NCBI GenBank assembly: GCA_028344155.1
Contig: JAOMAI010000004.1
Location: forward strand, 1-54,209
Direction: 5' to 3'
DNA: 54,209 nucleotides
DNA from: Candidatus Nitrosopelagicus sp.
GTDB lineage: Archaea; Thermoproteota; Nitrososphaeria; Nitrososphaerales; Nitrosopumilaceae
The notes beneath the pieces were generated by a model. The model ran no database searches, was not told the origin of the DNA, and saw only the letters and a list, made by a program, of their open reading frames with translations. Every line of letters starts with the position of its first letter. Position 1 is the first letter of the stretch. A program made the position numbers and the translations under genes. Below are positions 1-54,209 of the stretch, piece after piece.

Positions 1-2108
1 CTATTTTGTTTCAGAATTTTATGTAATTTTGGACTTTCAGAACCATTATGAATTTTTTTAAACATTATATCCGAAATGTTAAACACTAAGGAAGAATTAA
101 CATTTTGATAATCTTCATAAGCTGTAATTAGTAATGCAAGGTCATCATAAATACAGATTATCATATGTATTTCATCCATACTTGCTTCGATAACATTTTT
201 TTGATTGTTGTACATACAATCTCCTGTTAAATCCGATGTTCCACTCATGTCAGATTGATCAAAGAATGCATTGTAGACACGTGGATGTTTATCAACAAAT
301 GATTTTGCATCATCATTGGATTCATACTGATACAATTCCATGAGAACATACGGAACTTGGTTTTCATTGTATATTGGATCATATGGTCTAGATATATCAT
401 ACAATATTTTTCCTACAGAAGTTTGTATAGACAGGGATTCTTGTGCCCTATATTGAAAAATACCGCGTGAATAATCTTCAAAATACTTCCATGTAAATGG
501 CTCAAATGTATTTTTTTCATCATCGTTAGGGAAATATGATAAAAGTTTTTGTTTCTGAGTTAATGGAGGGACATATTCGGGAACTACAAATTCAGAGGGT
601 TCAATATTGATGAATTTTTCTTTGATTAAAAAATTTAATACGTCCTTAAAGGATTGAATTGATTTTTTATCAGAGGACCATTTTTTTATATCATCTTTTA
701 TCCAAAAGGGTAGTTTTGGAATTTCATTTTCTACTAACATGAATGATGGAGCGCTGAATTTTTCATTTGCAAAAATTATATCTACATCATATATTCCAGG
801 AGTAAATTCATTTGTTATTTCATACAATATGTAATCAGTACTAGTTGCACTAAGTTTTGTTATTTCATTTTCAGGGTTTTGAATAAATATTTGAGGGTTA
901 GAACCTTTTTTTGCGAGTTCTTCAGGCAATACCCATCTAAGATTAATCAATTTGGTTTCAATGCAATTAGTACATTTAGGATCTAAAGGAATCATCATAG
1001 TTTGAGGTTTGTATGTAGCATCAAATAACATATAATTGGAAAGTGGGATTGCAAGAATATCCTGTTTAATTAAATATTCAATAATTTGAAAAAATTGTTT
1101 ATCAGACAATAAAGAATCAGACCATAATCCTGCAGGAAATTTTAACCATTCTGGAATTGATTCTTTTTTTATTTTTTCAAGCCTCTTATTTTCATTATCA
1201 ATCTGTGATTGATTTTGTTTATCAAACAATTCTTTTAGTCTTTCATCAAATGTTTTCATTTGTTCTAGTTCCTTTTCATCGAAATTTTTGGTCACGTATC
1301 GTTTGTTATTATAAAATTCAATATCATCAATGGTTCCAGTCATTATTCCATCAGAAGTATTTGTTTCAATTAATGGAAATAATCTAAAATATTTGAGATC
1401 ATCTGCATTAGCCCAACCTTCCGTATGTTGTTTTTCAATTAGTGTTTCTCGCTCAAAAGAAATATCATCAAAAATACTTACTGTGAGAAAGCTTTTCATT
1501 TTTCTATACTCTACCCAATATGTTTTATTTTTTCCAGGAAGTGCATTTTCATTTTCAAAGGTTCCTTTCTCAGGTTGAGAATGCCATTCTAAATAAAATC
1601 CTAAATCATACATTAACATAGTGCGTTTCATATCTACACCAGTCATGAATGCAGTTCCTAGACCCCATTGTTTTGCATCACCATGTGTTATATCGGATGC
1701 AGAACCCGTAGTAGGTTTTGAAAAAAGCCCAATTAATAATTGTGACCAAGATGAATCACGACCCATTTCAAATTCATCAATGGTCAGCTTATACCTCAAT
1801 ACCCAATCATTACCAATCTTTTCCCCCAAAAGTTTTTCAAAATCAATAGATGCGGAATCTAATTGTCTTTTTCCAGGTTCCAGAGTTCCAGGTTGAATAT
1901 TAAATTTCCCAACACCATCTTCAATTTTCCAATACGGGTTTTGACCAGATTTTAGTCCATACCAATTTTTATCATCATTGAAATCAATTATTATATCAGG
2001 AATTGCAACCTCAGGTTCAGAAGAAATTTCATCTACAGCATATACAGTATTAATGGAAAATAAAATAAATGATAAACTGCATATGATTGATATATTTATT
2101 TTATTCAT
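1..2108 (-). CDS. Exported multidomain protein, 3' end cut by window edge
   Basis: The frame is open from an ATG at 2108 to the first base of the window, giving at least 702 residues with the C-terminus missing. Residues 1-24 form a signal peptide ending in a TVYA-type cleavage site. The next 230 or so residues are beta-rich with Trp and Asp/Asn, resembling a LamG/concanavalin-like fold; that is an inference from pattern only. A short charged helix follows, then a motif IPEWLKFPAGLW with a following helix ending DILAIP. A weaker copy, LPFWIKDDIKKW, lies some 150 residues later. The same motif occurs in the exported protein at 7862-8974. It is the last gene of a three-gene minus-strand run of exported proteins, 18 bases after the previous stop. 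Function unknown; it probably acts outside the membrane. Confidence 0.8.
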   Translation of the reverse strand, partial: MNKINISIICSLSFILFSINTVYAVDEISSEPEVAIPDIIIDFNDDKNWYGLKSGQNPYWKIEDGVGKFNIQPGTLEPGKRQLDSASIDFEKLLGEKIGNDWVLRYKLTIDEFEMGRDSSWSQLLIGLFSKPTTGSASDITHGDAKQWGLGTAFMTGVDMKRTMLMYDLGFYLEWHSQPEKGTFENENALPGKNKTYWVEYRKMKSFLTVSIFDDISFERETLIEKQHTEGWANADDLKYFRLFPLIETNTSDGIMTGTIDDIEFYNNKRYVTKNFDEKELEQMKTFDERLKELFDKQNQSQIDNENKRLEKIKKESIPEWLKFPAGLWSDSLLSDKQFFQIIEYLIKQDILAIPLSNYMLFDATYKPQTMMIPLDPKCTNCIETKLINLRWVLPEELAKKGSNPQIFIQNPENEITKLSATSTDYILYEITNEFTPGIYDVDIIFANEKFSAPSFMLVENEIPKLPFWIKDDIKKWSSDKKSIQSFKDVLNFLIKEKFINIEPSEFVVPEYVPPLTQKQKLLSYFPNDDEKNTFEPFTWKYFEDYSRGIFQYRAQESLSIQTSVGKILYDISRPYDPIYNENQVPYVLMELYQYESNDDAKSFVDKHPRVYNAFFDQSDMSGTSDLTGDCMYNNQKNVIEASMDEIHMIICIYDDLALLITAYEDYQNVNSSLVFNISDIMFKKIHNGSESPKLHKILKQN

Positions 2109-2126
2109 AAATTATGTAATACATAT

Positions 2127-3560
2127 CTAGATTTTTTCTTTTCTAATAATTTTTGAAAATTCGATAATGATTTGTTCAAATCGTCTATCTTTTTCTATAT
2201 GTTTGGCAAATTCAATCATATCAGATAAGTGAAGACTTTCCTCTACAAGTAATTTTTCGTGCTTATCAAACTGTTTCATTAATGGTAAAAGATCTGAAGA
2301 AACAATTTCTTTTTTTAATTCAAGTTTATTCGAATAAAATAATCTTATAGATTGACTAAGTTTTTCATATGCATCTTTTACATTATTTTTTAGATACAAG
2401 TCTTTAGCACTAATTAGAAGAGATTCGACTTCATTCAGATAATCGTTTTTAGATTCAACGGTAATTGGAGATAAAGGAATTTTGGTAGATTTTCGATAGT
2501 ATTGTATAACCATATAACATGAGATAAGAGAACCAGCAAACATTGTCAAAGAGCTTATAATTTCAAATATTGGCAATAGCTGGTTTTGTTGTATATTATA
2601 ATTCGGATCATAACTTGAGTTAGCAATTAGATCCTTTATGTGAGAGGTATCTTGGAAGAGATTTTTATCTTCAATTTGTTTTTTGTTTTCTTCATGTTTT
2701 TTCGAATCATTGATATTTTGAGAAGAATTTTGTTTTTCATTATTTTTCATGTTAGAGTTTGTTTGAGATTCTGATTCAGGTTCAAACCACGATTCATCAA
2801 CTAACAGAGTCGGCATTAATGCTCCAACAACATCAAATGACGTATTTTTTACAGATTGTCTAAACATTTGCATCTCTTGTTCAGGTGTAAAATCAAATGC
2901 ATTAGGTGAGACATCCCTAAGATCACGAACATGTTGAATATCCAGATTTGCCGACAAAGGATTAGAGATTTCCTTACTTACAGCCCTAGATAGATCATAT
3001 TTTTTTGGTGTTACCATATGATTTGGAATATTTTGTAAATTATCTAAATCATATCCTCGTTCTTGTACAAAATATTCAAGATTTGAGTTTGAATTTTCAG
3101 AGTGTTTTTGACCTTGAATGTGATAATTATTTTCAGTGAATGGATTTTGTAGTGCATTAATTACACCAAAATTTCCCATAATCAATTGATCAGTTCTTGA
3201 CCAAAAATTATCAGTATGCATAATATTTTTTTGTTCAGTATCAATTTGTTCAATTAAAAGATTATTGAGAGATAATCCTTCATCAGTGTTAATGTATATC
3301 GCACTGCTATTTATCGCATATTCATTTCCTGTAACAAATGCAGTAGGTAATTCATTTGGAGAATTAGGAGGATTTTGTGAAATTGGTTTGTTTTTGTCAG
3401 ACGTTCCATCTTCATTTGTTGTCAAACCATTTGGGGGTTGAACAAAAATTGCAACTGTCTTTAATTCAGTTTCAGAAAATGATTCAGGTAGAAATCCTAA
3501 TAATAGAATTATTGTTAAGGGTATGAAGAGTGTTTTTGATATTGGTTTTATATATTTCAA
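2127..3560 (-). CDS. Membrane-anchored exported protein with helical cytoplasmic tail, unknown function
   Basis: This 477-residue protein starts at a TTG; an in-frame TGA lies only three codons upstream, so no longer ATG start is possible. Residues 1-29 are a signal peptide. A long polar Asn/Ser-rich region of about 300 residues follows, then one transmembrane helix near residues 330-350 (LTMFAGSLISCYMVIQYY). The remaining 120 residues are helical and charged and would face the cytoplasm. This layout, extracellular domain plus one helix plus helical tail, could link a surface event to the cell interior, but I recognise no family. It lies 12 bases after the stop of the 742-residue exported protein and is probably cotranscribed and translationally coupled with it. 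Confidence 0.8.
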   Translation of the reverse strand: MKYIKPISKTLFIPLTIILLLGFLPESFSETELKTVAIFVQPPNGLTTNEDGTSDKNKPISQNPPNSPNELPTAFVTGNEYAINSSAIYINTDEGLSLNNLLIEQIDTEQKNIMHTDNFWSRTDQLIMGNFGVINALQNPFTENNYHIQGQKHSENSNSNLEYFVQERGYDLDNLQNIPNHMVTPKKYDLSRAVSKEISNPLSANLDIQHVRDLRDVSPNAFDFTPEQEMQMFRQSVKNTSFDVVGALMPTLLVDESWFEPESESQTNSNMKNNEKQNSSQNINDSKKHEENKKQIEDKNLFQDTSHIKDLIANSSYDPNYNIQQNQLLPIFEIISSLTMFAGSLISCYMVIQYYRKSTKIPLSPITVESKNDYLNEVESLLISAKDLYLKNNVKDAYEKLSQSIRLFYSNKLELKKEIVSSDLLPLMKQFDKHEKLLVEESLHLSDMIEFAKHIEKDRRFEQIIIEFSKIIRKEKI

Positions 3561-3572
3561 AATAACTCATTC

Positions 3573-5801
3573 TTAATTTTTTATAGATTCAGGACTTGAG
3601 GCAAGACTGCTATTTGTAGATTCAATGTGTATGTGATTAACTATAGGATTTTTCAATACCGCACCCATAGTACCGGCATCCATAACATATAATTTCAAAA
3701 TATATTCGCCAGGTAAGTTAGGCGTCCATTTTAAATCAAGATCAACAGATTTTTTCTTTGTGATGTTAGTTTTTTGAGTCATTCCAACATAATCCACCTG
3801 ACCAGTTTCTACATGTTCAGCCTGAGCAGCAAATACAAATTGATTTGGAGCATAAGTACTGCTTACAAAAGTTCCGGTAATGTGTACTTCTTCATTTTCA
3901 AGAAATATTTTTGTGCTACTTGGAGAATTATGTTCAGAAAGTCTTTGTTTTAATTCTAGTATGTCATTGTTTAATTCTGAGATTTTTGTTACAAGACCGT
4001 CATACTTGAAAGAATGTTTACTCATGTTTTCTTTAGTTATGTCATAGCCCATTTTTTCAATACGTTTTTCCTCAGTAATAACAAGTCTTTCATAGGTATC
4101 GATATCAGAATTTATATCATTGATTTCATCTACATCAGGTTTTTCATATGGAAGTATACTGATTTTGTTCAAAGCAACCTTAGATAAGGGCGTGGCTTCT
4201 TTGACTTTAGCAAAGTTGTAGATATCAAGATGTTCACAATCATGTGGTTCGGTATCAATTGTAAAATCAGCTGAAGACATTGTACAACCTTCGATAGTAT
4301 ATGGTTTTGGTAAAGTATAATCCTTGTATTGTACGTAGATATGGTCACCTGGTTGAGCATGAAGTCTTGCACTTCCTCTTTCATAACATTCACCTTTGTA
4401 ACAACGAATTCCACCTTTACCAGAAGTTTCCTGATCCAAAGATTCTTGATCATCAGTTAAAAAGAGAGTTCCATAGAAAGTTTGATCATCAGCCTGCATT
4501 ACCCACCAATCACGTTCATGTCTAAGTTCTAATTGAACTCCACCTTTGTCAGAATCAGACCAAACACGTACTTCTACAGGAGTTGCATCCCATGGTCGGC
4601 TCGATACATCTCTATCAGATAGAACAACAGAAACTTGTTGATCCATAGTAACAATATCATCACCAAACTTTACTTCGCCTTCTTTCATCGTATAATAGGC
4701 AGTTTTACTAACAAACTTGTCTTCAGAATACTCCCATGCAATGGTAAATGCACCGGTTCTGTCTGTTTGAATACTGCAGATTTTACTTCCAATTGCTCCA
4801 GTAAAAGAGCGCTCACTTCCAGATGTAAATTGTTTATTATAATCACCATTAATTACACCAAAAGAATATTTTTCAGGAAGTGCTATGAAACGTTTTATTC
4901 CAGATAAAGATACAGAGCCAGCAAATACACCAGTGTCATGTCCAATTTCTTTAATTCCTTTTACAGCAGCTAAACCTGCATTATCTACATTAGACCACCA
5001 TTTCATATATCCAGGTGTACCTTCAGAGAATTTTCCACCATCAGTTCTAAAAGAACCAGCATGCCAATCGAAACCAGAAGGAGTATCCCAGTTTGTTTTG
5101 TCATCTCGATAATCTCCAAATTTTCCAGCGTCTTGGTAAAGTTGTGCATGGAATTTTTTTCCACCATTATCTGCAATCCAAGATTGATATCCCCATCCAG
5201 CACCTTCTCGTCCACCTTCATTACTCCACATACCAACAGTTGGACTTGCATCAGATGTGCAAAAAATTTCGTTGTATTGTTTATTTCCAATATAATCAGT
5301 TTTTAGTGAATCCTCATTAAATCCAGGAGCATAAATTACAACATAAACAGTATCAGTGGTATGCCAATCCATGTATTTTTCTGCTTTCATGCATTTTTGA
5401 ATTACAGATTGGCGCAATTCATTTTGATCAATTAAACCTGGCGCGGTTGCATTGAATGAATTTCTTCCATCGAAGATATAGCTATATGCACCTGCACCTT
5501 GAGAAGTATTACCAAATGGATTATTTCCACAAAACCACATCTTAATAGATTCCGCCTCGGCAGCACCATCAAAACCTCCATTAAAATTATCATATGGAGT
5601 TCGAGCATTATCACTTTTTGCAGTTCCATAATAACTAGAATCTTTGGTTGCTTTTTTTATCTCATCTACAGGATTCTTTCCAGGATTAGTGTCCTCAGCA
5701 TCTGAAGGGGATGGGGGATAATCGGGAGCACTCATTGCGGCAGGAGTAAGACTAACTGTAAAAACTAAGAAAAATGTGAATGCTATCAATAGGGATTTCA
5801 T
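3573..5801 (-). CDS. Large exported protein with coiled coil and Ig-like C-terminus, unknown function
   Basis: The 742-residue product starts with a clear signal peptide (cleavage near AMSA, about residue 25). The first 500 residues are rich in Trp, Gly and aromatic residues and contain scattered cysteines (WFCGNN, CYKGECYERG, PHDCEH) that could form disulfides outside the cell. A heptad-like coiled coil spans about residues 560-630, followed by a beta-rich Ig-like domain of about 100 residues with a PGEYILKLYV strand. No transmembrane helix is seen at the C-terminus, so it may be secreted or held by partners. It is the first gene of the three-gene exported-protein run and is divergent from the winged-helix regulator at 5918, which may control it. 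I do not recognise the family. Confidence 0.82.
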   Translation of the reverse strand: MKSLLIAFTFFLVFTVSLTPAAMSAPDYPPSPSDAEDTNPGKNPVDEIKKATKDSSYYGTAKSDNARTPYDNFNGGFDGAAEAESIKMWFCGNNPFGNTSQGAGAYSYIFDGRNSFNATAPGLIDQNELRQSVIQKCMKAEKYMDWHTTDTVYVVIYAPGFNEDSLKTDYIGNKQYNEIFCTSDASPTVGMWSNEGGREGAGWGYQSWIADNGGKKFHAQLYQDAGKFGDYRDDKTNWDTPSGFDWHAGSFRTDGGKFSEGTPGYMKWWSNVDNAGLAAVKGIKEIGHDTGVFAGSVSLSGIKRFIALPEKYSFGVINGDYNKQFTSGSERSFTGAIGSKICSIQTDRTGAFTIAWEYSEDKFVSKTAYYTMKEGEVKFGDDIVTMDQQVSVVLSDRDVSSRPWDATPVEVRVWSDSDKGGVQLELRHERDWWVMQADDQTFYGTLFLTDDQESLDQETSGKGGIRCYKGECYERGSARLHAQPGDHIYVQYKDYTLPKPYTIEGCTMSSADFTIDTEPHDCEHLDIYNFAKVKEATPLSKVALNKISILPYEKPDVDEINDINSDIDTYERLVITEEKRIEKMGYDITKENMSKHSFKYDGLVTKISELNNDILELKQRLSEHNSPSSTKIFLENEEVHITGTFVSSTYAPNQFVFAAQAEHVETGQVDYVGMTQKTNITKKKSVDLDLKWTPNLPGEYILKLYVMDAGTMGAVLKNPIVNHIHIESTNSSLASSPESIKN

Positions 5802-5917
5802 ATGAAAAATTTTCAGGATTTTTTGAATATATACTAAATAGGAAATTTAGAATTCAAACTAGTACAGTTTTCAAATGAACTATTGTCGAATATTAATAGA
5901 AAATTAGCCGTCTAACC

Positions 5918-6388
5918 ATGAGAAGAGAAATTGTTATTAATTTAATTAAGAAAATGCCAGGAATATCATATAATGAAATTGGACGTGGTTCAGGTCTAAG
6001 TAATGGAGTGGTTTCACATTATCTAATAAAATTAATGGAAAGTGGAGAGATAGAAAAAGAAGGAGATATGCGTGGAAAATATTTTCTTAAGAATATCCCA
6101 AAAAGAGATAGAGCATTAATCACCTTATTACGAAATAAAACAAATAATGAAGTATCCAAATATCTCCTCAAAAAATCAAAATCCAATGAAGTCATAGATG
6201 CAAAAGAGATAATAAAAAAAGTAAAAAAATCAGACTCGACTATCTCAGTCAGTTTAAAAATTTTAAAAAAAAATAATATCGTTGAAAGAGTGATAATGAA
6301 TAAGAATTCAAAACTTACTAACGATATAGGATATAAGATTTCAAATATAAAATTCCTGACATCATATTTTATGAAATATAATTTATGA
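5918..6388 (+). CDS. Transcriptional regulator with two winged-helix domains
   Basis: This 156-residue, strongly basic protein has two successive winged-helix segments. The first (about residues 1-65) carries NEIGRGSGLSNGVVSHYLIK, a typical recognition-helix pattern of MarR/ArsR-like archaeal regulators, followed by a wing with MRGKYFL. The second (about 70-140) repeats the fold with KKSDSTISVSLKILKKNNIV. It has no ligand-binding domain. It is divergent from the exported-protein genes ending at 5801, with 116 bases between the starts, so it is a natural candidate for their local regulator. That role is inferred from position. Confidence 0.8.
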   Translation: MRREIVINLIKKMPGISYNEIGRGSGLSNGVVSHYLIKLMESGEIEKEGDMRGKYFLKNIPKRDRALITLLRNKTNNEVSKYLLKKSKSNEVIDAKEIIKKVKKSDSTISVSLKILKKNNIVERVIMNKNSKLTNDIGYKISNIKFLTSYFMKYNL

Positions 6389-6475
6389 TAAAAATTCTCA
6401 GGTCATTCTTAAAATTGTATTATATTACCTCAAATTTCTAAAAATTGATCTGGGATCTATGCAATTGATTTTATA

Positions 6476-6958
6476 ATGGCAAAATTATTGCGTCATATGG
6501 CAAAATTTCGTTATTGGAAATTAACTCCAGAAGAAATGGAAAAAGTAGACCACGATGAGGACAAGGTTCTCAATTGGGATATCAAATGTTCTAAAGAACC
6601 CGAAGAAGATGCCATATTTTTTGGAGTATTCCTTTACAAAGCAGGAACACCACACGATTATGAATCAAAACAAGGTATAACATACTATTACAATAATATT
6701 GAAAGAGAGGATTTACCTCCTATTACAAAATCTCTTAAGAAAAAGTTTGGGGGTAATGAATATGAAAAAGGTGAAAGAATTTTCTTGGTCGATTCAAAAG
6801 AGATCTATGCTGCAAAAGATATTGCCAAATTAGCAAAAGAGTTACAAGAAGAATTTACAATTAATCCGATAATAACAATTGAGCTACATGATACAACACA
6901 AGAGAAATTGAAAGAATGGGGTTATCCAGAAGCGAAACTTCTCCCAATCCCTACCTAG
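6476..6958 (+). CDS. Small hypothetical protein
   Basis: A 160-residue soluble protein with an even mix of charged residues and no signal peptide or membrane segment. I do not recognise it. It contains a FRYWKL motif near the N-terminus and ends with IITIELHDTTQEKLKEWGY, an alpha/beta pattern. A second in-frame ATG at 6497 (protein start MAKFRYWKL) is equally plausible, because the first seven residues repeat the same opening. It sits upstream of tatC with a 46-base gap on the same strand, so cotranscription with tatC is possible. Confidence 0.7.
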   Translation: MAKLLRHMAKFRYWKLTPEEMEKVDHDEDKVLNWDIKCSKEPEEDAIFFGVFLYKAGTPHDYESKQGITYYYNNIEREDLPPITKSLKKKFGGNEYEKGERIFLVDSKEIYAAKDIAKLAKELQEEFTINPIITIELHDTTQEKLKEWGYPEAKLLPIPT

Positions 6959-7004
6959 AAAATTTGAAACATTTTTGTTGAAGATATGACATTAGGAAAT
7001 TTGA

Positions 7005-7796
7005 ATGTCAGAGATTAGCGGGATAAACGTACACATTGAAGAATTAAGAAAAAGAGTAATTCGTTCTATAATTTCAATTTTAGTAATTACAGTATTCATT
7101 CTAACATTTCATGCAACACCTTTTGAGGTCATGGGAGTTACATTGTATTATCCATATCCAGAACCGCTAAACAACATTGCAGCACAATTCACAAATGTAA
7201 TGAAAGGAGAATTGGTGCCAGAAGGGGTTCAATTAATTCAAACTGCACCAGGACAGGCATTTTTCTCTCAAGTATACATTGCAGCATTGATTGGAATTGT
7301 TGTAAGTATACCAATCATTGTCAGAGAATTCATATCATTTTTGAGACCTGCATTAAAAGAAAGAGAAATTAACGTAGGTCGTTCCATCACACTACCTGCC
7401 GTGGGATTATTCATTACAGGTTGTACATTTTCATACGCCGCAGTTATTCCATTCATTTTAGATTTTCTTTATAGATATGGAGAATCTGCAGGGTTAGTTA
7501 CATTTTTGAATATCATGGACTTTGTAACATTTGTTTTACAGTTCTTGTTAGCATTTGGAATATCATTTCAACTGCCACTCATAATGTATGCAATTAGTCT
7601 ATCAGGATTAGTAGATGCCAAATTTTGGAGAAGAAATTTAAGATATGCAATAATTGCCATCATAGTCTTTGGTGCAGTAATCACACCAGATGGAAGTGGA
7701 GTAACAATGTGGTTTGTATCATTACCAATGATTGCATTATATTTTGCAGGCATGATTGTAGCTGAGAGACAAGAAAAAAAGACCCTCAAGACTTAA
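7005..7796 (+). CDS. tatC: Sec-independent protein translocase TatC
   Basis: TatC is the core receptor of the twin-arginine pathway, which moves folded proteins (often cofactor-bearing redox enzymes) across the cytoplasmic membrane. The 263-residue product has the family hallmarks: an N-terminal HIEELRKRV segment that helps bind the twin-arginine signal, six predicted transmembrane helices, the conserved RPAL segment after helix 2, and ITPDGSG before the last helix. Length is normal for the family. Its pore-forming partner TatA is encoded nearby at 9104. An oppositely oriented exported-protein gene lies between them, so the two are not one transcript. Confidence 0.96.
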   Translation: MSEISGINVHIEELRKRVIRSIISILVITVFILTFHATPFEVMGVTLYYPYPEPLNNIAAQFTNVMKGELVPEGVQLIQTAPGQAFFSQVYIAALIGIVVSIPIIVREFISFLRPALKEREINVGRSITLPAVGLFITGCTFSYAAVIPFILDFLYRYGESAGLVTFLNIMDFVTFVLQFLLAFGISFQLPLIMYAISLSGLVDAKFWRRNLRYAIIAIIVFGAVITPDGSGVTMWFVSLPMIALYFAGMIVAERQEKKTLKT

Positions 7797-7861
7797 GATC
7801 ATACATAAGCATTTGTTAAGACACGAATTTCGATAGTGTTCTACAGAAATATTCTCTTTAA

Positions 7862-8974
7862 TTATCGTGTTCCATACCAATAAACAACAACATTATGTTC
7901 TCGTTGGGTTCCATCATGATATAGTTCAAATGATAATCGTCCACCATCTTTCAATTGTTCAACTACCCCATCAATAGATTTACCAATTGGAGTAATAAAC
8001 AACATTTCATCATAATGCCATTTGGAACCAGGAATTTCTTCTTTGTATAATGCACTTTTAATATAAGGACTAATTACTATGTCAGAACATCTAAGTGAAT
8101 TACCTGAAGTTGAATGGCAATCTTCTAAGGATACATTTTGAGGATCATATGTGAATGTTGCACGACCATTATTACGAATATCAAAATCAAGAGCTAAATA
8201 GTCAGAACCATCAATGACAATTTTACCTAATTTCATTATTTGAAAATTGATACTATCTTCTGAATATGAAGTTCCCCAACCAAGAGTAGTTACGGCAGTT
8301 TGTGAATAATCATTTACAGCCAATTCGATTTCGGTATATTTTGGAATTAAGTCTGTCTTAACTTTAACAGTATCAAAGGTAGAACCTTCTTTAGGATCAA
8401 ATGTAATCCAAACTTCACCGGTATTACTAGTTCCTTTTTTCATTTCGGAAGGATTTAATGAATATGTTACAACGAGGTGTTCAGAAAATCTCAGAGTTTC
8501 CCATCGAAATGATTCTTCAGTAAAATCCATACTTCCTCTGTAGATTACTTCAGGACAACTATTACAAATGATCTTTACATATGCTGTACCAGGAACTTTT
8601 ACAAAGTTTCCTTCTGAAGGGGTTCGTCCACTATCATCAAAAAATGATATAGATATGTCAATTCCACCAGCAGAGTTTTCATATACTTGTGCAACAATGT
8701 GTTCTACTTCAGGAATATCTTGTTTGACCGGTTCAGATTTTGGAGTAGTGATTACTTCCAAATTACTTTCATCACTAGGAATTACTAGAATACCTTTGTC
8801 AACAAGAAATTGTAATGCAGATAAAAATTCATCATCCGATACTTGCCCATCGATCCAATATCCCGCAGTCAATTTTATCCAACTTGGTATTTTGTTATCA
8901 GCAGCTAATGCGTCTGATGCCACAAACATACCAATCATTACAACTGCTAAAACAGAAAGAAGTAGAATTTTCAA
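7862..8974 (-). CDS. Exported protein with WIK/AGxW motif domain
   Basis: A 370-residue protein starting at a TTG, with a signal peptide of about 24 residues (SDALA cleavage site). Immediately after it lies IPSWIKLTAGYW followed by DGQVSDDEFLSALQFLVDKG, a small helical domain also found in the exported protein at the left edge of the window. From memory this domain recurs in exported thaumarchaeal proteins. The rest is beta-rich, with a CNSCPEVIYRG segment and two later cysteines (CHSTSGNSLRC) that could pair outside the cell. No C-terminal anchor is visible. It lies between tatC and tatA on the opposite strand. The signal peptide lacks a twin-arginine, so it is probably exported by Sec rather than Tat. 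Function unknown. Confidence 0.8.
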   Translation of the reverse strand: MKILLLSVLAVVMIGMFVASDALAADNKIPSWIKLTAGYWIDGQVSDDEFLSALQFLVDKGILVIPSDESNLEVITTPKSEPVKQDIPEVEHIVAQVYENSAGGIDISISFFDDSGRTPSEGNFVKVPGTAYVKIICNSCPEVIYRGSMDFTEESFRWETLRFSEHLVVTYSLNPSEMKKGTSNTGEVWITFDPKEGSTFDTVKVKTDLIPKYTEIELAVNDYSQTAVTTLGWGTSYSEDSINFQIMKLGKIVIDGSDYLALDFDIRNNGRATFTYDPQNVSLEDCHSTSGNSLRCSDIVISPYIKSALYKEEIPGSKWHYDEMLFITPIGKSIDGVVEQLKDGGRLSFELYHDGTQREHNVVVYWYGTR

Positions 8975-9103
8975 TGAATAAAGAAGATAATAATCTGAAA
9001 TAAGACTTTAGGCGTGATTTTGATTTGTATACTTTTTTTGGTTAATCAGTGCTTTTGTAGTCGACCCATTAGACTTAAATGAGAATTTATCACTAGATGA
9101 ATC

Positions 9104-9301
9104 ATGATTGAGAGCTTATTCAATTTCATACCAGGAGGAAGCGAATGGATAATTGTAATTGTCGCTGCAGGTGTATTACTATTTGGAGCAAAAAAGATTC
9201 CAGAACTAGCAAAAACATTCGGTAAAGCCAAAGGAGAATACAAGAAAGGGGAAATTGAAGCCGATAAAGAACTAAAAGATATCAAAGAAAACAAAGACTA
9301 A
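9104..9301 (+). CDS. tatA: Twin-arginine translocase subunit TatA
   Basis: TatA oligomerises with TatC to form the protein-conducting element of the Tat system. The 65-residue product has the standard order: a short extracellular N-terminus, one transmembrane helix (WIIVIVAAGVLLFGAKKIPEL), the FGAKKIPEL hinge, then a basic/acidic amphipathic helix and a charged tail. Its length fits the family. A TATA-like sequence lies about 27 bases upstream of the ATG, consistent with a leaderless or very short-leader transcript. The stop codon interlocks by four bases with the stop of the convergent SRPBCC gene. Confidence 0.94.
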   Translation: MIESLFNFIPGGSEWIIVIVAAGVLLFGAKKIPELAKTFGKAKGEYKKGEIEADKELKDIKENKD

Positions 9302-9717
9302 GATTTTTCAATTTCAGTTATCATCATGCCATACAAATTTTTCAAAGATTCTTCATATGGATTTTTCTTAGAGAATCTAGATGATTTCACATCCAATTCT
9401 GCATTAACTTTGAGTAATGTTTTACCATTATCAAAACTAAAAATTTCATTAATACTACTTCCTTTGATATCACCCCCAATAACACGCATTTCATGTGAAT
9501 GAGGTTTTGATGTGAAATGTTTAGACATTATGATAAATTCAGTATCATGCAGTTTAAGATGTTCAGCTACAAGTGAGCTTTCATCTCGAACAGATTTTAT
9601 TAAAATTGACGGGTAAAAATCAGGAAATAGTTTTTGGAAATTTTCAAAATTTGTAATTATATCAAATGTTTTGTCAAGATCTGCGTTAATTTCTCGTTCA
9701 AAAGATATCTTTAACAT
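9298..9717 (-). CDS. SRPBCC (START-like) domain protein
   Basis: This 139-residue protein consists of a single START/polyketide-cyclase-like domain. It opens with the characteristic N-terminal strand and helix (ISFEREINADLDKTFDIITNFENFQKLFPDF) and ends with a long C-terminal helix (ESLKNLYGMMITEIEKS). Such domains bind hydrophobic ligands in a deep cavity, and archaeal members include coenzyme-Q-binding-like and quinone-associated proteins. The UbiX-type gene just upstream (start 10312) may be cotranscribed, which would fit a role near prenyl or quinone chemistry, but that is inference. Another SRPBCC protein occurs at 26648. Confidence 0.82.
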   Translation of the reverse strand: MLKISFEREINADLDKTFDIITNFENFQKLFPDFYPSILIKSVRDESSLVAEHLKLHDTEFIIMSKHFTSKPHSHEMRVIGGDIKGSSINEIFSFDNGKTLLKVNAELDVKSSRFSKKNPYEESLKNLYGMMITEIEKS

Positions 9718-9754
9718 GAGTTCTCAGAATATAACTAGCGTAAATTTTTTTGGG

Positions 9755-10312
9755 TTATTTGCTTCCCCATCTGGTAAACAAATCATGATCAATATCAAAT
9801 TGATCAAGACATTTACCAACAATATGGTCAATCATTGCATCAATCGATGTAGGATTTGTATAAAATTCAGTGACAGGAGGTAAAATTACAACCCCAAGTC
9901 TAGCTAGTTTTAACATATTTTCTAGATTAATGGCAGTTAGTGGTGTTTCTCTTGCAACTAGAATTAATTTTCTAGCTTCTTTCAAGGTTACACCAGCTGC
10001 ACGTGCGACTAGAGTTTCATCATAACCATTTGCAACACTTGAAAGTGTTTTCATGGTACAAGGAATTACAATCATTCCATCAGTTTTATGGGTTCCACTT
10101 GAGACATTTGCGGCCATGTTATTTTCATCAGTTACTTCAGTAGCAAGAGATTCAACATATGCGATGTTATGTTTTGTCTCCATTGGAACACATTTTTTTG
10201 CCCATTCAGACATTACGAGATTTGTTTCAATTCCTTTTTCTTTTAAAACCTCTAATAGACGGATACCGTATATGACACCAGTACTACCAGTAATTCCAAT
10301 GACAAGTTTCAT
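9755..10312 (-). CDS. ubiX: UbiX-family flavin prenyltransferase
   Basis: UbiX attaches a dimethylallyl group to FMN, producing the prenylated flavin cofactor used by UbiD-type decarboxylases. The 185-residue product shows the family features: N-terminal GITGSTGVIYGIRLLEVL nucleotide-binding loop, IVIPCTMKTLSSVANGYDETL around the FMN site, a VARETPLTAINLENML segment, and GVVILPPVTEFYTNP near the C-terminus. Length matches the family. No ubiD-like gene is visible in this window. It is followed 37 bases downstream by the SRPBCC gene on the same strand. Confidence 0.93.
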   Translation of the reverse strand: MKLVIGITGSTGVIYGIRLLEVLKEKGIETNLVMSEWAKKCVPMETKHNIAYVESLATEVTDENNMAANVSSGTHKTDGMIVIPCTMKTLSSVANGYDETLVARAAGVTLKEARKLILVARETPLTAINLENMLKLARLGVVILPPVTEFYTNPTSIDAMIDHIVGKCLDQFDIDHDLFTRWGSK

Positions 10313-10358
10313 GTACTTGTTGGATTAGATTTTACAAAATATAACTGAATATGAGAAT

Positions 10359-10478
10359 TTACGCTTGAGGTTCATCTAGTTGTTCAGATTCTTTTCTTTT
10401 ATTTAACCAGACTTTGACACCAGCTGCCACCATCCCACCAAAGAGAATCATTCCAACTAAAACCATTTCAACGCTCAT
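10359..10478 (-). CDS. Very small single-helix membrane protein (39 aa)
   Basis: A short open frame starting at an ATG encodes 39 residues: a hydrophobic helix (VEMVLVGMILFGGMVAAGV) followed by a basic stretch (KVWLNKRKE) and an acidic tail ending LDEPQA. The positive-inside pattern and its position in an otherwise empty gap between ubiX and purP support it as a real small membrane protein. It lies 46 bases upstream of the ubiX start on the same strand, so it could lead that transcript. Function unknown. Confidence 0.55.
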   Translation of the reverse strand: MSVEMVLVGMILFGGMVAAGVKVWLNKRKESEQLDEPQA

Positions 10479-10552
10479 GAAATAATTAAAAAATACAAGT
10501 AGAAAACTCTTCCAGAGGAAGCATTTAATTTTACAATATTATTCAGTGAATT

Positions 10553-11644
10553 ATGATTAAAAGATCCGAGATGCAAAAAATTGCATCAGAGTATACAGAT
10601 CCAAAAATCGGAGTTTTAGGAAGTCATTCAGCATTAGAAATAATGGACGGTGCAAAAGACGAAGACTTTGAAACAGTTGTTTATTGTCAAAAAGGAAGAG
10701 AGGTGCCTTATCAGAGATTTAATCGAATTGCAGATGAGATAAAAATTGTTAAAAAATTCAAGGACATGGCAAGTCCAGCAAATCAAAAAATCATGAGAGA
10801 GAATAATACAATTATTGTCCCACACCGTTCACTTACAGCATATCTTGGATATGATATATTAGAAAATAAATTAAAGGTTCCAATATTTGGAAATAGAAAA
10901 CTCTTCCAAGCCGAAGAAAGAGAAAATAAACGGAATCAATATTATTTGTTAAAAAAAGCAGGTGTCAAATATCCAAAAATTTTTGAGAATCCAAAGTCTA
11001 TCAATAAGCCAGCTATTGTCAAAGTTATGGAGAAAGATAGAAAATTAGAGAGAGCGTTTTTTACAGTTACATCGTATGCAGATTATAAAGAAAAATCTGA
11101 AGAAAAAATCAAGAAAGGGTTGATTGCTAGAAAGGATTTAGAAAAATCAAGTATCGAAGAATTAGCCATTGGGACATACCTGAACTTTAATTTCTTCCAC
11201 ACACCAATTTCTGATCAAGTTGACTTCATAGGCATAGAAAGAAGATTACAGACAAACATTCATGATTACAATGCACTTCCTGCAAAACAACAATTGGAAA
11301 TGGACATACCATTACAAAATATTGAGGTTGGACATACCCCTGCCAGTATTAGAGAATCATTGTTAGAGAAAGTCTTCAAAATGGGAGACAAATTTGTTAG
11401 AGCAGTCAAAAAAGAATATGCACCTGGAATTATTGGACCATTTTCACTTCAAAGTGTAATCACAAAAGATTTGGAGATGATTGTATACGACGTATCACTT
11501 AGAGTTCCAGGCAATCCAATTGTCGCAACAACTAGCCCATATACGAAATATCAGTATGGCACAACATTTGGAATTGGTCGACGTATAGCAATGGAAATTA
11601 AACGAGCTATAGAAGAAGATAAAATCAAAGAAATCGTTACGTAG
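10553..11644 (+). CDS. purP: Archaeal FAICAR synthetase PurP
   Basis: PurP is the archaeal ATP- and formate-dependent enzyme that converts AICAR to FAICAR in de novo purine synthesis, replacing the folate-dependent PurH step. The 363-residue product is an ATP-grasp-like protein with family segments LGSHSALEIMDGAKDEDF near the N-terminus, IVPHRSLTAYLGYD, KVPIFGNRKLFQAEERENKR, and the C-terminal YDVSLRVPGNP and KYQYG segments. Length fits the family. The gene overlaps the convergent DUF151 gene by eight bases at their 3' ends. Confidence 0.95.
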   Translation: MIKRSEMQKIASEYTDPKIGVLGSHSALEIMDGAKDEDFETVVYCQKGREVPYQRFNRIADEIKIVKKFKDMASPANQKIMRENNTIIVPHRSLTAYLGYDILENKLKVPIFGNRKLFQAEERENKRNQYYLLKKAGVKYPKIFENPKSINKPAIVKVMEKDRKLERAFFTVTSYADYKEKSEEKIKKGLIARKDLEKSSIEELAIGTYLNFNFFHTPISDQVDFIGIERRLQTNIHDYNALPAKQQLEMDIPLQNIEVGHTPASIRESLLEKVFKMGDKFVRAVKKEYAPGIIGPFSLQSVITKDLEMIVYDVSLRVPGNPIVATTSPYTKYQYGTTFGIGRRIAMEIKRAIEEDKIKEIVT

Positions 11645-12068
11645 TCTCTTCTATTGGACTTTTGAGCATATTAGTTCTTACTAGAATAGGAATTTGATAA
11701 TATACGGCTAGTGCAACAGCGTCAGATGCACGGTAATTTCGTAAAACAAGATCCTTTTTTCCTGTCAAGTAGAGATTTGCGCGTAAGGCATCACCGCTTT
11801 CATAAATTTTGACTTTAACTAATAATAGCTCATTTGCTTCACAAATGTCTTCAAGCATTTTGTAGATTGTTGGAACAGTATCATGATCACCGTCAAGAAA
11901 GCTTGCGATATGTCTAGATACCTCACCAGAAAATGCACGCATGTGAAACTCTCGTTTATCATCAGAGTGTAAAATTACCAAACCTTCATTTCCGTATGGA
12001 TCTACAAAACCTAAATTACTGATTGTGACTACTTCGTAATCCGGATCTTGAACTTCATTGATTTCCAT
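11637..12068 (-). CDS. DUF151 / bifunctional-nuclease-domain protein
   Basis: A single BFN/DUF151 domain of 143 residues. Recognisable segments are LHSDDKREFHMRAFSGEVSR, YKMLEDICEANELLLVKVKIYE, and the signature RASDAVALAVYYQIPILV at the C-terminus. Some family members, for example in plants, have been reported to have RNase and DNase activity; archaeal roles are unclear. The start ATG at 12068 has an AT-rich upstream gap shared with the divergent membrane-protein gene at 12129. The 3' end overlaps purP by eight bases. Confidence 0.86.
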   Translation of the reverse strand: MEINEVQDPDYEVVTISNLGFVDPYGNEGLVILHSDDKREFHMRAFSGEVSRHIASFLDGDHDTVPTIYKMLEDICEANELLLVKVKIYESGDALRANLYLTGKKDLVLRNYRASDAVALAVYYQIPILVRTNMLKSPIEETT

Positions 12069-12128
12069 TCTTAGAGTTTCTTGCAGAACATATGTTAAAA
12101 ATATAATGAACTAAGTAAAAGATCTCAC

Positions 12129-12941
12129 ATGAAAACAGAGACTACCAAAGGTGGTCAAAATGATAAAAAATTAATCATTTTAGGATTCATCTCGATTGGA
12201 ATTTTATTTTTGATCTATGTTAGATTTGAATATCAAGAAATTACACCAGATGCAGTTCAATCAATTCAAAGATTAGGAATAGCATTTTATGTACTATTTG
12301 CAATTTCGGTTGGAATGATTGGAGTAGGGCTTCGCAAATTTCAAAAAAGAGTTGCAGCAACAGGAAATACAACAGCATTATCCATGATTTGTAATAATAC
12401 ACTTGGAAGTAAAGCCAAAAAAACATTCATCGTTACATTCATCATTTACGGGGTGTTTTTTTCAATGACTTCAGGAATTTTGGTATATCAACCAGAAGTT
12501 ATATTTTCATATCATTATGGTGCAGATGTCCCTTCAGTACATGTAACACCATGTTGTGGACCTCCAGGATATATGCCAAAATTTGTTGCATATCTAACAG
12601 AACATGTCGGAATAAACATAGTTCCAATTAATCTACTATTGCAGATTATAGTATCATATCTTGTTGCCGTGAATACTGCATTAGCAGTTAATGCAATTTC
12701 AATTGCAAAAAAAACAGGAGGTCTAGGAAGTATAGGTGCAACGACAGGATTATTCATAGCATGTCCCACATGTGTTGGATCATTTTTATCATTATTTATC
12801 GGTGCAACAAGTGCAGTTACATTTACAATTGCAATTACAGAACTACAAACCCTATTCATTGTGATCACAGTGCCAATACTGATTTTGACACCATTTATGA
12901 TATCTAGAAGAATACTGAAATCTCAAAATAATACTAGTTAG
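12129..12941 (+). CDS. Polytopic membrane protein with cysteine motifs, unknown function
   Basis: A 270-residue protein with about six predicted transmembrane helices. An extramembrane loop after helix 3 carries HVTPCCGPPGYMPK, with vicinal cysteines and prolines. Helix 5 contains ACPTCVGS, a CxxC-type pair within or next to the membrane. These thiol pairs suggest redox chemistry or metal binding (for example copper or thiol-disulfide exchange), but I know of no characterised homologue. It is divergent from the DUF151 gene with about 60 bases between the starts. Confidence 0.8.
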   Translation: MKTETTKGGQNDKKLIILGFISIGILFLIYVRFEYQEITPDAVQSIQRLGIAFYVLFAISVGMIGVGLRKFQKRVAATGNTTALSMICNNTLGSKAKKTFIVTFIIYGVFFSMTSGILVYQPEVIFSYHYGADVPSVHVTPCCGPPGYMPKFVAYLTEHVGINIVPINLLLQIIVSYLVAVNTALAVNAISIAKKTGGLGSIGATTGLFIACPTCVGSFLSLFIGATSAVTFTIAITELQTLFIVITVPILILTPFMISRRILKSQNNTS

Positions 12942-13188
12942 ACTTTAAAGTGATTTGAGGATTATCAATATTTCCAATATCAAATCCATCACGTCGTAAA
13001 TACTTCAAAACTAATTTGTATACAAGTTCATCATGATTCACTTCATCAGATAATTGCTTCCAAGACATAGAATCATTATCAGTTATGGTTGGTTTTAATT
13101 TTATGTTAATATCTTCAGCGATTTTTTTACAATCTTCATATGAATTTCCATTCATGTATGATGTACCTCGGCTATCACAAGTTTTCAT
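12934..13188 (-). CDS. Small hypothetical protein
   Basis: An 84-residue soluble protein opening with MKTCDSRGTSYMNGNSYEDC, containing a helical middle and ending in an alternating pattern (DGFDIGNIDNPQITLK). I recognise no domain. Its 3' end overlaps the convergent membrane-protein gene by eight bases. The next gene downstream on this strand is far away, so it is probably monocistronic or the last gene of the PIN-like run starting at 13881. Confidence 0.6.
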   Translation of the reverse strand: MKTCDSRGTSYMNGNSYEDCKKIAEDINIKLKPTITDNDSMSWKQLSDEVNHDELVYKLVLKYLRRDGFDIGNIDNPQITLKSN

Positions 13189-13222
13189 ATGTACATTCCA
13201 AGAAGGTTGAATAATAATTTAG

Positions 13223-13495
13223 TTAGAAGTTTTTCAGTTTTTCAGTAACAATTTTAAAAATTTCATTATTATCTAGCAGTATACATGGTAAGCCATTTTC
13301 TTCACATGCTTGGCCACTTTCAGTATCTCGAGTAACCAAAATCATTCCATTTTCTTTTGCATAATTAATAACTGAATAATCAGTATGTAGCTTCTTACCC
13401 TCAACTCGAAGTTTTTTTACACTATACGCATCATATCCAAGCTGAATTAGACGATCATCCATGCCATCATCCATTTCATCAATTAAAATTTTCAT
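13223..13495 (-). CDS. PIN-like (DUF5615/Mut7-C type) protein
   Basis: The 90-residue product matches the compact PIN-like fold: MKILIDEMDD at the N-terminus supplies acidic residues, an LGYDAYSVKKL segment follows, and VTRDTESGQACEENG carries the later conserved RD pair. Proteins of this type are thought to be RNA-acting nucleases and are often partners in toxin-antitoxin-like pairs, though many are housekeeping. The gene overlaps the preceding 129-residue gene by four bases (ATGA type), so the two are translationally coupled. No obvious antitoxin is present. Confidence 0.72.
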   Translation of the reverse strand: MKILIDEMDDGMDDRLIQLGYDAYSVKKLRVEGKKLHTDYSVINYAKENGMILVTRDTESGQACEENGLPCILLDNNEIFKIVTEKLKNF

Positions 13496-13881
13496 TTCAA
13501 ATTAGCAGTGAGTTTTTTAATTTGGGAGATGATTTTAGTTTTATCAGTGATGGAAATTTCAGGCTCTACTGTAACAAACAGAGATTTTGTTTTTGCATAC
13601 ATAACTATTTGAGATATGTTCTCACGTTCAACATTTACAAATCGCACTTTACCTAGTGATTTATCAAACTCCTCTCTCATCTTTCTACGTACAGATACAT
13701 CCTGACAGAATTTTTCTTCATTTTTTGTTTTAAGTAATGACGGAACTTCATCTCGCATTTCGGTTTTTAATATTTTTCCATTTTTATGAATAATTGCAAC
13801 AAAACGAATCTTTTTGTGCAGTTTACCAATTTTTTTAATTAGAGTATCCAATTCATTTTTTTGAGCCATAAAGTTTGCCAA
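13492..13881 (-). CDS. Conserved archaeal protein, roadblock/DUF6659-like
   Basis: A 129-residue basic protein with an alpha-beta-beta pattern: an N-terminal helix, strands IRFVAIIHKNGKILK, a charged helix (VRRKMREEFDKSLG), strands VRFVNVERENISQIVMYAKTKSLFVTVEP, and a C-terminal helix. This order resembles profilin/roadblock-like sensor folds and small thaumarchaeal families such as DUF6659. The assignment is from pattern only. It overlaps the PIN-like gene downstream by four bases, implying a two-gene unit. Confidence 0.65.
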   Translation of the reverse strand: MANFMAQKNELDTLIKKIGKLHKKIRFVAIIHKNGKILKTEMRDEVPSLLKTKNEEKFCQDVSVRRKMREEFDKSLGKVRFVNVERENISQIVMYAKTKSLFVTVEPEISITDKTKIISQIKKLTANLK

Positions 13882-13934
13882 AAATGATCAAATATAATGG
13901 TAATTGAAAATAAAATAAATAGAAAAAAGGGATT

Positions 13935-14306
13935 TTAATAAAAGGCTGCGTTAGCTGTGCCGGTTATCTTTTCCACAGTTTTATGGTCTGCAATCTCTGC
14001 AATAGTGTTTACATTCATCATTCCAGTTACAACAAGTATATTCTTGTCCCATCTGTGAGTTGCTGCTTGAACGTGATACTTTTCAGTAATCTCGTATTTT
14101 GGCAAATCGACGTTTGTACCCTTTGGGAAGATTACCTCTAGATGCACATGTGGCATCATGTCGGGGAATTTTCTTTCCAAAGCCATTACATTGAGTAGTA
14201 GGTTTGAATCGGTCTTTGGAAATAACTTTGAGACGTCTTGCATGAAAGCATTATACATGCCTTCAAGTTTTTGACTTCTCTCGTTATCGTTACCAGAATC
14301 CTGCAA
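13935..14306 (-). CDS. Soluble partner of membrane protein, unknown function, TTG start
   Basis: A 123-residue protein without membrane segments, containing a His-bearing run (DMMPHVHLEVIFPKGTNVDL, then KYHVQAATHRWDK). The start is a TTG at 14306; an in-frame TGA lies just upstream and a GGAG sequence precedes the TTG at normal spacing inside the end of the upstream gene. The two genes overlap by 17 bases and should be translated together. Codon choice is richer in G/C-ending codons than in most neighbours, as in the symporter gene at the right edge, suggesting high expression. I do not recognise the family; it probably works with the 193-residue membrane protein. Confidence 0.75.
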   Translation of the reverse strand: MQDSGNDNERSQKLEGMYNAFMQDVSKLFPKTDSNLLLNVMALERKFPDMMPHVHLEVIFPKGTNVDLPKYEITEKYHVQAATHRWDKNILVVTGMMNVNTIAEIADHKTVEKITGTANAAFY

Positions 14307-14871
14307 TCCTTTTCACTCCTTTGTAGTCGTCATGCATTATGCAACCTCCAATGAATCCTGCGATTCCTCCGTATATTACATGGAGAATCAATGCATTGAT
14401 GTAAATTTTGTCGCTTTCATACAACAAAGTTGCTAATGCTTGTTGTTGTTCCAAGTCAAATTGAGATACGTCAGTAATTATCAATTCTACCTCCATCATT
14501 GGAGTCATTACGAACATGTGAATTGGCAAGAATGCTATTGTGAAAACAATTAGCCCAGTCCAAACACCAGTAATTATTGCTTTTGGGACGGTTACCAATC
14601 TGAAGAATCTCCAAATGTTTGAAGCCAAAAAGTACATAGCCCCAATCAATGCTGCAACGCCCATGTGAGCCATAAAGCCCATTGCAATTGCTAATCCTTC
14701 ATCTACGCCCATTGTAATACCGATAGTTTTGTAGAATGTTCCTGGTGGGATATCTAACATTTGATCGATTGCAAAGAATGATGAGAATAATGCAAAGCCG
14801 CCCATTAGGCCTGCTCCGATTCCGCCCTTCATCAATGCGATCTTACTTGGAAGTGATTGTGTAGTGCTCAT
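14290..14871 (-). CDS. Four-helix membrane protein, unknown function, biased codons
   Basis: A 193-residue protein with about four transmembrane helices (near residues 13-35, 65-85, 100-125 and 155-178). An N-terminal periplasmic-type loop has DIPPGTFYKTIGITMGVDEG. Methionine and histidine residues cluster near the membrane (MAHMG, PIHMFVMTPMMEVE, CIMHDD), which could bind copper; this is speculative. Codon use is unusually GC-ending for this genome, a sign of strong expression. Its promoter faces a cluster of CACTAG elements shared with the regulatory island to the right. It is not AmoA, AmoB or AmoC, but an auxiliary subunit of an abundant membrane complex is conceivable. Confidence 0.78.
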   Translation of the reverse strand: MSTTQSLPSKIALMKGGIGAGLMGGFALFSSFFAIDQMLDIPPGTFYKTIGITMGVDEGLAIAMGFMAHMGVAALIGAMYFLASNIWRFFRLVTVPKAIITGVWTGLIVFTIAFLPIHMFVMTPMMEVELIITDVSQFDLEQQQALATLLYESDKIYINALILHVIYGGIAGFIGGCIMHDDYKGVKRIAGFW

Positions 14872-14886
14872 TAAACAGTTTTTTTA

Positions 14887-15005
14887 ATTTATTGTATTTA
14901 TGGGTTATGCACTAGGGTATGTCTAGTGGTAAATTAACAAACTAGTTTTCTCTAGTGCCAATTATTAGGCACTAGACTCACCATAGGGCACTAGGCTTTA
15001 ATATC
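14887..15005. promoter_or_regulatory. Divergent promoter region with CACTAG operator cluster
   Basis: Between the divergent starts at 14871 and 15026 there are five copies of CACTAG or its complement: 14909-14915, 14923-14929, 14951-14959, 14968-14976 and 14988-14994. The middle two form a perfect inverted repeat with 9-base arms (TCTAGTGCC / GGCACTAGA) and an 8-base AT spacer. A TATA-like CATAAATA lies about 26 bases upstream of the minus-strand start. CTTTAATATC lies 22-31 bases upstream of the plus-strand start, directly next to the last CACTAG copy. This looks like a regulator-binding site placed at the TFB/TATA contact region. Confidence 0.6.
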
Positions 15006-15025
15006 ATTACATTTCTAAGTCCATT

Positions 15026-15214
15026 ATGACAGAAGAACAAGAATGGGCAAGTCTCCTGGCAGAAGTTTTTGATAAACTAACTGCAAAGCACGCAGCCATT
15101 TCATACAAATTCGATAAGTTAGAACTTAGCGGAATGGTAGACAGAAATGGTAAAAAAGTTTCAACTGGAACAGTTGTGCTAACAGGCGGATTGACTATTA
15201 CAACAAAAACCTAA
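15026..15214 (+). CDS. Small hypothetical protein (62 aa)
   Basis: A 62-residue soluble protein: an N-terminal helix (EEQEWASLLAEVFDKLTAKHA) followed by a short basic middle and a strand-rich Gly/Thr C-terminus (TVVLTGGLTITTKT). No family recognised. A TATA-like element about 26 bases upstream implies a leaderless transcript, and CACTAG elements adjoin it. It is followed after 16 bases by another small gene and then by the NAD(P)-binding membrane protein, probably as one operon. Confidence 0.65.
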   Translation: MTEEQEWASLLAEVFDKLTAKHAAISYKFDKLELSGMVDRNGKKVSTGTVVLTGGLTITTKT

Positions 15215-15230
15215 TCAGGATTGATACGAA

Positions 15231-15590
15231 ATGAAAAGCGACCTTCCTGCCAATTTTTTACTTTACCTCCGTAGCGGAGATTTATCCATCAGTGATAAAG
15301 ATGGCACAGCCATCGAATTTTCCTCAAAAGGGGATATAAGAAGAATAAACATCGCACATCTTCCTACAAAAATTCCTGGAAAAATGAGCCTTCTAAAACA
15401 ACTTACCGAGGCTAAGCATATTGGTAAAATCCTAAAAAAGGAGAATGTTACACTTGAGATATTACATAAAAATAAACTAGTCCTTAAAATGGGCAAAAAT
15501 GCTAAACCAAAAATATCATCTTTAGTTACATTGAGTAAAGACATAGAGATCGTGGATCTCAAAGAACTTCGTAAATTAGACAAAGAGTGA
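15231..15590 (+). CDS. Small hypothetical protein (119 aa)
   Basis: A 119-residue basic, soluble protein with no recognised domain. The N-terminal half has strands (FLLYLRSGDLSISDKDGTAI) and the second half helices plus strands ending EIVDLKELRKLDKE. It lies 16 bases after the 62-residue gene and 4 bases before the NAD(P)-binding membrane protein gene. This close packing suggests a single three-gene transcript. Confidence 0.65.
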   Translation: MKSDLPANFLLYLRSGDLSISDKDGTAIEFSSKGDIRRINIAHLPTKIPGKMSLLKQLTEAKHIGKILKKENVTLEILHKNKLVLKMGKNAKPKISSLVTLSKDIEIVDLKELRKLDKE

Positions 15591-15594
15591 TAAA

Positions 15595-17064
15595 ATGAGT
15601 CAACAGGCTAGTTCTAGAAATTTACAGAAAATGGAAGCATTAAAAGAAAATGCAGACACAAAAGATTATTCAATCTTAGTAACAGGTGCAACGGGTTTCA
15701 TCGGAAAAAAATTACTCGAGAGACTAGCCAAAACAGGTTACAAAGTTACTGCAATGTCTAGATCAAAATATCCAGACGCAGAAAATATCAGATTTGTTGC
15801 AGCCGATGCATTTGAAATGAATTCATTAAATAAAGCACTAAAGGGAATTGAAACCGCATTTTATCTCCTACATTCAATGGAGGGTTCAAAAAAAGAATGG
15901 GAGAAATTTGCAGATAGAGAAAAATTACAGGCTCAGAATTTTCTTAAAGCTGCAGAAGATGCAGGAGTAAAGAGGATAATCTATCTAGGAGGTCTAGTTA
16001 ACGAGAGTTTAGAATTATCAAAGCATATGAGAAGTAGACACGAAGTTGGTAAGATTTTAGCATCAGGAAATATTCCTGTGACAGAATTAAGAGCATCCGT
16101 AATAGTAGGAGCAGAAGGTGGCTCCTATGCAATGCTCAGATATCTAGTAGAAAGATTACCACTAATGGTATGTCCAAAATGGGTTAAATCGACAACACAG
16201 CCAATTGCGGTGGATAATGTTGTAGACTATTTAGTTGGAGTTATGAAAAATCCTGTCACTGCAGGAAAGACACTGGAGATTGGAGGACCTGATAAAATGA
16301 CATACGAACAGATGATGAGATTGTACTCTTCAATAATTAACAGAAATCTCAACATCATACAAATTCCATTTTTGACTCCAAGACTTTCATCATACTGGAT
16401 TGATTTAGTGACTCCGGTAAAAGCATCATTAGCAAGACCATTAGTAGACAGTTTGGTTCACGATTCTTACGTCAAAGACAACAGCATCGATGAATTAGTT
16501 CCAATAAATCTTAAACATATGACTGAAGCTATCAAAGAGGCCAGAGATGAGGCAGTTGCATTCAAGCCAATCGGAAAAACACCTGAAGAAAAAACATCAT
16601 ACAAAGTTAATCAGAAATTACTTTTGATTTCACTTTGCGCCATGGCAATCATTGGCTCCACATACTATTGGATGGATGATAGAACAGATGTTTGGGAAAT
16701 TTCATGGCTATTTGGTTCAGCTATATGGTATGTTGCAATTATTTTTGCAATTTTATTTGTAAGGCAAAAAGCACGATTAGGATATCTCATTGGAGGCCTA
16801 TTATCATGGGTAACTTTGGCGTTTTGGTTATTTGATAACTTTTACGTTGTATTCCAAATGTCAGTAATAGGCGCAGAACCAAGTATCGACGTCACATTAA
16901 GGAATTTCATAGGAGCTGCATTTGCAGGATTGGCAATATTTTCATCTCATAACGTATTTCACAAAGTTAGAGTTTACCAGGCAAGGGGTGAATCGGTCAA
17001 AGAATCTGCCGGAGCAGAAGTTCCAAGCGGGGCAAGACCAGTCTATAACACAGACTACACATAA
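15595..17064 (+). CDS. Atypical SDR (NAD(P)-binding) fused to membrane domain
   Basis: The N-terminal 300 residues of this 489-residue protein form an extended/atypical short-chain dehydrogenase domain: the Rossmann loop TGATGFIGKKLLERL near residue 30, a RSKYPDAENIRFVAAD segment, and LLHSMEG and RIIYLGGLVNE strands typical of NmrA/SDR-a5 proteins. The usual catalytic YxxxK is not evident, so it may be a sensor or an isomerase-like enzyme. The C-terminal 150 residues contain about four transmembrane helices. Proteins of this architecture occur in light-induced gene sets of bacteria, which fits the neighbours (cobalamin, DICT and MEDS proteins); that link is inference. Confidence 0.82.
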   Translation: MSQQASSRNLQKMEALKENADTKDYSILVTGATGFIGKKLLERLAKTGYKVTAMSRSKYPDAENIRFVAADAFEMNSLNKALKGIETAFYLLHSMEGSKKEWEKFADREKLQAQNFLKAAEDAGVKRIIYLGGLVNESLELSKHMRSRHEVGKILASGNIPVTELRASVIVGAEGGSYAMLRYLVERLPLMVCPKWVKSTTQPIAVDNVVDYLVGVMKNPVTAGKTLEIGGPDKMTYEQMMRLYSSIINRNLNIIQIPFLTPRLSSYWIDLVTPVKASLARPLVDSLVHDSYVKDNSIDELVPINLKHMTEAIKEARDEAVAFKPIGKTPEEKTSYKVNQKLLLISLCAMAIIGSTYYWMDDRTDVWEISWLFGSAIWYVAIIFAILFVRQKARLGYLIGGLLSWVTLAFWLFDNFYVVFQMSVIGAEPSIDVTLRNFIGAAFAGLAIFSSHNVFHKVRVYQARGESVKESAGAEVPSGARPVYNTDYT

Positions 17065-17112
17065 ATTAAAAATTAGTTGTTTTATCAAAAATAAAGAAAA
17101 TATGTATTAGAA

Positions 17113-17268
17113 TTAAGGAAATTTAAGATGTGGATTTTCTTCTAATGCACTTTGTAGAATTTTTTGGACTTGAAGGTGTTTTGAGAGACATTCTCTTGTT
17201 TCAAAATTAGAGTGATCAAATACGGATTTGTCACAAAAGACGCAATCGACTTCAGGGTCAGTTAACAT
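17113..17268 (-). CDS. Very small Cys/His protein (51 aa)
   Basis: An ATG-started frame of 51 residues in the otherwise empty gap between 17064 and 17376. It carries CVFCDK, a later cysteine (RECLSKH) and histidines, a spacing compatible with a small zinc-binding knuckle. The ATG follows AT-rich sequence with a possible TATA (TTATAA near 17290 on the minus strand). It is too short for functional assignment. It lies on the strand opposite to the genes around it. Confidence 0.5.
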   Translation of the reverse strand: MLTDPEVDCVFCDKSVFDHSNFETRECLSKHLQVQKILQSALEENPHLKFP

Positions 17269-17325
17269 ATTCAATTGACCGAATTTTCATTATAAAGGCT
17301 GATGAATTGTGATAAGTACTAAAAA

Positions 17326-17341
17326 ACTCACCATGGTGAGT
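17326..17341. promoter_or_regulatory. Perfect 16-base palindrome upstream of MEDS gene
   Basis: The sequence ACTCACCATGGTGAGT is fully self-complementary. It sits just upstream of a TATA-like TTTATTAG (17347-17354) that is about 26 bases from the ATG at 17376. The half-site ACTCACCAT also occurs at 14976-14984 in the promoter of the 62-residue gene. Position and symmetry fit a dimeric regulator-binding site. Confidence 0.6.
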
Positions 17342-17375
17342 GTTGGTTTATTAGATGTGAGAGGTATAAGTCGTC

Positions 17376-17927
17376 ATGTCAAAGGCAATTAATGCAAATG
17401 AATTTTTAGAAGAATTAGACCATACTCACATAGTTCTATTTCATGATGGAAATAATGAAACTAAAGAAACAGAGTATAATTTTATCAAAAAAGGACTAGA
17501 CAATGGACAACATTGTTTTTACACGACTCAGAAACCTCAGAAAATTTTAGGTGAAATGAAAGGATTTGGAATTAATACAGAAAATAACGAACTCCTCCAT
17601 ATTGTCGAAATACCTGAGGCATTTGAAGACTATTCAAAAATGATATTGGATAAGGTTGAAGGGCTTCCTGAAGAGGCCAAAATCAGAGTGATATCTACGC
17701 ACTATTTTGACTTCAATACTGAAGAAAAAACTGACAGAATGGCAGAAATTGAACAATGTGTAGATGACGGTTTTGAAAAAATTAACGGTAATTTTCTCTG
17801 CTCATTCGAAGTTAGTCAAATAAATCAAAATCTAAGGGATAGATTCCTAAATCAGCTGTTAGAATCACATAAAGCAATAATATTTCAGACAGAAGAGAAA
17901 GGTACTGAAGTATTTACCACCCCCTAG
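17376..17927 (+). CDS. MEDS-domain sensory protein
   Basis: This 183-residue protein matches the MEDS (DcmR-type sensory) domain: an opening strand HIVLFHDGNNE, then EYNFIKKGLDNGQHCFYTTQ corresponding to the family's 'F..GL..G..C.Y' core, LLHIVEIPEAFEDYSKMI, and a final strand AIIFQT. MEDS domains are thought to sense small molecules and are related to the RecA/KaiC fold without a usable P-loop; I see no Walker A here. It is a stand-alone domain with no output module, so it probably acts through a partner such as the winged-helix protein 82 bases downstream. Confidence 0.8.
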   Translation: MSKAINANEFLEELDHTHIVLFHDGNNETKETEYNFIKKGLDNGQHCFYTTQKPQKILGEMKGFGINTENNELLHIVEIPEAFEDYSKMILDKVEGLPEEAKIRVISTHYFDFNTEEKTDRMAEIEQCVDDGFEKINGNFLCSFEVSQINQNLRDRFLNQLLESHKAIIFQTEEKGTEVFTTP

Positions 17928-17963
17928 TCACTAAATACCAAATTCTCAGTTTTTGTAGTTGTA

Positions 17964-17990
17964 CTAGTGCGTATGTCGATTTATTAGAGT
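17964..17990 (+). promoter_or_regulatory. Promoter with CACTAG-type element
   Basis: CTAGTGC (17964-17970) lies just upstream of a TATA-like GATTTATTAG (17978-17987), which is about 26 bases from the ATG at 18010. The arrangement repeats that seen at 14.9 kb, 18.34 kb and 19.25 kb. Confidence 0.5.
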
Positions 17991-18009
17991 CTAAAAGAAA
18001 GCAAAAATT

Positions 18010-18285
18010 ATGGCAAAGGAGAGAAGAACAAGAATTCAGCTATATTTCGATATAATTTCTGCAATTTTTGAAGAAGAGATGGATAATGACAGTATTTCTC
18101 CCACACGTATTCAGTTCAAATGCAATACATCCTATGATAAATTGACAAAATATCTTGAAGAAATGAAAACTAAAGAAATTATTGATAGTAATGATCAAAT
18201 CAAAGTTACTGAAAAAGGTAAACAATTCCACAAAGATTATTCAAAAATTAATGATCTCATACAAGAATTAAGCATACAAAATTAA
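18010..18285 (+). CDS. Small winged-helix regulator
   Basis: A 91-residue archaeal winged-helix protein of the HTH_45/ArnR1-like type. It opens with RTRIQLYFDIISAIFEE, then SPTRIQFKCNTSYDKLTKYLEEMKTKEII, which is the recognition-helix region, and a wing ending KVTEKGKQFHKDY. No ligand domain is present. Its promoter carries the same CACTAG element as neighbouring genes, so it may be autoregulated or may itself bind that element. It is flanked by MEDS and cobalamin-binding proteins, which could supply the signal. Confidence 0.82.
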   Translation: MAKERRTRIQLYFDIISAIFEEEMDNDSISPTRIQFKCNTSYDKLTKYLEEMKTKEIIDSNDQIKVTEKGKQFHKDYSKINDLIQELSIQN

Positions 18286-18334
18286 ATTTCAAGACAATAA
18301 ATAACCAGAGTTAAGAAATTATCAATAAATGTTA

Positions 18335-18360
18335 GCACTAGATATACTTATTAGGCACTA
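18335..18360 (+). promoter_or_regulatory. Promoter with paired CACTAG elements around TATA
   Basis: GCACTAG (18335-18341) and GGCACTA (18354-18360) flank the TATA-like GATATACTTATTAG, whose centre is about 28 bases from the ATG at 18376. TTATTAGGCACTA here is identical to bases 14963-14975. A protein bound at either copy would block TFB/TBP or polymerase access. Confidence 0.55.
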
Positions 18361-18375
18361 TTCGTAAAATAGGGT

Positions 18376-19227
18376 ATGGTATATCTTCGAAAAAAGAAGG
18401 TAAAAGGAGTAGATTATTTGTATTTAGTTAAAAGTACATGGGATAAGGAGAAAAAAACATCAAGACAAGAGACAATCAAATATCTAGGAGAATCATCCTC
18501 AGTCACAAGAGACGACATTCCAGTAGAATTCAGGGAAGATGCAAAGATTAACTCATTCTTGTTACAAAATACACCGAAAGATAGAGAAAAACGTGAAAAG
18601 TTGATTGAGCAATTGAGAACCAAATTGTTTTCATCACTTACAGAAGGAAGTCTAAAAGATACAATGGATATTTACTCAGCATTTGTATCCGGTAATACAT
18701 TAGACCAATTCTATGAAAGAGTTATGACTCCAGTAATGTCAGAAATTGGATACTTATGGTCAGAAGGTAAACTATCAATTGCAACAGAACATGTTGCAAG
18801 CAATATTGCACACAGTTTAGTGAAAGTCATTGCCGACGAGAATAGAAAATCTAAAAAAGATAAAGGAAAAATTGTATTAACCACACCTGTTGGCGAAGAT
18901 CATAATTTAGGGTGTAATGTATTGGATTCATTTTTAGTTTCAAAAGGCTTTACAACATTCAACCTTTCACCATCAACCCCTGCAGAATCATTAATTGAAT
19001 TCATTAAAACTGCAAAACCAGATGCGTTAATCGTATCCATAACATTGGAAGATAATATTAGATCGGGTCAAAGAATGGTTAAGAAAATTCATGAAACATA
19101 CAAAAAACTACCAATATTCATCGGAGGTTTAGCATTTTCAGAAAAAACAAACTTCAAATTCGATGGAAAACTTATCACGGACGCTCATGCATTAGAGCAA
19201 ATTCCTCGAATTATAAAAAAGAAGTAA
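18376..19227 (+). CDS. Cobalamin-binding protein of CarH-like architecture
   Basis: The 283-residue protein has an N-terminal 45-residue beta segment (YLYLVKSTWD...RQETIKYLGE) resembling the opening of IS1634/IS4-type transposases. A helical B12-binding cap (about 75-155) and a Rossmann-type B12-binding domain (about 165-283) follow. The cap carries W128 and E138-H139 in the Wx9EH arrangement of CarH photoreceptors. E174-D-H176-N-L-G179 is the ExHxxG lower-ligand motif, His176 being the expected cobalt ligand. It lacks the MerR DNA-binding domain of CarH. The residue after W128 is Ser, where Thermus CarH has a His that binds cobalt after light. Probably a B12-based sensor, possibly of light; no methyltransferase partner is nearby. 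Confidence 0.85.
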   Translation: MVYLRKKKVKGVDYLYLVKSTWDKEKKTSRQETIKYLGESSSVTRDDIPVEFREDAKINSFLLQNTPKDREKREKLIEQLRTKLFSSLTEGSLKDTMDIYSAFVSGNTLDQFYERVMTPVMSEIGYLWSEGKLSIATEHVASNIAHSLVKVIADENRKSKKDKGKIVLTTPVGEDHNLGCNVLDSFLVSKGFTTFNLSPSTPAESLIEFIKTAKPDALIVSITLEDNIRSGQRMVKKIHETYKKLPIFIGGLAFSEKTNFKFDGKLITDAHALEQIPRIIKKK

Positions 19228-19249
19228 TTACCACTATTTTGATCAATTT

Positions 19250-19267
19250 CCACTAGCTTAAATATTC
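19250..19267 (+). promoter_or_regulatory. Promoter with CACTAG element before DICT gene
   Basis: CCACTAG (19250-19256) directly abuts a TATA-like CTTAAATATTC (19257-19267). Placing transcription start about 25 bases downstream of the TATA centre puts it at about 19286, which would make the third in-frame ATG (19286) a leaderless start for the gene annotated from 19271. Confidence 0.5.
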
Positions 19268-19270
19268 TAA

Positions 19271-19870
19271 ATGTTTAGCATGACTATGGGTTTAACAAAC
19301 GATAGTTTGATTGACACCGTATTTGAAAGATTCCCGGAAAAGAAGGAAATTAAAGAACAAGGAGACGAGATCTTTGTAAACTGGAACTTTCAGGACTTTC
19401 AAGATGGCGGATATCTAAACTTCAAAGCAGACCGTTCAGATCTTTTTGCACTAAGCATAATGATTGAGAACTATGCATCTAAACATACAGCCCCACTACT
19501 TGCATCGTTTGAGACAGATAAGCGATATGAATTTGTCAAAGATAGATATCTCAAATTGATGAAAAAACTTCCAAGAACATGGGTTATTGGGAATTTTAAC
19601 AATCCGCATCTAGCTCAAGAAGTACCGGATAGTTGCCAAGTACTTAGCTGTATAGGAACACCACTTGCAACAGTTTGGGCAGTAGTAACAAAAGGACCAG
19701 ATGGTCCAATTGGGTTGATAGCAGAAGAATACGGAGTTGGAAAATTCAGAGGTTTCTTTTCAACTCAACCAGATGTAGTGCAAGCAGCTGTAGATGCAAT
19801 GGGTGAAATACTAGTAACAAAGTTCGACTTTAACAAAAAAGAATATGAGTTTGCTAAAGGCGGATACTAG
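19271..19870 (+). CDS. DICT-domain sensory protein
   Basis: The 199-residue product resembles the DICT domain named for diguanylate cyclases and two-component systems: FALSIMIENYASKHTAPLLASFE, a RYEFVKDRYLKLM helix, RTWVIGNF, and the conserved SCIGTPLATVWAVVTKGPDGPIGL followed by an AEE motif. DICT is thought to be a sensory domain, often found with light or B12-linked regulators. No output domain is attached. Three candidate ATG codons occur (19271, 19280, 19286); the TATA position favours 19286 (protein MGLTNDS...). It lies 43 bases after the cobalamin-binding protein gene and shares its operator motif. Confidence 0.82.
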   Translation: MFSMTMGLTNDSLIDTVFERFPEKKEIKEQGDEIFVNWNFQDFQDGGYLNFKADRSDLFALSIMIENYASKHTAPLLASFETDKRYEFVKDRYLKLMKKLPRTWVIGNFNNPHLAQEVPDSCQVLSCIGTPLATVWAVVTKGPDGPIGLIAEEYGVGKFRGFFSTQPDVVQAAVDAMGEILVTKFDFNKKEYEFAKGGY

Positions 19871-19876
19871 TGTAAA

Positions 19877-20107
19877 ATGACTGAAAAATCTTCTTTTTTT
19901 CCCAAAAATGTGTTTGGAGCATTTGGTATTTTATTTTTCATTAGTGGTGCAATAATTCCATTACAAAATTTGATAATTTGGGGACCAGAATTTGTTATAA
20001 GATATTTCACTTCATCAGATATAACTGCAGAAAAACTATCTCTGGTAGTTATTGGAATTGGTTGTGCAATGATAATTTACGGTAAAAAAAAACAAAACCA
20101 AATTTAA
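19877..20107 (+). CDS. Small two-helix membrane protein
   Basis: A 76-residue protein with two predicted transmembrane helices (FGAFGILFFISGAIIPL and LSLVVIGIGCAMIIYG) and a basic tail (KKKQNQI). It follows the DICT gene after six bases and is probably cotranscribed with it. No family recognised. The TAA stop interlocks with the stop of the convergent TPR gene by four bases. Confidence 0.65.
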   Translation: MTEKSSFFPKNVFGAFGILFFISGAIIPLQNLIIWGPEFVIRYFTSSDITAEKLSLVVIGIGCAMIIYGKKKQNQI

Positions 20108-20331
20108 GAAGAAGCACGATCTCTAGGATCTAATTGTAAGGATTTGTTATAACACTCAGATGCCTCATCGTATCTTCCAAGACTTCGTAAGGCAATACCC
20201 TTTTGATTCCATAAATCAGGATCATCAGGTTTTAAGAGTAATGCTTGTTCAAAATAGCTCAATGCATCTTCAAAATTACTATTTTCAAGGTTTTCAACAC
20301 CATTTTTTATGAGAGTTTCTATTTCAGTCAC
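20104..20331 (-). CDS. Small TPR-repeat protein
   Basis: A 75-residue protein made of two tetratricopeptide repeats: FEDALSYFEQALLLKPDDPDLWNQKGIALRSLG and YDEASECYNKSLQLDPRD carry the W/L/G/Y/A/P pattern. TPRs are protein-protein interaction surfaces. It begins eight bases after the stop of the HD/GNAT-like gene and is probably translated from the same transcript, suggesting a partner relationship. Confidence 0.85.
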   Translation of the reverse strand: MTEIETLIKNGVENLENSNFEDALSYFEQALLLKPDDPDLWNQKGIALRSLGRYDEASECYNKSLQLDPRDRASS

Positions 20332-20338
20332 TAGACAT

Positions 20339-21655
20339 CTATAGTGTTACTCTGAAATAATCCCATCGTTCAGGATCAAATTTCTGAACAAAAACAACAT
20401 TCTTGTCATTTTCTTTTCTTTCATCAATTACATCACGCATTGCAAAACTAGTCATGAATTTGTAACCTTTTGACTGAACCTGCATCATGAATAATTGTCT
20501 AAGCTCCCTACCTCCATGAAATCCCCAATATCCATTTTTAATCGCAACAGGTTCAAGAAAGACGGTATTGTTTTTACCACGATTTCGATCTTCAAATTCT
20601 ACATCAAAATTATATTTTTCTAAGGGACCACCTTTTGCGAATCCAATAATTTGACCAGTAGAAGTTCCAATACGAAGCATGTTAAGAATAGTATCAGGAT
20701 CGCGGACAGATTCAATAAAATCATCTCTTGTAAATTGTAATGGTTTTGGCAATTCTCGATAAATTGATAAAAGTTCATCAAGTGAATCATCTGAAAGTGC
20801 ACTTTTCTGGATACAAGGAACTAATGGCAATCCATCATATACGAATTGATTATAAATTTGAATTTCTTCTTGACGGAGTTTCATAAACCCAACTATATTA
20901 TCTAAAAAATTTTTTCTCATGTGTTTTGGAAGTCCGTTTAGAACCCGTTGACACATATCAGGTTCATTATTTAGCATATCTTCAAAGAAAACAACTGAAC
21001 GTCTAACAATAAATGCAGGATGCCAGCTAGATGAATGAGCATTCATTTTTGCCATTTCCATTGCTTTTTGAAAATCACCTAAAGCATAGCCACCTATGCG
21101 GTCAGAAATTGAAAGAAAATGACCTAAATCTCTAAAATGTTTTTGTCTTTCTTTATTGTCTTTAATCTCAGAATTTAAAAAATAATTTTGGATAAATTTC
21201 TCAGTTCTGGTTATCACATCTCCAGCCCATGGATAAACAGTTCTAGAGATTATGGCACAAATCAAATTTTGATCTAACTTAGCATCGGCAAGAAGTTTTT
21301 GAATAGTTTGATCTTTTGAGATAAATTGGATGACATTTTTTTCATGAGGCTTATCGATTGATTTGGCAGGATCAAAATCATGTAAAAGTGCAGATGCGTA
21401 AAGATAATTCAAATCATTTCGAGATATGTAATTATCTTCAAGTGCATGTATTCCAGAAAGTAGAGTAACATAAGTTACTTCAAGTTCATGATCAACATTG
21501 TGATATCCATAATAATCGCTGAATAATCCATTATTTTTGAATAATTGTATTGTATAATCTAATAATTTTACATTTGCATCAGTAGCAAGTTTTACAGAAG
21601 AAAGTAAATCAAATATTCCATTTCTTAATGATGGGGAATTTGCAAATTCCTGCAT
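20339..21655 (-). CDS. HD-type phosphohydrolase-like protein with C-terminal GNAT-like region
   Basis: The N-terminal half of this 438-residue protein has an HD-fold signature: YHNVDHELEV (H52 and H56), then LLHDFDP (H92-D93), and a later Asp in SDRIGGYALGD. The YHNxxH spacing is like that of eukaryotic-type cyclic-nucleotide phosphodiesterases, though substrate is unknown. The C-terminal 150 residues (TSTGQIIGFAKGGPLE, GFHGGRELRQLFMMQVQSKGYKFMTSF) resemble a GNAT acetyltransferase fold with its R/Q-x-x-G-x-G-like region degenerate. I see no close known homologue. It is followed by the TPR gene. A role in nucleotide signalling is possible but inferred only from motif. Confidence 0.72.
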   Translation of the reverse strand: MQEFANSPSLRNGIFDLLSSVKLATDANVKLLDYTIQLFKNNGLFSDYYGYHNVDHELEVTYVTLLSGIHALEDNYISRNDLNYLYASALLHDFDPAKSIDKPHEKNVIQFISKDQTIQKLLADAKLDQNLICAIISRTVYPWAGDVITRTEKFIQNYFLNSEIKDNKERQKHFRDLGHFLSISDRIGGYALGDFQKAMEMAKMNAHSSSWHPAFIVRRSVVFFEDMLNNEPDMCQRVLNGLPKHMRKNFLDNIVGFMKLRQEEIQIYNQFVYDGLPLVPCIQKSALSDDSLDELLSIYRELPKPLQFTRDDFIESVRDPDTILNMLRIGTSTGQIIGFAKGGPLEKYNFDVEFEDRNRGKNNTVFLEPVAIKNGYWGFHGGRELRQLFMMQVQSKGYKFMTSFAMRDVIDERKENDKNVVFVQKFDPERWDYFRVTL

Positions 21656-21746
21656 GTGTTAAACGAATGAATTGGGTTTTTAAGTTATTTGGCAAATGTA
21701 CTAAAAATCCCAGATCTATTATAAAGTAAATAATGATATTTTGACT

Positions 21747-22802
21747 ATGGGACTGAAGCGATACTTGGTCACAAGAGGTCTAACAATGTTTGGAGTTCTA
21801 ATGATTACATTACTACTAACAATTTCCCTTGTTGGTTCAAATATGGACACAATTCTAAAACAGGGAATAATTTATCAAGTAAGAGCCGAGATTACAGAAA
21901 ATACCACCATAGCACAGGGATTTAACGATCCAGAGGAGTTTGAAAAATTTGTTCAACAGAAAATTGATGAAAGAGTGAAAACGTTAGGGCTTGATACACC
22001 ATGGTATTCACCACAGAGACTTGGATATACAATGTACAAAATTTTAATTTTAGATTTCGGTAATGCTACATTTTTGACAAGTGATTCAGGTTCATCAAAT
22101 GTAGGTGAAATTATTTTTGAAAAAATGCCAAAAACAATTTTGTTGTTTACCACAGCCACAATAATCATATCAATTATTGGAATTCTGTTAGGTGCAGCGT
22201 CAAGTAATAAAATTGGTTCAAAAACAGACAGAATCACATCAACATTTGCAGTAATTAGCAGTAGTTTCCCGGTGTGGTGGATTGGTATGTTAATGATATT
22301 TGTATTTGCGTTTGTATATCAGATTTTTCCTGCAAGAGCAACACCAAGTATAGAGCCAGATGAGCCAGGATATATTTTGGCTTTATTGTACCACATGGCA
22401 CTTCCGGTAATAACAATTGTTTTGATTGGATTTGGAGCATGGGCATATCTAGTTAGAAATTTTATGGTGGGAATAATGCAAGAAGATTTCATAACTGCAA
22501 AAAAAACTATTGGAATTAGTAAAAAGAAAATAGTTTATAGTCATGCACTAAGAAACGCAGCACCACCAATTGTCACCATACTTGCATTAAGTTTGTCAGG
22601 CTCATTAGGTGGGGCAATAATTACAGAAGCAGTGTTTGATTGGCCAGGAATGGGAAGATTGTATTTTGAAGCTATTAGTGTCATGGATTTACCGGTAATA
22701 ATTGGTTCGACATATATCTTGACAGTATTATTTTTGGTGAGTATTTTTATTGCAGATTTATTGTATGGATATTTTGATCCAAGAGTGAGGACATCAAGTT
22801 GA
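21747..22802 (+). CDS. ABC transporter permease, OppB/DppB family
   Basis: This is a membrane subunit of a peptide/nickel-type ABC importer. The 351-residue product starts at ATG 21747 (a TTG two codons earlier is less likely). It has six predicted helices, a large extracytoplasmic region after helix 1 typical of OppB, and the cytoplasmic EAA loop (EDFITAKKTIGISKKKIVYSHALRNAAPP) that contacts the ATPase. The final segment GGAIITEAVFDWPGMGRLYFEAI matches the family. A TATA-like CTATTATAAAG precedes it. Its stop overlaps the TTG start of the second permease. No ATPase or binding-protein gene is in the window, so the substrate is unknown. Confidence 0.92.
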   Translation: MGLKRYLVTRGLTMFGVLMITLLLTISLVGSNMDTILKQGIIYQVRAEITENTTIAQGFNDPEEFEKFVQQKIDERVKTLGLDTPWYSPQRLGYTMYKILILDFGNATFLTSDSGSSNVGEIIFEKMPKTILLFTTATIIISIIGILLGAASSNKIGSKTDRITSTFAVISSSFPVWWIGMLMIFVFAFVYQIFPARATPSIEPDEPGYILALLYHMALPVITIVLIGFGAWAYLVRNFMVGIMQEDFITAKKTIGISKKKIVYSHALRNAAPPIVTILALSLSGSLGGAIITEAVFDWPGMGRLYFEAISVMDLPVIIGSTYILTVLFLVSIFIADLLYGYFDPRVRTSS

Positions 22803-24160
22803 GTAGTGTATCAACACAAGAAATTAAAAAAGAATTTCTGAAGAGTAAATTAGGATTAACAGGAGTTTTTATTTTATCAGGATTAATTTTAGTTTCGATA
22901 ATAACAATTTCAGTAATTCCAGCATCAACATTTCAAGAATGGAATAATCCTGAAAAATGGATTTCATATCCAAAGACATCAGTACCAAGTTGGGTGAATT
23001 TTTTATCCTCAGATAAGATTCCAGAACATAAAATTATCAATCCAGAGATTTTTCAGTCACAAGAAAATGGGATTTTCCTTACATCACAACAGTTTGGAGT
23101 ATCCTTTGATTATGATGATTTTCCAAGTGATTTTATTTTTGAAATGAAAACAAAATATGCAGATTCACACATAGTTCAAATCAAAGTTATACGTCCAGAT
23201 GGAATCACTCTAGAATTGTTATCTACATCATTGCCACATTCAGATAACGAGACAATTCATAATCAGAGATATTTTTCAACAGACAGCATGATAAAGAAAA
23301 ATCTCAATACATACAAAAATGATTTTGGCTTTGATTTTAAAATAGGTTCAACTGAAATAATATTCTCGGAATTATATCAAAATCAAATACAAAAAGGCAA
23401 TTATATTTTCATCGTAGACATATACGGAATTGAAAAACCCGTAGAAATTTTAGAATCAAAGATGGTTTTGGGCGGAAAAGCATATGGGTTAATGGGAACA
23501 GATGAACTTCGAAGAGATTTAGCAATAGGATTACTTTGGGGCACACCACTAGCACTTTTCATTGGAATTTCAGTATCAATTGGATCAGTTGTAGTTGGAT
23601 TAATTTATGGAGTTTATTCAGGCTATAAAGGAAAGAAAACAGATGAGGTGATGATGCGATTTAATGATGTCATCTATGCATTGCCCGCATTACCATTTTT
23701 GATAATTCTAGCCGTTACTATCAGTAACAGTATTTTTCTAATGATAGGTTTTCTTATGATTTTTAGCTGGGTAGGAATTGCAAAAGTTTCACGAAGTATG
23801 TCACTTCAAATCAAAACTAGACAATATATTGAAGCTGCGAGGATTATGGGACAAAAAGATTCAAAGATAATTTTCAGACATATCCTACCCCAATTGCTGC
23901 CATATGCATTTGCAAGTATTGCAATTTCAGTACCTGCAGCAATAACTACAGAAGCAGGATTAAGTTTTCTTGGATTAGGTGATCCATCATTTCCAACGTG
24001 GGGACAAATTTTACATGATGCTAACACATATGGTGCAGCAGCACAAGGATTTTGGTGGTGGATTGTTCCGCCGGGAATTTTAATTGCAATTACAGGATTG
24101 GCATTTGTTTTTATTGGGAATGCGCTAGATGCAATAGTTAATCCAAAATTAAAAAGATAA
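22799..24160 (+). CDS. ABC transporter permease, OppC/DppC family, with large extracytoplasmic insert
   Basis: The partner of the upstream permease. It starts at a TTG that overlaps the upstream TGA (TTGA), so the two are translationally coupled. The 453-residue product has an N-terminal helix, then about 175 extra residues outside the membrane (about 45-220) including beta-rich segments, which is much longer than usual OppC. The standard permease domain follows: LWGTPLALFIGISVSIGS, an EAA loop (RQYIEAARIMGQKDSKIIFRHILPQLLP), TTEAGLSFLGLGDPSFPTWG and a final helix. The insert could help bind substrate or a partner lipoprotein. Confidence 0.9.
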   Translation: MSSVSTQEIKKEFLKSKLGLTGVFILSGLILVSIITISVIPASTFQEWNNPEKWISYPKTSVPSWVNFLSSDKIPEHKIINPEIFQSQENGIFLTSQQFGVSFDYDDFPSDFIFEMKTKYADSHIVQIKVIRPDGITLELLSTSLPHSDNETIHNQRYFSTDSMIKKNLNTYKNDFGFDFKIGSTEIIFSELYQNQIQKGNYIFIVDIYGIEKPVEILESKMVLGGKAYGLMGTDELRRDLAIGLLWGTPLALFIGISVSIGSVVVGLIYGVYSGYKGKKTDEVMMRFNDVIYALPALPFLIILAVTISNSIFLMIGFLMIFSWVGIAKVSRSMSLQIKTRQYIEAARIMGQKDSKIIFRHILPQLLPYAFASIAISVPAAITTEAGLSFLGLGDPSFPTWGQILHDANTYGAAAQGFWWWIVPPGILIAITGLAFVFIGNALDAIVNPKLKR

Positions 24161-24161
24161 T

Positions 24162-24497
24162 CTATTCAGTAAGAGTGAATTTACGTATTAGATCAATTGA
24201 TAAATCGTTTAACTTTATTGTATATGTTGCAGCATTTGGATTTGAATTTTTTTCTTCGGCTAATAATTCAGTAAATTTTGTTTTTTCTTCTTCAACTGCA
24301 CCTGCCTCATGAGCACATAAATTGAATGCTTTGAGTTGGAGATTGTTTTTTAACAAATATGATATAAATTTTTTATAATTTTCAGTACTATTCCATTCAA
24401 TATTTTTTTCATCACATGCAGATATCCAGACATCGACAGAATTATGGAAGAAAACCTTCTTCCTAATTACATCTAATGCTAAATCTGTTTGAGACAT
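24162..24497 (-). CDS. Hypothetical helical protein
   Basis: An ATG at 24497 gives a 111-residue protein starting MSQTDLALDVIRKK. A GTG at 24521 would add eight residues but would overlap the upstream gene. The product is soluble and mostly helical, with two clusters of charged residues and a CAHEAGAVEEEK segment. No family recognised. It lies 10 bases after the zinc-ribbon membrane protein, so cotranscription is likely. Its stop is one base from the stop of the convergent permease gene. Confidence 0.65.
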   Translation of the reverse strand: MSQTDLALDVIRKKVFFHNSVDVWISACDEKNIEWNSTENYKKFISYLLKNNLQLKAFNLCAHEAGAVEEEKTKFTELLAEEKNSNPNAATYTIKLNDLSIDLIRKFTLTE

Positions 24498-24507
24498 ATT
24501 TTTAATC

Positions 24508-24846
24508 CTAAAACATTGCACGTTTCATGCTAGAACCACATCGTGGACATTCTCTTGCATTGTAGACCTTGTGACATACAAGACATTCATATTTTATTCC
24601 AGGTTTATCGGTGTTTTGACCAAATAATCCACCGCCAAATCCACCGGAATTACCAGAACTAGAACCACCACCGCCAAATCCACCTCGCATTCGACTCATC
24701 ATTCTTCGTCTTAGGATTAATGGGAATGCAATGAAGAGAGCTAATGCAGCACCCAAGCCATATGGAAATGGAAGAATCATTTGTAAACCAATACTTACAG
24801 CAAGAGATGCAAATAGGAAAATTAAATATGATTTGTAGTTAATCAT
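24508..24846 (-). CDS. Two-helix membrane protein with C-terminal zinc ribbon
   Basis: The 112-residue product has two transmembrane helices (YLIFLFASLAVSIGLQM and LGAALALFIAFPLIL), a basic turn, then a Gly/Ser/Asn-rich flexible linker. It ends in a zinc ribbon with CLVC and CPRC pairs (ECLVCHKVYNARECPRCGSSMKR region). Such small membrane-tethered zinc ribbons are common in archaea and often bind nucleic acid or protein; the role here is unknown. Neighbours on this strand include the JAMM protease and coiled-coil genes. Confidence 0.8.
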   Translation of the reverse strand: MINYKSYLIFLFASLAVSIGLQMILPFPYGLGAALALFIAFPLILRRRMMSRMRGGFGGGGSSSGNSGGFGGGLFGQNTDKPGIKYECLVCHKVYNARECPRCGSSMKRAMF

Positions 24847-24902
24847 GATAAGAAAATTATCCTAATTTCAAATATAAGGCTTATTGAGTAATTAGCAATT
24901 AA

Positions 24903-25301
24903 TTATTCATCAAGTATAGAAATTGAATTCCCAGAACTATCCCACGCAAAGATATCTTCATCCTCATAGGGAGATTTTACAATTACTGAAACTAACCCAA
25001 AAAAATTATGTAAATCTTCCGAAGAAGGTTCAGCAGTTCCTACAGGATGTGAATGGACCATTCCAATATAATCAGAATCAAATGGAAGTTGATTGGCAGG
25101 AAATCCTGCAAAAGTTGGACCAGTTTCATGAAATGGTGGAACCACTAAGCTTTCCACAAACATTTTACCTTTTTTTGAATGACCTTTAAGAATGAGAATC
25201 ATTTCGTCGGGATGAGTTATCTTACAATATGAGATAATTCCATCACGAGTTTCATTAAGAAACACAAGACTACGTTCTAGTTTTTTTGTTTTAAAAATCA
25301 T
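24903..25301 (-). CDS. JAMM/MPN-domain metalloprotease
   Basis: JAMM proteins are zinc isopeptidases that in archaea can remove ubiquitin-like SAMP proteins or process sulfur-carrier proteins. The 132-residue product is a single MPN domain with the complete zinc motif HxHx7SxxD: H83, H85, S93 and D96 (HSHPVGTAEPSSED). The glutamate expected about 50 residues before the motif is present in the N-terminal strands. It overlaps the upstream coiled-coil gene by four bases (ATGA), so the two are translationally coupled. Confidence 0.9.
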   Translation of the reverse strand: MIFKTKKLERSLVFLNETRDGIISYCKITHPDEMILILKGHSKKGKMFVESLVVPPFHETGPTFAGFPANQLPFDSDYIGMVHSHPVGTAEPSSEDLHNFFGLVSVIVKSPYEDEDIFAWDSSGNSISILDE

Positions 25302-26593
25302 TGATTATCGGTAGATATTGTATAAGATGTAGAGGTAACATCTTTGAGATTTGTTTCTATTTGATGTAGTACGGTAGGTAAAGAATTAGTGAGATCAAGA
25401 TTTTCATCTTCAAATACTTCCAATTTGGATAAAGCATCAGAAACATCAGATTCATCATGTTTCAGATTATTTTGGACTGTTTGAAGAGATTTAGAATCAA
25501 AATTCTCAAGTTTTTGAACTAATTCATGTTTTTTAGTTTCGAATTTTTCTTTGATAGAAATTAATGAAGGAATAAGATTTTTTATTTCTGCAATACTGTC
25601 TTTTGATTTTGAAGTATCCTTTACAGATACAGAACCAGAGTCAATTCCGGTAACAATGGAATCAAGTATATTTTTAATTCCAGAGATATTATTTTCATTC
25701 AAAACATCATAAGGAGTAGATGCTAATTTTGCGGTCAAATCTTTCAGTTCCTTATCATGTGAGGATATATGGACAAACTTTCCAAGCGGTCTAGAAATTT
25801 TGGTGAATTCATCATCAATATGATGACGAATTTTTACTTCCTCAGAATCATAATCAGATAATTGAGATTTCATATCAACGTAAGACTTGTAGTCAGAAGA
25901 ATTTTTAATTTCATCTATTTCATTTTTGAATTTTGAGATTTTTTCTTTCTTTTCATTTATTGTAGATTTTAGTTCATCTATACGTGAATTTTGTTTAGAT
26001 AATTTTTCTAGTATTTTTTCTCTTGATGATAATAATTCATTAATGATTTTAACTGTATTTTCAGTAGCCGCAAAATTATTAATTAATTCATCTACCTGTT
26101 TTAGATTCTCAGTTAATTCTTTAAGATCATTTGTGAGTTTTTTAGCATATTTTGCTGCAAAGATGTGAATTACTCTAGAATGCTTTCCTAACATATCCCC
26201 TACTTTGTTTATTCCAGCAGTAGACATTTTTTTAAATCGAATTACATCATCTGGAGAATTGATTTCAGGAAAGGGATTTGCAAATTCTTTTTTTATGGAT
26301 GCGATGACCTCTTTTTTTCCACGATTTACCATTATTTGAAAATGTGGATCAAGCTTATCAGGATCTAGTTCATCTTCATATAATTCATTTGCAATTTTCA
26401 ATAGTATTTCTCTTTGAGGATCAATTCTATTTCGATGTGATTTTATTTCTGCTGCAAGTGTTCCTTTTCTTAGAATTACTATGTCATCCAGTATTTTTGG
26501 GATTTCATCTAATGTGATAGTTTGATATGATGAGGTGAAATTTTCTACAGGTTCAGTATATTCAACTTTCTTTTTACCCCAACCAAAAACCAT
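25298..26593 (-). CDS. Long coiled-coil protein, unknown function
   Basis: The ATG at 26593 (MVFGWGKKK) is preferred over a TTG two codons earlier, giving 431 residues. After a short basic N-terminus and an alpha-helical domain of about 130 residues (with ILRKGTLAAEIKSHRNRIDPQRE), most of the chain is heptad-rich coiled coil (about 150-400). No ATPase or membrane motif is seen. It is followed by the JAMM protease gene with a four-base overlap, so it may be a substrate, adaptor or scaffold for that enzyme. Coiled-coil proteins of this kind occur widely in Thaumarchaeota, but I know of no defined function. Confidence 0.78.
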   Translation of the reverse strand: MVFGWGKKKVEYTEPVENFTSSYQTITLDEIPKILDDIVILRKGTLAAEIKSHRNRIDPQREILLKIANELYEDELDPDKLDPHFQIMVNRGKKEVIASIKKEFANPFPEINSPDDVIRFKKMSTAGINKVGDMLGKHSRVIHIFAAKYAKKLTNDLKELTENLKQVDELINNFAATENTVKIINELLSSREKILEKLSKQNSRIDELKSTINEKKEKISKFKNEIDEIKNSSDYKSYVDMKSQLSDYDSEEVKIRHHIDDEFTKISRPLGKFVHISSHDKELKDLTAKLASTPYDVLNENNISGIKNILDSIVTGIDSGSVSVKDTSKSKDSIAEIKNLIPSLISIKEKFETKKHELVQKLENFDSKSLQTVQNNLKHDESDVSDALSKLEVFEDENLDLTNSLPTVLHQIETNLKDVTSTSYTISTDNQ

Positions 26594-26647
26594 AATCAAA
26601 GGATCAATAGTTGAATTATATAAATTTGAGAAGTGTTGCGTTAAAAT

Positions 26648-27073
26648 ATGAATTCAGGTTCAGTGAAGAAATCAGTAGTAATTGATTCAGATTTAGAAAA
26701 AGTTTGGTCAAAAATTAGTAAAATTACAAAATTAGACTGGTTGGAAGGTCAGAAATCAACAAAATTTTTAGGAGAAAAAAAGAGTGGATTAGGGGCTAAA
26801 CGCTTAATCTCATTTGCAGATGGAACTGATGTGGAAGAGCACATAGTAGGATGGAGACGAAGAGAATATTTTTCATATATTGCAGTGTCAGGATTGCCAT
26901 TAGACGCATATCATGCTACAATATCTATTGAAAAGAGTAAAGCAAGATCAGTAAAAATTACATGGGAATCATACTTTGCATCAAAATCAACAAAAAATGA
27001 ATTTGAAGAGTTTGTAGAATTTTTATCTAATTTTTATTCCAAATCTCTGAAAAATCTAAAAAAAGAATTTTAA
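26648..27073 (+). CDS. SRPBCC (START-like) domain protein
   Basis: A 141-residue single-domain protein. The opening SVVIDSDLEKVWSKISKITKLDWLEG and the pattern ADGTDVEEHIVGWRRREYFSYIAV are typical of polyketide-cyclase/START-like proteins, ending in a long C-terminal helix (EFVEFLSNFYSKSLKNLKK). Substrate unknown. It is divergent from the coiled-coil gene, with an upstream gap of 54 bases. Its stop interlocks with the stop of the convergent cupredoxin gene by four bases. Confidence 0.82.
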   Translation: MNSGSVKKSVVIDSDLEKVWSKISKITKLDWLEGQKSTKFLGEKKSGLGAKRLISFADGTDVEEHIVGWRRREYFSYIAVSGLPLDAYHATISIEKSKARSVKITWESYFASKSTKNEFEEFVEFLSNFYSKSLKNLKKEF

Positions 27074-28011
27074 AATCTTTGAATTAATCTTGTTTTTGCA
27101 GAAAATCCAATTACTGCTACGATAGATATTACAAGTACTAATGAGGCAACCACACCGAATTCAGGAACTACTTGGAAAGTAGATGTTTGACCTACAGGGC
27201 CATGAATTCCAAGTATTGCATCTTCGTTCAAAGAACCAATAAAGTGTCCAATTCCTTGAAAGGTTACATCAATATCTACAGGATAATCTTTAGGATCATA
27301 TTCCAATGGGGCAGTAGTATGAACAGGATATTTGAATAAATGACGATGTGCATCTTCTTCAGCAAATATTACTTGTTCGTTTTGTGATATTTTGATATCA
27401 TAGTTTACATGGTTAATTACAAATCCATCAGATTCCATAAATTCAACCTCAACTATTAGTGGAGAATCTTTTGCTCCATCACTTGTAACAATATTTGCAA
27501 ATACTTCGCTGATAACTCCAGGATCCTTATCAGACACTTCAGGAGTGTTATCACCATAAATTACAGATTCTATTTGATCAACTGTTGTTCCATAGTTAGA
27601 TGAAGTATCATCCGTAATTTTTGCACCTTCAGGCAATATTTGTAATTGGCCAGCCATCCATGGGTGAACCATGCAGAAATAATCAAAGGTTCCAGTAGTA
27701 TCAAGTATTAATTCATAATCTACTCCGGGTTGTTGCAATCCACTATCCCAAACTCCATCAGGACCAGTCATAGGAGTTCCACTAGTTGCAGTATGGGCAG
27801 CATCATCACCGTTAAGGAAAATTATAGTATCACCAACACGTGCGGTGGCATACGAAGGTACAAAACAGAGATTTGTTACCTCACATCCTTGTTCTGATGA
27901 GCCTCGTGCATTTTCAATTTTTATTACTTCTGCAAATGCACTTTCAGTACCAATTGCGGTAAATGCTAGAGACATAGAAAGAATCATCAATCCAAGCCCT
28001 AAATTTTGCAT
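27070..28011 (-). CDS. Exported blue copper (cupredoxin) protein with PEFG-type sorting tail
   Basis: The 313-residue protein has a signal peptide ending near FAEV, then a plastocyanin-like domain. Its type-1 copper ligands are apparent as AAHTATSG (first His) and YFCMVHPWMAGQ (Cys, His and Met in the CxxxHxxM arrangement). A second beta domain follows. The C-terminus has VPEFGVVASLVLVISIVAV, a PEFG motif plus hydrophobic helix and basic end, as in archaeal PEFG-CTERM sorting signals. It would carry electrons on the outside of the membrane, fitting the copper-based respiratory chemistry of ammonia-oxidising archaea. Confidence 0.92.
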   Translation of the reverse strand: MQNLGLGLMILSMSLAFTAIGTESAFAEVIKIENARGSSEQGCEVTNLCFVPSYATARVGDTIIFLNGDDAAHTATSGTPMTGPDGVWDSGLQQPGVDYELILDTTGTFDYFCMVHPWMAGQLQILPEGAKITDDTSSNYGTTVDQIESVIYGDNTPEVSDKDPGVISEVFANIVTSDGAKDSPLIVEVEFMESDGFVINHVNYDIKISQNEQVIFAEEDAHRHLFKYPVHTTAPLEYDPKDYPVDIDVTFQGIGHFIGSLNEDAILGIHGPVGQTSTFQVVPEFGVVASLVLVISIVAVIGFSAKTRLIQRF

Positions 28012-28071
28012 AATGTTTTGACCACAATTGAGTATAAAACTAATGCTAATTTGGATAACTGGTGGTAAAAA

Positions 28072-28482
28072 CTAATCACTCTTGCTAAAAATCACAACAG
28101 GAGAAATTTGATCTTTGTCATGAATTTCAGTTTTCATGTATACAACATACTCATCATAAGTTATTTCCAATGTGATAGGAGTGGCTTTCCACCCATATTT
28201 TGGAACTTTATCAAGCGGTACTAATTTAGTAAATTTTGAATCATAAATCTCAAATTCTTCATGAAAAGTATCCTCCATTCCTAGAATTTCTAATACAGCA
28301 AATGATGATTTTTCATTTGTGTCAATAAAGGTAATTGATATCGAATTACTATCTTTTTGGTATACAGCATCAAATGTAAAATTACTAAAATCGGTATTTT
28401 CAGAAAAAGGGTTCAAAATTATCACAGCACTTACTGAAATAGTTGCAATTAAAATAATTATAAAATTTTTTAGTACAATCAA
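28072..28482 (-). CDS. Membrane-anchored small exported protein
   Basis: A 136-residue protein with an N-terminal helix (FIIILIATISVSAVIIL) that is either a signal peptide or an anchor, followed by about 100 beta-rich residues outside the membrane. The start is a TTG at 28482 directly after the stop of the aminopeptidase gene; no ATG would retain the hydrophobic segment. Function unknown. The zero gap to the upstream stop implies coupled translation. Confidence 0.65.
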   Translation of the reverse strand: MIVLKNFIIILIATISVSAVIILNPFSENTDFSNFTFDAVYQKDSNSISITFIDTNEKSSFAVLEILGMEDTFHEEFEIYDSKFTKLVPLDKVPKYGWKATPITLEITYDEYVVYMKTEIHDKDQISPVVIFSKSD

Positions 28483-30978
28483 TTATGAAAACTCTTTTTT
28501 AATTGAATTTAGGAATTTTGATGAAACACGGACGCGTTCCATGGTTTGTTCCAGAGTCATTTCAGTGCCTCGTAAAGGATTTGCTTTAAAGAATTTGCGT
28601 ATTTCTTTTTCTTGTTTTGCGTCAACAACTTGACCAATACTTGCAACGACTCTATTCAATAATGGATTACCAATTCCAGCCTTTTTGATAATTTTTTTCC
28701 AGTTCTTTTTTAGCCATCCCCATAAGAATTCTTTACCATATAGATTTGCAGCAATTCTCATTATTGGCATTTGAATATTTTGAGAACGAACATCAGGACC
28801 TAATGTAAACTCCAAGGTTTTTAGTAAGAGATTCTTCTGTTTGAAACTACACATTGCAGCTAAGAATCGGAGTTTTTGTTCTTGAGATTTTGCTTTTTTG
28901 TATAATGACATGAATTTTTTGTAAGTTGATTCATTGCCATTCCATGCAACCAGAACAAAAACTGTTTCTTGTAAATCTGCAGATAAACTATTTTGATTCT
29001 TCAAAAATTTATCAAATCGTTTCTTTGATTCTTTCAATATTTCTTCATCTCCAAGTTTACCTAATCCAGAAATTGCAAAGCTTCTCAAAAGAGCATTAGT
29101 ATGAGGTTCATTCTTTTTTGCATCCCAGCCTAATCGGTCATAAATGGTTCTAAGGAAATTAAATGCATATTGTTTAATTTCATCTGAGAATTTTTCTTTA
29201 TGGGTCAAAGAGTATAACGAGTATAGATGTTGAGCCAAGTTTAGAGATGAAATATAATTATCTTCATCAAAATATGCATTTGTGAAGTCAAGATAATCCT
29301 GTAATTTTTTCTTTCCAGTCACGCATTGTGAATAATAATCATTTTGGATACTCCATCTATCTACATAATTTAGCACTTTTTCATCAATTAGAAGAGAAAG
29401 ATTATCCAATGTTTCAGAATCATAATCCATTCTATAAAATCCGGTTCGACCTGAATTAATAATAAAATTTCTTTCTTTATTTTTTAGTTTTAGCGATTGC
29501 GATTTTTTATCCATGATGTGAGATGTAGTGATATTTCCTTCATCAACAATTAGAGGGATTTTCCAAATTCCCTTTTTACTTGATTTTGTTTCTTCCAACA
29601 GATAACGAGTTTGTTTTAAGGAAATTTGAGACCCTTTTCGGTTTACAGACACGATAGGAAAACCAACTTGATTGATCCAGCTATCCATCATTTTATCAAT
29701 TGGTTTTTTTGCAACTTCACCTATTGATTTCCATAAATCATGACCTTCAGCATTAGAGTATGCATGTTTTTTGAGATATTTTTGTAAACCCTTTTGGAAA
29801 TTTTTGTCAGTAACAAAATGTTCTAACATTCGTAAGACACAACCTCCCTTATCATAAGAGATGGAATCAAAGATTTCCCTAATTTCTGAAGGATGATTTA
29901 CCTTAACATCAATAGGATGGGATGTTTTCAAGGCATCTAGTGACATTGCAGTATTCATTGCGTCTTCTAGGAATTGGTCCCACAAATCCCATTCAGGATA
30001 AAATTTGTCCACAATTTTTGTTGCCATGAATGTAGCAAAACTCTCATTTAGCCACAAATCATTCCACCATTTCATTGTGACCAAATTACCAAACCATTGA
30101 TGAGCTATTTCGTGAGAAATTACCTCAGCTATGAATTGTTTGGTTCTAGTGGAAGATGTTTTTGGATCATACAATAATATGGTTTCACGGAAAGTTATTG
30201 CACCCCAATTCTCCATTGCGCCTGCAGCAAAATCAGGAATTGCAAGCATGTCAAGTTTTGGTAGAGGATATTTTATACCAAAATATTTCTCATATTCACC
30301 AAGGAATTTTTTTGTTAATTCTAAGGATAATTTTGCTTTGTTTTTGTTTCCCTTTGTTGTTAAAACACGAATTTGTATATTCCTCAATTTTGTTTCCAAA
30401 TATTCAAATTCACCAACTCCAAGATAGAGAAGGTATGTTGACATGATTGGAGTGCGTTCAAATTCATAGATTATTTTTGAACCAAAGTTTTGTTTTTTTC
30501 TAACAGGCATATTTGATATTGCCATGTAATTTTTCTCCACTAGAAGAGATACATCAAAAGTTGCCTTTGTTGCGGGTTCATCCCAACATGGAAATGCACG
30601 TCTTGCATCTGCAGCCTCAAATTGAGTGGTAGCCATGTATTTGGTTTTACCAGCAGGATCAGTGTATTTACTTCGATAAAATCCTAAAAGACGATCATTT
30701 AAGATTCCAGTATATTCGATACAAAGTTTAATTTTTCCTGAGACCTTTTTTTCTGATGTAATAGAAAGAGATTCATTTTTTGCATCAAGTTTGAATTTTA
30801 CTTCAATTGTCTTAGTTTTAGAAAGTATGTAGCATTTTTGTATTTTAATTTCAGCACAATGTAGTGCAAATTTATTTGAAGAAGTTGTGTTAAATGATAA
30901 AATTTCTATCCCTTTGAATGTGAAATTAGAGAAAATAGGCTCAAATTGGATATCATAATTTATTTCAGATATTCCCAT
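28483..30978 (-). CDS. M1 family zinc aminopeptidase (tricorn-factor type)
   Basis: This 831-residue enzyme removes N-terminal amino acids from peptides, in archaea often downstream of the proteasome or tricorn protease. The substrate-recognition motif GAMENWG and the zinc site HEIAH followed by 18 residues and E (WLNESFA) are intact, near residues 260-317. The N-terminal beta domain and C-terminal all-helical domain give the expected four-domain layout and length. It is the first gene of a short unit with the small exported protein gene downstream. Confidence 0.95.
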   Translation of the reverse strand: MGISEINYDIQFEPIFSNFTFKGIEILSFNTTSSNKFALHCAEIKIQKCYILSKTKTIEVKFKLDAKNESLSITSEKKVSGKIKLCIEYTGILNDRLLGFYRSKYTDPAGKTKYMATTQFEAADARRAFPCWDEPATKATFDVSLLVEKNYMAISNMPVRKKQNFGSKIIYEFERTPIMSTYLLYLGVGEFEYLETKLRNIQIRVLTTKGNKNKAKLSLELTKKFLGEYEKYFGIKYPLPKLDMLAIPDFAAGAMENWGAITFRETILLYDPKTSSTRTKQFIAEVISHEIAHQWFGNLVTMKWWNDLWLNESFATFMATKIVDKFYPEWDLWDQFLEDAMNTAMSLDALKTSHPIDVKVNHPSEIREIFDSISYDKGGCVLRMLEHFVTDKNFQKGLQKYLKKHAYSNAEGHDLWKSIGEVAKKPIDKMMDSWINQVGFPIVSVNRKGSQISLKQTRYLLEETKSSKKGIWKIPLIVDEGNITTSHIMDKKSQSLKLKNKERNFIINSGRTGFYRMDYDSETLDNLSLLIDEKVLNYVDRWSIQNDYYSQCVTGKKKLQDYLDFTNAYFDEDNYISSLNLAQHLYSLYSLTHKEKFSDEIKQYAFNFLRTIYDRLGWDAKKNEPHTNALLRSFAISGLGKLGDEEILKESKKRFDKFLKNQNSLSADLQETVFVLVAWNGNESTYKKFMSLYKKAKSQEQKLRFLAAMCSFKQKNLLLKTLEFTLGPDVRSQNIQMPIMRIAANLYGKEFLWGWLKKNWKKIIKKAGIGNPLLNRVVASIGQVVDAKQEKEIRKFFKANPLRGTEMTLEQTMERVRVSSKFLNSIKKEFS

Positions 30979-31011
30979 TATGTTACTTGAAAAAAATGGC
31001 TTATCTAAAGA

Positions 31012-31323
31012 TTAAGATTCAATTTCAGGCAAGGTTCCCAAGCTATCGCCTTCCACCTTGTTGTTATCAGTTCGAATATGGGTTTCACCATTTAGGACAT
31101 ATGTGTGAATAATTTCACCAGGCTCCCAATCTGTTTCATTTTTTTTGTATATTGTAAGATATTTTTTTCCTTTTTTAATTTGTGATGCAATGGTTTTTTT
31201 GTCGACAATTTGTGGTTTTCCAAATTCAGTTCCATAATCTTCATGAATCTGAACATGAGTTATGTTTGCAAGACCAGGACCCTTAGTTATACCACTAACA
31301 ACAAAATCTGCCCATTTACCCAT
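31012..31323 (-). CDS. DUF3892-like small protein
   Basis: A 103-residue protein of the DUF3892-like type: GKWADFVVSGITKGPGLANI, HVQIHEDYGTEFGKPQIVDK, and YVLNGETHIRTDNNKVEGDS. It is closely similar along its length to the N-terminal 105 residues of the 729-residue protein encoded next to it (31379-33568), so the two probably arose by duplication. The small size suggests a compact beta domain, function unknown. It has its own AT-rich upstream region of 55 bases. Confidence 0.8.
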   Translation of the reverse strand: MGKWADFVVSGITKGPGLANITHVQIHEDYGTEFGKPQIVDKKTIASQIKKGKKYLTIYKKNETDWEPGEIIHTYVLNGETHIRTDNNKVEGDSLGTLPEIES

Positions 31324-31378
31324 AGTTCTAGAATTTTAAAAAGAGTATATAATTATTGATAGGTTTTTGAGATAATGG

Positions 31379-33568
31379 CTAATGCCCAGTGTTTGCTTTT
31401 GCATCTTTAATGAACCCTTTTGGTAACGTTGCACCTTTCTTTTTCATTTCTGCAGCATACGCATCTTTAGCATCTTCAGGATTAACAGAATCTAAAGAAT
31501 CAGAATCGTCATCTACAGATTCAAGTTCTTTACGCAAATTTTCTAATTCATTTTTAAGTTCAGTTGCAAGATCAACATCTTCATTTTGTGATTCCTCTTC
31601 ACGTTCTAGCTGTTCTTTTTCTGCTTTAGCTGCTGCAAGTTCTTTTTGAAGTTGTTCTGCTTCTGCAGCTGCTTTGGCTTCTGCAGCTCTTTCTTCAGCC
31701 TCTTCACGTTCTAGCTGTTCTTTTTCTGCTTTAGCCGCTGCAAGTTCTTTTTGAAGTTGTTCTGCATCATTTTCAGAATTAATTTTAGACTCCTCAGGTT
31801 TTTCATCATGGGCATGTGGACCTCCAGAAGCGGATTCTTCATTGAATCCTTTTGGTAAAGTTTTGTTAGAACGTGTTGCTAATGCCTCTTTTGCTAGTTC
31901 TTCACGTTTTGATTCCGCTGCTGCTTGTGCCTCAGATGCTACTTTCTCTTCAGCCTCTTCACGTTCTAGCTGTTCTTTTTCTGCTTTAGCTGCGGCAAGT
32001 TCTTTTTGTAGTTGTTCAGGTTGGGTATTTGGTTTTTGTTGTGTTTTTTCTAATTTTTCTTTTACAAGTTTAATTTCTTCAACCTCTTTACGTAGTTGGT
32101 CCTGTGCAGCATTTGCAGCATCAATTTCTTTTTGTAAATTATCACGCATTAATTGAGCCTCTTTTTCAGCTTGTTTTTTGGCTTCAGCCATAATTTGGAT
32201 CTTTAATTCTTCAATTTCTTTTTCATGTTGTTTCCGTTCTTGTCTTATAGCCTCATCTTTTTCGGCTTTTACCATAGCTAATTCTTTTTTAATTTGTTCA
32301 TCTTTTGAATCATCTTTAGTTTTCACTTCTGTCTTCTCTGGTTTTTCATCATGGGCATGTGGACCTCCAGAAGCGGATTCTTCATTGAATCCTTTTGGTA
32401 AAGTTTTGTTAGAACGTGTTGCTAATGCCTCTTTTGCTAGTTCTTCACGTTTTGCATTCTCAGCAACATTATCAGATGTAAGTTGTGATTTTACTTTAGG
32501 TTTTGACTCCACTTTTGGCTCAGATTTTACTTCTGATTGAGGAGGTGTTTTGGATTCTACAGTTGTGCGTTTTTTCCTAATGAAATTTCTTGTGTCATCT
32601 GCAGTTTTTGTAGAAGTTTCTTTAGTAGAAGTTACACGTTTGAGCATACCAGAAATACGACTTTCTACAGAGGGTTTTGATTTAGATTCACTCTTCTTTT
32701 CAGGAGTCTTGGAAGTGACCTTTGGTTCAGGTTCAATGTCAGGTATTTTAGGTTCTAATTCAGATAATAATTTTTTATAATCTTTTCCAGATGCTTTTTC
32801 AAGTTCTAAACGTCTAGAGATTCTAGCCTCGTGTTGTTCTTGTTCAGTTTCTTTTAATTTTTCTTTTAATTTTTTATTTTTAGATTTACCTTTTTCAAAT
32901 TGTTCAAGATACTCTTTCTCATATTCAAGAAATTCTTTCTTTTGTTCTTTTTTGAAAGAACTGTTAAATGTACCATCGTCGTTCCAATGTGAAACTTCTT
33001 TTGGTTTGTCAGTCCAATTTTCAGGCATAGATTTTTTTGAATTAGCCTTCTGTGCCTCTTTTGCTAAAGTTTCTCGTCTTGAATCTTCATATTCATAATC
33101 GCCATCATTTTCATTTATTTTTAATATTGGTTCTTCTTTAACTGGTTCTGGTATTGGTTCAGGTTCTGGTATTGGTTCAGGTTCTGGTATTGGTTCAGGT
33201 ATTGATTTTGGAGTAGGAGTAGGTTCTTCTTTTTTTACCTCTGCAAAGACTATCTCTAGTTCATCAACTAATGGCATGTGACCAAGATTATCACCGTCAA
33301 CTTTGTTATCATCAGTACGAATGTACGCTTCACCATTTTTGACATATGTTCGAATAGTTTTTCCTATAGTCCATTCATTTTCATTTTTTTTATGGACTGT
33401 AACAAATGATATGCCATTTTGTATTTTTGATGATAATTGATATTTATCAATTAATTCAGGACGGCCAAAACCATGTTCCAGATCTTCATGGATTTGCACA
33501 TGGGAAATGTTTGAAAGACCAGATCCTTTTTTGATTGCGCTAACTACAAAATCTGCCCACTTTGTCAT
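31379..33568 (-). CDS. Repetitive coiled-coil protein with DUF3892-like head
   Basis: The 729-residue product has an N-terminal DUF3892-like domain (about 1-105), a Pro/Glu hinge (EPEPIPEPEPIPEP near 125-145), then a SRRETLAKEAQ segment. A basic motif DDTRNFIRKKRT follows near 335-345, and then long Glu/Lys/Ala-rich coiled coil. Two modules with ATRSNKTLPKGFNEE and HAHDEKPE are near-identical, and a QLQKELAAAKAEKEQL unit recurs three times. There is no signal peptide or membrane segment, so it is cytoplasmic. The protein at 42396 shares its RETL segment and the DTRNF motif. A scaffold or chromatin-associated role is possible but unproven. Confidence 0.82.
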   Translation of the reverse strand: MTKWADFVVSAIKKGSGLSNISHVQIHEDLEHGFGRPELIDKYQLSSKIQNGISFVTVHKKNENEWTIGKTIRTYVKNGEAYIRTDDNKVDGDNLGHMPLVDELEIVFAEVKKEEPTPTPKSIPEPIPEPEPIPEPEPIPEPVKEEPILKINENDGDYEYEDSRRETLAKEAQKANSKKSMPENWTDKPKEVSHWNDDGTFNSSFKKEQKKEFLEYEKEYLEQFEKGKSKNKKLKEKLKETEQEQHEARISRRLELEKASGKDYKKLLSELEPKIPDIEPEPKVTSKTPEKKSESKSKPSVESRISGMLKRVTSTKETSTKTADDTRNFIRKKRTTVESKTPPQSEVKSEPKVESKPKVKSQLTSDNVAENAKREELAKEALATRSNKTLPKGFNEESASGGPHAHDEKPEKTEVKTKDDSKDEQIKKELAMVKAEKDEAIRQERKQHEKEIEELKIQIMAEAKKQAEKEAQLMRDNLQKEIDAANAAQDQLRKEVEEIKLVKEKLEKTQQKPNTQPEQLQKELAAAKAEKEQLEREEAEEKVASEAQAAAESKREELAKEALATRSNKTLPKGFNEESASGGPHAHDEKPEESKINSENDAEQLQKELAAAKAEKEQLEREEAEERAAEAKAAAEAEQLQKELAAAKAEKEQLEREEESQNEDVDLATELKNELENLRKELESVDDDSDSLDSVNPEDAKDAYAAEMKKKGATLPKGFIKDAKANTGH
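31797..31911. repeat. 115-base direct repeat, copy 1
   Basis: This stretch is identical, base for base, to 32340-32454 (offset 543 bases, a multiple of three). It lies within the coding sequence of the repetitive coiled-coil protein and encodes one of the two KTLPKGFNEE/HAHDEKPE modules. Identity at the DNA level, not only in protein, points to recent duplication or gene conversion. Confidence 0.9.
32340..32454. repeat. 115-base direct repeat, copy 2
   Basis: Second copy of the identical 115-base in-frame repeat described at 31797-31911. Recombination between the copies would delete or add exactly 181 codons without breaking the frame. Confidence 0.9.
33144..33197. repeat. Three tandem 18-base units coding for a Pro/Glu hinge
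   Basis: Three exact copies of an 18-base unit (GGTTCTGGTATTGGTTCA on the plus strand) encode the EPEPIP repeat between the DUF3892-like head and the coiled coil of the protein at 31379-33568. Such units often vary in number between strains. Confidence 0.85.
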
Positions 33569-33666
33569 TTGTAGTAATACTCGTCAAGTGCAATATACGC
33601 TTTTTCTAGAAAAGTATAGCGAATTTTACAAATTCCTTAAAATATTGTTTATGTCTAGATTTAGCA

Positions 33667-34014
33667 ATGAGTGACATACGTTTTGTGATGATCGGTGTAG
33701 CAGTGTTATCGGTAGGATTTATCGTAATGGCAGTTTTTGGAACTCAGTATCAAGACATTACAATTCAAACTAACGAGTTTTCAGAATGTTATGATTATAC
33801 AGATGAAAATGTTCCAGTCAAAATTGATTGTGAAGAACGATTACAAGACAGGAATTTGATGTTTGTTGGTGTTATTGGTATTTTAGCTGCAGGTGCAATT
33901 GCACTACTCAAAGGAATTAGAGGTACGTGGGATAACGATGTAAAACCTGAAGAGATGTTAGGACCAGGGGGAGATAAAAAAAACTCCGATGAAGATAAGA
34001 AAGATAATCCTTAG
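33667..34014 (+). CDS. Small two-helix membrane protein
   Basis: A 115-residue protein with an N-terminal helix (FVMIGVAVLSVGFIVMAVFG), an external loop of about 40 residues with two cysteines (SECYDY, KIDCEE), a second helix (LMFVGVIGILAAGAIALL) and an acidic/basic cytoplasmic tail. The paired cysteines may form a disulfide. Function unknown. It is divergent from the repetitive coiled-coil gene, and its stop interlocks with the helicase gene stop by four bases. Confidence 0.72.
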   Translation: MSDIRFVMIGVAVLSVGFIVMAVFGTQYQDITIQTNEFSECYDYTDENVPVKIDCEERLQDRNLMFVGVIGILAAGAIALLKGIRGTWDNDVKPEEMLGPGGDKKNSDEDKKDNP

Positions 34015-35534
34015 AGAAAGCCATCTAGAGATTCAGTAGAAGATAATTCATTAGTTTCAAGTTTTTTTGCCAGTTTATCACCCATCTGTTTTGCAGATTT
34101 AATTTTCCTTTGACCGATGTGATAGTATACTTGATCAATTGTGTCTTTTGCAATTAGAACAACTAATCGTCCTTCGGTCTTTCTTCCTGTCCTACCCTTC
34201 CTTTGTACAAAACGAATTGAACTTGGAACATTATCATAAAAAATTACCAAATTTACTTCAGAAATATCCAATCCTTCTTCACCAACACGAGTTGCAACAA
34301 GAACCTGAGTTAACCCATCTCTAAATCTTTGAACGGTTTCAATCTGTTTTTCTTGTTTTAAGCCAGTATCGCCTGCTTTACCAATCAAAATTTCAGAATT
34401 AATCCCCATTTTCTGTAGTGTTTCATTTATCACGTTTACAGAATCTCGATAACTTGTAAAAATTAGAACTTTATCTTTAACAGAAGCAATAACCTCTTTT
34501 AATTTTGGAAGTTTTGAATGTTCAATTCCTTGAGATTTTGCAAAATTAGCTAATTCAATAGCACGCATAAAATTTGGATCTTTTTCAAAAAGATCTTTAA
34601 TTCCAACACCTTTTTTTGCTTTTGTTCTATCACAAAATTTTAGAAAAGATGTGATACCATGAGCCTCAAAAATATTTAGTGCATATGTGATTCTAATTGC
34701 AGTGAATAATGGTTTTGCCGAAATACGATTTTGCGTTAATACGTACTGACGAATTCTAAGTAATGTAGAGAGAGATTTGTTTTGTCCAATTTGAATTCCG
34801 TTTTTTCTTAATGTTGTATAACGTTCATCTAATGCAAGTTGAAGACATTTTTGGATTGCTTTCATCTCAGGTGGCAAATCAACCATAATCCATTCAGTGT
34901 TTGTTTTTTGAATATACGGTTGAACGTCAGGGCTTTCATCAGTTCTTTGTAAAATATTCTGGATTCCAAGAGATACGATAATTTCAGTGGCCTTTGCTTT
35001 CTCACTTGGAAGTGTTGCAGTCATTCCAAGTATGAGTGATTTTTCTTTGAAATGATTTGCGATGCCAGTGTATGCATAATCACCAACAGCCCTATGAGCC
35101 TCATCAAATATCACTAAACTGAACTGATCAGTGTCAATCATATTTCGTTCTAAATCATTACGAGTAATTTCAGGCGTTGCACAGATCACACTATTCATCC
35201 AGGATTTTTTTCGTTTGTTTATCAAATCTTCACCAGTTATAATTCCAATATCATCCAATAGTAGATTTTCTTTAAGGAAATCAAAATGTTGGTTGACAAG
35301 AACACGTGTTGGGGCTAATAGTAAAACACCCCCTTTATTCTGAGACAACACGTGAGCCATAATCTGTAATGCAATGGTAGTTTTTCCAAGACCCGTAGGT
35401 AAAACAATTAACGAGTTTTCATTTTTTGCACCATTAGCAAGATTAGTCTGATAGTCCCGTAACTCAATAGAGTTTTGCTTAATCAATTTGTGCTCATAAT
35501 ATTCCGATCCCATAAAGTGAGAACAGAGAATCAT
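34011..35534 (-). CDS. Hef/FANCM-type DEAH helicase without nuclease domain
   Basis: This 507-residue superfamily 2 helicase acts on branched DNA such as stalled forks. Motifs in order: ELRDYQ (Q-type), PTGLGKT (Walker A), APTRVLVNQH (Ia), CATPEI (Ib), IFDEAHRA (II), GMTATLPS (III), IFTSYRDSVNVI (IV), VATRVGEEGLDI (V) and QRKGRTGRKTEG (VI). An insert domain between II and IV matches Hef/FANCM. The XPF-type nuclease and HhH domains found in euryarchaeal Hef are absent. A second ATG at 35513 is possible. It is divergent from the dCMP deaminase gene. Confidence 0.92.
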   Translation of the reverse strand: MILCSHFMGSEYYEHKLIKQNSIELRDYQTNLANGAKNENSLIVLPTGLGKTTIALQIMAHVLSQNKGGVLLLAPTRVLVNQHFDFLKENLLLDDIGIITGEDLINKRKKSWMNSVICATPEITRNDLERNMIDTDQFSLVIFDEAHRAVGDYAYTGIANHFKEKSLILGMTATLPSEKAKATEIIVSLGIQNILQRTDESPDVQPYIQKTNTEWIMVDLPPEMKAIQKCLQLALDERYTTLRKNGIQIGQNKSLSTLLRIRQYVLTQNRISAKPLFTAIRITYALNIFEAHGITSFLKFCDRTKAKKGVGIKDLFEKDPNFMRAIELANFAKSQGIEHSKLPKLKEVIASVKDKVLIFTSYRDSVNVINETLQKMGINSEILIGKAGDTGLKQEKQIETVQRFRDGLTQVLVATRVGEEGLDISEVNLVIFYDNVPSSIRFVQRKGRTGRKTEGRLVVLIAKDTIDQVYYHIGQRKIKSAKQMGDKLAKKLETNELSSTESLDGFL

Positions 35535-35602
35535 ATCATTTATGGTTTACAATTGATTAAAAGTCACTTAGAGGTTATATGTTGGCAGATTAAATAATTC
35601 CC

Positions 35603-36121
35603 ATGTCGGATAGTTTTGAAAGACCTGGGTGGGACGAATACTTTATGCTTCAGGCAAAACTTGCAGCATTAAGATCAAACTGCATAACAAGAAGTGTAGG
35701 TGCCGTGATAGTTAGAGACCACCGACAGCTTGCAACAGGGTATAATGGAACACCGCCAGGAATAACGAATTGTTTTGAAGGTGGCTGTAAAAGATGCAAA
35801 GACAGAATGGATGGAAAAGTGAAATCAGGAGAAGGTCTTGGAAGATGCGTCTGTAATCATGCAGAAGCTAATGCAATCATGCATTGTGCAATTTTAGGCA
35901 TAGAGGCAGGAACAAAAGGAGCCATATTGTATTCCACGTATGTTCCTTGTTTAGAATGTACAAAAATGGCGATAACAATAGGAATACGAAAATTTGTATG
36001 TCTTGATGAATATCCAGAAACAGATTATGATTTAATTAAAGAAGCAGGAGTTGAAATTGAAATTTTGAATAAAGAAAAAATTGAGAAATGGGCAAGAGAA
36101 ATGATATCCTCAAAGAAATAG
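35603..36121 (+). CDS. Deoxycytidylate (dCMP) deaminase
   Basis: This zinc enzyme deaminates dCMP to dUMP, supplying thymidylate synthesis. The 172-residue product has the CDA signatures HAEANAIMH and PCLECTK, an upstream RSVGAVIVRDHRQLATGYNG, and a CKRCKD/CVCNH region typical of ComE/dCMP-deaminase proteins. A TATA-like GTTATATG about 25 bases upstream implies a leaderless message. It precedes the DNA polymerase gene with only two bases to the preferred polymerase start, a sensible pairing of dNTP supply and synthesis. Confidence 0.93.
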   Translation: MSDSFERPGWDEYFMLQAKLAALRSNCITRSVGAVIVRDHRQLATGYNGTPPGITNCFEGGCKRCKDRMDGKVKSGEGLGRCVCNHAEANAIMHCAILGIEAGTKGAILYSTYVPCLECTKMAITIGIRKFVCLDEYPETDYDLIKEAGVEIEILNKEKIEKWAREMISSKK

Positions 36122-36123
36122 AT

Positions 36124-38682
36124 ATGGAAGCTGTAGAAGATTTCAAGCAAGACAAAGTAGCAAATATCCCAAATTCACTATTAATTTCTGCATCATATAA
36201 TGGAAAAACAAAGAAAGTTAGCCTCAAATTCTACAATCCAGAAGCAGAGAAAATCTATCTGTGGGAAGATAAAACAGGTCACCAGCCATATTGCTTTTCA
36301 AAAATGGCACCAGAAGATTTAGATTTTTTGTCAGAAAGAGATGACGTAGTTGAAATCAAAACTGTAAAAAAAATCGATACACTGAAAGACAAAGAAATTC
36401 CAGTCTCAAAAATCATCGTTACAGACCCACTGGCAATAGGAGGTACACAGACAACACAGAGTATTAGAAATGTGGTGGAAGCATGGGAATCAGATATCAA
36501 ATATTATGAAACATATCTTTATGATAATTCATTAATTATTGGAAAATACTATAGGATTGAAAATGATACGATAATTCCACATGACTTTGAAATGTCTGAT
36601 GAGACTAATTTGTCAATGAAGAGTATGCTTTTTGATAAATTAGGAAATACAGGAATGACAGATACAAAACAATTTCAAGAAGAAGTTTCAAATTGGGCAG
36701 AACTTCTAGATCAGCCTGTACCAAAAATTAAAAGAATGAGTTTAGATATAGAGGTAGAAACAGAGGGTAGACTTCCAGATGTGAAAATCGCAGATAAAAA
36801 AGTTACAGCCATAGGATTTGAAGCAAGTGATGGGATGAGACGAGTTTTTGTTTTAAAAAGAGATGGAATTGAAGAAGGAGTAAATGATTTAGACAAAAAT
36901 ATTGAAGTTATATTTTATGAAAAAGATCAGGAGAAAAAATTAATTGAAGATGCCTTCGAATTGGTAAAAAAATATCCTGTGTTGATTACATACAACGGAG
37001 ATGGATTTGATCTTCCTTACTTGTATAATCGTGCAAAAAGACTAGGCATTTCTGATGAAATAAATCCGCTATACATGATGAGAGATTCTGCAACTCTAAC
37101 AAAGGGTGTACATCTTGATTTGTATAGAACGTTTTCAAACAAAGCATTTCAAATTTACGTATTTTCACAAAAATATAGCGACTTTTCTCTCAATAGCGTT
37201 TCAAAAGGAGTTCTGGGAGAACAGAAAATGGATTATGGTGTAGAAATTGATAATATGACATATTATCAGATTGCGAAATATTGCCAAAATGATGCATATC
37301 TAACATTCAAGCTAACTAGCTTTAATCAAGATTTACTCATGAATCTTCTAGTCGTAATTACCAGAATTGCAAGAATGCCAATTGATGACATTTCGAGAAT
37401 GGGCGTTTCACAATGGATTCGTAGTCTCCTGTATTATGAACATAGAAAAAATAATTTTCTCATTCCAAGACGAAATGAAATTGAAGAAAAATCATCCGGA
37501 ATGGCAAATGATGCAGTAATCAAAGATAAGAAATATCGAGGAGGATTGGTCATAGAACCAGTAGAGGGGGTTCATTTTGATGTAACAGTGATGGATTTTG
37601 CAAGTCTATATCCAAGTATAATCAAAGTGAATAATCTTTCATATGAAACAGTGAGGTGTCCACATGAAGAATGTAGGAAGAATGCAATACCAGGAACAGC
37701 ACATTGGAGATGTACAAAGAAAAATGGATTAACATCATTAATTATTGGCTCATTAAGAGATTTACGTGTAAATTATTACAAGAGTCTTTCAAAAAAAGAA
37801 AACATAACAGATGAGCAAAAACAACTGTATACAGTGGTAAGTCAAGCTTTGAAGGTTATTCTTAATGCAAGTTATGGAGTTATGGGTGCAGAGATATTTC
37901 CACTATATTTTCTTCCAGCAGCAGAAGCAACTACTGCATTAGGCAGACATATCATTATGGACACAATTGAGAAATGTAAAGGTATACAATTAGAGGTTCT
38001 ATATGGAGATACAGATTCACTTTTTGTAAAAAATCCAACGGTACAACAAATAGATGATGTCATAAAATTGGCAAAGAAAGATCATGGCGTTGAATTAGAA
38101 ATTGACAAAGAATACAGATATGTAGTATTAAGCAATAGGAAGAAAAATTATTTTGGCGTTACGAAAAATGGAAAAGTGGATGTAAAAGGATTAACAGGTA
38201 AAAAATCACATACGCCTCCATTCATCAAAACATTATTTTATGAATTATTAGATATACTCGCAGAAGTTCAAAATGAAGATGAATTCGAAAATGCAAAGAA
38301 GAAGGTAAGTGATAAAATTGCTATTTATGCAAAAAAAGTTCAAGACAAAAGTATTCCATTAAAAGAATTAACATTTAATGTGACACTCAGTAAGGCTCTA
38401 TCAGAATATGTGAAAACAATTCCTCAGCACATACGAGCAGCAAAACAACTTGAAACCACTAGAGAGATAAAAAAAGGAGATATCATATCATATGTTAAAA
38501 TACTCAATAAACCGGGCGTAAAACCAGTGGAACTGGCAAGACAAGATGAAATCGACTCTGGAAAATACATGGAGTTTATGGAAAGTACTTTGGAACAAAT
38601 TACATCATCCATGGATCTAGATTTTGACACCATTCTTGGAAAACCTAAACAAACAGGGTTGGATCAATTTTTCTGGAATTAG
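36124..38682 (+). CDS. polB: Family B DNA polymerase with 3'-5' exonuclease
   Basis: Replicative-type archaeal DNA polymerase of about 850 residues. Exonuclease motifs appear as SLDIEVETEG (Exo I), TYNGDGFDLPYL (Exo II) and YCQNDAYLTFKL (Exo III). Polymerase motifs are DFASLYPSII (A), KVILNASYGVMGAE (B) and YGDTDSLF (C). A zinc-like CPHEECR...HWRC segment lies between. The ATG at 36124 is preferred; one at 36088 would overlap the deaminase gene by 34 bases. The C-terminal FF-type end (LDQFFWN) resembles a PCNA-interaction peptide (Q-x-x-L/I-x-x-F-F like: TGLDQFFWN). Confidence 0.95.
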   Translation: MEAVEDFKQDKVANIPNSLLISASYNGKTKKVSLKFYNPEAEKIYLWEDKTGHQPYCFSKMAPEDLDFLSERDDVVEIKTVKKIDTLKDKEIPVSKIIVTDPLAIGGTQTTQSIRNVVEAWESDIKYYETYLYDNSLIIGKYYRIENDTIIPHDFEMSDETNLSMKSMLFDKLGNTGMTDTKQFQEEVSNWAELLDQPVPKIKRMSLDIEVETEGRLPDVKIADKKVTAIGFEASDGMRRVFVLKRDGIEEGVNDLDKNIEVIFYEKDQEKKLIEDAFELVKKYPVLITYNGDGFDLPYLYNRAKRLGISDEINPLYMMRDSATLTKGVHLDLYRTFSNKAFQIYVFSQKYSDFSLNSVSKGVLGEQKMDYGVEIDNMTYYQIAKYCQNDAYLTFKLTSFNQDLLMNLLVVITRIARMPIDDISRMGVSQWIRSLLYYEHRKNNFLIPRRNEIEEKSSGMANDAVIKDKKYRGGLVIEPVEGVHFDVTVMDFASLYPSIIKVNNLSYETVRCPHEECRKNAIPGTAHWRCTKKNGLTSLIIGSLRDLRVNYYKSLSKKENITDEQKQLYTVVSQALKVILNASYGVMGAEIFPLYFLPAAEATTALGRHIIMDTIEKCKGIQLEVLYGDTDSLFVKNPTVQQIDDVIKLAKKDHGVELEIDKEYRYVVLSNRKKNYFGVTKNGKVDVKGLTGKKSHTPPFIKTLFYELLDILAEVQNEDEFENAKKKVSDKIAIYAKKVQDKSIPLKELTFNVTLSKALSEYVKTIPQHIRAAKQLETTREIKKGDIISYVKILNKPGVKPVELARQDEIDSGKYMEFMESTLEQITSSMDLDFDTILGKPKQTGLDQFFWN

Positions 38683-38684
38683 AT

Positions 38685-38972
38685 ATGTTAGACGAAATTA
38701 CTTTAGGAATAGTTGCAATATTAGCAGGATTTTTCATCCTAATAGGATGGATTCCACAAATAATTCAAGGATACAAAACAAAGAAGCTTGAAGATGTTTC
38801 GAAATATCTGGTCATATCAATTTTTGTGGGAGCCGCATTATGGCTTATTTATGGAATTGAAATTGATGATGTATACATCATAGGAGTCAACGTAGCAGCA
38901 ATGTTTCTAACAATGACAGTTCTCATAATGAAGCTAAAATATGAGAAAGTCTTTGAATCAATTAGGAAATAG
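38685..38972 (+). CDS. SemiSWEET-type (PQ-loop) transporter
   Basis: SemiSWEETs are half-size sugar transporters that dimerise to form the pore. The 95-residue product has three transmembrane helices and the signature GWIPQIIQGYKTKKLEDVS, where the PQ pair marks the family, plus a conserved Trp-Leu-x-Tyr-Gly (ALWLIYG). It begins three bases after the polymerase stop. Its stop is one base before the start of the triosephosphate isomerase gene. The actual substrate is unknown. Confidence 0.92.
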   Translation: MLDEITLGIVAILAGFFILIGWIPQIIQGYKTKKLEDVSKYLVISIFVGAALWLIYGIEIDDVYIIGVNVAAMFLTMTVLIMKLKYEKVFESIRK

Positions 38973-38973
38973 A

Positions 38974-39636
38974 ATGTTTATAATAAATTGCAAAAATTAT
39001 GACGAAATTGCAGGAGATAAAATTATTAAAATTGCGAAAACCGCAGAAAGGATTTCAAAGAAATACAAAGTGCCAATTGCAATATCACCACCACATCATC
39101 TAATTCCATTAATTACAAAATTCAACATTATAGTTTTAGCACAACATGTAGACGATAAGAAAGTTGGAAGTACAACAGGATTCATGATACCGGAAATTGT
39201 TAAAAAATCAAAAATTAATGGATCCATAATTAATCATAGTGAACATAGAATTTCTGAAAAAGAGATAACATCATTAGTAAAACGCCTAACAAAACTTAAA
39301 CTGAAATCAATATTGTGTGTAAAAAATGTCAATGAAGCAAAAAAGTATGCAAAATTGAATCCAACATTTATTGCAATTGAACCACCAGAATTAATTGGAA
39401 CTGGAAGAGCAATTTCTACAGAGAAACCAGCATTAATCACAAATGCAGTACAAGCAGTAAAGTCTGCTAAAAATTCTACAAAACTTTTGTGTGGAGCAGG
39501 AATTGTTTCAGGTCAAGATGTTTCAAAAGCAAAAGAATTAGGTTCTAAGGGAATTCTTGTCGCAAGTGGAATTGTCAAAGCAAAAAGTTGGGAAAAAAGT
39601 ATCTCAGAATTGTGTAAGGGTTTAAAAAGCCAGTAA
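38974..39636 (+). CDS. tpiA: Triosephosphate isomerase
   Basis: Interconverts dihydroxyacetone phosphate and glyceraldehyde 3-phosphate, used here for gluconeogenesis. The 220-residue product is the compact archaeal type: IINCKNY at the start (Asn and Lys for catalysis), INHSEHR (catalytic His), EPPELIGTG (catalytic Glu followed by the flexible loop), and LCGAGIVS and LVASGIV for phosphate binding. The ATG at 38974 is preferred over one at 38941 that lies inside the upstream gene, because it opens directly with the conserved strand. It is followed 16 bases later by ppdK. Confidence 0.95.
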   Translation: MFIINCKNYDEIAGDKIIKIAKTAERISKKYKVPIAISPPHHLIPLITKFNIIVLAQHVDDKKVGSTTGFMIPEIVKKSKINGSIINHSEHRISEKEITSLVKRLTKLKLKSILCVKNVNEAKKYAKLNPTFIAIEPPELIGTGRAISTEKPALITNAVQAVKSAKNSTKLLCGAGIVSGQDVSKAKELGSKGILVASGIVKAKSWEKSISELCKGLKSQ

Positions 39637-39652
39637 ATCGTCAAAATTCTAC

Positions 39653-42331
39653 ATGGCAAAAAACAAGTCAGTTTATGCATTTGAAGAAGCAGATAGCAAA
39701 AATAGAATGCTACTAGGCGGAAAAGGTGCAGGATTAAGTGAGATGACACGCCTAAAACTTCCAGTACCACCAGGATTTACAATCACAACAGAAGTTTGCA
39801 ACAACTACTATGGTAATGGAAAGAAACTTCCAAAAGACGTCATGCCTCTAGTAATGAAAAATATTGCAAAAATGGAGAAAAAAACAGGTAAAAAATGGAA
39901 CTCCATAAAAAATCCACTTTTGGTATCAGTTCGTTCCGGAGCTGCAATCTCAATGCCAGGAATGATGGACACAATTTTGAATTTAGGCTTAAATGAAAAA
40001 ACAGTAGAAGGATTTGCACAGCAAACAAAGAATCCTAGATTCTCATGGGACTCGTATAGAAGATTCATTCAATTATTTGGTAAAGTTGTATTCGGAGTAA
40101 ATGATGAAAAGTTTGATCATGTATTAGATTCTGCAAAAAATAAACAAGGAGTAACTGATGATAGTAAATTAAATGTTGAATCCTTAAAGAAAATTGTTTC
40201 AGAATATAAGAAAATTTGTGAAACTCATACAAAAAGAAAATTCCCAGACACACCTAACGAACAATTAGGATTGGCAATTGAAGCTGTATTCAAAAGCTGG
40301 ATGGGAGAAAGAGCTGTTGTCTATAGAGAGAAAAACGGAATTACAAAAGACATTGCAAATGGCACTGCAGTAAATGTTGTAACAATGGTTTTTGGAAATA
40401 TGGGAGATGATAGTGCAACAGGAGTAGTGTTTACAAGAAATGGGCATAACGGTAAAAGAGAGATTGAAGGAGAGTATCTAATCAATGCACAAGGAGAAGA
40501 TGTTGTAGCAGGAGTACGAACAGGAAAGAATGTAGATTTATTGAAAAAAGAAATGCCGAAATCTCATAAAGAATTAAGTAATGCGTGTGCAAGATTAGAA
40601 AAACATTTCAGAGAACCACAAGATATCGAATTTACTATAGAACAAGGAAAATTCTATCTCTTACAGACAAGAACAGCAAAAATGAGTGCAGGTGCACTAG
40701 TAAAAACATCAGTAGACATGGTAAAAGAAAAATTAATTGATAAAAATAAAGCATTGACTAGAATTCCAGCACAGCAATTAGAAGCACTACTTCATAGAAC
40801 TATGGATGAATCAAAAATTAAAGAACACAAAAAATTAGCAAAAGGAATTGCTGCATCACCAGGAGCTGCAAGTGGAATTGCTATTTTTGATGTAAAAAAG
40901 GCAATTGAACTCGGCGAGACTGGAAAAAAGGTCATTTTAATCAGAAAAGAAACAAAGCCAGAGGACGTACCCGCATTCTTCTCAGCAGAAGGAATTTTGA
41001 CTAGTCTTGGCGGAAAATCATCACACGCAGCAATAGTATCTAGAGGAATGGGTAAGCCATGTATTGTAGGATGTGCAGAACTCAAAATCAATTATGATAA
41101 TAATACATGTAATGCAAACGGAATTACCGTAAAAGAAGGCGAAACAGTAACAATCGACGGCAGTACAGGTACGGTTTTGATGGGAGCAGTTCCAACAGTA
41201 GAACCTAAAGTAACAAAAGATTTTCAAACAATTCTTAGTTGGGCACAAAATACAAAACAATTAGGAATTCGTGCTAATGCAGATACCCCAGATGCAGCCA
41301 AATTGGCAAGACAGTATGGAGCACAAGGAATTGGATTGTGTAGAACAGAGAGAATGTTCAATGAGACAGATAGAATTGGATTATTTGTTGAAATGATTAT
41401 GGCACAAACCCCAGAAGAGAGAAATCAAGTATTAAAAAAATTACAAGCATTACAAAAAAGTGATTTTATTGGAATCCTAAAAGCGATGGAAGGATACAAA
41501 GTTACTATTAGACTATTAGACCCACCACTACACGAATTTTTGCCAAATCCAGAAGAATTAAAGGAAAAAATGAATAAAGAAAACGATAAGAGTGAAAAAA
41601 CTCAACGAGTTTTAGATAGAGCACGAGAACTAGCAGAAATTAACCCAATGATGGGACATAGAGGAGTAAGAGTAGCAATCACATATCCAGAAATTTACAG
41701 AATGCAGATTACAGCAGTGTTTGAAGCAGCAGCAGAACTTTCAAAGAAAAAGGTCAATGCTAAGCCACAGATAATGATTCCACAAGTAGGAAGTTTAGCA
41801 GAATTAAACTACATTAAATCAATTTATGATGATGTTAAAAAACAGATGGAGAAAAAATACAAGAAAAAGTTTAAGATAAACTTTGGAACTATGTTAGAGG
41901 TAGTACGTGCATGTTTAACATCAGACGAATTAGTCAATACTGCAGAGTTTTTCAGTTTTGGAACAAATGATCTAACACAAGCAGTATTTAGTTTTAGTAG
42001 GGAAGATGCAGAAGGGAAATTTCTTCCGGAATATATGGAAAAAGAACTACTAGAAACTAGTCCATTCCAATCAATTGATGTTAACGGAGTAGGCCATCTA
42101 ATGAAAATTGGAATTAAACAAGGAAGAGATATCAAAAAAGACTTAGAAATTGGAATCTGTGGAGAACATGGAGGAGATCCAAATTCAATCAAATTCTGTC
42201 ATTCTGCTGACGTCTCATATGTCAGCGCATCACCACATAGAATTCCTATAGCCATTGTTGCAGCAGCACAAGCTGAGATTGAACAAAAAAAAATAAAAAA
42301 ATCAAAATCTAAGAAAAAATCAAAGAAATAA
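39653..42331 (+). CDS. ppdK: Pyruvate, phosphate dikinase
   Basis: PPDK interconverts pyruvate and phosphoenolpyruvate using ATP and phosphate, and in autotrophic archaea feeds gluconeogenesis. The 892-residue enzyme has an N-terminal ATP-grasp-like domain (LLGGKGAGLSEM, SVRSGAAISMPGMMDT), a swivelling domain with the phospho-accepting His458 in GGKSSHAAIVSRGMGKPC, and a PEP/pyruvate barrel (GIGLCRTERMF, FGTNDLTQ, GICGEHGGDP) ending in a Lys-rich tail. It comes straight after tpiA on the same strand, so the two probably share a transcript and a pathway. Confidence 0.97.
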   Translation: MAKNKSVYAFEEADSKNRMLLGGKGAGLSEMTRLKLPVPPGFTITTEVCNNYYGNGKKLPKDVMPLVMKNIAKMEKKTGKKWNSIKNPLLVSVRSGAAISMPGMMDTILNLGLNEKTVEGFAQQTKNPRFSWDSYRRFIQLFGKVVFGVNDEKFDHVLDSAKNKQGVTDDSKLNVESLKKIVSEYKKICETHTKRKFPDTPNEQLGLAIEAVFKSWMGERAVVYREKNGITKDIANGTAVNVVTMVFGNMGDDSATGVVFTRNGHNGKREIEGEYLINAQGEDVVAGVRTGKNVDLLKKEMPKSHKELSNACARLEKHFREPQDIEFTIEQGKFYLLQTRTAKMSAGALVKTSVDMVKEKLIDKNKALTRIPAQQLEALLHRTMDESKIKEHKKLAKGIAASPGAASGIAIFDVKKAIELGETGKKVILIRKETKPEDVPAFFSAEGILTSLGGKSSHAAIVSRGMGKPCIVGCAELKINYDNNTCNANGITVKEGETVTIDGSTGTVLMGAVPTVEPKVTKDFQTILSWAQNTKQLGIRANADTPDAAKLARQYGAQGIGLCRTERMFNETDRIGLFVEMIMAQTPEERNQVLKKLQALQKSDFIGILKAMEGYKVTIRLLDPPLHEFLPNPEELKEKMNKENDKSEKTQRVLDRARELAEINPMMGHRGVRVAITYPEIYRMQITAVFEAAAELSKKKVNAKPQIMIPQVGSLAELNYIKSIYDDVKKQMEKKYKKKFKINFGTMLEVVRACLTSDELVNTAEFFSFGTNDLTQAVFSFSREDAEGKFLPEYMEKELLETSPFQSIDVNGVGHLMKIGIKQGRDIKKDLEIGICGEHGGDPNSIKFCHSADVSYVSASPHRIPIAIVAAAQAEIEQKKIKKSKSKKKSKK

Positions 42332-42395
42332 AATAATATTCTAAATCATTAGAATTAATCCAACAGTATAATTACAATATTACAAAAGAAAATTC

Positions 42396-43403
42396 ATGAA
42401 ATGGAGATCTTCATCAAAAAAAGAGGGTTCAAACAATTCACGAAGGGAAACTCTTGAAAGTTATGAACAAAAATATCTTGAAAAATTTAACAAAGTAAAA
42501 TCTGAAATTCAAAAAATACAGAAAAAGCAAAAAGATGTAGAAGTAAAGGAGTTAAAAGATAGAATTGCAAGAAGATTAAAGTTAGAAAAAGAAGCAGGAA
42601 AAAAATATAAAAAAATAATTACAAAACCATTAAAATCAGAAACAAAGGCTGAGGCTGAAACTGAGAGAAAAGTCGAGGCAGAAATAGAAACAAAGGCTGA
42701 GGCTGAAACTGAGAGAAAAGTTGAGGCAGAAATAGAAACAAAGGCTGAAATTTTAGCAGATGTCAAATCAACAATTCAAAAAAGAATGTCAGGTGTATTC
42801 AAAGGCTTTAGGGAAACACAAAGTAAACCATCAACTGTTGCAGAAGATACAAGAAATTTTGTTCGTAAACGTCGTACCGAAAGAGTAGAAACAGTTGAAG
42901 AAATTCATGAAGAGAAAATTCAAAATGATGAATCAGTAAATAAACAAATTAAGAAAGAAGAAGAAAAAGAGAGAATCAAAGCAGAGAAATTTTTGAAGGA
43001 AGCTGAAGAAAAAGAAAAAGCCGAAGCAAAGGAAAAAGCCGAAGCTGAAAAGGCATTGAAAGAAGATATAAAGAAAAAAAGAGATGAAGAAAAAGAAAAG
43101 AATAAGAGATTATTAATTGAAGATGAAGAAAAACCTAAGAAAAAGACAAGTAATCCAAAGAAAGGAAAATTGAAAACTGAAAAAGATATAGAGTCAAAAA
43201 TAGCAAAACTTGAAAAGAAATTACAAAAAGAAGAAAAAATATCATCCGATTTTATCAAATCAACATTAGATACTGCCGTCTCTGAAGGATGGACTAAAAC
43301 TAAAACTGTTGAAGAGTTAAGAAAATCTAAAGAAAAAATTACCATAAAAAAGGCAAAAGAATTAGTCAGTGAAGCATTTGATGCTAAAACTAAGAAAAAT
43401 TAG
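42396..43403 (+). CDS. Coiled-coil protein related to the 31-33 kb repetitive protein
   Basis: A 335-residue cytoplasmic protein, extremely rich in Glu, Lys and Ala. It opens with a RRETLESYEQKYLEKF segment and carries a DTRNFVRKRRT motif near residue 150. Both are also found in the 729-residue protein at 31379-33568 (RRETLAKEAQ, DDTRNFIRKKRT), which marks them as relatives despite different heads. A 16-residue unit (ETKAEAETERKVEAEI) is repeated in tandem. The C-terminal 55 residues (SDFIKSTLDTAVSEGW) form a more globular helical part. Function unknown; the basic clusters allow nucleic-acid binding. Confidence 0.78.
   Translation: MKWRSSSKKEGSNNSRRETLESYEQKYLEKFNKVKSEIQKIQKKQKDVEVKELKDRIARRLKLEKEAGKKYKKIITKPLKSETKAEAETERKVEAEIETKAEAETERKVEAEIETKAEILADVKSTIQKRMSGVFKGFRETQSKPSTVAEDTRNFVRKRRTERVETVEEIHEEKIQNDESVNKQIKKEEEKERIKAEKFLKEAEEKEKAEAKEKAEAEKALKEDIKKKRDEEKEKNKRLLIEDEEKPKKKTSNPKKGKLKTEKDIESKIAKLEKKLQKEEKISSDFIKSTLDTAVSEGWTKTKTVEELRKSKEKITIKKAKELVSEAFDAKTKKN
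42639..42748. repeat. Tandem 48-base in-frame repeat
   Basis: Two full 48-base units and 14 bases of a third, differing at a single C/T position, begin at 42639, 42687 and 42735. They encode the 16-residue ETKAEAETERKVEAEI unit of the coiled-coil protein. The near-perfect DNA identity suggests a recent expansion. Confidence 0.9.
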
Positions 43404-43610
43404 TTAACTGAAAATTATATTTGGTATTTCCCCAACAAACAAAATTACTTGTTCAAATGTATGAATTACAAAATCTTCAGCAGTAAGAAGATCATGTGAA
43501 TGCATATCCATCAGATCTACGGTAACATGAGGATGTGCCTCAGCTAAAGAAGTGAAGCCTATAGAAAATATACCCACAGTCAAAATTGCAAGTAATACTA
43601 GATTTCTCAC
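43404..43610 (-). CDS. Small exported His-rich protein
   Basis: A 68-residue protein with a signal peptide (LLAILTVGIFSIGFTSLAEA) followed by AHPHVTVDLMDMHSHDLL, a His/Asp/Met cluster that may bind a metal such as copper or nickel. The mature part would be only about 45 residues. Its stop directly abuts the stop of the convergent coiled-coil gene. Function unknown. Confidence 0.65.
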   Translation of the reverse strand: MRNLVLLAILTVGIFSIGFTSLAEAHPHVTVDLMDMHSHDLLTAEDFVIHTFEQVILFVGEIPNIIFS

Positions 43611-43665
43611 ATCAAATTATCCAAATACTACTACTTTAAATTTTTCAAAATAATTTGATCAGTTA

Positions 43666-43743
43666 ATGGGAATAATATCTAAAGCAATCATACTTGGAGG
43701 AATCTTTGTTATTTTTTACGGGGTATTCACAATTTTAGAGTAA
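43666..43743 (+). CDS. Possible tiny single-helix protein (25 aa)
   Basis: An ATG-started frame of 25 residues, MGIISKAIILGGIFVIFYGV plus FTILE, consists almost entirely of one hydrophobic helix. It occupies the gap between the His-rich protein gene and the NDH-2 gene, with TTTAAA-like sequence about 30 bases upstream. It may be a small membrane peptide, but its size makes a chance frame quite possible. Confidence 0.35.
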   Translation: MGIISKAIILGGIFVIFYGVFTILE

Positions 43744-43749
43744 ATCAAG

Positions 43750-45126
43750 TCACCAAACATCATCAACTTCATCTAATTCTTTGTAGTCAAGAGAACGCTC
43801 TTTTTTAACAATCTTCAAACGAGAAATATCCCTTTTGAAAAATAAATCCAGACTCCAATCAAGCCATACACGGAATTTTTTATCAGAACTTCGTATCTTA
43901 GAGAGATATAAATTTCTCCATAAAAGATACGCCAAAAATCCGGCAACATTGATCCCAAAAAATGATGCAATACCAGTTCTTTTCCCTATTATTGCACTTT
44001 GACCTTTCCATGAATAATCAAATTTGGATAATGTGCCACCATTTAGTAATTCCTTTAGATTGGCGGCAGCAATTTTAGCATGAGCCTCAGCAATTTGAGC
44101 AGTTGGAGGAAATTTTTTCATTGTCAATTCAGGATCGAATACTGAACAATCACCAATTGCAAAAACTTCAGGGAATTGTGTAACCTGAAGAAATTCATTT
44201 ACAATAATTCTACCTTTGTATGTATTGAATAATGATTCTTTAATTAGATCAGTAGGAGTTACACCAGCGGTCCATACAAGTGTTCTAGAAGAAATAGAAT
44301 TAAGTTCGACTAATTCAGAATGACCTTTCTCTTGTGATGAATCACTAAGTAAAACCTTGTTTGATTTAGAGTTACTTTTCAATAATACTTCTTGTCCATT
44401 AAACGATGTCACACCAGCATCTAGAATTACATCGATTCCTCGTTCCACCAGTTTGTCTTTTGCAAATCCAGCTAGTTTTTGTGGAAATCCAGTTAGAATT
44501 TCAGTTGAAGCTTCAATCAACATTACCTTGACATCATGTTCATCAATACTTGGATAATATTCAGATACATCATTAATGAAATCATTTAATTCTCCAGCAG
44601 TTTCGACTCCTGCAAAACCACCACCGACTATGACAATTTTTAGTAAAGCCTTTCGGAGAATGGGGTCGGTTTCATTTTCGGCCTGCTCCATTAAATCAAT
44701 AATTCGGTTTCGAAGTAAAATTGCGTCATTTATGGTGCTCATTTGATATGAGTTTTCTTGAACATCCTTCATACCAAAGAAATTAGTTTGACTGCCTAAT
44801 GCCACAACAAGAAAATCATAATGAATTAACATTCCACGATTTTCATTTGTACCATACAGTGCAACAGATTTACCATGAGGATCTATGTACTTTATTTTCC
44901 CCTCATAGAATTTTGTTTTTTTTATCAAGGTTCGAATTGGAGTAACAATATGTCGGGTTTCAATTGTTCCAGAAGCCACCTGTGGTAACATAGGTGTAAA
45001 AAGTATGAAATTGTCTTCACTAACTAGAGTAATTTCAATCTCAGAATTATTTTGAAAATAAGATTCAAGTTTCAAACAACACTCTATTCCGGCAAAACCA
45101 CCACCTAAAATGAGAATTCTTTTCAC
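43750..45126 (-). CDS. ndh: Type II NADH dehydrogenase (NDH-2) family flavoprotein
   Basis: NDH-2 enzymes pass electrons from NAD(P)H to quinone through FAD without pumping protons. A GTG at 45126 gives a 458-residue protein opening with the FAD loop (KRILILGGGFAGIECC); an ATG further upstream at 45195 would add 23 unrelated residues. The second dinucleotide loop is IVIVGGGFAGVETAGEL, and the conserved FAIGDCSVFD and TAQIAEAHAKIAAANL segments follow. The C-terminal amphipathic region (FGINVAGFLAYLLWRNLYL) fits peripheral membrane binding. Closely related sulfide:quinone-type enzymes cannot be fully excluded, but the motifs favour NDH-2. Confidence 0.9.
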   Translation of the reverse strand: MKRILILGGGFAGIECCLKLESYFQNNSEIEITLVSEDNFILFTPMLPQVASGTIETRHIVTPIRTLIKKTKFYEGKIKYIDPHGKSVALYGTNENRGMLIHYDFLVVALGSQTNFFGMKDVQENSYQMSTINDAILLRNRIIDLMEQAENETDPILRKALLKIVIVGGGFAGVETAGELNDFINDVSEYYPSIDEHDVKVMLIEASTEILTGFPQKLAGFAKDKLVERGIDVILDAGVTSFNGQEVLLKSNSKSNKVLLSDSSQEKGHSELVELNSISSRTLVWTAGVTPTDLIKESLFNTYKGRIIVNEFLQVTQFPEVFAIGDCSVFDPELTMKKFPPTAQIAEAHAKIAAANLKELLNGGTLSKFDYSWKGQSAIIGKRTGIASFFGINVAGFLAYLLWRNLYLSKIRSSDKKFRVWLDWSLDLFFKRDISRLKIVKKERSLDYKELDEVDDVW

Positions 45127-45214
45127 GATACATAGGAAGAGGCGGTCTAGAATTAATAACGTATTATCACAAAAGGGATAGGAATATCTAGGCAAATAGA
45201 TATTTCAAAATATC

Positions 45215-46156
45215 ATGATTACACCTGGACGCCCTGTCAAAGATGTAGATATCTCTAGAAATTCTGACACAGATGATATATTCAAAGAACTTGCACAGGC
45301 AGGAGGATTTGAGGCAAGAAACGTAGCAGAAGGGGTGGATATTCTTTACAACATGATTAGTGATGAAAAATGTACAAAATTTTTGTCATTTATTGGAGCA
45401 ATTGTTTCAACAGGATTTAGAGGGATTATACGAGATATGATCAAGAAAAAATGGTGTAATGTTGTAATTACAACATGTGGTGCTTTGGACCACGATATTG
45501 CAAGACATTTTTCAGAATACAAAGAAGGATCATTCACAATGGACGATAGGGAATTAGCAGATCAAAATATTCACAGACTTGGAAATGTTCTTGTACCAAT
45601 GGAAAGCTATGGACCATTGATTGAAGAAAAGGTTCAAGAGATTTTAGAAAAAGCATACAGTGAAGGTAAAAAAGAAATGTCAACTGCAGACATTAATAGA
45701 GAAATAGGAAAAGCTATGGGCGAAGATTCATTTTTGTATTGGGCTTACAAAAATGACATTCCGGTAGTAGTTCCAGGAATTATGGATGGAGCAGTAGGTA
45801 GTCAAGTATGGATGTTCTCACAAAAACATTCTGATTTTAAATTAAATGTAATAGAAGATGCAAATTTTCTCTCAGGATTGGTATTCAAGGCAGAAAAATC
45901 AGGAGCATTGATGTTAGGAGGAGGAGTTCCAAAACATCATACGTTATGGTGGAACCAATACAGAGAAGGCTTAGACTATGCAGTGTATGTTACAACAGCA
46001 CAAGAATTTGATGGAAGTTTAAGCGGTGCGCTAGTAAGAGAGGCGATATCTTGGGGCAAAGTAACAAAGGATGCTACAGAAACAACCATTCATGCAGAGA
46101 TTACAACTGTTTTCCCATTCATGTACAAGGCATTATTAGAAAAACTAGAAAAGTGA
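45215..46156 (+). CDS. dys: Deoxyhypusine synthase
   Basis: Transfers the aminobutyl group of spermidine to a lysine of archaeal translation factor aIF5A, the first step of hypusine formation. The 313-residue product has the family segments ILYNMISDEKCTKFLSFIGA and TTCGALDHDIARHF, then PGIMDGAVGSQVW, and the catalytic lysine K240 in GGGVPKHHTLWWNQ. It ends with DGSLSGALVREAISWGK. Length matches archaeal enzymes. It is divergent from the NDH-2 gene and followed after 18 bases by the XRE-CBS regulator gene. Confidence 0.95.
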   Translation: MITPGRPVKDVDISRNSDTDDIFKELAQAGGFEARNVAEGVDILYNMISDEKCTKFLSFIGAIVSTGFRGIIRDMIKKKWCNVVITTCGALDHDIARHFSEYKEGSFTMDDRELADQNIHRLGNVLVPMESYGPLIEEKVQEILEKAYSEGKKEMSTADINREIGKAMGEDSFLYWAYKNDIPVVVPGIMDGAVGSQVWMFSQKHSDFKLNVIEDANFLSGLVFKAEKSGALMLGGGVPKHHTLWWNQYREGLDYAVYVTTAQEFDGSLSGALVREAISWGKVTKDATETTIHAEITTVFPFMYKALLEKLEK

Positions 46157-46174
46157 TAGGAACCAGAATCTAAT

Positions 46175-46723
46175 ATGTTACCATCAATTGAGAGTATAAA
46201 ACAACAACGACTCAAAATCAACATGACCCAAAAAGAACTTGCTAGATTAGTAGGAGTAAGTACATCAATGATAAATCAAATAGAATCAGGTCGAAGCGCT
46301 CCAAGTTATAATACTGCAAAAAGAATATTTGAAGTGTTAGCAAGTAAAGAAAGCGAGGCATCCACACATAATGCAGGAGAATTATGTAGTCAAAAAATTG
46401 TAAAATTGAAACCAACTAATACACTTGGAGAAGCAATGTCAAAAATGGATAAAGAAAAAATTAGTCAAATTCCAATTTTTGATGATAATATTCCAGTAGG
46501 AGTAATTTCAGATTCAGGAATTATAGGTCATATGAGCGTCGGAGTCTCAAAAAAGATCAAAATTCAAGACATAATGGAACCTACACCTCCAATAGTGGAT
46601 AATGAAACACCTGCAAGTACATTAGCACCTCTCATAAAATATTCAAAATGTATTCTAGTTAGAAAAGGAACAAAAATTATTGGAATAATAACTGCATCAG
46701 ATACATTGAAAATGATAGAATAG
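46175..46723 (+). CDS. XRE-family regulator with paired CBS domains
   Basis: The 182-residue protein has an N-terminal XRE helix-turn-helix (MTQKELARLVGVSTSMINQIESG) and two CBS domains (KPTNTLGEAMSKMDKEKISQIPIF and EPTPPIVDNETPASTLAPLIKYSKCILV). CBS pairs usually bind adenosyl ligands such as AMP, ATP or SAM, so it could couple energy state to transcription. This archaeal-type architecture is common. It is encoded just after deoxyhypusine synthase and converges with ureD, one base separating the stops. A role in urease control is possible but only positional. Confidence 0.9.
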   Translation: MLPSIESIKQQRLKINMTQKELARLVGVSTSMINQIESGRSAPSYNTAKRIFEVLASKESEASTHNAGELCSQKIVKLKPTNTLGEAMSKMDKEKISQIPIFDDNIPVGVISDSGIIGHMSVGVSKKIKIQDIMEPTPPIVDNETPASTLAPLIKYSKCILVRKGTKIIGIITASDTLKMIE

Positions 46724-46724
46724 A

Positions 46725-47627
46725 TTAGAGATAATCAGGTAAAATTTCTTTTCGTATAATTTTTAGAATTTCATAGATAGTTATTTTTTGATCTTCTGAA
46801 GAATTTCCTAAAATTCTAATTGAAATTCCAGAATCATTAGGCAATAAACTAGAACCTCCAGACAGATTTTCCATATGAGAAAACAGTTCATTAATCAAAT
46901 CATTGATTTTTGTTACATCTTTTTTTGTTAATACATAGACAGAGGTAAGAATTGTTTTATTATCAAACATTGTTAGAGCTTGAATTTTTTGTGTTTTTGG
47001 AGTTAAAAGTGATGAATCCCTAAATTTTGTTTTTCCATTTATTTTTCCTTCAGTTTTTAGATAACATACATCGAAATCAAACATCTCACCCATTGCAATT
47101 CTTCCAGGTACAATCGTTTCAGAGTAAATAACTGTGGATGATTCATCGATATCTAAATTTGTTTTTTGGTAAAATCGTGAATTTTTATATGGAATAATTT
47201 GTTCAGGTATAAATTCAAGATACGAGTTATCCTTCAAATTAAGAGTCACCATATGTGTCGCATAATTTGATTCCATTTTGTAAATTCTAGTTGCACCTTG
47301 AGTTGTAAGATGAGATATTGCATTATTTTTTAGTTCAACATCCATTCTGTAACGATCTCCTTGTAAAATTCCACCAGATGGAGATAGAATGAATACATGT
47401 GCCATGGAAGGATAATCCAAGTCATAGTGCAAGGCTTTTTGCACATATAGTGGAACTTGTGTCTGCTTTCGAGTAATAATGGTTTTTTGTCTGTCCGAAT
47501 CATTTTGTAATTCTAACTCCAAGAATCCAATCTTCCCAGATTTACCAACATTCATCTGCGCAACATCTCCGTCATATTGCGATATTTCATGTGGAATATC
47601 AGAAGGAGTACAGTGTTCTAGATTCAT
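46725..47627 (-). CDS. ureD: Urease accessory protein UreD
   Basis: UreD (UreH) binds apo-urease and, with UreF and UreG, delivers nickel through an internal tunnel. The 300-residue product has LHYDLDYPSMAHVFILSPSGGILQGDRY, LTTQGATRIYKM and YLEFIPEQIIPYKNSRFYQ, all characteristic of the family. Length is normal. Its ATG overlaps the ureG stop by four bases (ATGA), so it is coupled to ureG. It is the last gene of the ureE-F-G-D accessory run. Confidence 0.95.
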   Translation of the reverse strand: MNLEHCTPSDIPHEISQYDGDVAQMNVGKSGKIGFLELELQNDSDRQKTIITRKQTQVPLYVQKALHYDLDYPSMAHVFILSPSGGILQGDRYRMDVELKNNAISHLTTQGATRIYKMESNYATHMVTLNLKDNSYLEFIPEQIIPYKNSRFYQKTNLDIDESSTVIYSETIVPGRIAMGEMFDFDVCYLKTEGKINGKTKFRDSSLLTPKTQKIQALTMFDNKTILTSVYVLTKKDVTKINDLINELFSHMENLSGGSSLLPNDSGISIRILGNSSEDQKITIYEILKIIRKEILPDYL

Positions 47628-48283
47628 GGTTTCACCTGAGTGAGCATATTTTTTGGAGGTTCATCAAATAAAACATCATGGATTATGTGCTGTGCCACCT
47701 GTTCGACTCCTTGATCTGTTTTACAATTTACCAAAACATACGGTTTATTTTTTCTGACAATCTTTGCATCACGTTCCATTACGTTTAGGTCAGCACCAAT
47801 AGTTGGTGCAAGATCAATTTTGTTAATTACTAAAAGATCACTTGTTTCAATTCCAAGTCCACCTTTTCGAGGATATTTATCACCTCCAGATACATCAACA
47901 ATGTATATTGTATAATCTGCAAGTGCAGGACTAAATGTTGTAGTGACATTATCACCACCGCTTTCAATTATTATCAAATCCAAGTCATCATATTTTGTTT
48001 CAATTTCTTCAATTACTGCAAGATTGATAGAAGGATCTTCTCTTACAGCCGTGTGAGGACATCCACCAGTTGCAAGACCAATAACCATATTTTCAGGAAC
48101 TAATCCCTGTTCGGTTGCCAGGTTTTTTCGTATTCTATCAGCATCCTCTTTTGATATTACATCATTTGAGATGATACATACACGATAATTTTTTTTTGCA
48201 AGAAATGGAACAACTCTTTCAATTAACATACTTTTACCAGCGCCTACAGGACCACCAATACCTACACGAAGAATTCTAGTCAT
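47624..48283 (-). CDS. ureG: Urease accessory GTPase UreG
   Basis: UreG is the GTPase that powers nickel insertion into urease. The 219-residue product carries the P-loop GIGGPVGAGKS, the metal-binding GGCPHTAVREDPS with the Cys-Pro-His motif, ESGGDNVTTTFSP, and NKIDLAP for guanine recognition. Length fits the family. It sits 17 bases after ureF and overlaps ureD by four bases. Confidence 0.97.
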   Translation of the reverse strand: MTRILRVGIGGPVGAGKSMLIERVVPFLAKKNYRVCIISNDVISKEDADRIRKNLATEQGLVPENMVIGLATGGCPHTAVREDPSINLAVIEEIETKYDDLDLIIIESGGDNVTTTFSPALADYTIYIVDVSGGDKYPRKGGLGIETSDLLVINKIDLAPTIGADLNVMERDAKIVRKNKPYVLVNCKTDQGVEQVAQHIIHDVLFDEPPKNMLTQVKP

Positions 48284-48300
48284 AACAAAAAAAAATATGT

Positions 48301-48999
48301 TTATGTAATAAACATTTTAGAAAATTTGTTTTCATGGGTCATTTGTATAAGATCATAGTTTGGAGAAAATTGCCAACAATCATCAATTTTCGTGTCAGAG
48401 AATTTTTCTAAAATTTGCTTTATTTTGGGTTTTATTTCATGTAGAATTTTTTGGCTTTGTATATGATCAATGATTCCCAATCTCAATGCAGCGCCAGTAA
48501 CACTAACACAAAAACCATACATCATCATTTGTGAAGCTTGTTCTTTTTTGACCCCCATCACAAAACTACACACACCTGTAACTACAGGATGCATTCCAGG
48601 AGACTCATTTTCGTTAATCTTCTGAGTATAAGTTTCAAGAAGATTGTTGGGCGATATGGCAGAGACACATTTGAGCATTTGCGAACCTGCCCTACATGAT
48701 GCTGCACGGGATTCTTGAATCAACTTCATAGAACAAAGAATATCGTCACATTCAATGATTCCCAAAATATCATTATTTTTCGCACAATCATATGCAGTAG
48801 ATAATGCTACAGAATCAGCAGGACCTAATTGTTGCTCTAGTGTTACTTCAAGAAAATCAAAGATGTCACTTTGAGATGATGCACGTTTTTCATCAAAAAT
48901 TGTTTCTAGTCCATTTGACATTGTGTAAAGACCTGAAGGAAAAAAAGAATCAGATAATTGCATTAGAGTTAGATCTGATGAATCAGTGTTCATGAACAT
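48301..48999 (-). CDS. ureF: Urease accessory protein UreF
   Basis: UreF is a helical protein that bridges UreD and UreG and modulates the GTPase. The 232-residue product has LMQLSDSFFPSGLYTMSNGLE at the N-terminus and the conserved SRAASCRAGSQML and MHPVVTGVCSFVMG segments. The start could be ATG 48999 or 48993. It overlaps the end of ureE by 17 bases, so it is coupled to ureE. Together with UreG and UreD the accessory set is complete. Confidence 0.94.
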   Translation of the reverse strand: MFMNTDSSDLTLMQLSDSFFPSGLYTMSNGLETIFDEKRASSQSDIFDFLEVTLEQQLGPADSVALSTAYDCAKNNDILGIIECDDILCSMKLIQESRAASCRAGSQMLKCVSAISPNNLLETYTQKINENESPGMHPVVTGVCSFVMGVKKEQASQMMMYGFCVSVTGAALRLGIIDHIQSQKILHEIKPKIKQILEKFSDTKIDDCWQFSPNYDLIQMTHENKFSKMFIT

Positions 49000-49489
49000 T
49001 CATTCCATTATTTGGGACAAATATTTGATCCTCAACAACTAATGAAAGATGATCAATTATATCAGAAAATAATTTTTCAAATAACTTAACTTCGGTTTCA
49101 TCATGAATTGGAAACATTATGCAGCCATCAGATGTAATAGATAATGGACGATGTCGATTTCCTATGATATGGCCAAGTTGAACAAGCAGGTTTGGAGACC
49201 ATTCATTTTCATTTATCATCACACGTATTACTTTTTCAGGTAATTGATGAATTATTATCAATTGTGAATTAATTTCCAAAACATCACCGTTTCGTAAAAC
49301 CGTTCCAGGTTCTAATGATAATCCAATTTCTAAACCATCTTCAGTTTCAGCACGTAAGTGTGATTTTTCCATTTGGGTTCTTGACAAAAATAATCTTTTC
49401 AAAGTGTTATTTTCTTTTGCAAAATCTATTTTTTCTTTAAGATTATTTCCATGATATGAATTACCTAAAATTGAATCAACGAGGAGCAT
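48983..49489 (-). CDS. ureE: Urease accessory nickel chaperone UreE
   Basis: UreE is the dimeric nickel-binding metallochaperone for urease. The 168-residue product has an N-terminal peptide-binding domain with RTQMEKSHLRAETEDGLEIGLSL and a C-terminal metal domain starting LVQLGHIIGNRHRPL, where the second His is the expected nickel ligand. It ends NNGMNVHEH, a short His-bearing tail rather than the long poly-His of some bacterial UreE. It is the first gene of the accessory run, divergent from ureA, with a TATA-like CTTTAAAAC at about 49512-49520 on the minus strand. Confidence 0.93.
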   Translation of the reverse strand: MLLVDSILGNSYHGNNLKEKIDFAKENNTLKRLFLSRTQMEKSHLRAETEDGLEIGLSLEPGTVLRNGDVLEINSQLIIIHQLPEKVIRVMINENEWSPNLLVQLGHIIGNRHRPLSITSDGCIMFPIHDETEVKLFEKLFSDIIDHLSLVVEDQIFVPNNGMNVHEH

Positions 49490-49512
49490 TGATAATAGTG
49501 CTAATTACTGTG

Positions 49513-49555
49513 TTTTAAAGATAAATGGAAAATAGGTTTCTAATCGTTAAATATG
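49513..49555. promoter_or_regulatory. Divergent urease promoter
   Basis: The 85 bases between the ureE and ureA starts hold two TATA-like elements: CTTTAAAAC on the minus strand (about 26 bases from the ureE ATG) and GTTAAATATG on the plus strand (49546-49555, about 25 bases from the ureA ATG). Both place transcription start at or near the initiation codon, so the messages are likely leaderless. One short region could set expression of both structural and accessory genes. Confidence 0.5.
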
Positions 49556-49574
49556 TGAAAAAGCAGATTTATTC

Positions 49575-49877
49575 ATGTTTTTAACACCTAGGGAGATTGA
49601 TAAATTACAAATTTTTACCGCAGCACAGGTTGCATTAAGAAGAAAAGAAAGAGGATTGAAATTAAATCATCCAGAATCGATTGCCATAATTGCAGACCAT
49701 ATTTTAGAAGGAGCTAGAGATGGAAAATCGGTTTCAGAATTAATGAGTTCTGGAAAAAATGTATTAAAAAAAGATGACGTACTACCAGGAGTCATAGATA
49801 TTATTCATACAATTCAAGTGGAAGCCACATTTAATGACGGAACAAAACTCGTGACGATTCACGACCCCATAGTGTGA
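49575..49877 (+). CDS. ureA: Urease gamma subunit UreA
   Basis: The small structural subunit of urease. The 100-residue product matches the family from [35 protein letters not shown] to [30 protein letters not shown], with the usual length of 100 residues. Its TGA stop overlaps a GTG that could start the next gene and lies just before the next ATG, so it is coupled to ureBC. Confidence 0.97.
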
Positions 49878-49882
49878 TAGAT

Positions 49883-52006
49883 ATGATTTCCAGATGGCGT
49901 TCAAAAACACCTCACATAGGAGAATACATGCCTGCAGAGGGCAACATAATTGCCAATGAATCCAAAAAAACATTCAGACTAAATGTTTCAAACACAGGAG
50001 ATAGGCCAATCCAAGTTGGTTCTCATACACATTTTGCAGAGGCAAATAAGGCATTAGAGTTTGATAGAGAAAAAGCATTAGGATATCATCTAAACATATC
50101 ATCAGGTACATCAATTAGATTTGAACCAGGAGAATCAAAACATGTCGAGGTTGTAGAATTTGGAGGAACTAAAACAATTTTTGGGTTTAGCGGATTAGTT
50201 AGTGGAGAATTAGAGTCAAAAAGAGAAGAGGCGGTAAAAAATATTCATGATAAAGGTTTCAAAAATGTTTTAGAAAATATTGAAAATGAATCAACATCAT
50301 TAGAAATTCCACGTAGTAGATATGTAGAATTATTTGGGCCAACCAAAGGCGATAGGGTCAGACTAGCAGATACAGATTTAGTGATAGAGATTGAAAAAGA
50401 TTTGATTAAGTATGGGGATGAGTTGGTATTTGGTGGCGGAAAAAGTGCAAGAGATGGTCTTGGTCAAGCAAGTGGAGTATTACGAGATGAGTCTGCAGAT
50501 TTAGTGATTACCAATGCAATGATAATTGATCCAAAATTAGGAATAATTAAAGCAGATATTGGAATTAAAGATGGAAAAATTTTAGGTGTTGGAAATGCAG
50601 GTAATCCAAACGTCATGGATGATGTAGACATCATCGTATCATCCAATACAGAGATAATTTCAGGAGAACATACAATTTGTACGCCAGGTACAATTGATAG
50701 TCATATTCACTTTATCTCGCCTCAACAAGCAATAGATGCAATTTGTAATGGAACAACCACAATGATTGGAGGAGGAACAGGACCTGCGGATGGCACAAAT
50801 GCAACAACATGCACACCAGGAGAATTTAATATTCATAAAATGATAGAAGCAGTAGAAGAATTTCCAATGAACTTTGGATTTTTGTGTAAAGGAAATGATT
50901 CTAAAGAAGAATCGTTGATGGAACAAATCAAGGCAGGAGCATGTGGATTAAAACTACATGAGGACTGGGGAACAACTCCGGCTACAATTAATTCTGCGTT
51001 AAATGTGGCAGACAAAACAGATACTCAAGTTGCAATACATACCGATACTCTAAACGAATGTGGCTATGTGGATGATACTATTGCTGCAATTAATGGAAGA
51101 GTAATCCACACATACCATACAGAGGGAGCAGGAGGAGGTCACGCCCCAGACATTATGAAAATAGCATCAGAACCAAATATTTTGCCGTCATCGACTAATC
51201 CTACAAGACCTTTTACTACCAATACACTAGAAGAACATCTAGACATGATGATGGTATGTCATCATTTGAACCCATCAGTTCCAGAAGATATATCATTTGC
51301 AGAATCAAGGATTCGAGCCGAGACGATTGCCGCAGAAGACATTCTACATGATGTGGGAGCACTTAGCATGATGTCTTCAGATAGTCAAGCAATGGGAAGA
51401 GTAGGAGAGGTTACAACAAGAAATTGGCAAACAGCAGATAAAATGAGAAAAATGAAAGGACCACTAGCAGAAGATAATGAAGATAATGACAATTTTAGAA
51501 TCAAAAGATATATTTCAAAAATTACCATCAACCCTGCAATTACACATGGAATATCAGACTACGTGGGTTCAATAGAACCAGGAAAAATTGCAGATATTGT
51601 TGTATGGATGCCACAGTTTTTTGGAATCAAACCAAAAATGATCATAAAGGGAGGATTCATCGCATATGCGTTGATGGGCGACCCTAACGCATCAATTCCA
51701 ACTACAGAGCCAGTTTACTACAGACCAATGTTTGGAGCATTGGGAAAAGCAAAGAAAACTACATCAGTCACGTTCACATCACAACTTGCACTTGATAACG
51801 GCTTGGAAGAAAAAATGAAAATTGAGAAAAAATTACTTCCTGTGAAAAATTGTAGAAACATTGGAAAAAAAGATATGGTGCATAATGATGCTACACCAAA
51901 AATAGAGATAGACCCAGAAACATATGAGGTAAAAGTTGATGGTGAAATCGCTACAGTTGATCCTGCTACAGAAGTATCACTAGGACGTTTGTATAGTTTA
52001 TTCTAG
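49883..52006 (+). CDS. ureBC: Urease beta-alpha fusion subunit UreBC
   Basis: One 707-residue chain contains a complete beta subunit (about residues 10-115, with [15 protein letters not shown] and [17 protein letters not shown]) and a complete alpha subunit (about 142-707, opening [25 protein letters not shown]). In the alpha part the nickel and catalytic elements are intact: DSHIHF, the carbamylated lysine of GLKLHEDWG near residue 357, [25 protein letters not shown], the flap MVCHHLNP, and [10 protein letters not shown] charged linker of about 25 residues replaces the usual intergenic gap; no stop or frameshift interrupts it. Starts at ATG 49883; GTG 49874 overlapping ureA is an alternative. 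Hydrolyses urea to ammonia and carbamate. Confidence 0.95.
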
Positions 52007-52497
52007 ATATTACCTAGCAACATCTTTCTATTGTTAATCGTTCTTCGTACTAACATAAATCCGGCAGCTGTTGTAAATGCGCCAAATAGAATATTGACAA
52101 TACTCATCTCACCAGACGAAGTTCCAGTTAATGTAAAGACCATTCCAAGAATCATCATTAAGCCACCCAAAGCACCAATAATGAGCATCGGGATTGGAAG
52201 TTTTTGTTTCATATCTCCACGACTTTTGTCTGGCAATACACCACTTGCGGCTACTTTATGACAAACATCACAAAAGTGCTTTTGCTTTTTTCCTTGCCAC
52301 GCAGTTTGTAAGAAGAAGAATTCGGTTTGACACAAATCACATGGTTTTTGTGGTATTGTTACTTTGCCATTTTTTTCCCAATCTTGACCAACTTTTAGCA
52401 TGCATGGTTTACAGAAACTTCCAGGTACTCTCCAAAATTTATTGAATTTGTACTTTTTCATACCAAGTACGATACCACAACCTGTACAAGACGTCAT
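52003..52497 (-). CDS. Zinc-binding membrane protein, unknown function
   Basis: The 164-residue product has four CxxC-type pairs (CTGCG, CKPC, CDLC, CDVC) in its first 95 residues, likely two treble-clef or ribbon zinc sites. Two transmembrane helices follow ([20 protein letters not shown] and [18 protein letters not shown]). The N-terminal zinc domain would be cytoplasmic. I do not recognise a characterised family. It converges with ureBC with interlocked stops and lies downstream of the symporter gene on the same strand, 95 bases away. Confidence 0.75.
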
Positions 52498-52592
52498 GTT
52501 AAAGCATCAATCCTAGCATTAAAAAGAATTTTGGATGGAAATCCAAGTAGTAATTTGTTGAATACATAATTAAAATGGTAAAAGGGGGGAGG

Positions 52593-54209
52593 TTATTTTG
52601 TGGAAGAGGCGTGCTTCTTGCCTGAGAACACTTCCGCGAAGCCTTTCCGTGCTTCCACAATCGGCATGAATATGATGATTGCGGCTGCAGCGCTGACCCA
52701 AGCGATTGCGATTCCTACCCATAGTCCGTAGAATCCAAAGTCGAAGACGTATCCTGAGAAGTATAATGGCATTGGCCAGAATATGATAACTACCAAAGTG
52801 AGCAAGCCTCCACCTCTAACACTGAACTTGAAGGCTTTCTTTAGTTGTTCTTCGTCTTGTTCACGCTTTGCAACTTCGGTAGCAGTGATTTCGTGTTGTT
52901 CCATGTCGTCAGTGACAAGGGACATGTGTTGGTCCAATTCTTTCCAATCGTATTTCTTGTTCTGAGCCAAACTGATGACTATACAGATTAATCCTGATGA
53001 TAATATCGCAACTACATTTCCATAAAGCATTGGGAATGCACCGCCAAGTGATGCTATATCTATGACTCCATTGGCCTCAGAGGCTGCAACACTTGTCCAA
53101 GTGGTTAGTGATAGACAGACACCTATTAGTGCGCCCGCTACCGCACCGGCACGAGTTGTTCTATTCCAAATAATCGTTAACGCAATCGGGATGACAGCAG
53201 AGCCAATCAATATTCCCATTGCTAAGTATACAAATCCTAAACTAAGTCCCATTCCTAACAGTACGACCGCAAGCGCACCCATTCCAAGTCCAAACGCAAC
53301 TATAACACCACGACTCACCTTCAACAGCTGTTTGCCTGTAGCCTGTGGATTCTTGTAAGTACGGTAAACATCGTATGTAATCAACGAAGATACTGCGATT
53401 AGTTCTGCAGATCCTGCCGAAGTCACAGCCATGAATAGCATGACTAGTACCATGATGGCACCTATCTCACCCATTAGCACTGATGCTGCTGCTGGAACTA
53501 CAAGTCCGAGCTGCACCTGCTCTGGAGATAGCTCGACATCTATCGCCACCGCCGTCAGTCCCATAGTAGTTGCAAGTGTAAACGGAATTGCGAACCAGCA
53601 CATTCCACCAAGTAAGAAACCCTTTACTGTGGAACTTGGTTGTGCAGCAATTGCACGTTGCCAGTAAGCCTGGTCAACAAAGACAGTTCCAAAGTTTCCT
53701 ACAATATTGATAACTCCAAAGATTAAGCCTCCTGCCGAAGCCATTGTAAGGTATGCACCCATAGCGTTACCATATGTGCTTGGATCACCTTCAACTGCTC
53801 CGCCTTCAGCGAAGGTTGGTGATATCACCGGATTAAGCGAAGCTGCCTCCACCAGTTTGTTATACATTCCTTCGACACCACCCGTGATTGGACTGATGAA
53901 GAATACCATCGCAACGAATGTTAGAATTACTATAAAGATAATGACCGTGTGCATGTAATCCGCTACAAACGTAGCCTTGAGACCACCTACAAGTGTGTAA
54001 ATCATGACACCGACTGGGATTAAGAATGCTGCTAGAGAAATGTCCATACCGGTAAGTCCGTTAACTACGGCTGCACCTCCAAGTAGAAGCATACCAGTTA
54101 CAATCATGTTACATGTTAATGCGAAACCTAAGAAAACTTTGTGAGTACCAGCGCCGAATCTTGCTCTGATAATTTCTAAGAATGTGTGTGCGTTTGGTGC
54201 CTTTCGTTT
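52593..54209 (-). CDS. Sodium:solute symporter (probable urea transporter), 5' end cut by window edge
   Basis: The frame is open to the last base of the window; 538 C-terminal residues are visible and the start lies outside. It has at least 11 transmembrane helices. It begins KAPNAHTFLEIIRARFG, the helix-loop typical of DUR3-type members of the SSS family, and contains GGLKATFVADYMHTVIIF and SAGSAELIAVSSLITYDVYRTY. DUR3 proteins import urea with Na+ or H+. Position next to urease strongly supports urea as substrate. Codon use is much richer in G/C than the neighbouring genes, indicating high expression. Confidence 0.92.
   Translation of the reverse strand, partial: KRKAPNAHTFLEIIRARFGAGTHKVFLGFALTCNMIVTGMLLLGGAAVVNGLTGMDISLAAFLIPVGVMIYTLVGGLKATFVADYMHTVIIFIVILTFVAMVFFISPITGGVEGMYNKLVEAASLNPVISPTFAEGGAVEGDPSTYGNAMGAYLTMASAGGLIFGVINIVGNFGTVFVDQAYWQRAIAAQPSSTVKGFLLGGMCWFAIPFTLATTMGLTAVAIDVELSPEQVQLGLVVPAAASVLMGEIGAIMVLVMLFMAVTSAGSAELIAVSSLITYDVYRTYKNPQATGKQLLKVSRGVIVAFGLGMGALAVVLLGMGLSLGFVYLAMGILIGSAVIPIALTIIWNRTTRAGAVAGALIGVCLSLTTWTSVAASEANGVIDIASLGGAFPMLYGNVVAILSSGLICIVISLAQNKKYDWKELDQHMSLVTDDMEQHEITATEVAKREQDEEQLKKAFKFSVRGGGLLTLVVIIFWPMPLYFSGYVFDFGFYGLWVGIAIAWVSAAAAIIIFMPIVEARKGFAEVFSGKKHASSTK

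Follow-up and report, generated by a model that had tools for sequence, protein, structure and literature searches.

The window, i.e., the whole analysed stretch of 54,209 nucleotides from a Candidatus Nitrosopelagicus sp. (contig JAOMAI010000004.1), harbors a gene for a CarH-like protein on the forward strand, together with predicted operator sites and several genes that are candidate members of the same regulon (Table 1). The reading frame of the CarH-like gene is genuine, as its start and end are shared with orthologues throughout the order. Pfam analysis of the deduced protein revealed a B12-binding_2 domain (E 5.6e-9) and a B12-binding domain (E 2.5e-10), both above cut-off, and the top NCBIfam match was TransRegCarH with 63.2 bits, which is far from the equivalog cut-off of 400 bits. 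A MerR or other HTH domain was not found in the Pfam or NCBIfam scans.

Table 1. Features of the CarH-like gene and its predicted regulon in the window
Feature	Position	Strand	Basis
Gene for 193-aa membrane protein, transcribed away from SDR operon; probable regulon member	14290..14871	-	
Conserved half-site cluster in the divergent promoter region between membrane-protein gene and SDR operon	14924..14993	.	conservation
Small gene (62 aa), first of putative operon; homologues with paired sites	15026..15214	+	
119-aa gene, second of putative operon	15231..15590	+	
SDR/NmrA-type protein with C-terminal membrane part	15595..17064	+	36% identity over 294 aa to an SDR of the Thermus thermophilus CarH cluster
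Predicted operator of CarH-like gene, TTAGCACTA-N11-TAGGCACTA direct repeats, 20-bp period	18332..18360	+	promoter alignment
CarH-like cobalamin-binding regulator, 283 aa	18376..19227	+	Pfam domains, orthologues, fold match to CarH/photocobilins
N-terminal three-stranded beta element (residues 1-40), replacing MerR, presumed DNA-binding domain	18376..18495	+	structure models, transposase homology
Four-helix-bundle cap domain (residues 81-151) with W128 and E138-H139 (Wx9EH)	18616..18828	+	Pfam, alignment
Codon of Ser129, aligned with CarH His132; residue differs among homologues, with His in none	18760..18762	+	alignment
B12-binding Rossmann domain (residues 164-255) with lower ligand His176	18865..19140	+	Pfam, alignment
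Paired half-sites TTACCACTA-N10-TTTCCACTA before DICT-like gene	19228..19255	+	conserved in relatives, TATA-like element after
DICT-like protein, likely regulon member	19271..19870	+	weak Pfam DICT match (E 0.076)

In the sequence-only reading that preceded this analysis, the pocket of CarH had been recognized in this frame by the Wx9EH motif and H176, and all of these residues were indeed found at the positions claimed. Alignment of 89 distinct full-length homologues revealed W128, E138, H139, S142, N143, G173, and H176 to be invariant (89/89), and the conservation of W128, E138, H139, and H176 far exceeds chance. The archaeal protein has both the four-helix bundle and the Rossmann B12 domain with Wx9EH and D/ExH, by which CarH/LitR proteins are recognized; Wx9EH and ExH are constant over the 89 homologues. 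Light-responsive cobalamin-binding domains are furthermore described by a SignatureFinder signature consisting of GxxW, EH, GxxH, and GxxxP (PMC11796333). Among the homologues, GxxW (G125-W128), EH, and GxxH (G173-H176) are invariant, and in GxxxP the window protein has Ser for Gly (S198-P202) with Pro202 being invariant in the alignment.

Based on profile searches, the nearest PDB sequences were photocobilins, CtMerR, and CarH, and the same proteins resulted as fold matches of an AlphaFold model (pLDDT 85.7). In a simple tree built on short divergent domains, which is indicative only, the archaeal family formed its own clade (local support of 0.958) beside bacterial Wx9EH domains and apart from MetH; this separate clade bears out the earlier proposal of a distinct class, namely a non-MerR, CarH-like B12 protein of archaea. 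The same data bear on the outcome that had been named as speaking against it, namely that the protein belongs with the corrinoid proteins of methyltransferases. Though the NCBIfam profiles MtgC, MtaC, and MetH do match it, all of them rank below TransRegCarH and far under their own cut-offs, Wx9EH is invariant in the archaeal family while MetH-type proteins of the same archaea display F and VL instead, and no methyltransferase was recognized among the recurrent neighbours of the gene. We regard this explanation as very improbable and rejected it on the presence of Wx9EH and the separation from MetH in the tree.

The residue next to W128 is Ser, as had been stated, and Ser129 aligns with His132 of T. 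thermophilus CarH, which reads W-H at this site. Among the 89 homologues, position 129 is Ala in 48, Ser in 20, Glu in 8, and Asp in 6, with other residues in the rest and His in none. Since the position varies freely in the family, Ser is not diagnostic, and its use as the marker of a separate clade had to be given up. Of the changed photochemistry that had been suggested, one part stands: a bis-His light state via position 129 is impossible, and with the upper His absent, the light state of the archaeal protein should be a different one. The other part, its singularity, falls, as the position is variable and natural loss of the His is already known, the residue being Arg in CtMerR, Gln in SasPcob, and Tyr in AbDPcob (PMC11796333, PMC10979010). 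The missing upper His, being known in bacteria, is hence a weak part of any claim to novelty. In its light state, SasPcob is a monomer with cobalamin ligated by water/hydroxide (PMC11796333, PMC10979010), and the H132A variant of Thermus CarH shows little change on illumination, mostly remains assembled, and has a poor light response (PMC10442372). A different ligand, which had also been considered, is not borne out, because the pocket residues contacting the adenosyl group (W, E, and H) are invariant.

In regard to the N-terminus, the segment noted before in place of MerR, with its resemblance to the opening of IS1634/IS4 transposases, turned out to be truly homologous to it in a profile-profile comparison with six transposase-like N-termini (98.3% probability, E 2.6e-14, 39 columns). 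A search with the N-terminal profile in 61 genomes resulted, outside the family, in DDE_Tnp_1 transposases of 450-490 aa, two shorter IS-like frames, and a Fic-family protein (L186 5434-6321), which opens with the same beta element. Judged by these profiles, the protein is homologous to IS4-type (DDE_Tnp_1) transposases over its first ~40 residues, and the beta element is a module shared with transposases and the Fic-family protein. Unlike IS4/IS1634-type transposases, the CarH-like protein carries no DDE catalytic domain, so that only the N-terminal element is common to both. Residues 1-40 were modelled as three strands (2-9, 12-23, and 28-39; pLDDT about 85-90). A fold search with this domain alone revealed no significant match to a solved structure (best E 0.33), and a PDB sequence search with it resulted in chance matches only. 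We infer that the element binds DNA, because it stands at the place of MerR in CarH, is found in transposases, and an operator exists.

The gene neighbourhood and the operator repeats, both lying outside the part of the window that the sequence-only reading had covered, are the more important evidence. In a search of 300 Nitrososphaeria genomes (matches with E below 1e-40, classified by hand), the CarH-like gene was identified in 110 genomes, some of which have paralogues; at least four families are represented. Neighbours were counted within five genes of the CarH-like gene at 104 distinct loci. An SDR with a membrane part was counted at 64 of these, followed by the DUF1722/RudS group at 46 (mostly stand-alone DUF1722, fused to a desulfurase domain in the scanned example), a CrtI-like flavin oxidase at 44, a TFB at 40, an SRPBCC protein at 39, DICT-like proteins at 20, and a DNA photolyase at 14. 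Among the 300 genomes, counted as independent, 37 of the 39 photolyase carriers and 59 of the 63 DUF1722 carriers also possessed the CarH-like gene. Within genus g31, again with related genomes counted as independent, photolyase occurred in 17/44 genomes with versus 0/27 without the gene (p 9e-5), and DUF1722 in 41/44 versus 1/27 (p 5e-15). DUF1722 lies less than 5 kb from the CarH-like gene in 55 of 63 matches, and photolyase less than 12 kb in 22 of 40; in the Nitrosopelagicus genome G025, however, about 489 kb separate the photolyase gene from the CarH-like gene, and no DUF1722 was detected.

The T. thermophilus CarH cluster contains phr, phytoene synthase, crtI, and uvsE beside its SDR gene. 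Light-responsive LitR operons are reported to include RudS genes, and the LitR regions of Pseudomonas harbor photolyase, SDR, and FAD oxidoreductase genes (PMC11417400, PMC9758184). The neighbours of the archaeal gene are of the kinds found in bacterial CarH/LitR light clusters, and location by light-stress genes together with an operator at its own promoter, as expected of CarH/LitR, was found for the archaeal gene.

Some neighbours deserve separate mention. In several Nitrosopelagicus genomes without a full SDR at this place, the CarH-like gene is adjoined by a gene for a stand-alone protein of ~130-155 aa that matches part of the SDR-membrane protein (L032 9004-9423, L033 8703-9158, L042 3699-4163, L043 26-409). 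Directly upstream of the CarH-like gene of a distant relative lies a pyrimidine-dimer DNA glycosylase gene (L040 8892-9335), a further link to UV. The frequent TFB (TFIIB) gene (e.g., L036 10216-11148) has no operator of its own; its product is possibly a dedicated initiation factor.

Counting k-mers upstream of the CarH-like gene resulted in TAGTGCTAA/TTAGCACTA as the top 9-mer. The aligned promoters read TTAGCACTAg-N9-TTAGCAtTAgTTAaAtA, displaying two direct repeats 19 bp apart with a TATA box right after the second, so that the consensus operator consists of the paired direct repeats TTAGCACTA-N10-TTAGCAYTA beside a TATA box. The second repeat of most relatives directly adjoins the TATA box and occupies the position of TFB recognition (BRE). 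In a non-redundant set of 66 promoters (proteins under 90% identity), the half-site was detected with at most one mismatch in 58, compared to 1.4 expected from shuffles and 1 with the reversed pattern. The repeat spacing was 19 bp in 70 cases, with any other value occurring at most 4 times.

Paired sites preceded 79 of 107 CarH-like genes. They also stood before 55 of 83 genes that encode a secreted ~300-aa protein and diverge from DUF1722, before 30 of 53 CrtI-like, 18 of 77 SDR, and 8 of 29 DICT-like genes, and, for the small gene at 15026, before 6 of its 19 copies; none were found before the TFB, SRPBCC, photolyase, DUF1722, NreA, and other neighbour genes, and the reversed-sequence control resulted in 1/1945. 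A manual count in closed genomes (at most one mismatch) revealed 42 matches in 19 genomes with the gene and none in 10 without it. Exact operator pairs, counted over the 300 genomes with a slightly wider pattern, occurred in 74/110 genomes with versus 2/190 without the CarH-like gene (p 8e-40); here, the reversed pattern matched once in 300 genomes. Less than 12 kb separated 90 of the 99 exact matches from a CarH-like gene, a nearness that is partly circular, as the motif was learned from CarH-like promoters, which does not apply to its absence elsewhere and its presence at other promoters. Where genomes lacking the CarH-like gene have DUF1722 or photolyase loci, these were free of sites in G161, G144, and G182, and one site was found in G221, where the locus lies on a 3.1-kb contig of a genome of 90% completeness, so that the gene may have been missed. 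In a divergent paralogue group that shares an operon with a CrtI-like gene, the operon is preceded by this operator pair, likewise at a 19-bp period.

The second commonest operator target is the ~300-aa protein divergent from DUF1722 (e.g., L198 9811-10695), which has a signal-like N-terminus and VPSWVKNNAGWWADG within two repeats, but no match in Pfam or NCBIfam. More operator-bearing genes encode proteins of ~127 aa, by eye resembling what the window gene at 13935 encodes, and membrane proteins of ~105-119 aa (L198 18848-19231, L106 14148-14507, and others).

The window's own CarH-like operator reads TTAGCACTAGATATACTTATTAGGCACTA, its 20-bp period being the form of this lineage. After the repeats of the Nitrosopelagicus CarH-like promoter, no clear TATA box was seen, and therefore the site would act within or downstream of the promoter. 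The half-site cluster between 14871 and 15026 could serve both the SDR operon and the divergent membrane-protein gene.

Altogether, with a probability of roughly 70%, we propose that the gene encodes a one-component AdoCbl-dependent light-responsive transcription regulator of ammonia-oxidising archaea, working like bacterial CarH/LitR. Domains, invariant residues, neighbourhood, co-occurrence, and the operator repeats with their specificity were computed here, and we infer AdoCbl binding, a response to light, and repression rather than activation. In the dark, AdoCbl would be bound base-off on His176 with its adenosyl group held by W128/E138/H139, leading to an oligomer whose transposase-like N-terminal beta domains would bind the paired 9-bp repeats. 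With the second repeat of most relatives right at the TATA box and BRE, bound protein would block initiation there; this position favours dark repression and light derepression, with activation being possible, too. Blue or green light would break the Co-C bond and release adenosine, so that the oligomer would loosen, and without an equivalent of His132 the light state would presumably be a water- or hydroxide-ligated cob(III)alamin instead of a bis-His form. Light would thereby derepress the CarH-like gene itself and a putative light-stress set comprising the CrtI-like oxidase, the SDR-membrane protein, the DICT-like protein, and the secreted protein divergent from the DUF1722 gene, together with photolyase at loci whose operon continues into its gene. 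Somewhat less firmly, we consider it probable that the family represents an archaeal B12 photoreceptor class, widespread among ammonia oxidisers, that uses a transposase-related beta domain instead of MerR as DNA reader and controls a light-stress regulon via a defined direct-repeat operator of 19-bp period at TATA/BRE.

Alternatively, the protein might sense cobalamin supply or redox state instead of light, with AdoCbl as corepressor and general stress or membrane genes as targets. AdoCbl level and light would work through one and the same pocket, several targets have no known role in light, and thaumarchaea are implicated as cobalamin producers (PMC4303638). We nevertheless take this to be unlikely, as photolyase, DUF1722/RudS, CrtI-like, and SDR genes in the neighbourhood form a light and UV set, and no cobalamin synthesis or uptake genes were seen among the identified recurrent neighbour families, of which one is periplasmic-binding-like. 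Slightly less likely still is a light sensor that does not itself bind DNA and instead modulates another repeat-binding protein, as AerR does with CrtJ, an arrangement that would suit the lack of a recognizable HTH and the presence of HTH_45 proteins, TFB, and other regulators beside the gene at some loci. HTH_45 proteins, however, are near only 11 of 104 loci and are thus unlikely to be the true DNA binder, the CarH-like gene is the sole constant at operator loci, and exact operators are nearly absent from genomes without it.

The proposed light-dependent regulator shares with CarH (class I LitR) of T. thermophilus and Myxococcus xanthus a B12 domain in two parts that carries Wx9EH and ExH, with 25% of 153 residues being identical, the clustering with photolyase, CrtI, and SDR genes, and a direct-repeat operator overlapping the promoter. 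In contrast to CarH, it has neither a MerR domain nor a His at the upper-ligand position, and its paired 9-bp repeats at 19-bp period lie in an archaeal promoter context. Because the MerR domain is absent and the equivalog cut-off is not reached, it should not be filed under CarH/LitR of the MerR family. By profile, the closest solved B12 domains are those of CtMerR (Chloracidobacterium) and the photocobilins SasPcob and AbDPcob, which like the archaeal family have no upper His (PMC11796333); CtMerR, however, carries a MerR domain and the photocobilins a bilin-binding globin-like domain, and none of them has the archaeal N-terminal element. The light operons of class II LitR/RudS in Pseudomonas resemble the archaeal loci in harboring photolyase, SDR, FAD oxidoreductase, and RudS genes (PMC9758184, PMC11417400), but class II LitR is reported as MerR-type with the four-helix bundle only, whereas the archaeal protein has both B12 domains and no MerR.

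Light inhibits ammonia oxidation (PMC9239080), and in searches of an open-access library we found no paper on an archaeal B12 photoreceptor or a light sensor of ammonia-oxidising archaea. If true, our proposal would provide a light sensor for organisms whose activity light inhibits, and a B12 photoreceptor module joined in archaea to an unrelated DNA-binding domain. It suggests how sunlight-sensitive marine ammonia-oxidising archaea detect light, and with a candidate sensor, a predicted operator, and target genes at hand, these archaea can now be tested directly for light sensing. With its compact operator, the protein is also a candidate for a green-light switch.

Apart from the direct repeats, the window contains a perfect 16-bp palindrome, ACTCACCATGGTGAGT, at 17326-17341, located before a gene for a MEDS-domain protein (17376-17927). 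A similar palindrome was identified in relatives, and it is perhaps a second, different operator belonging to another regulator.
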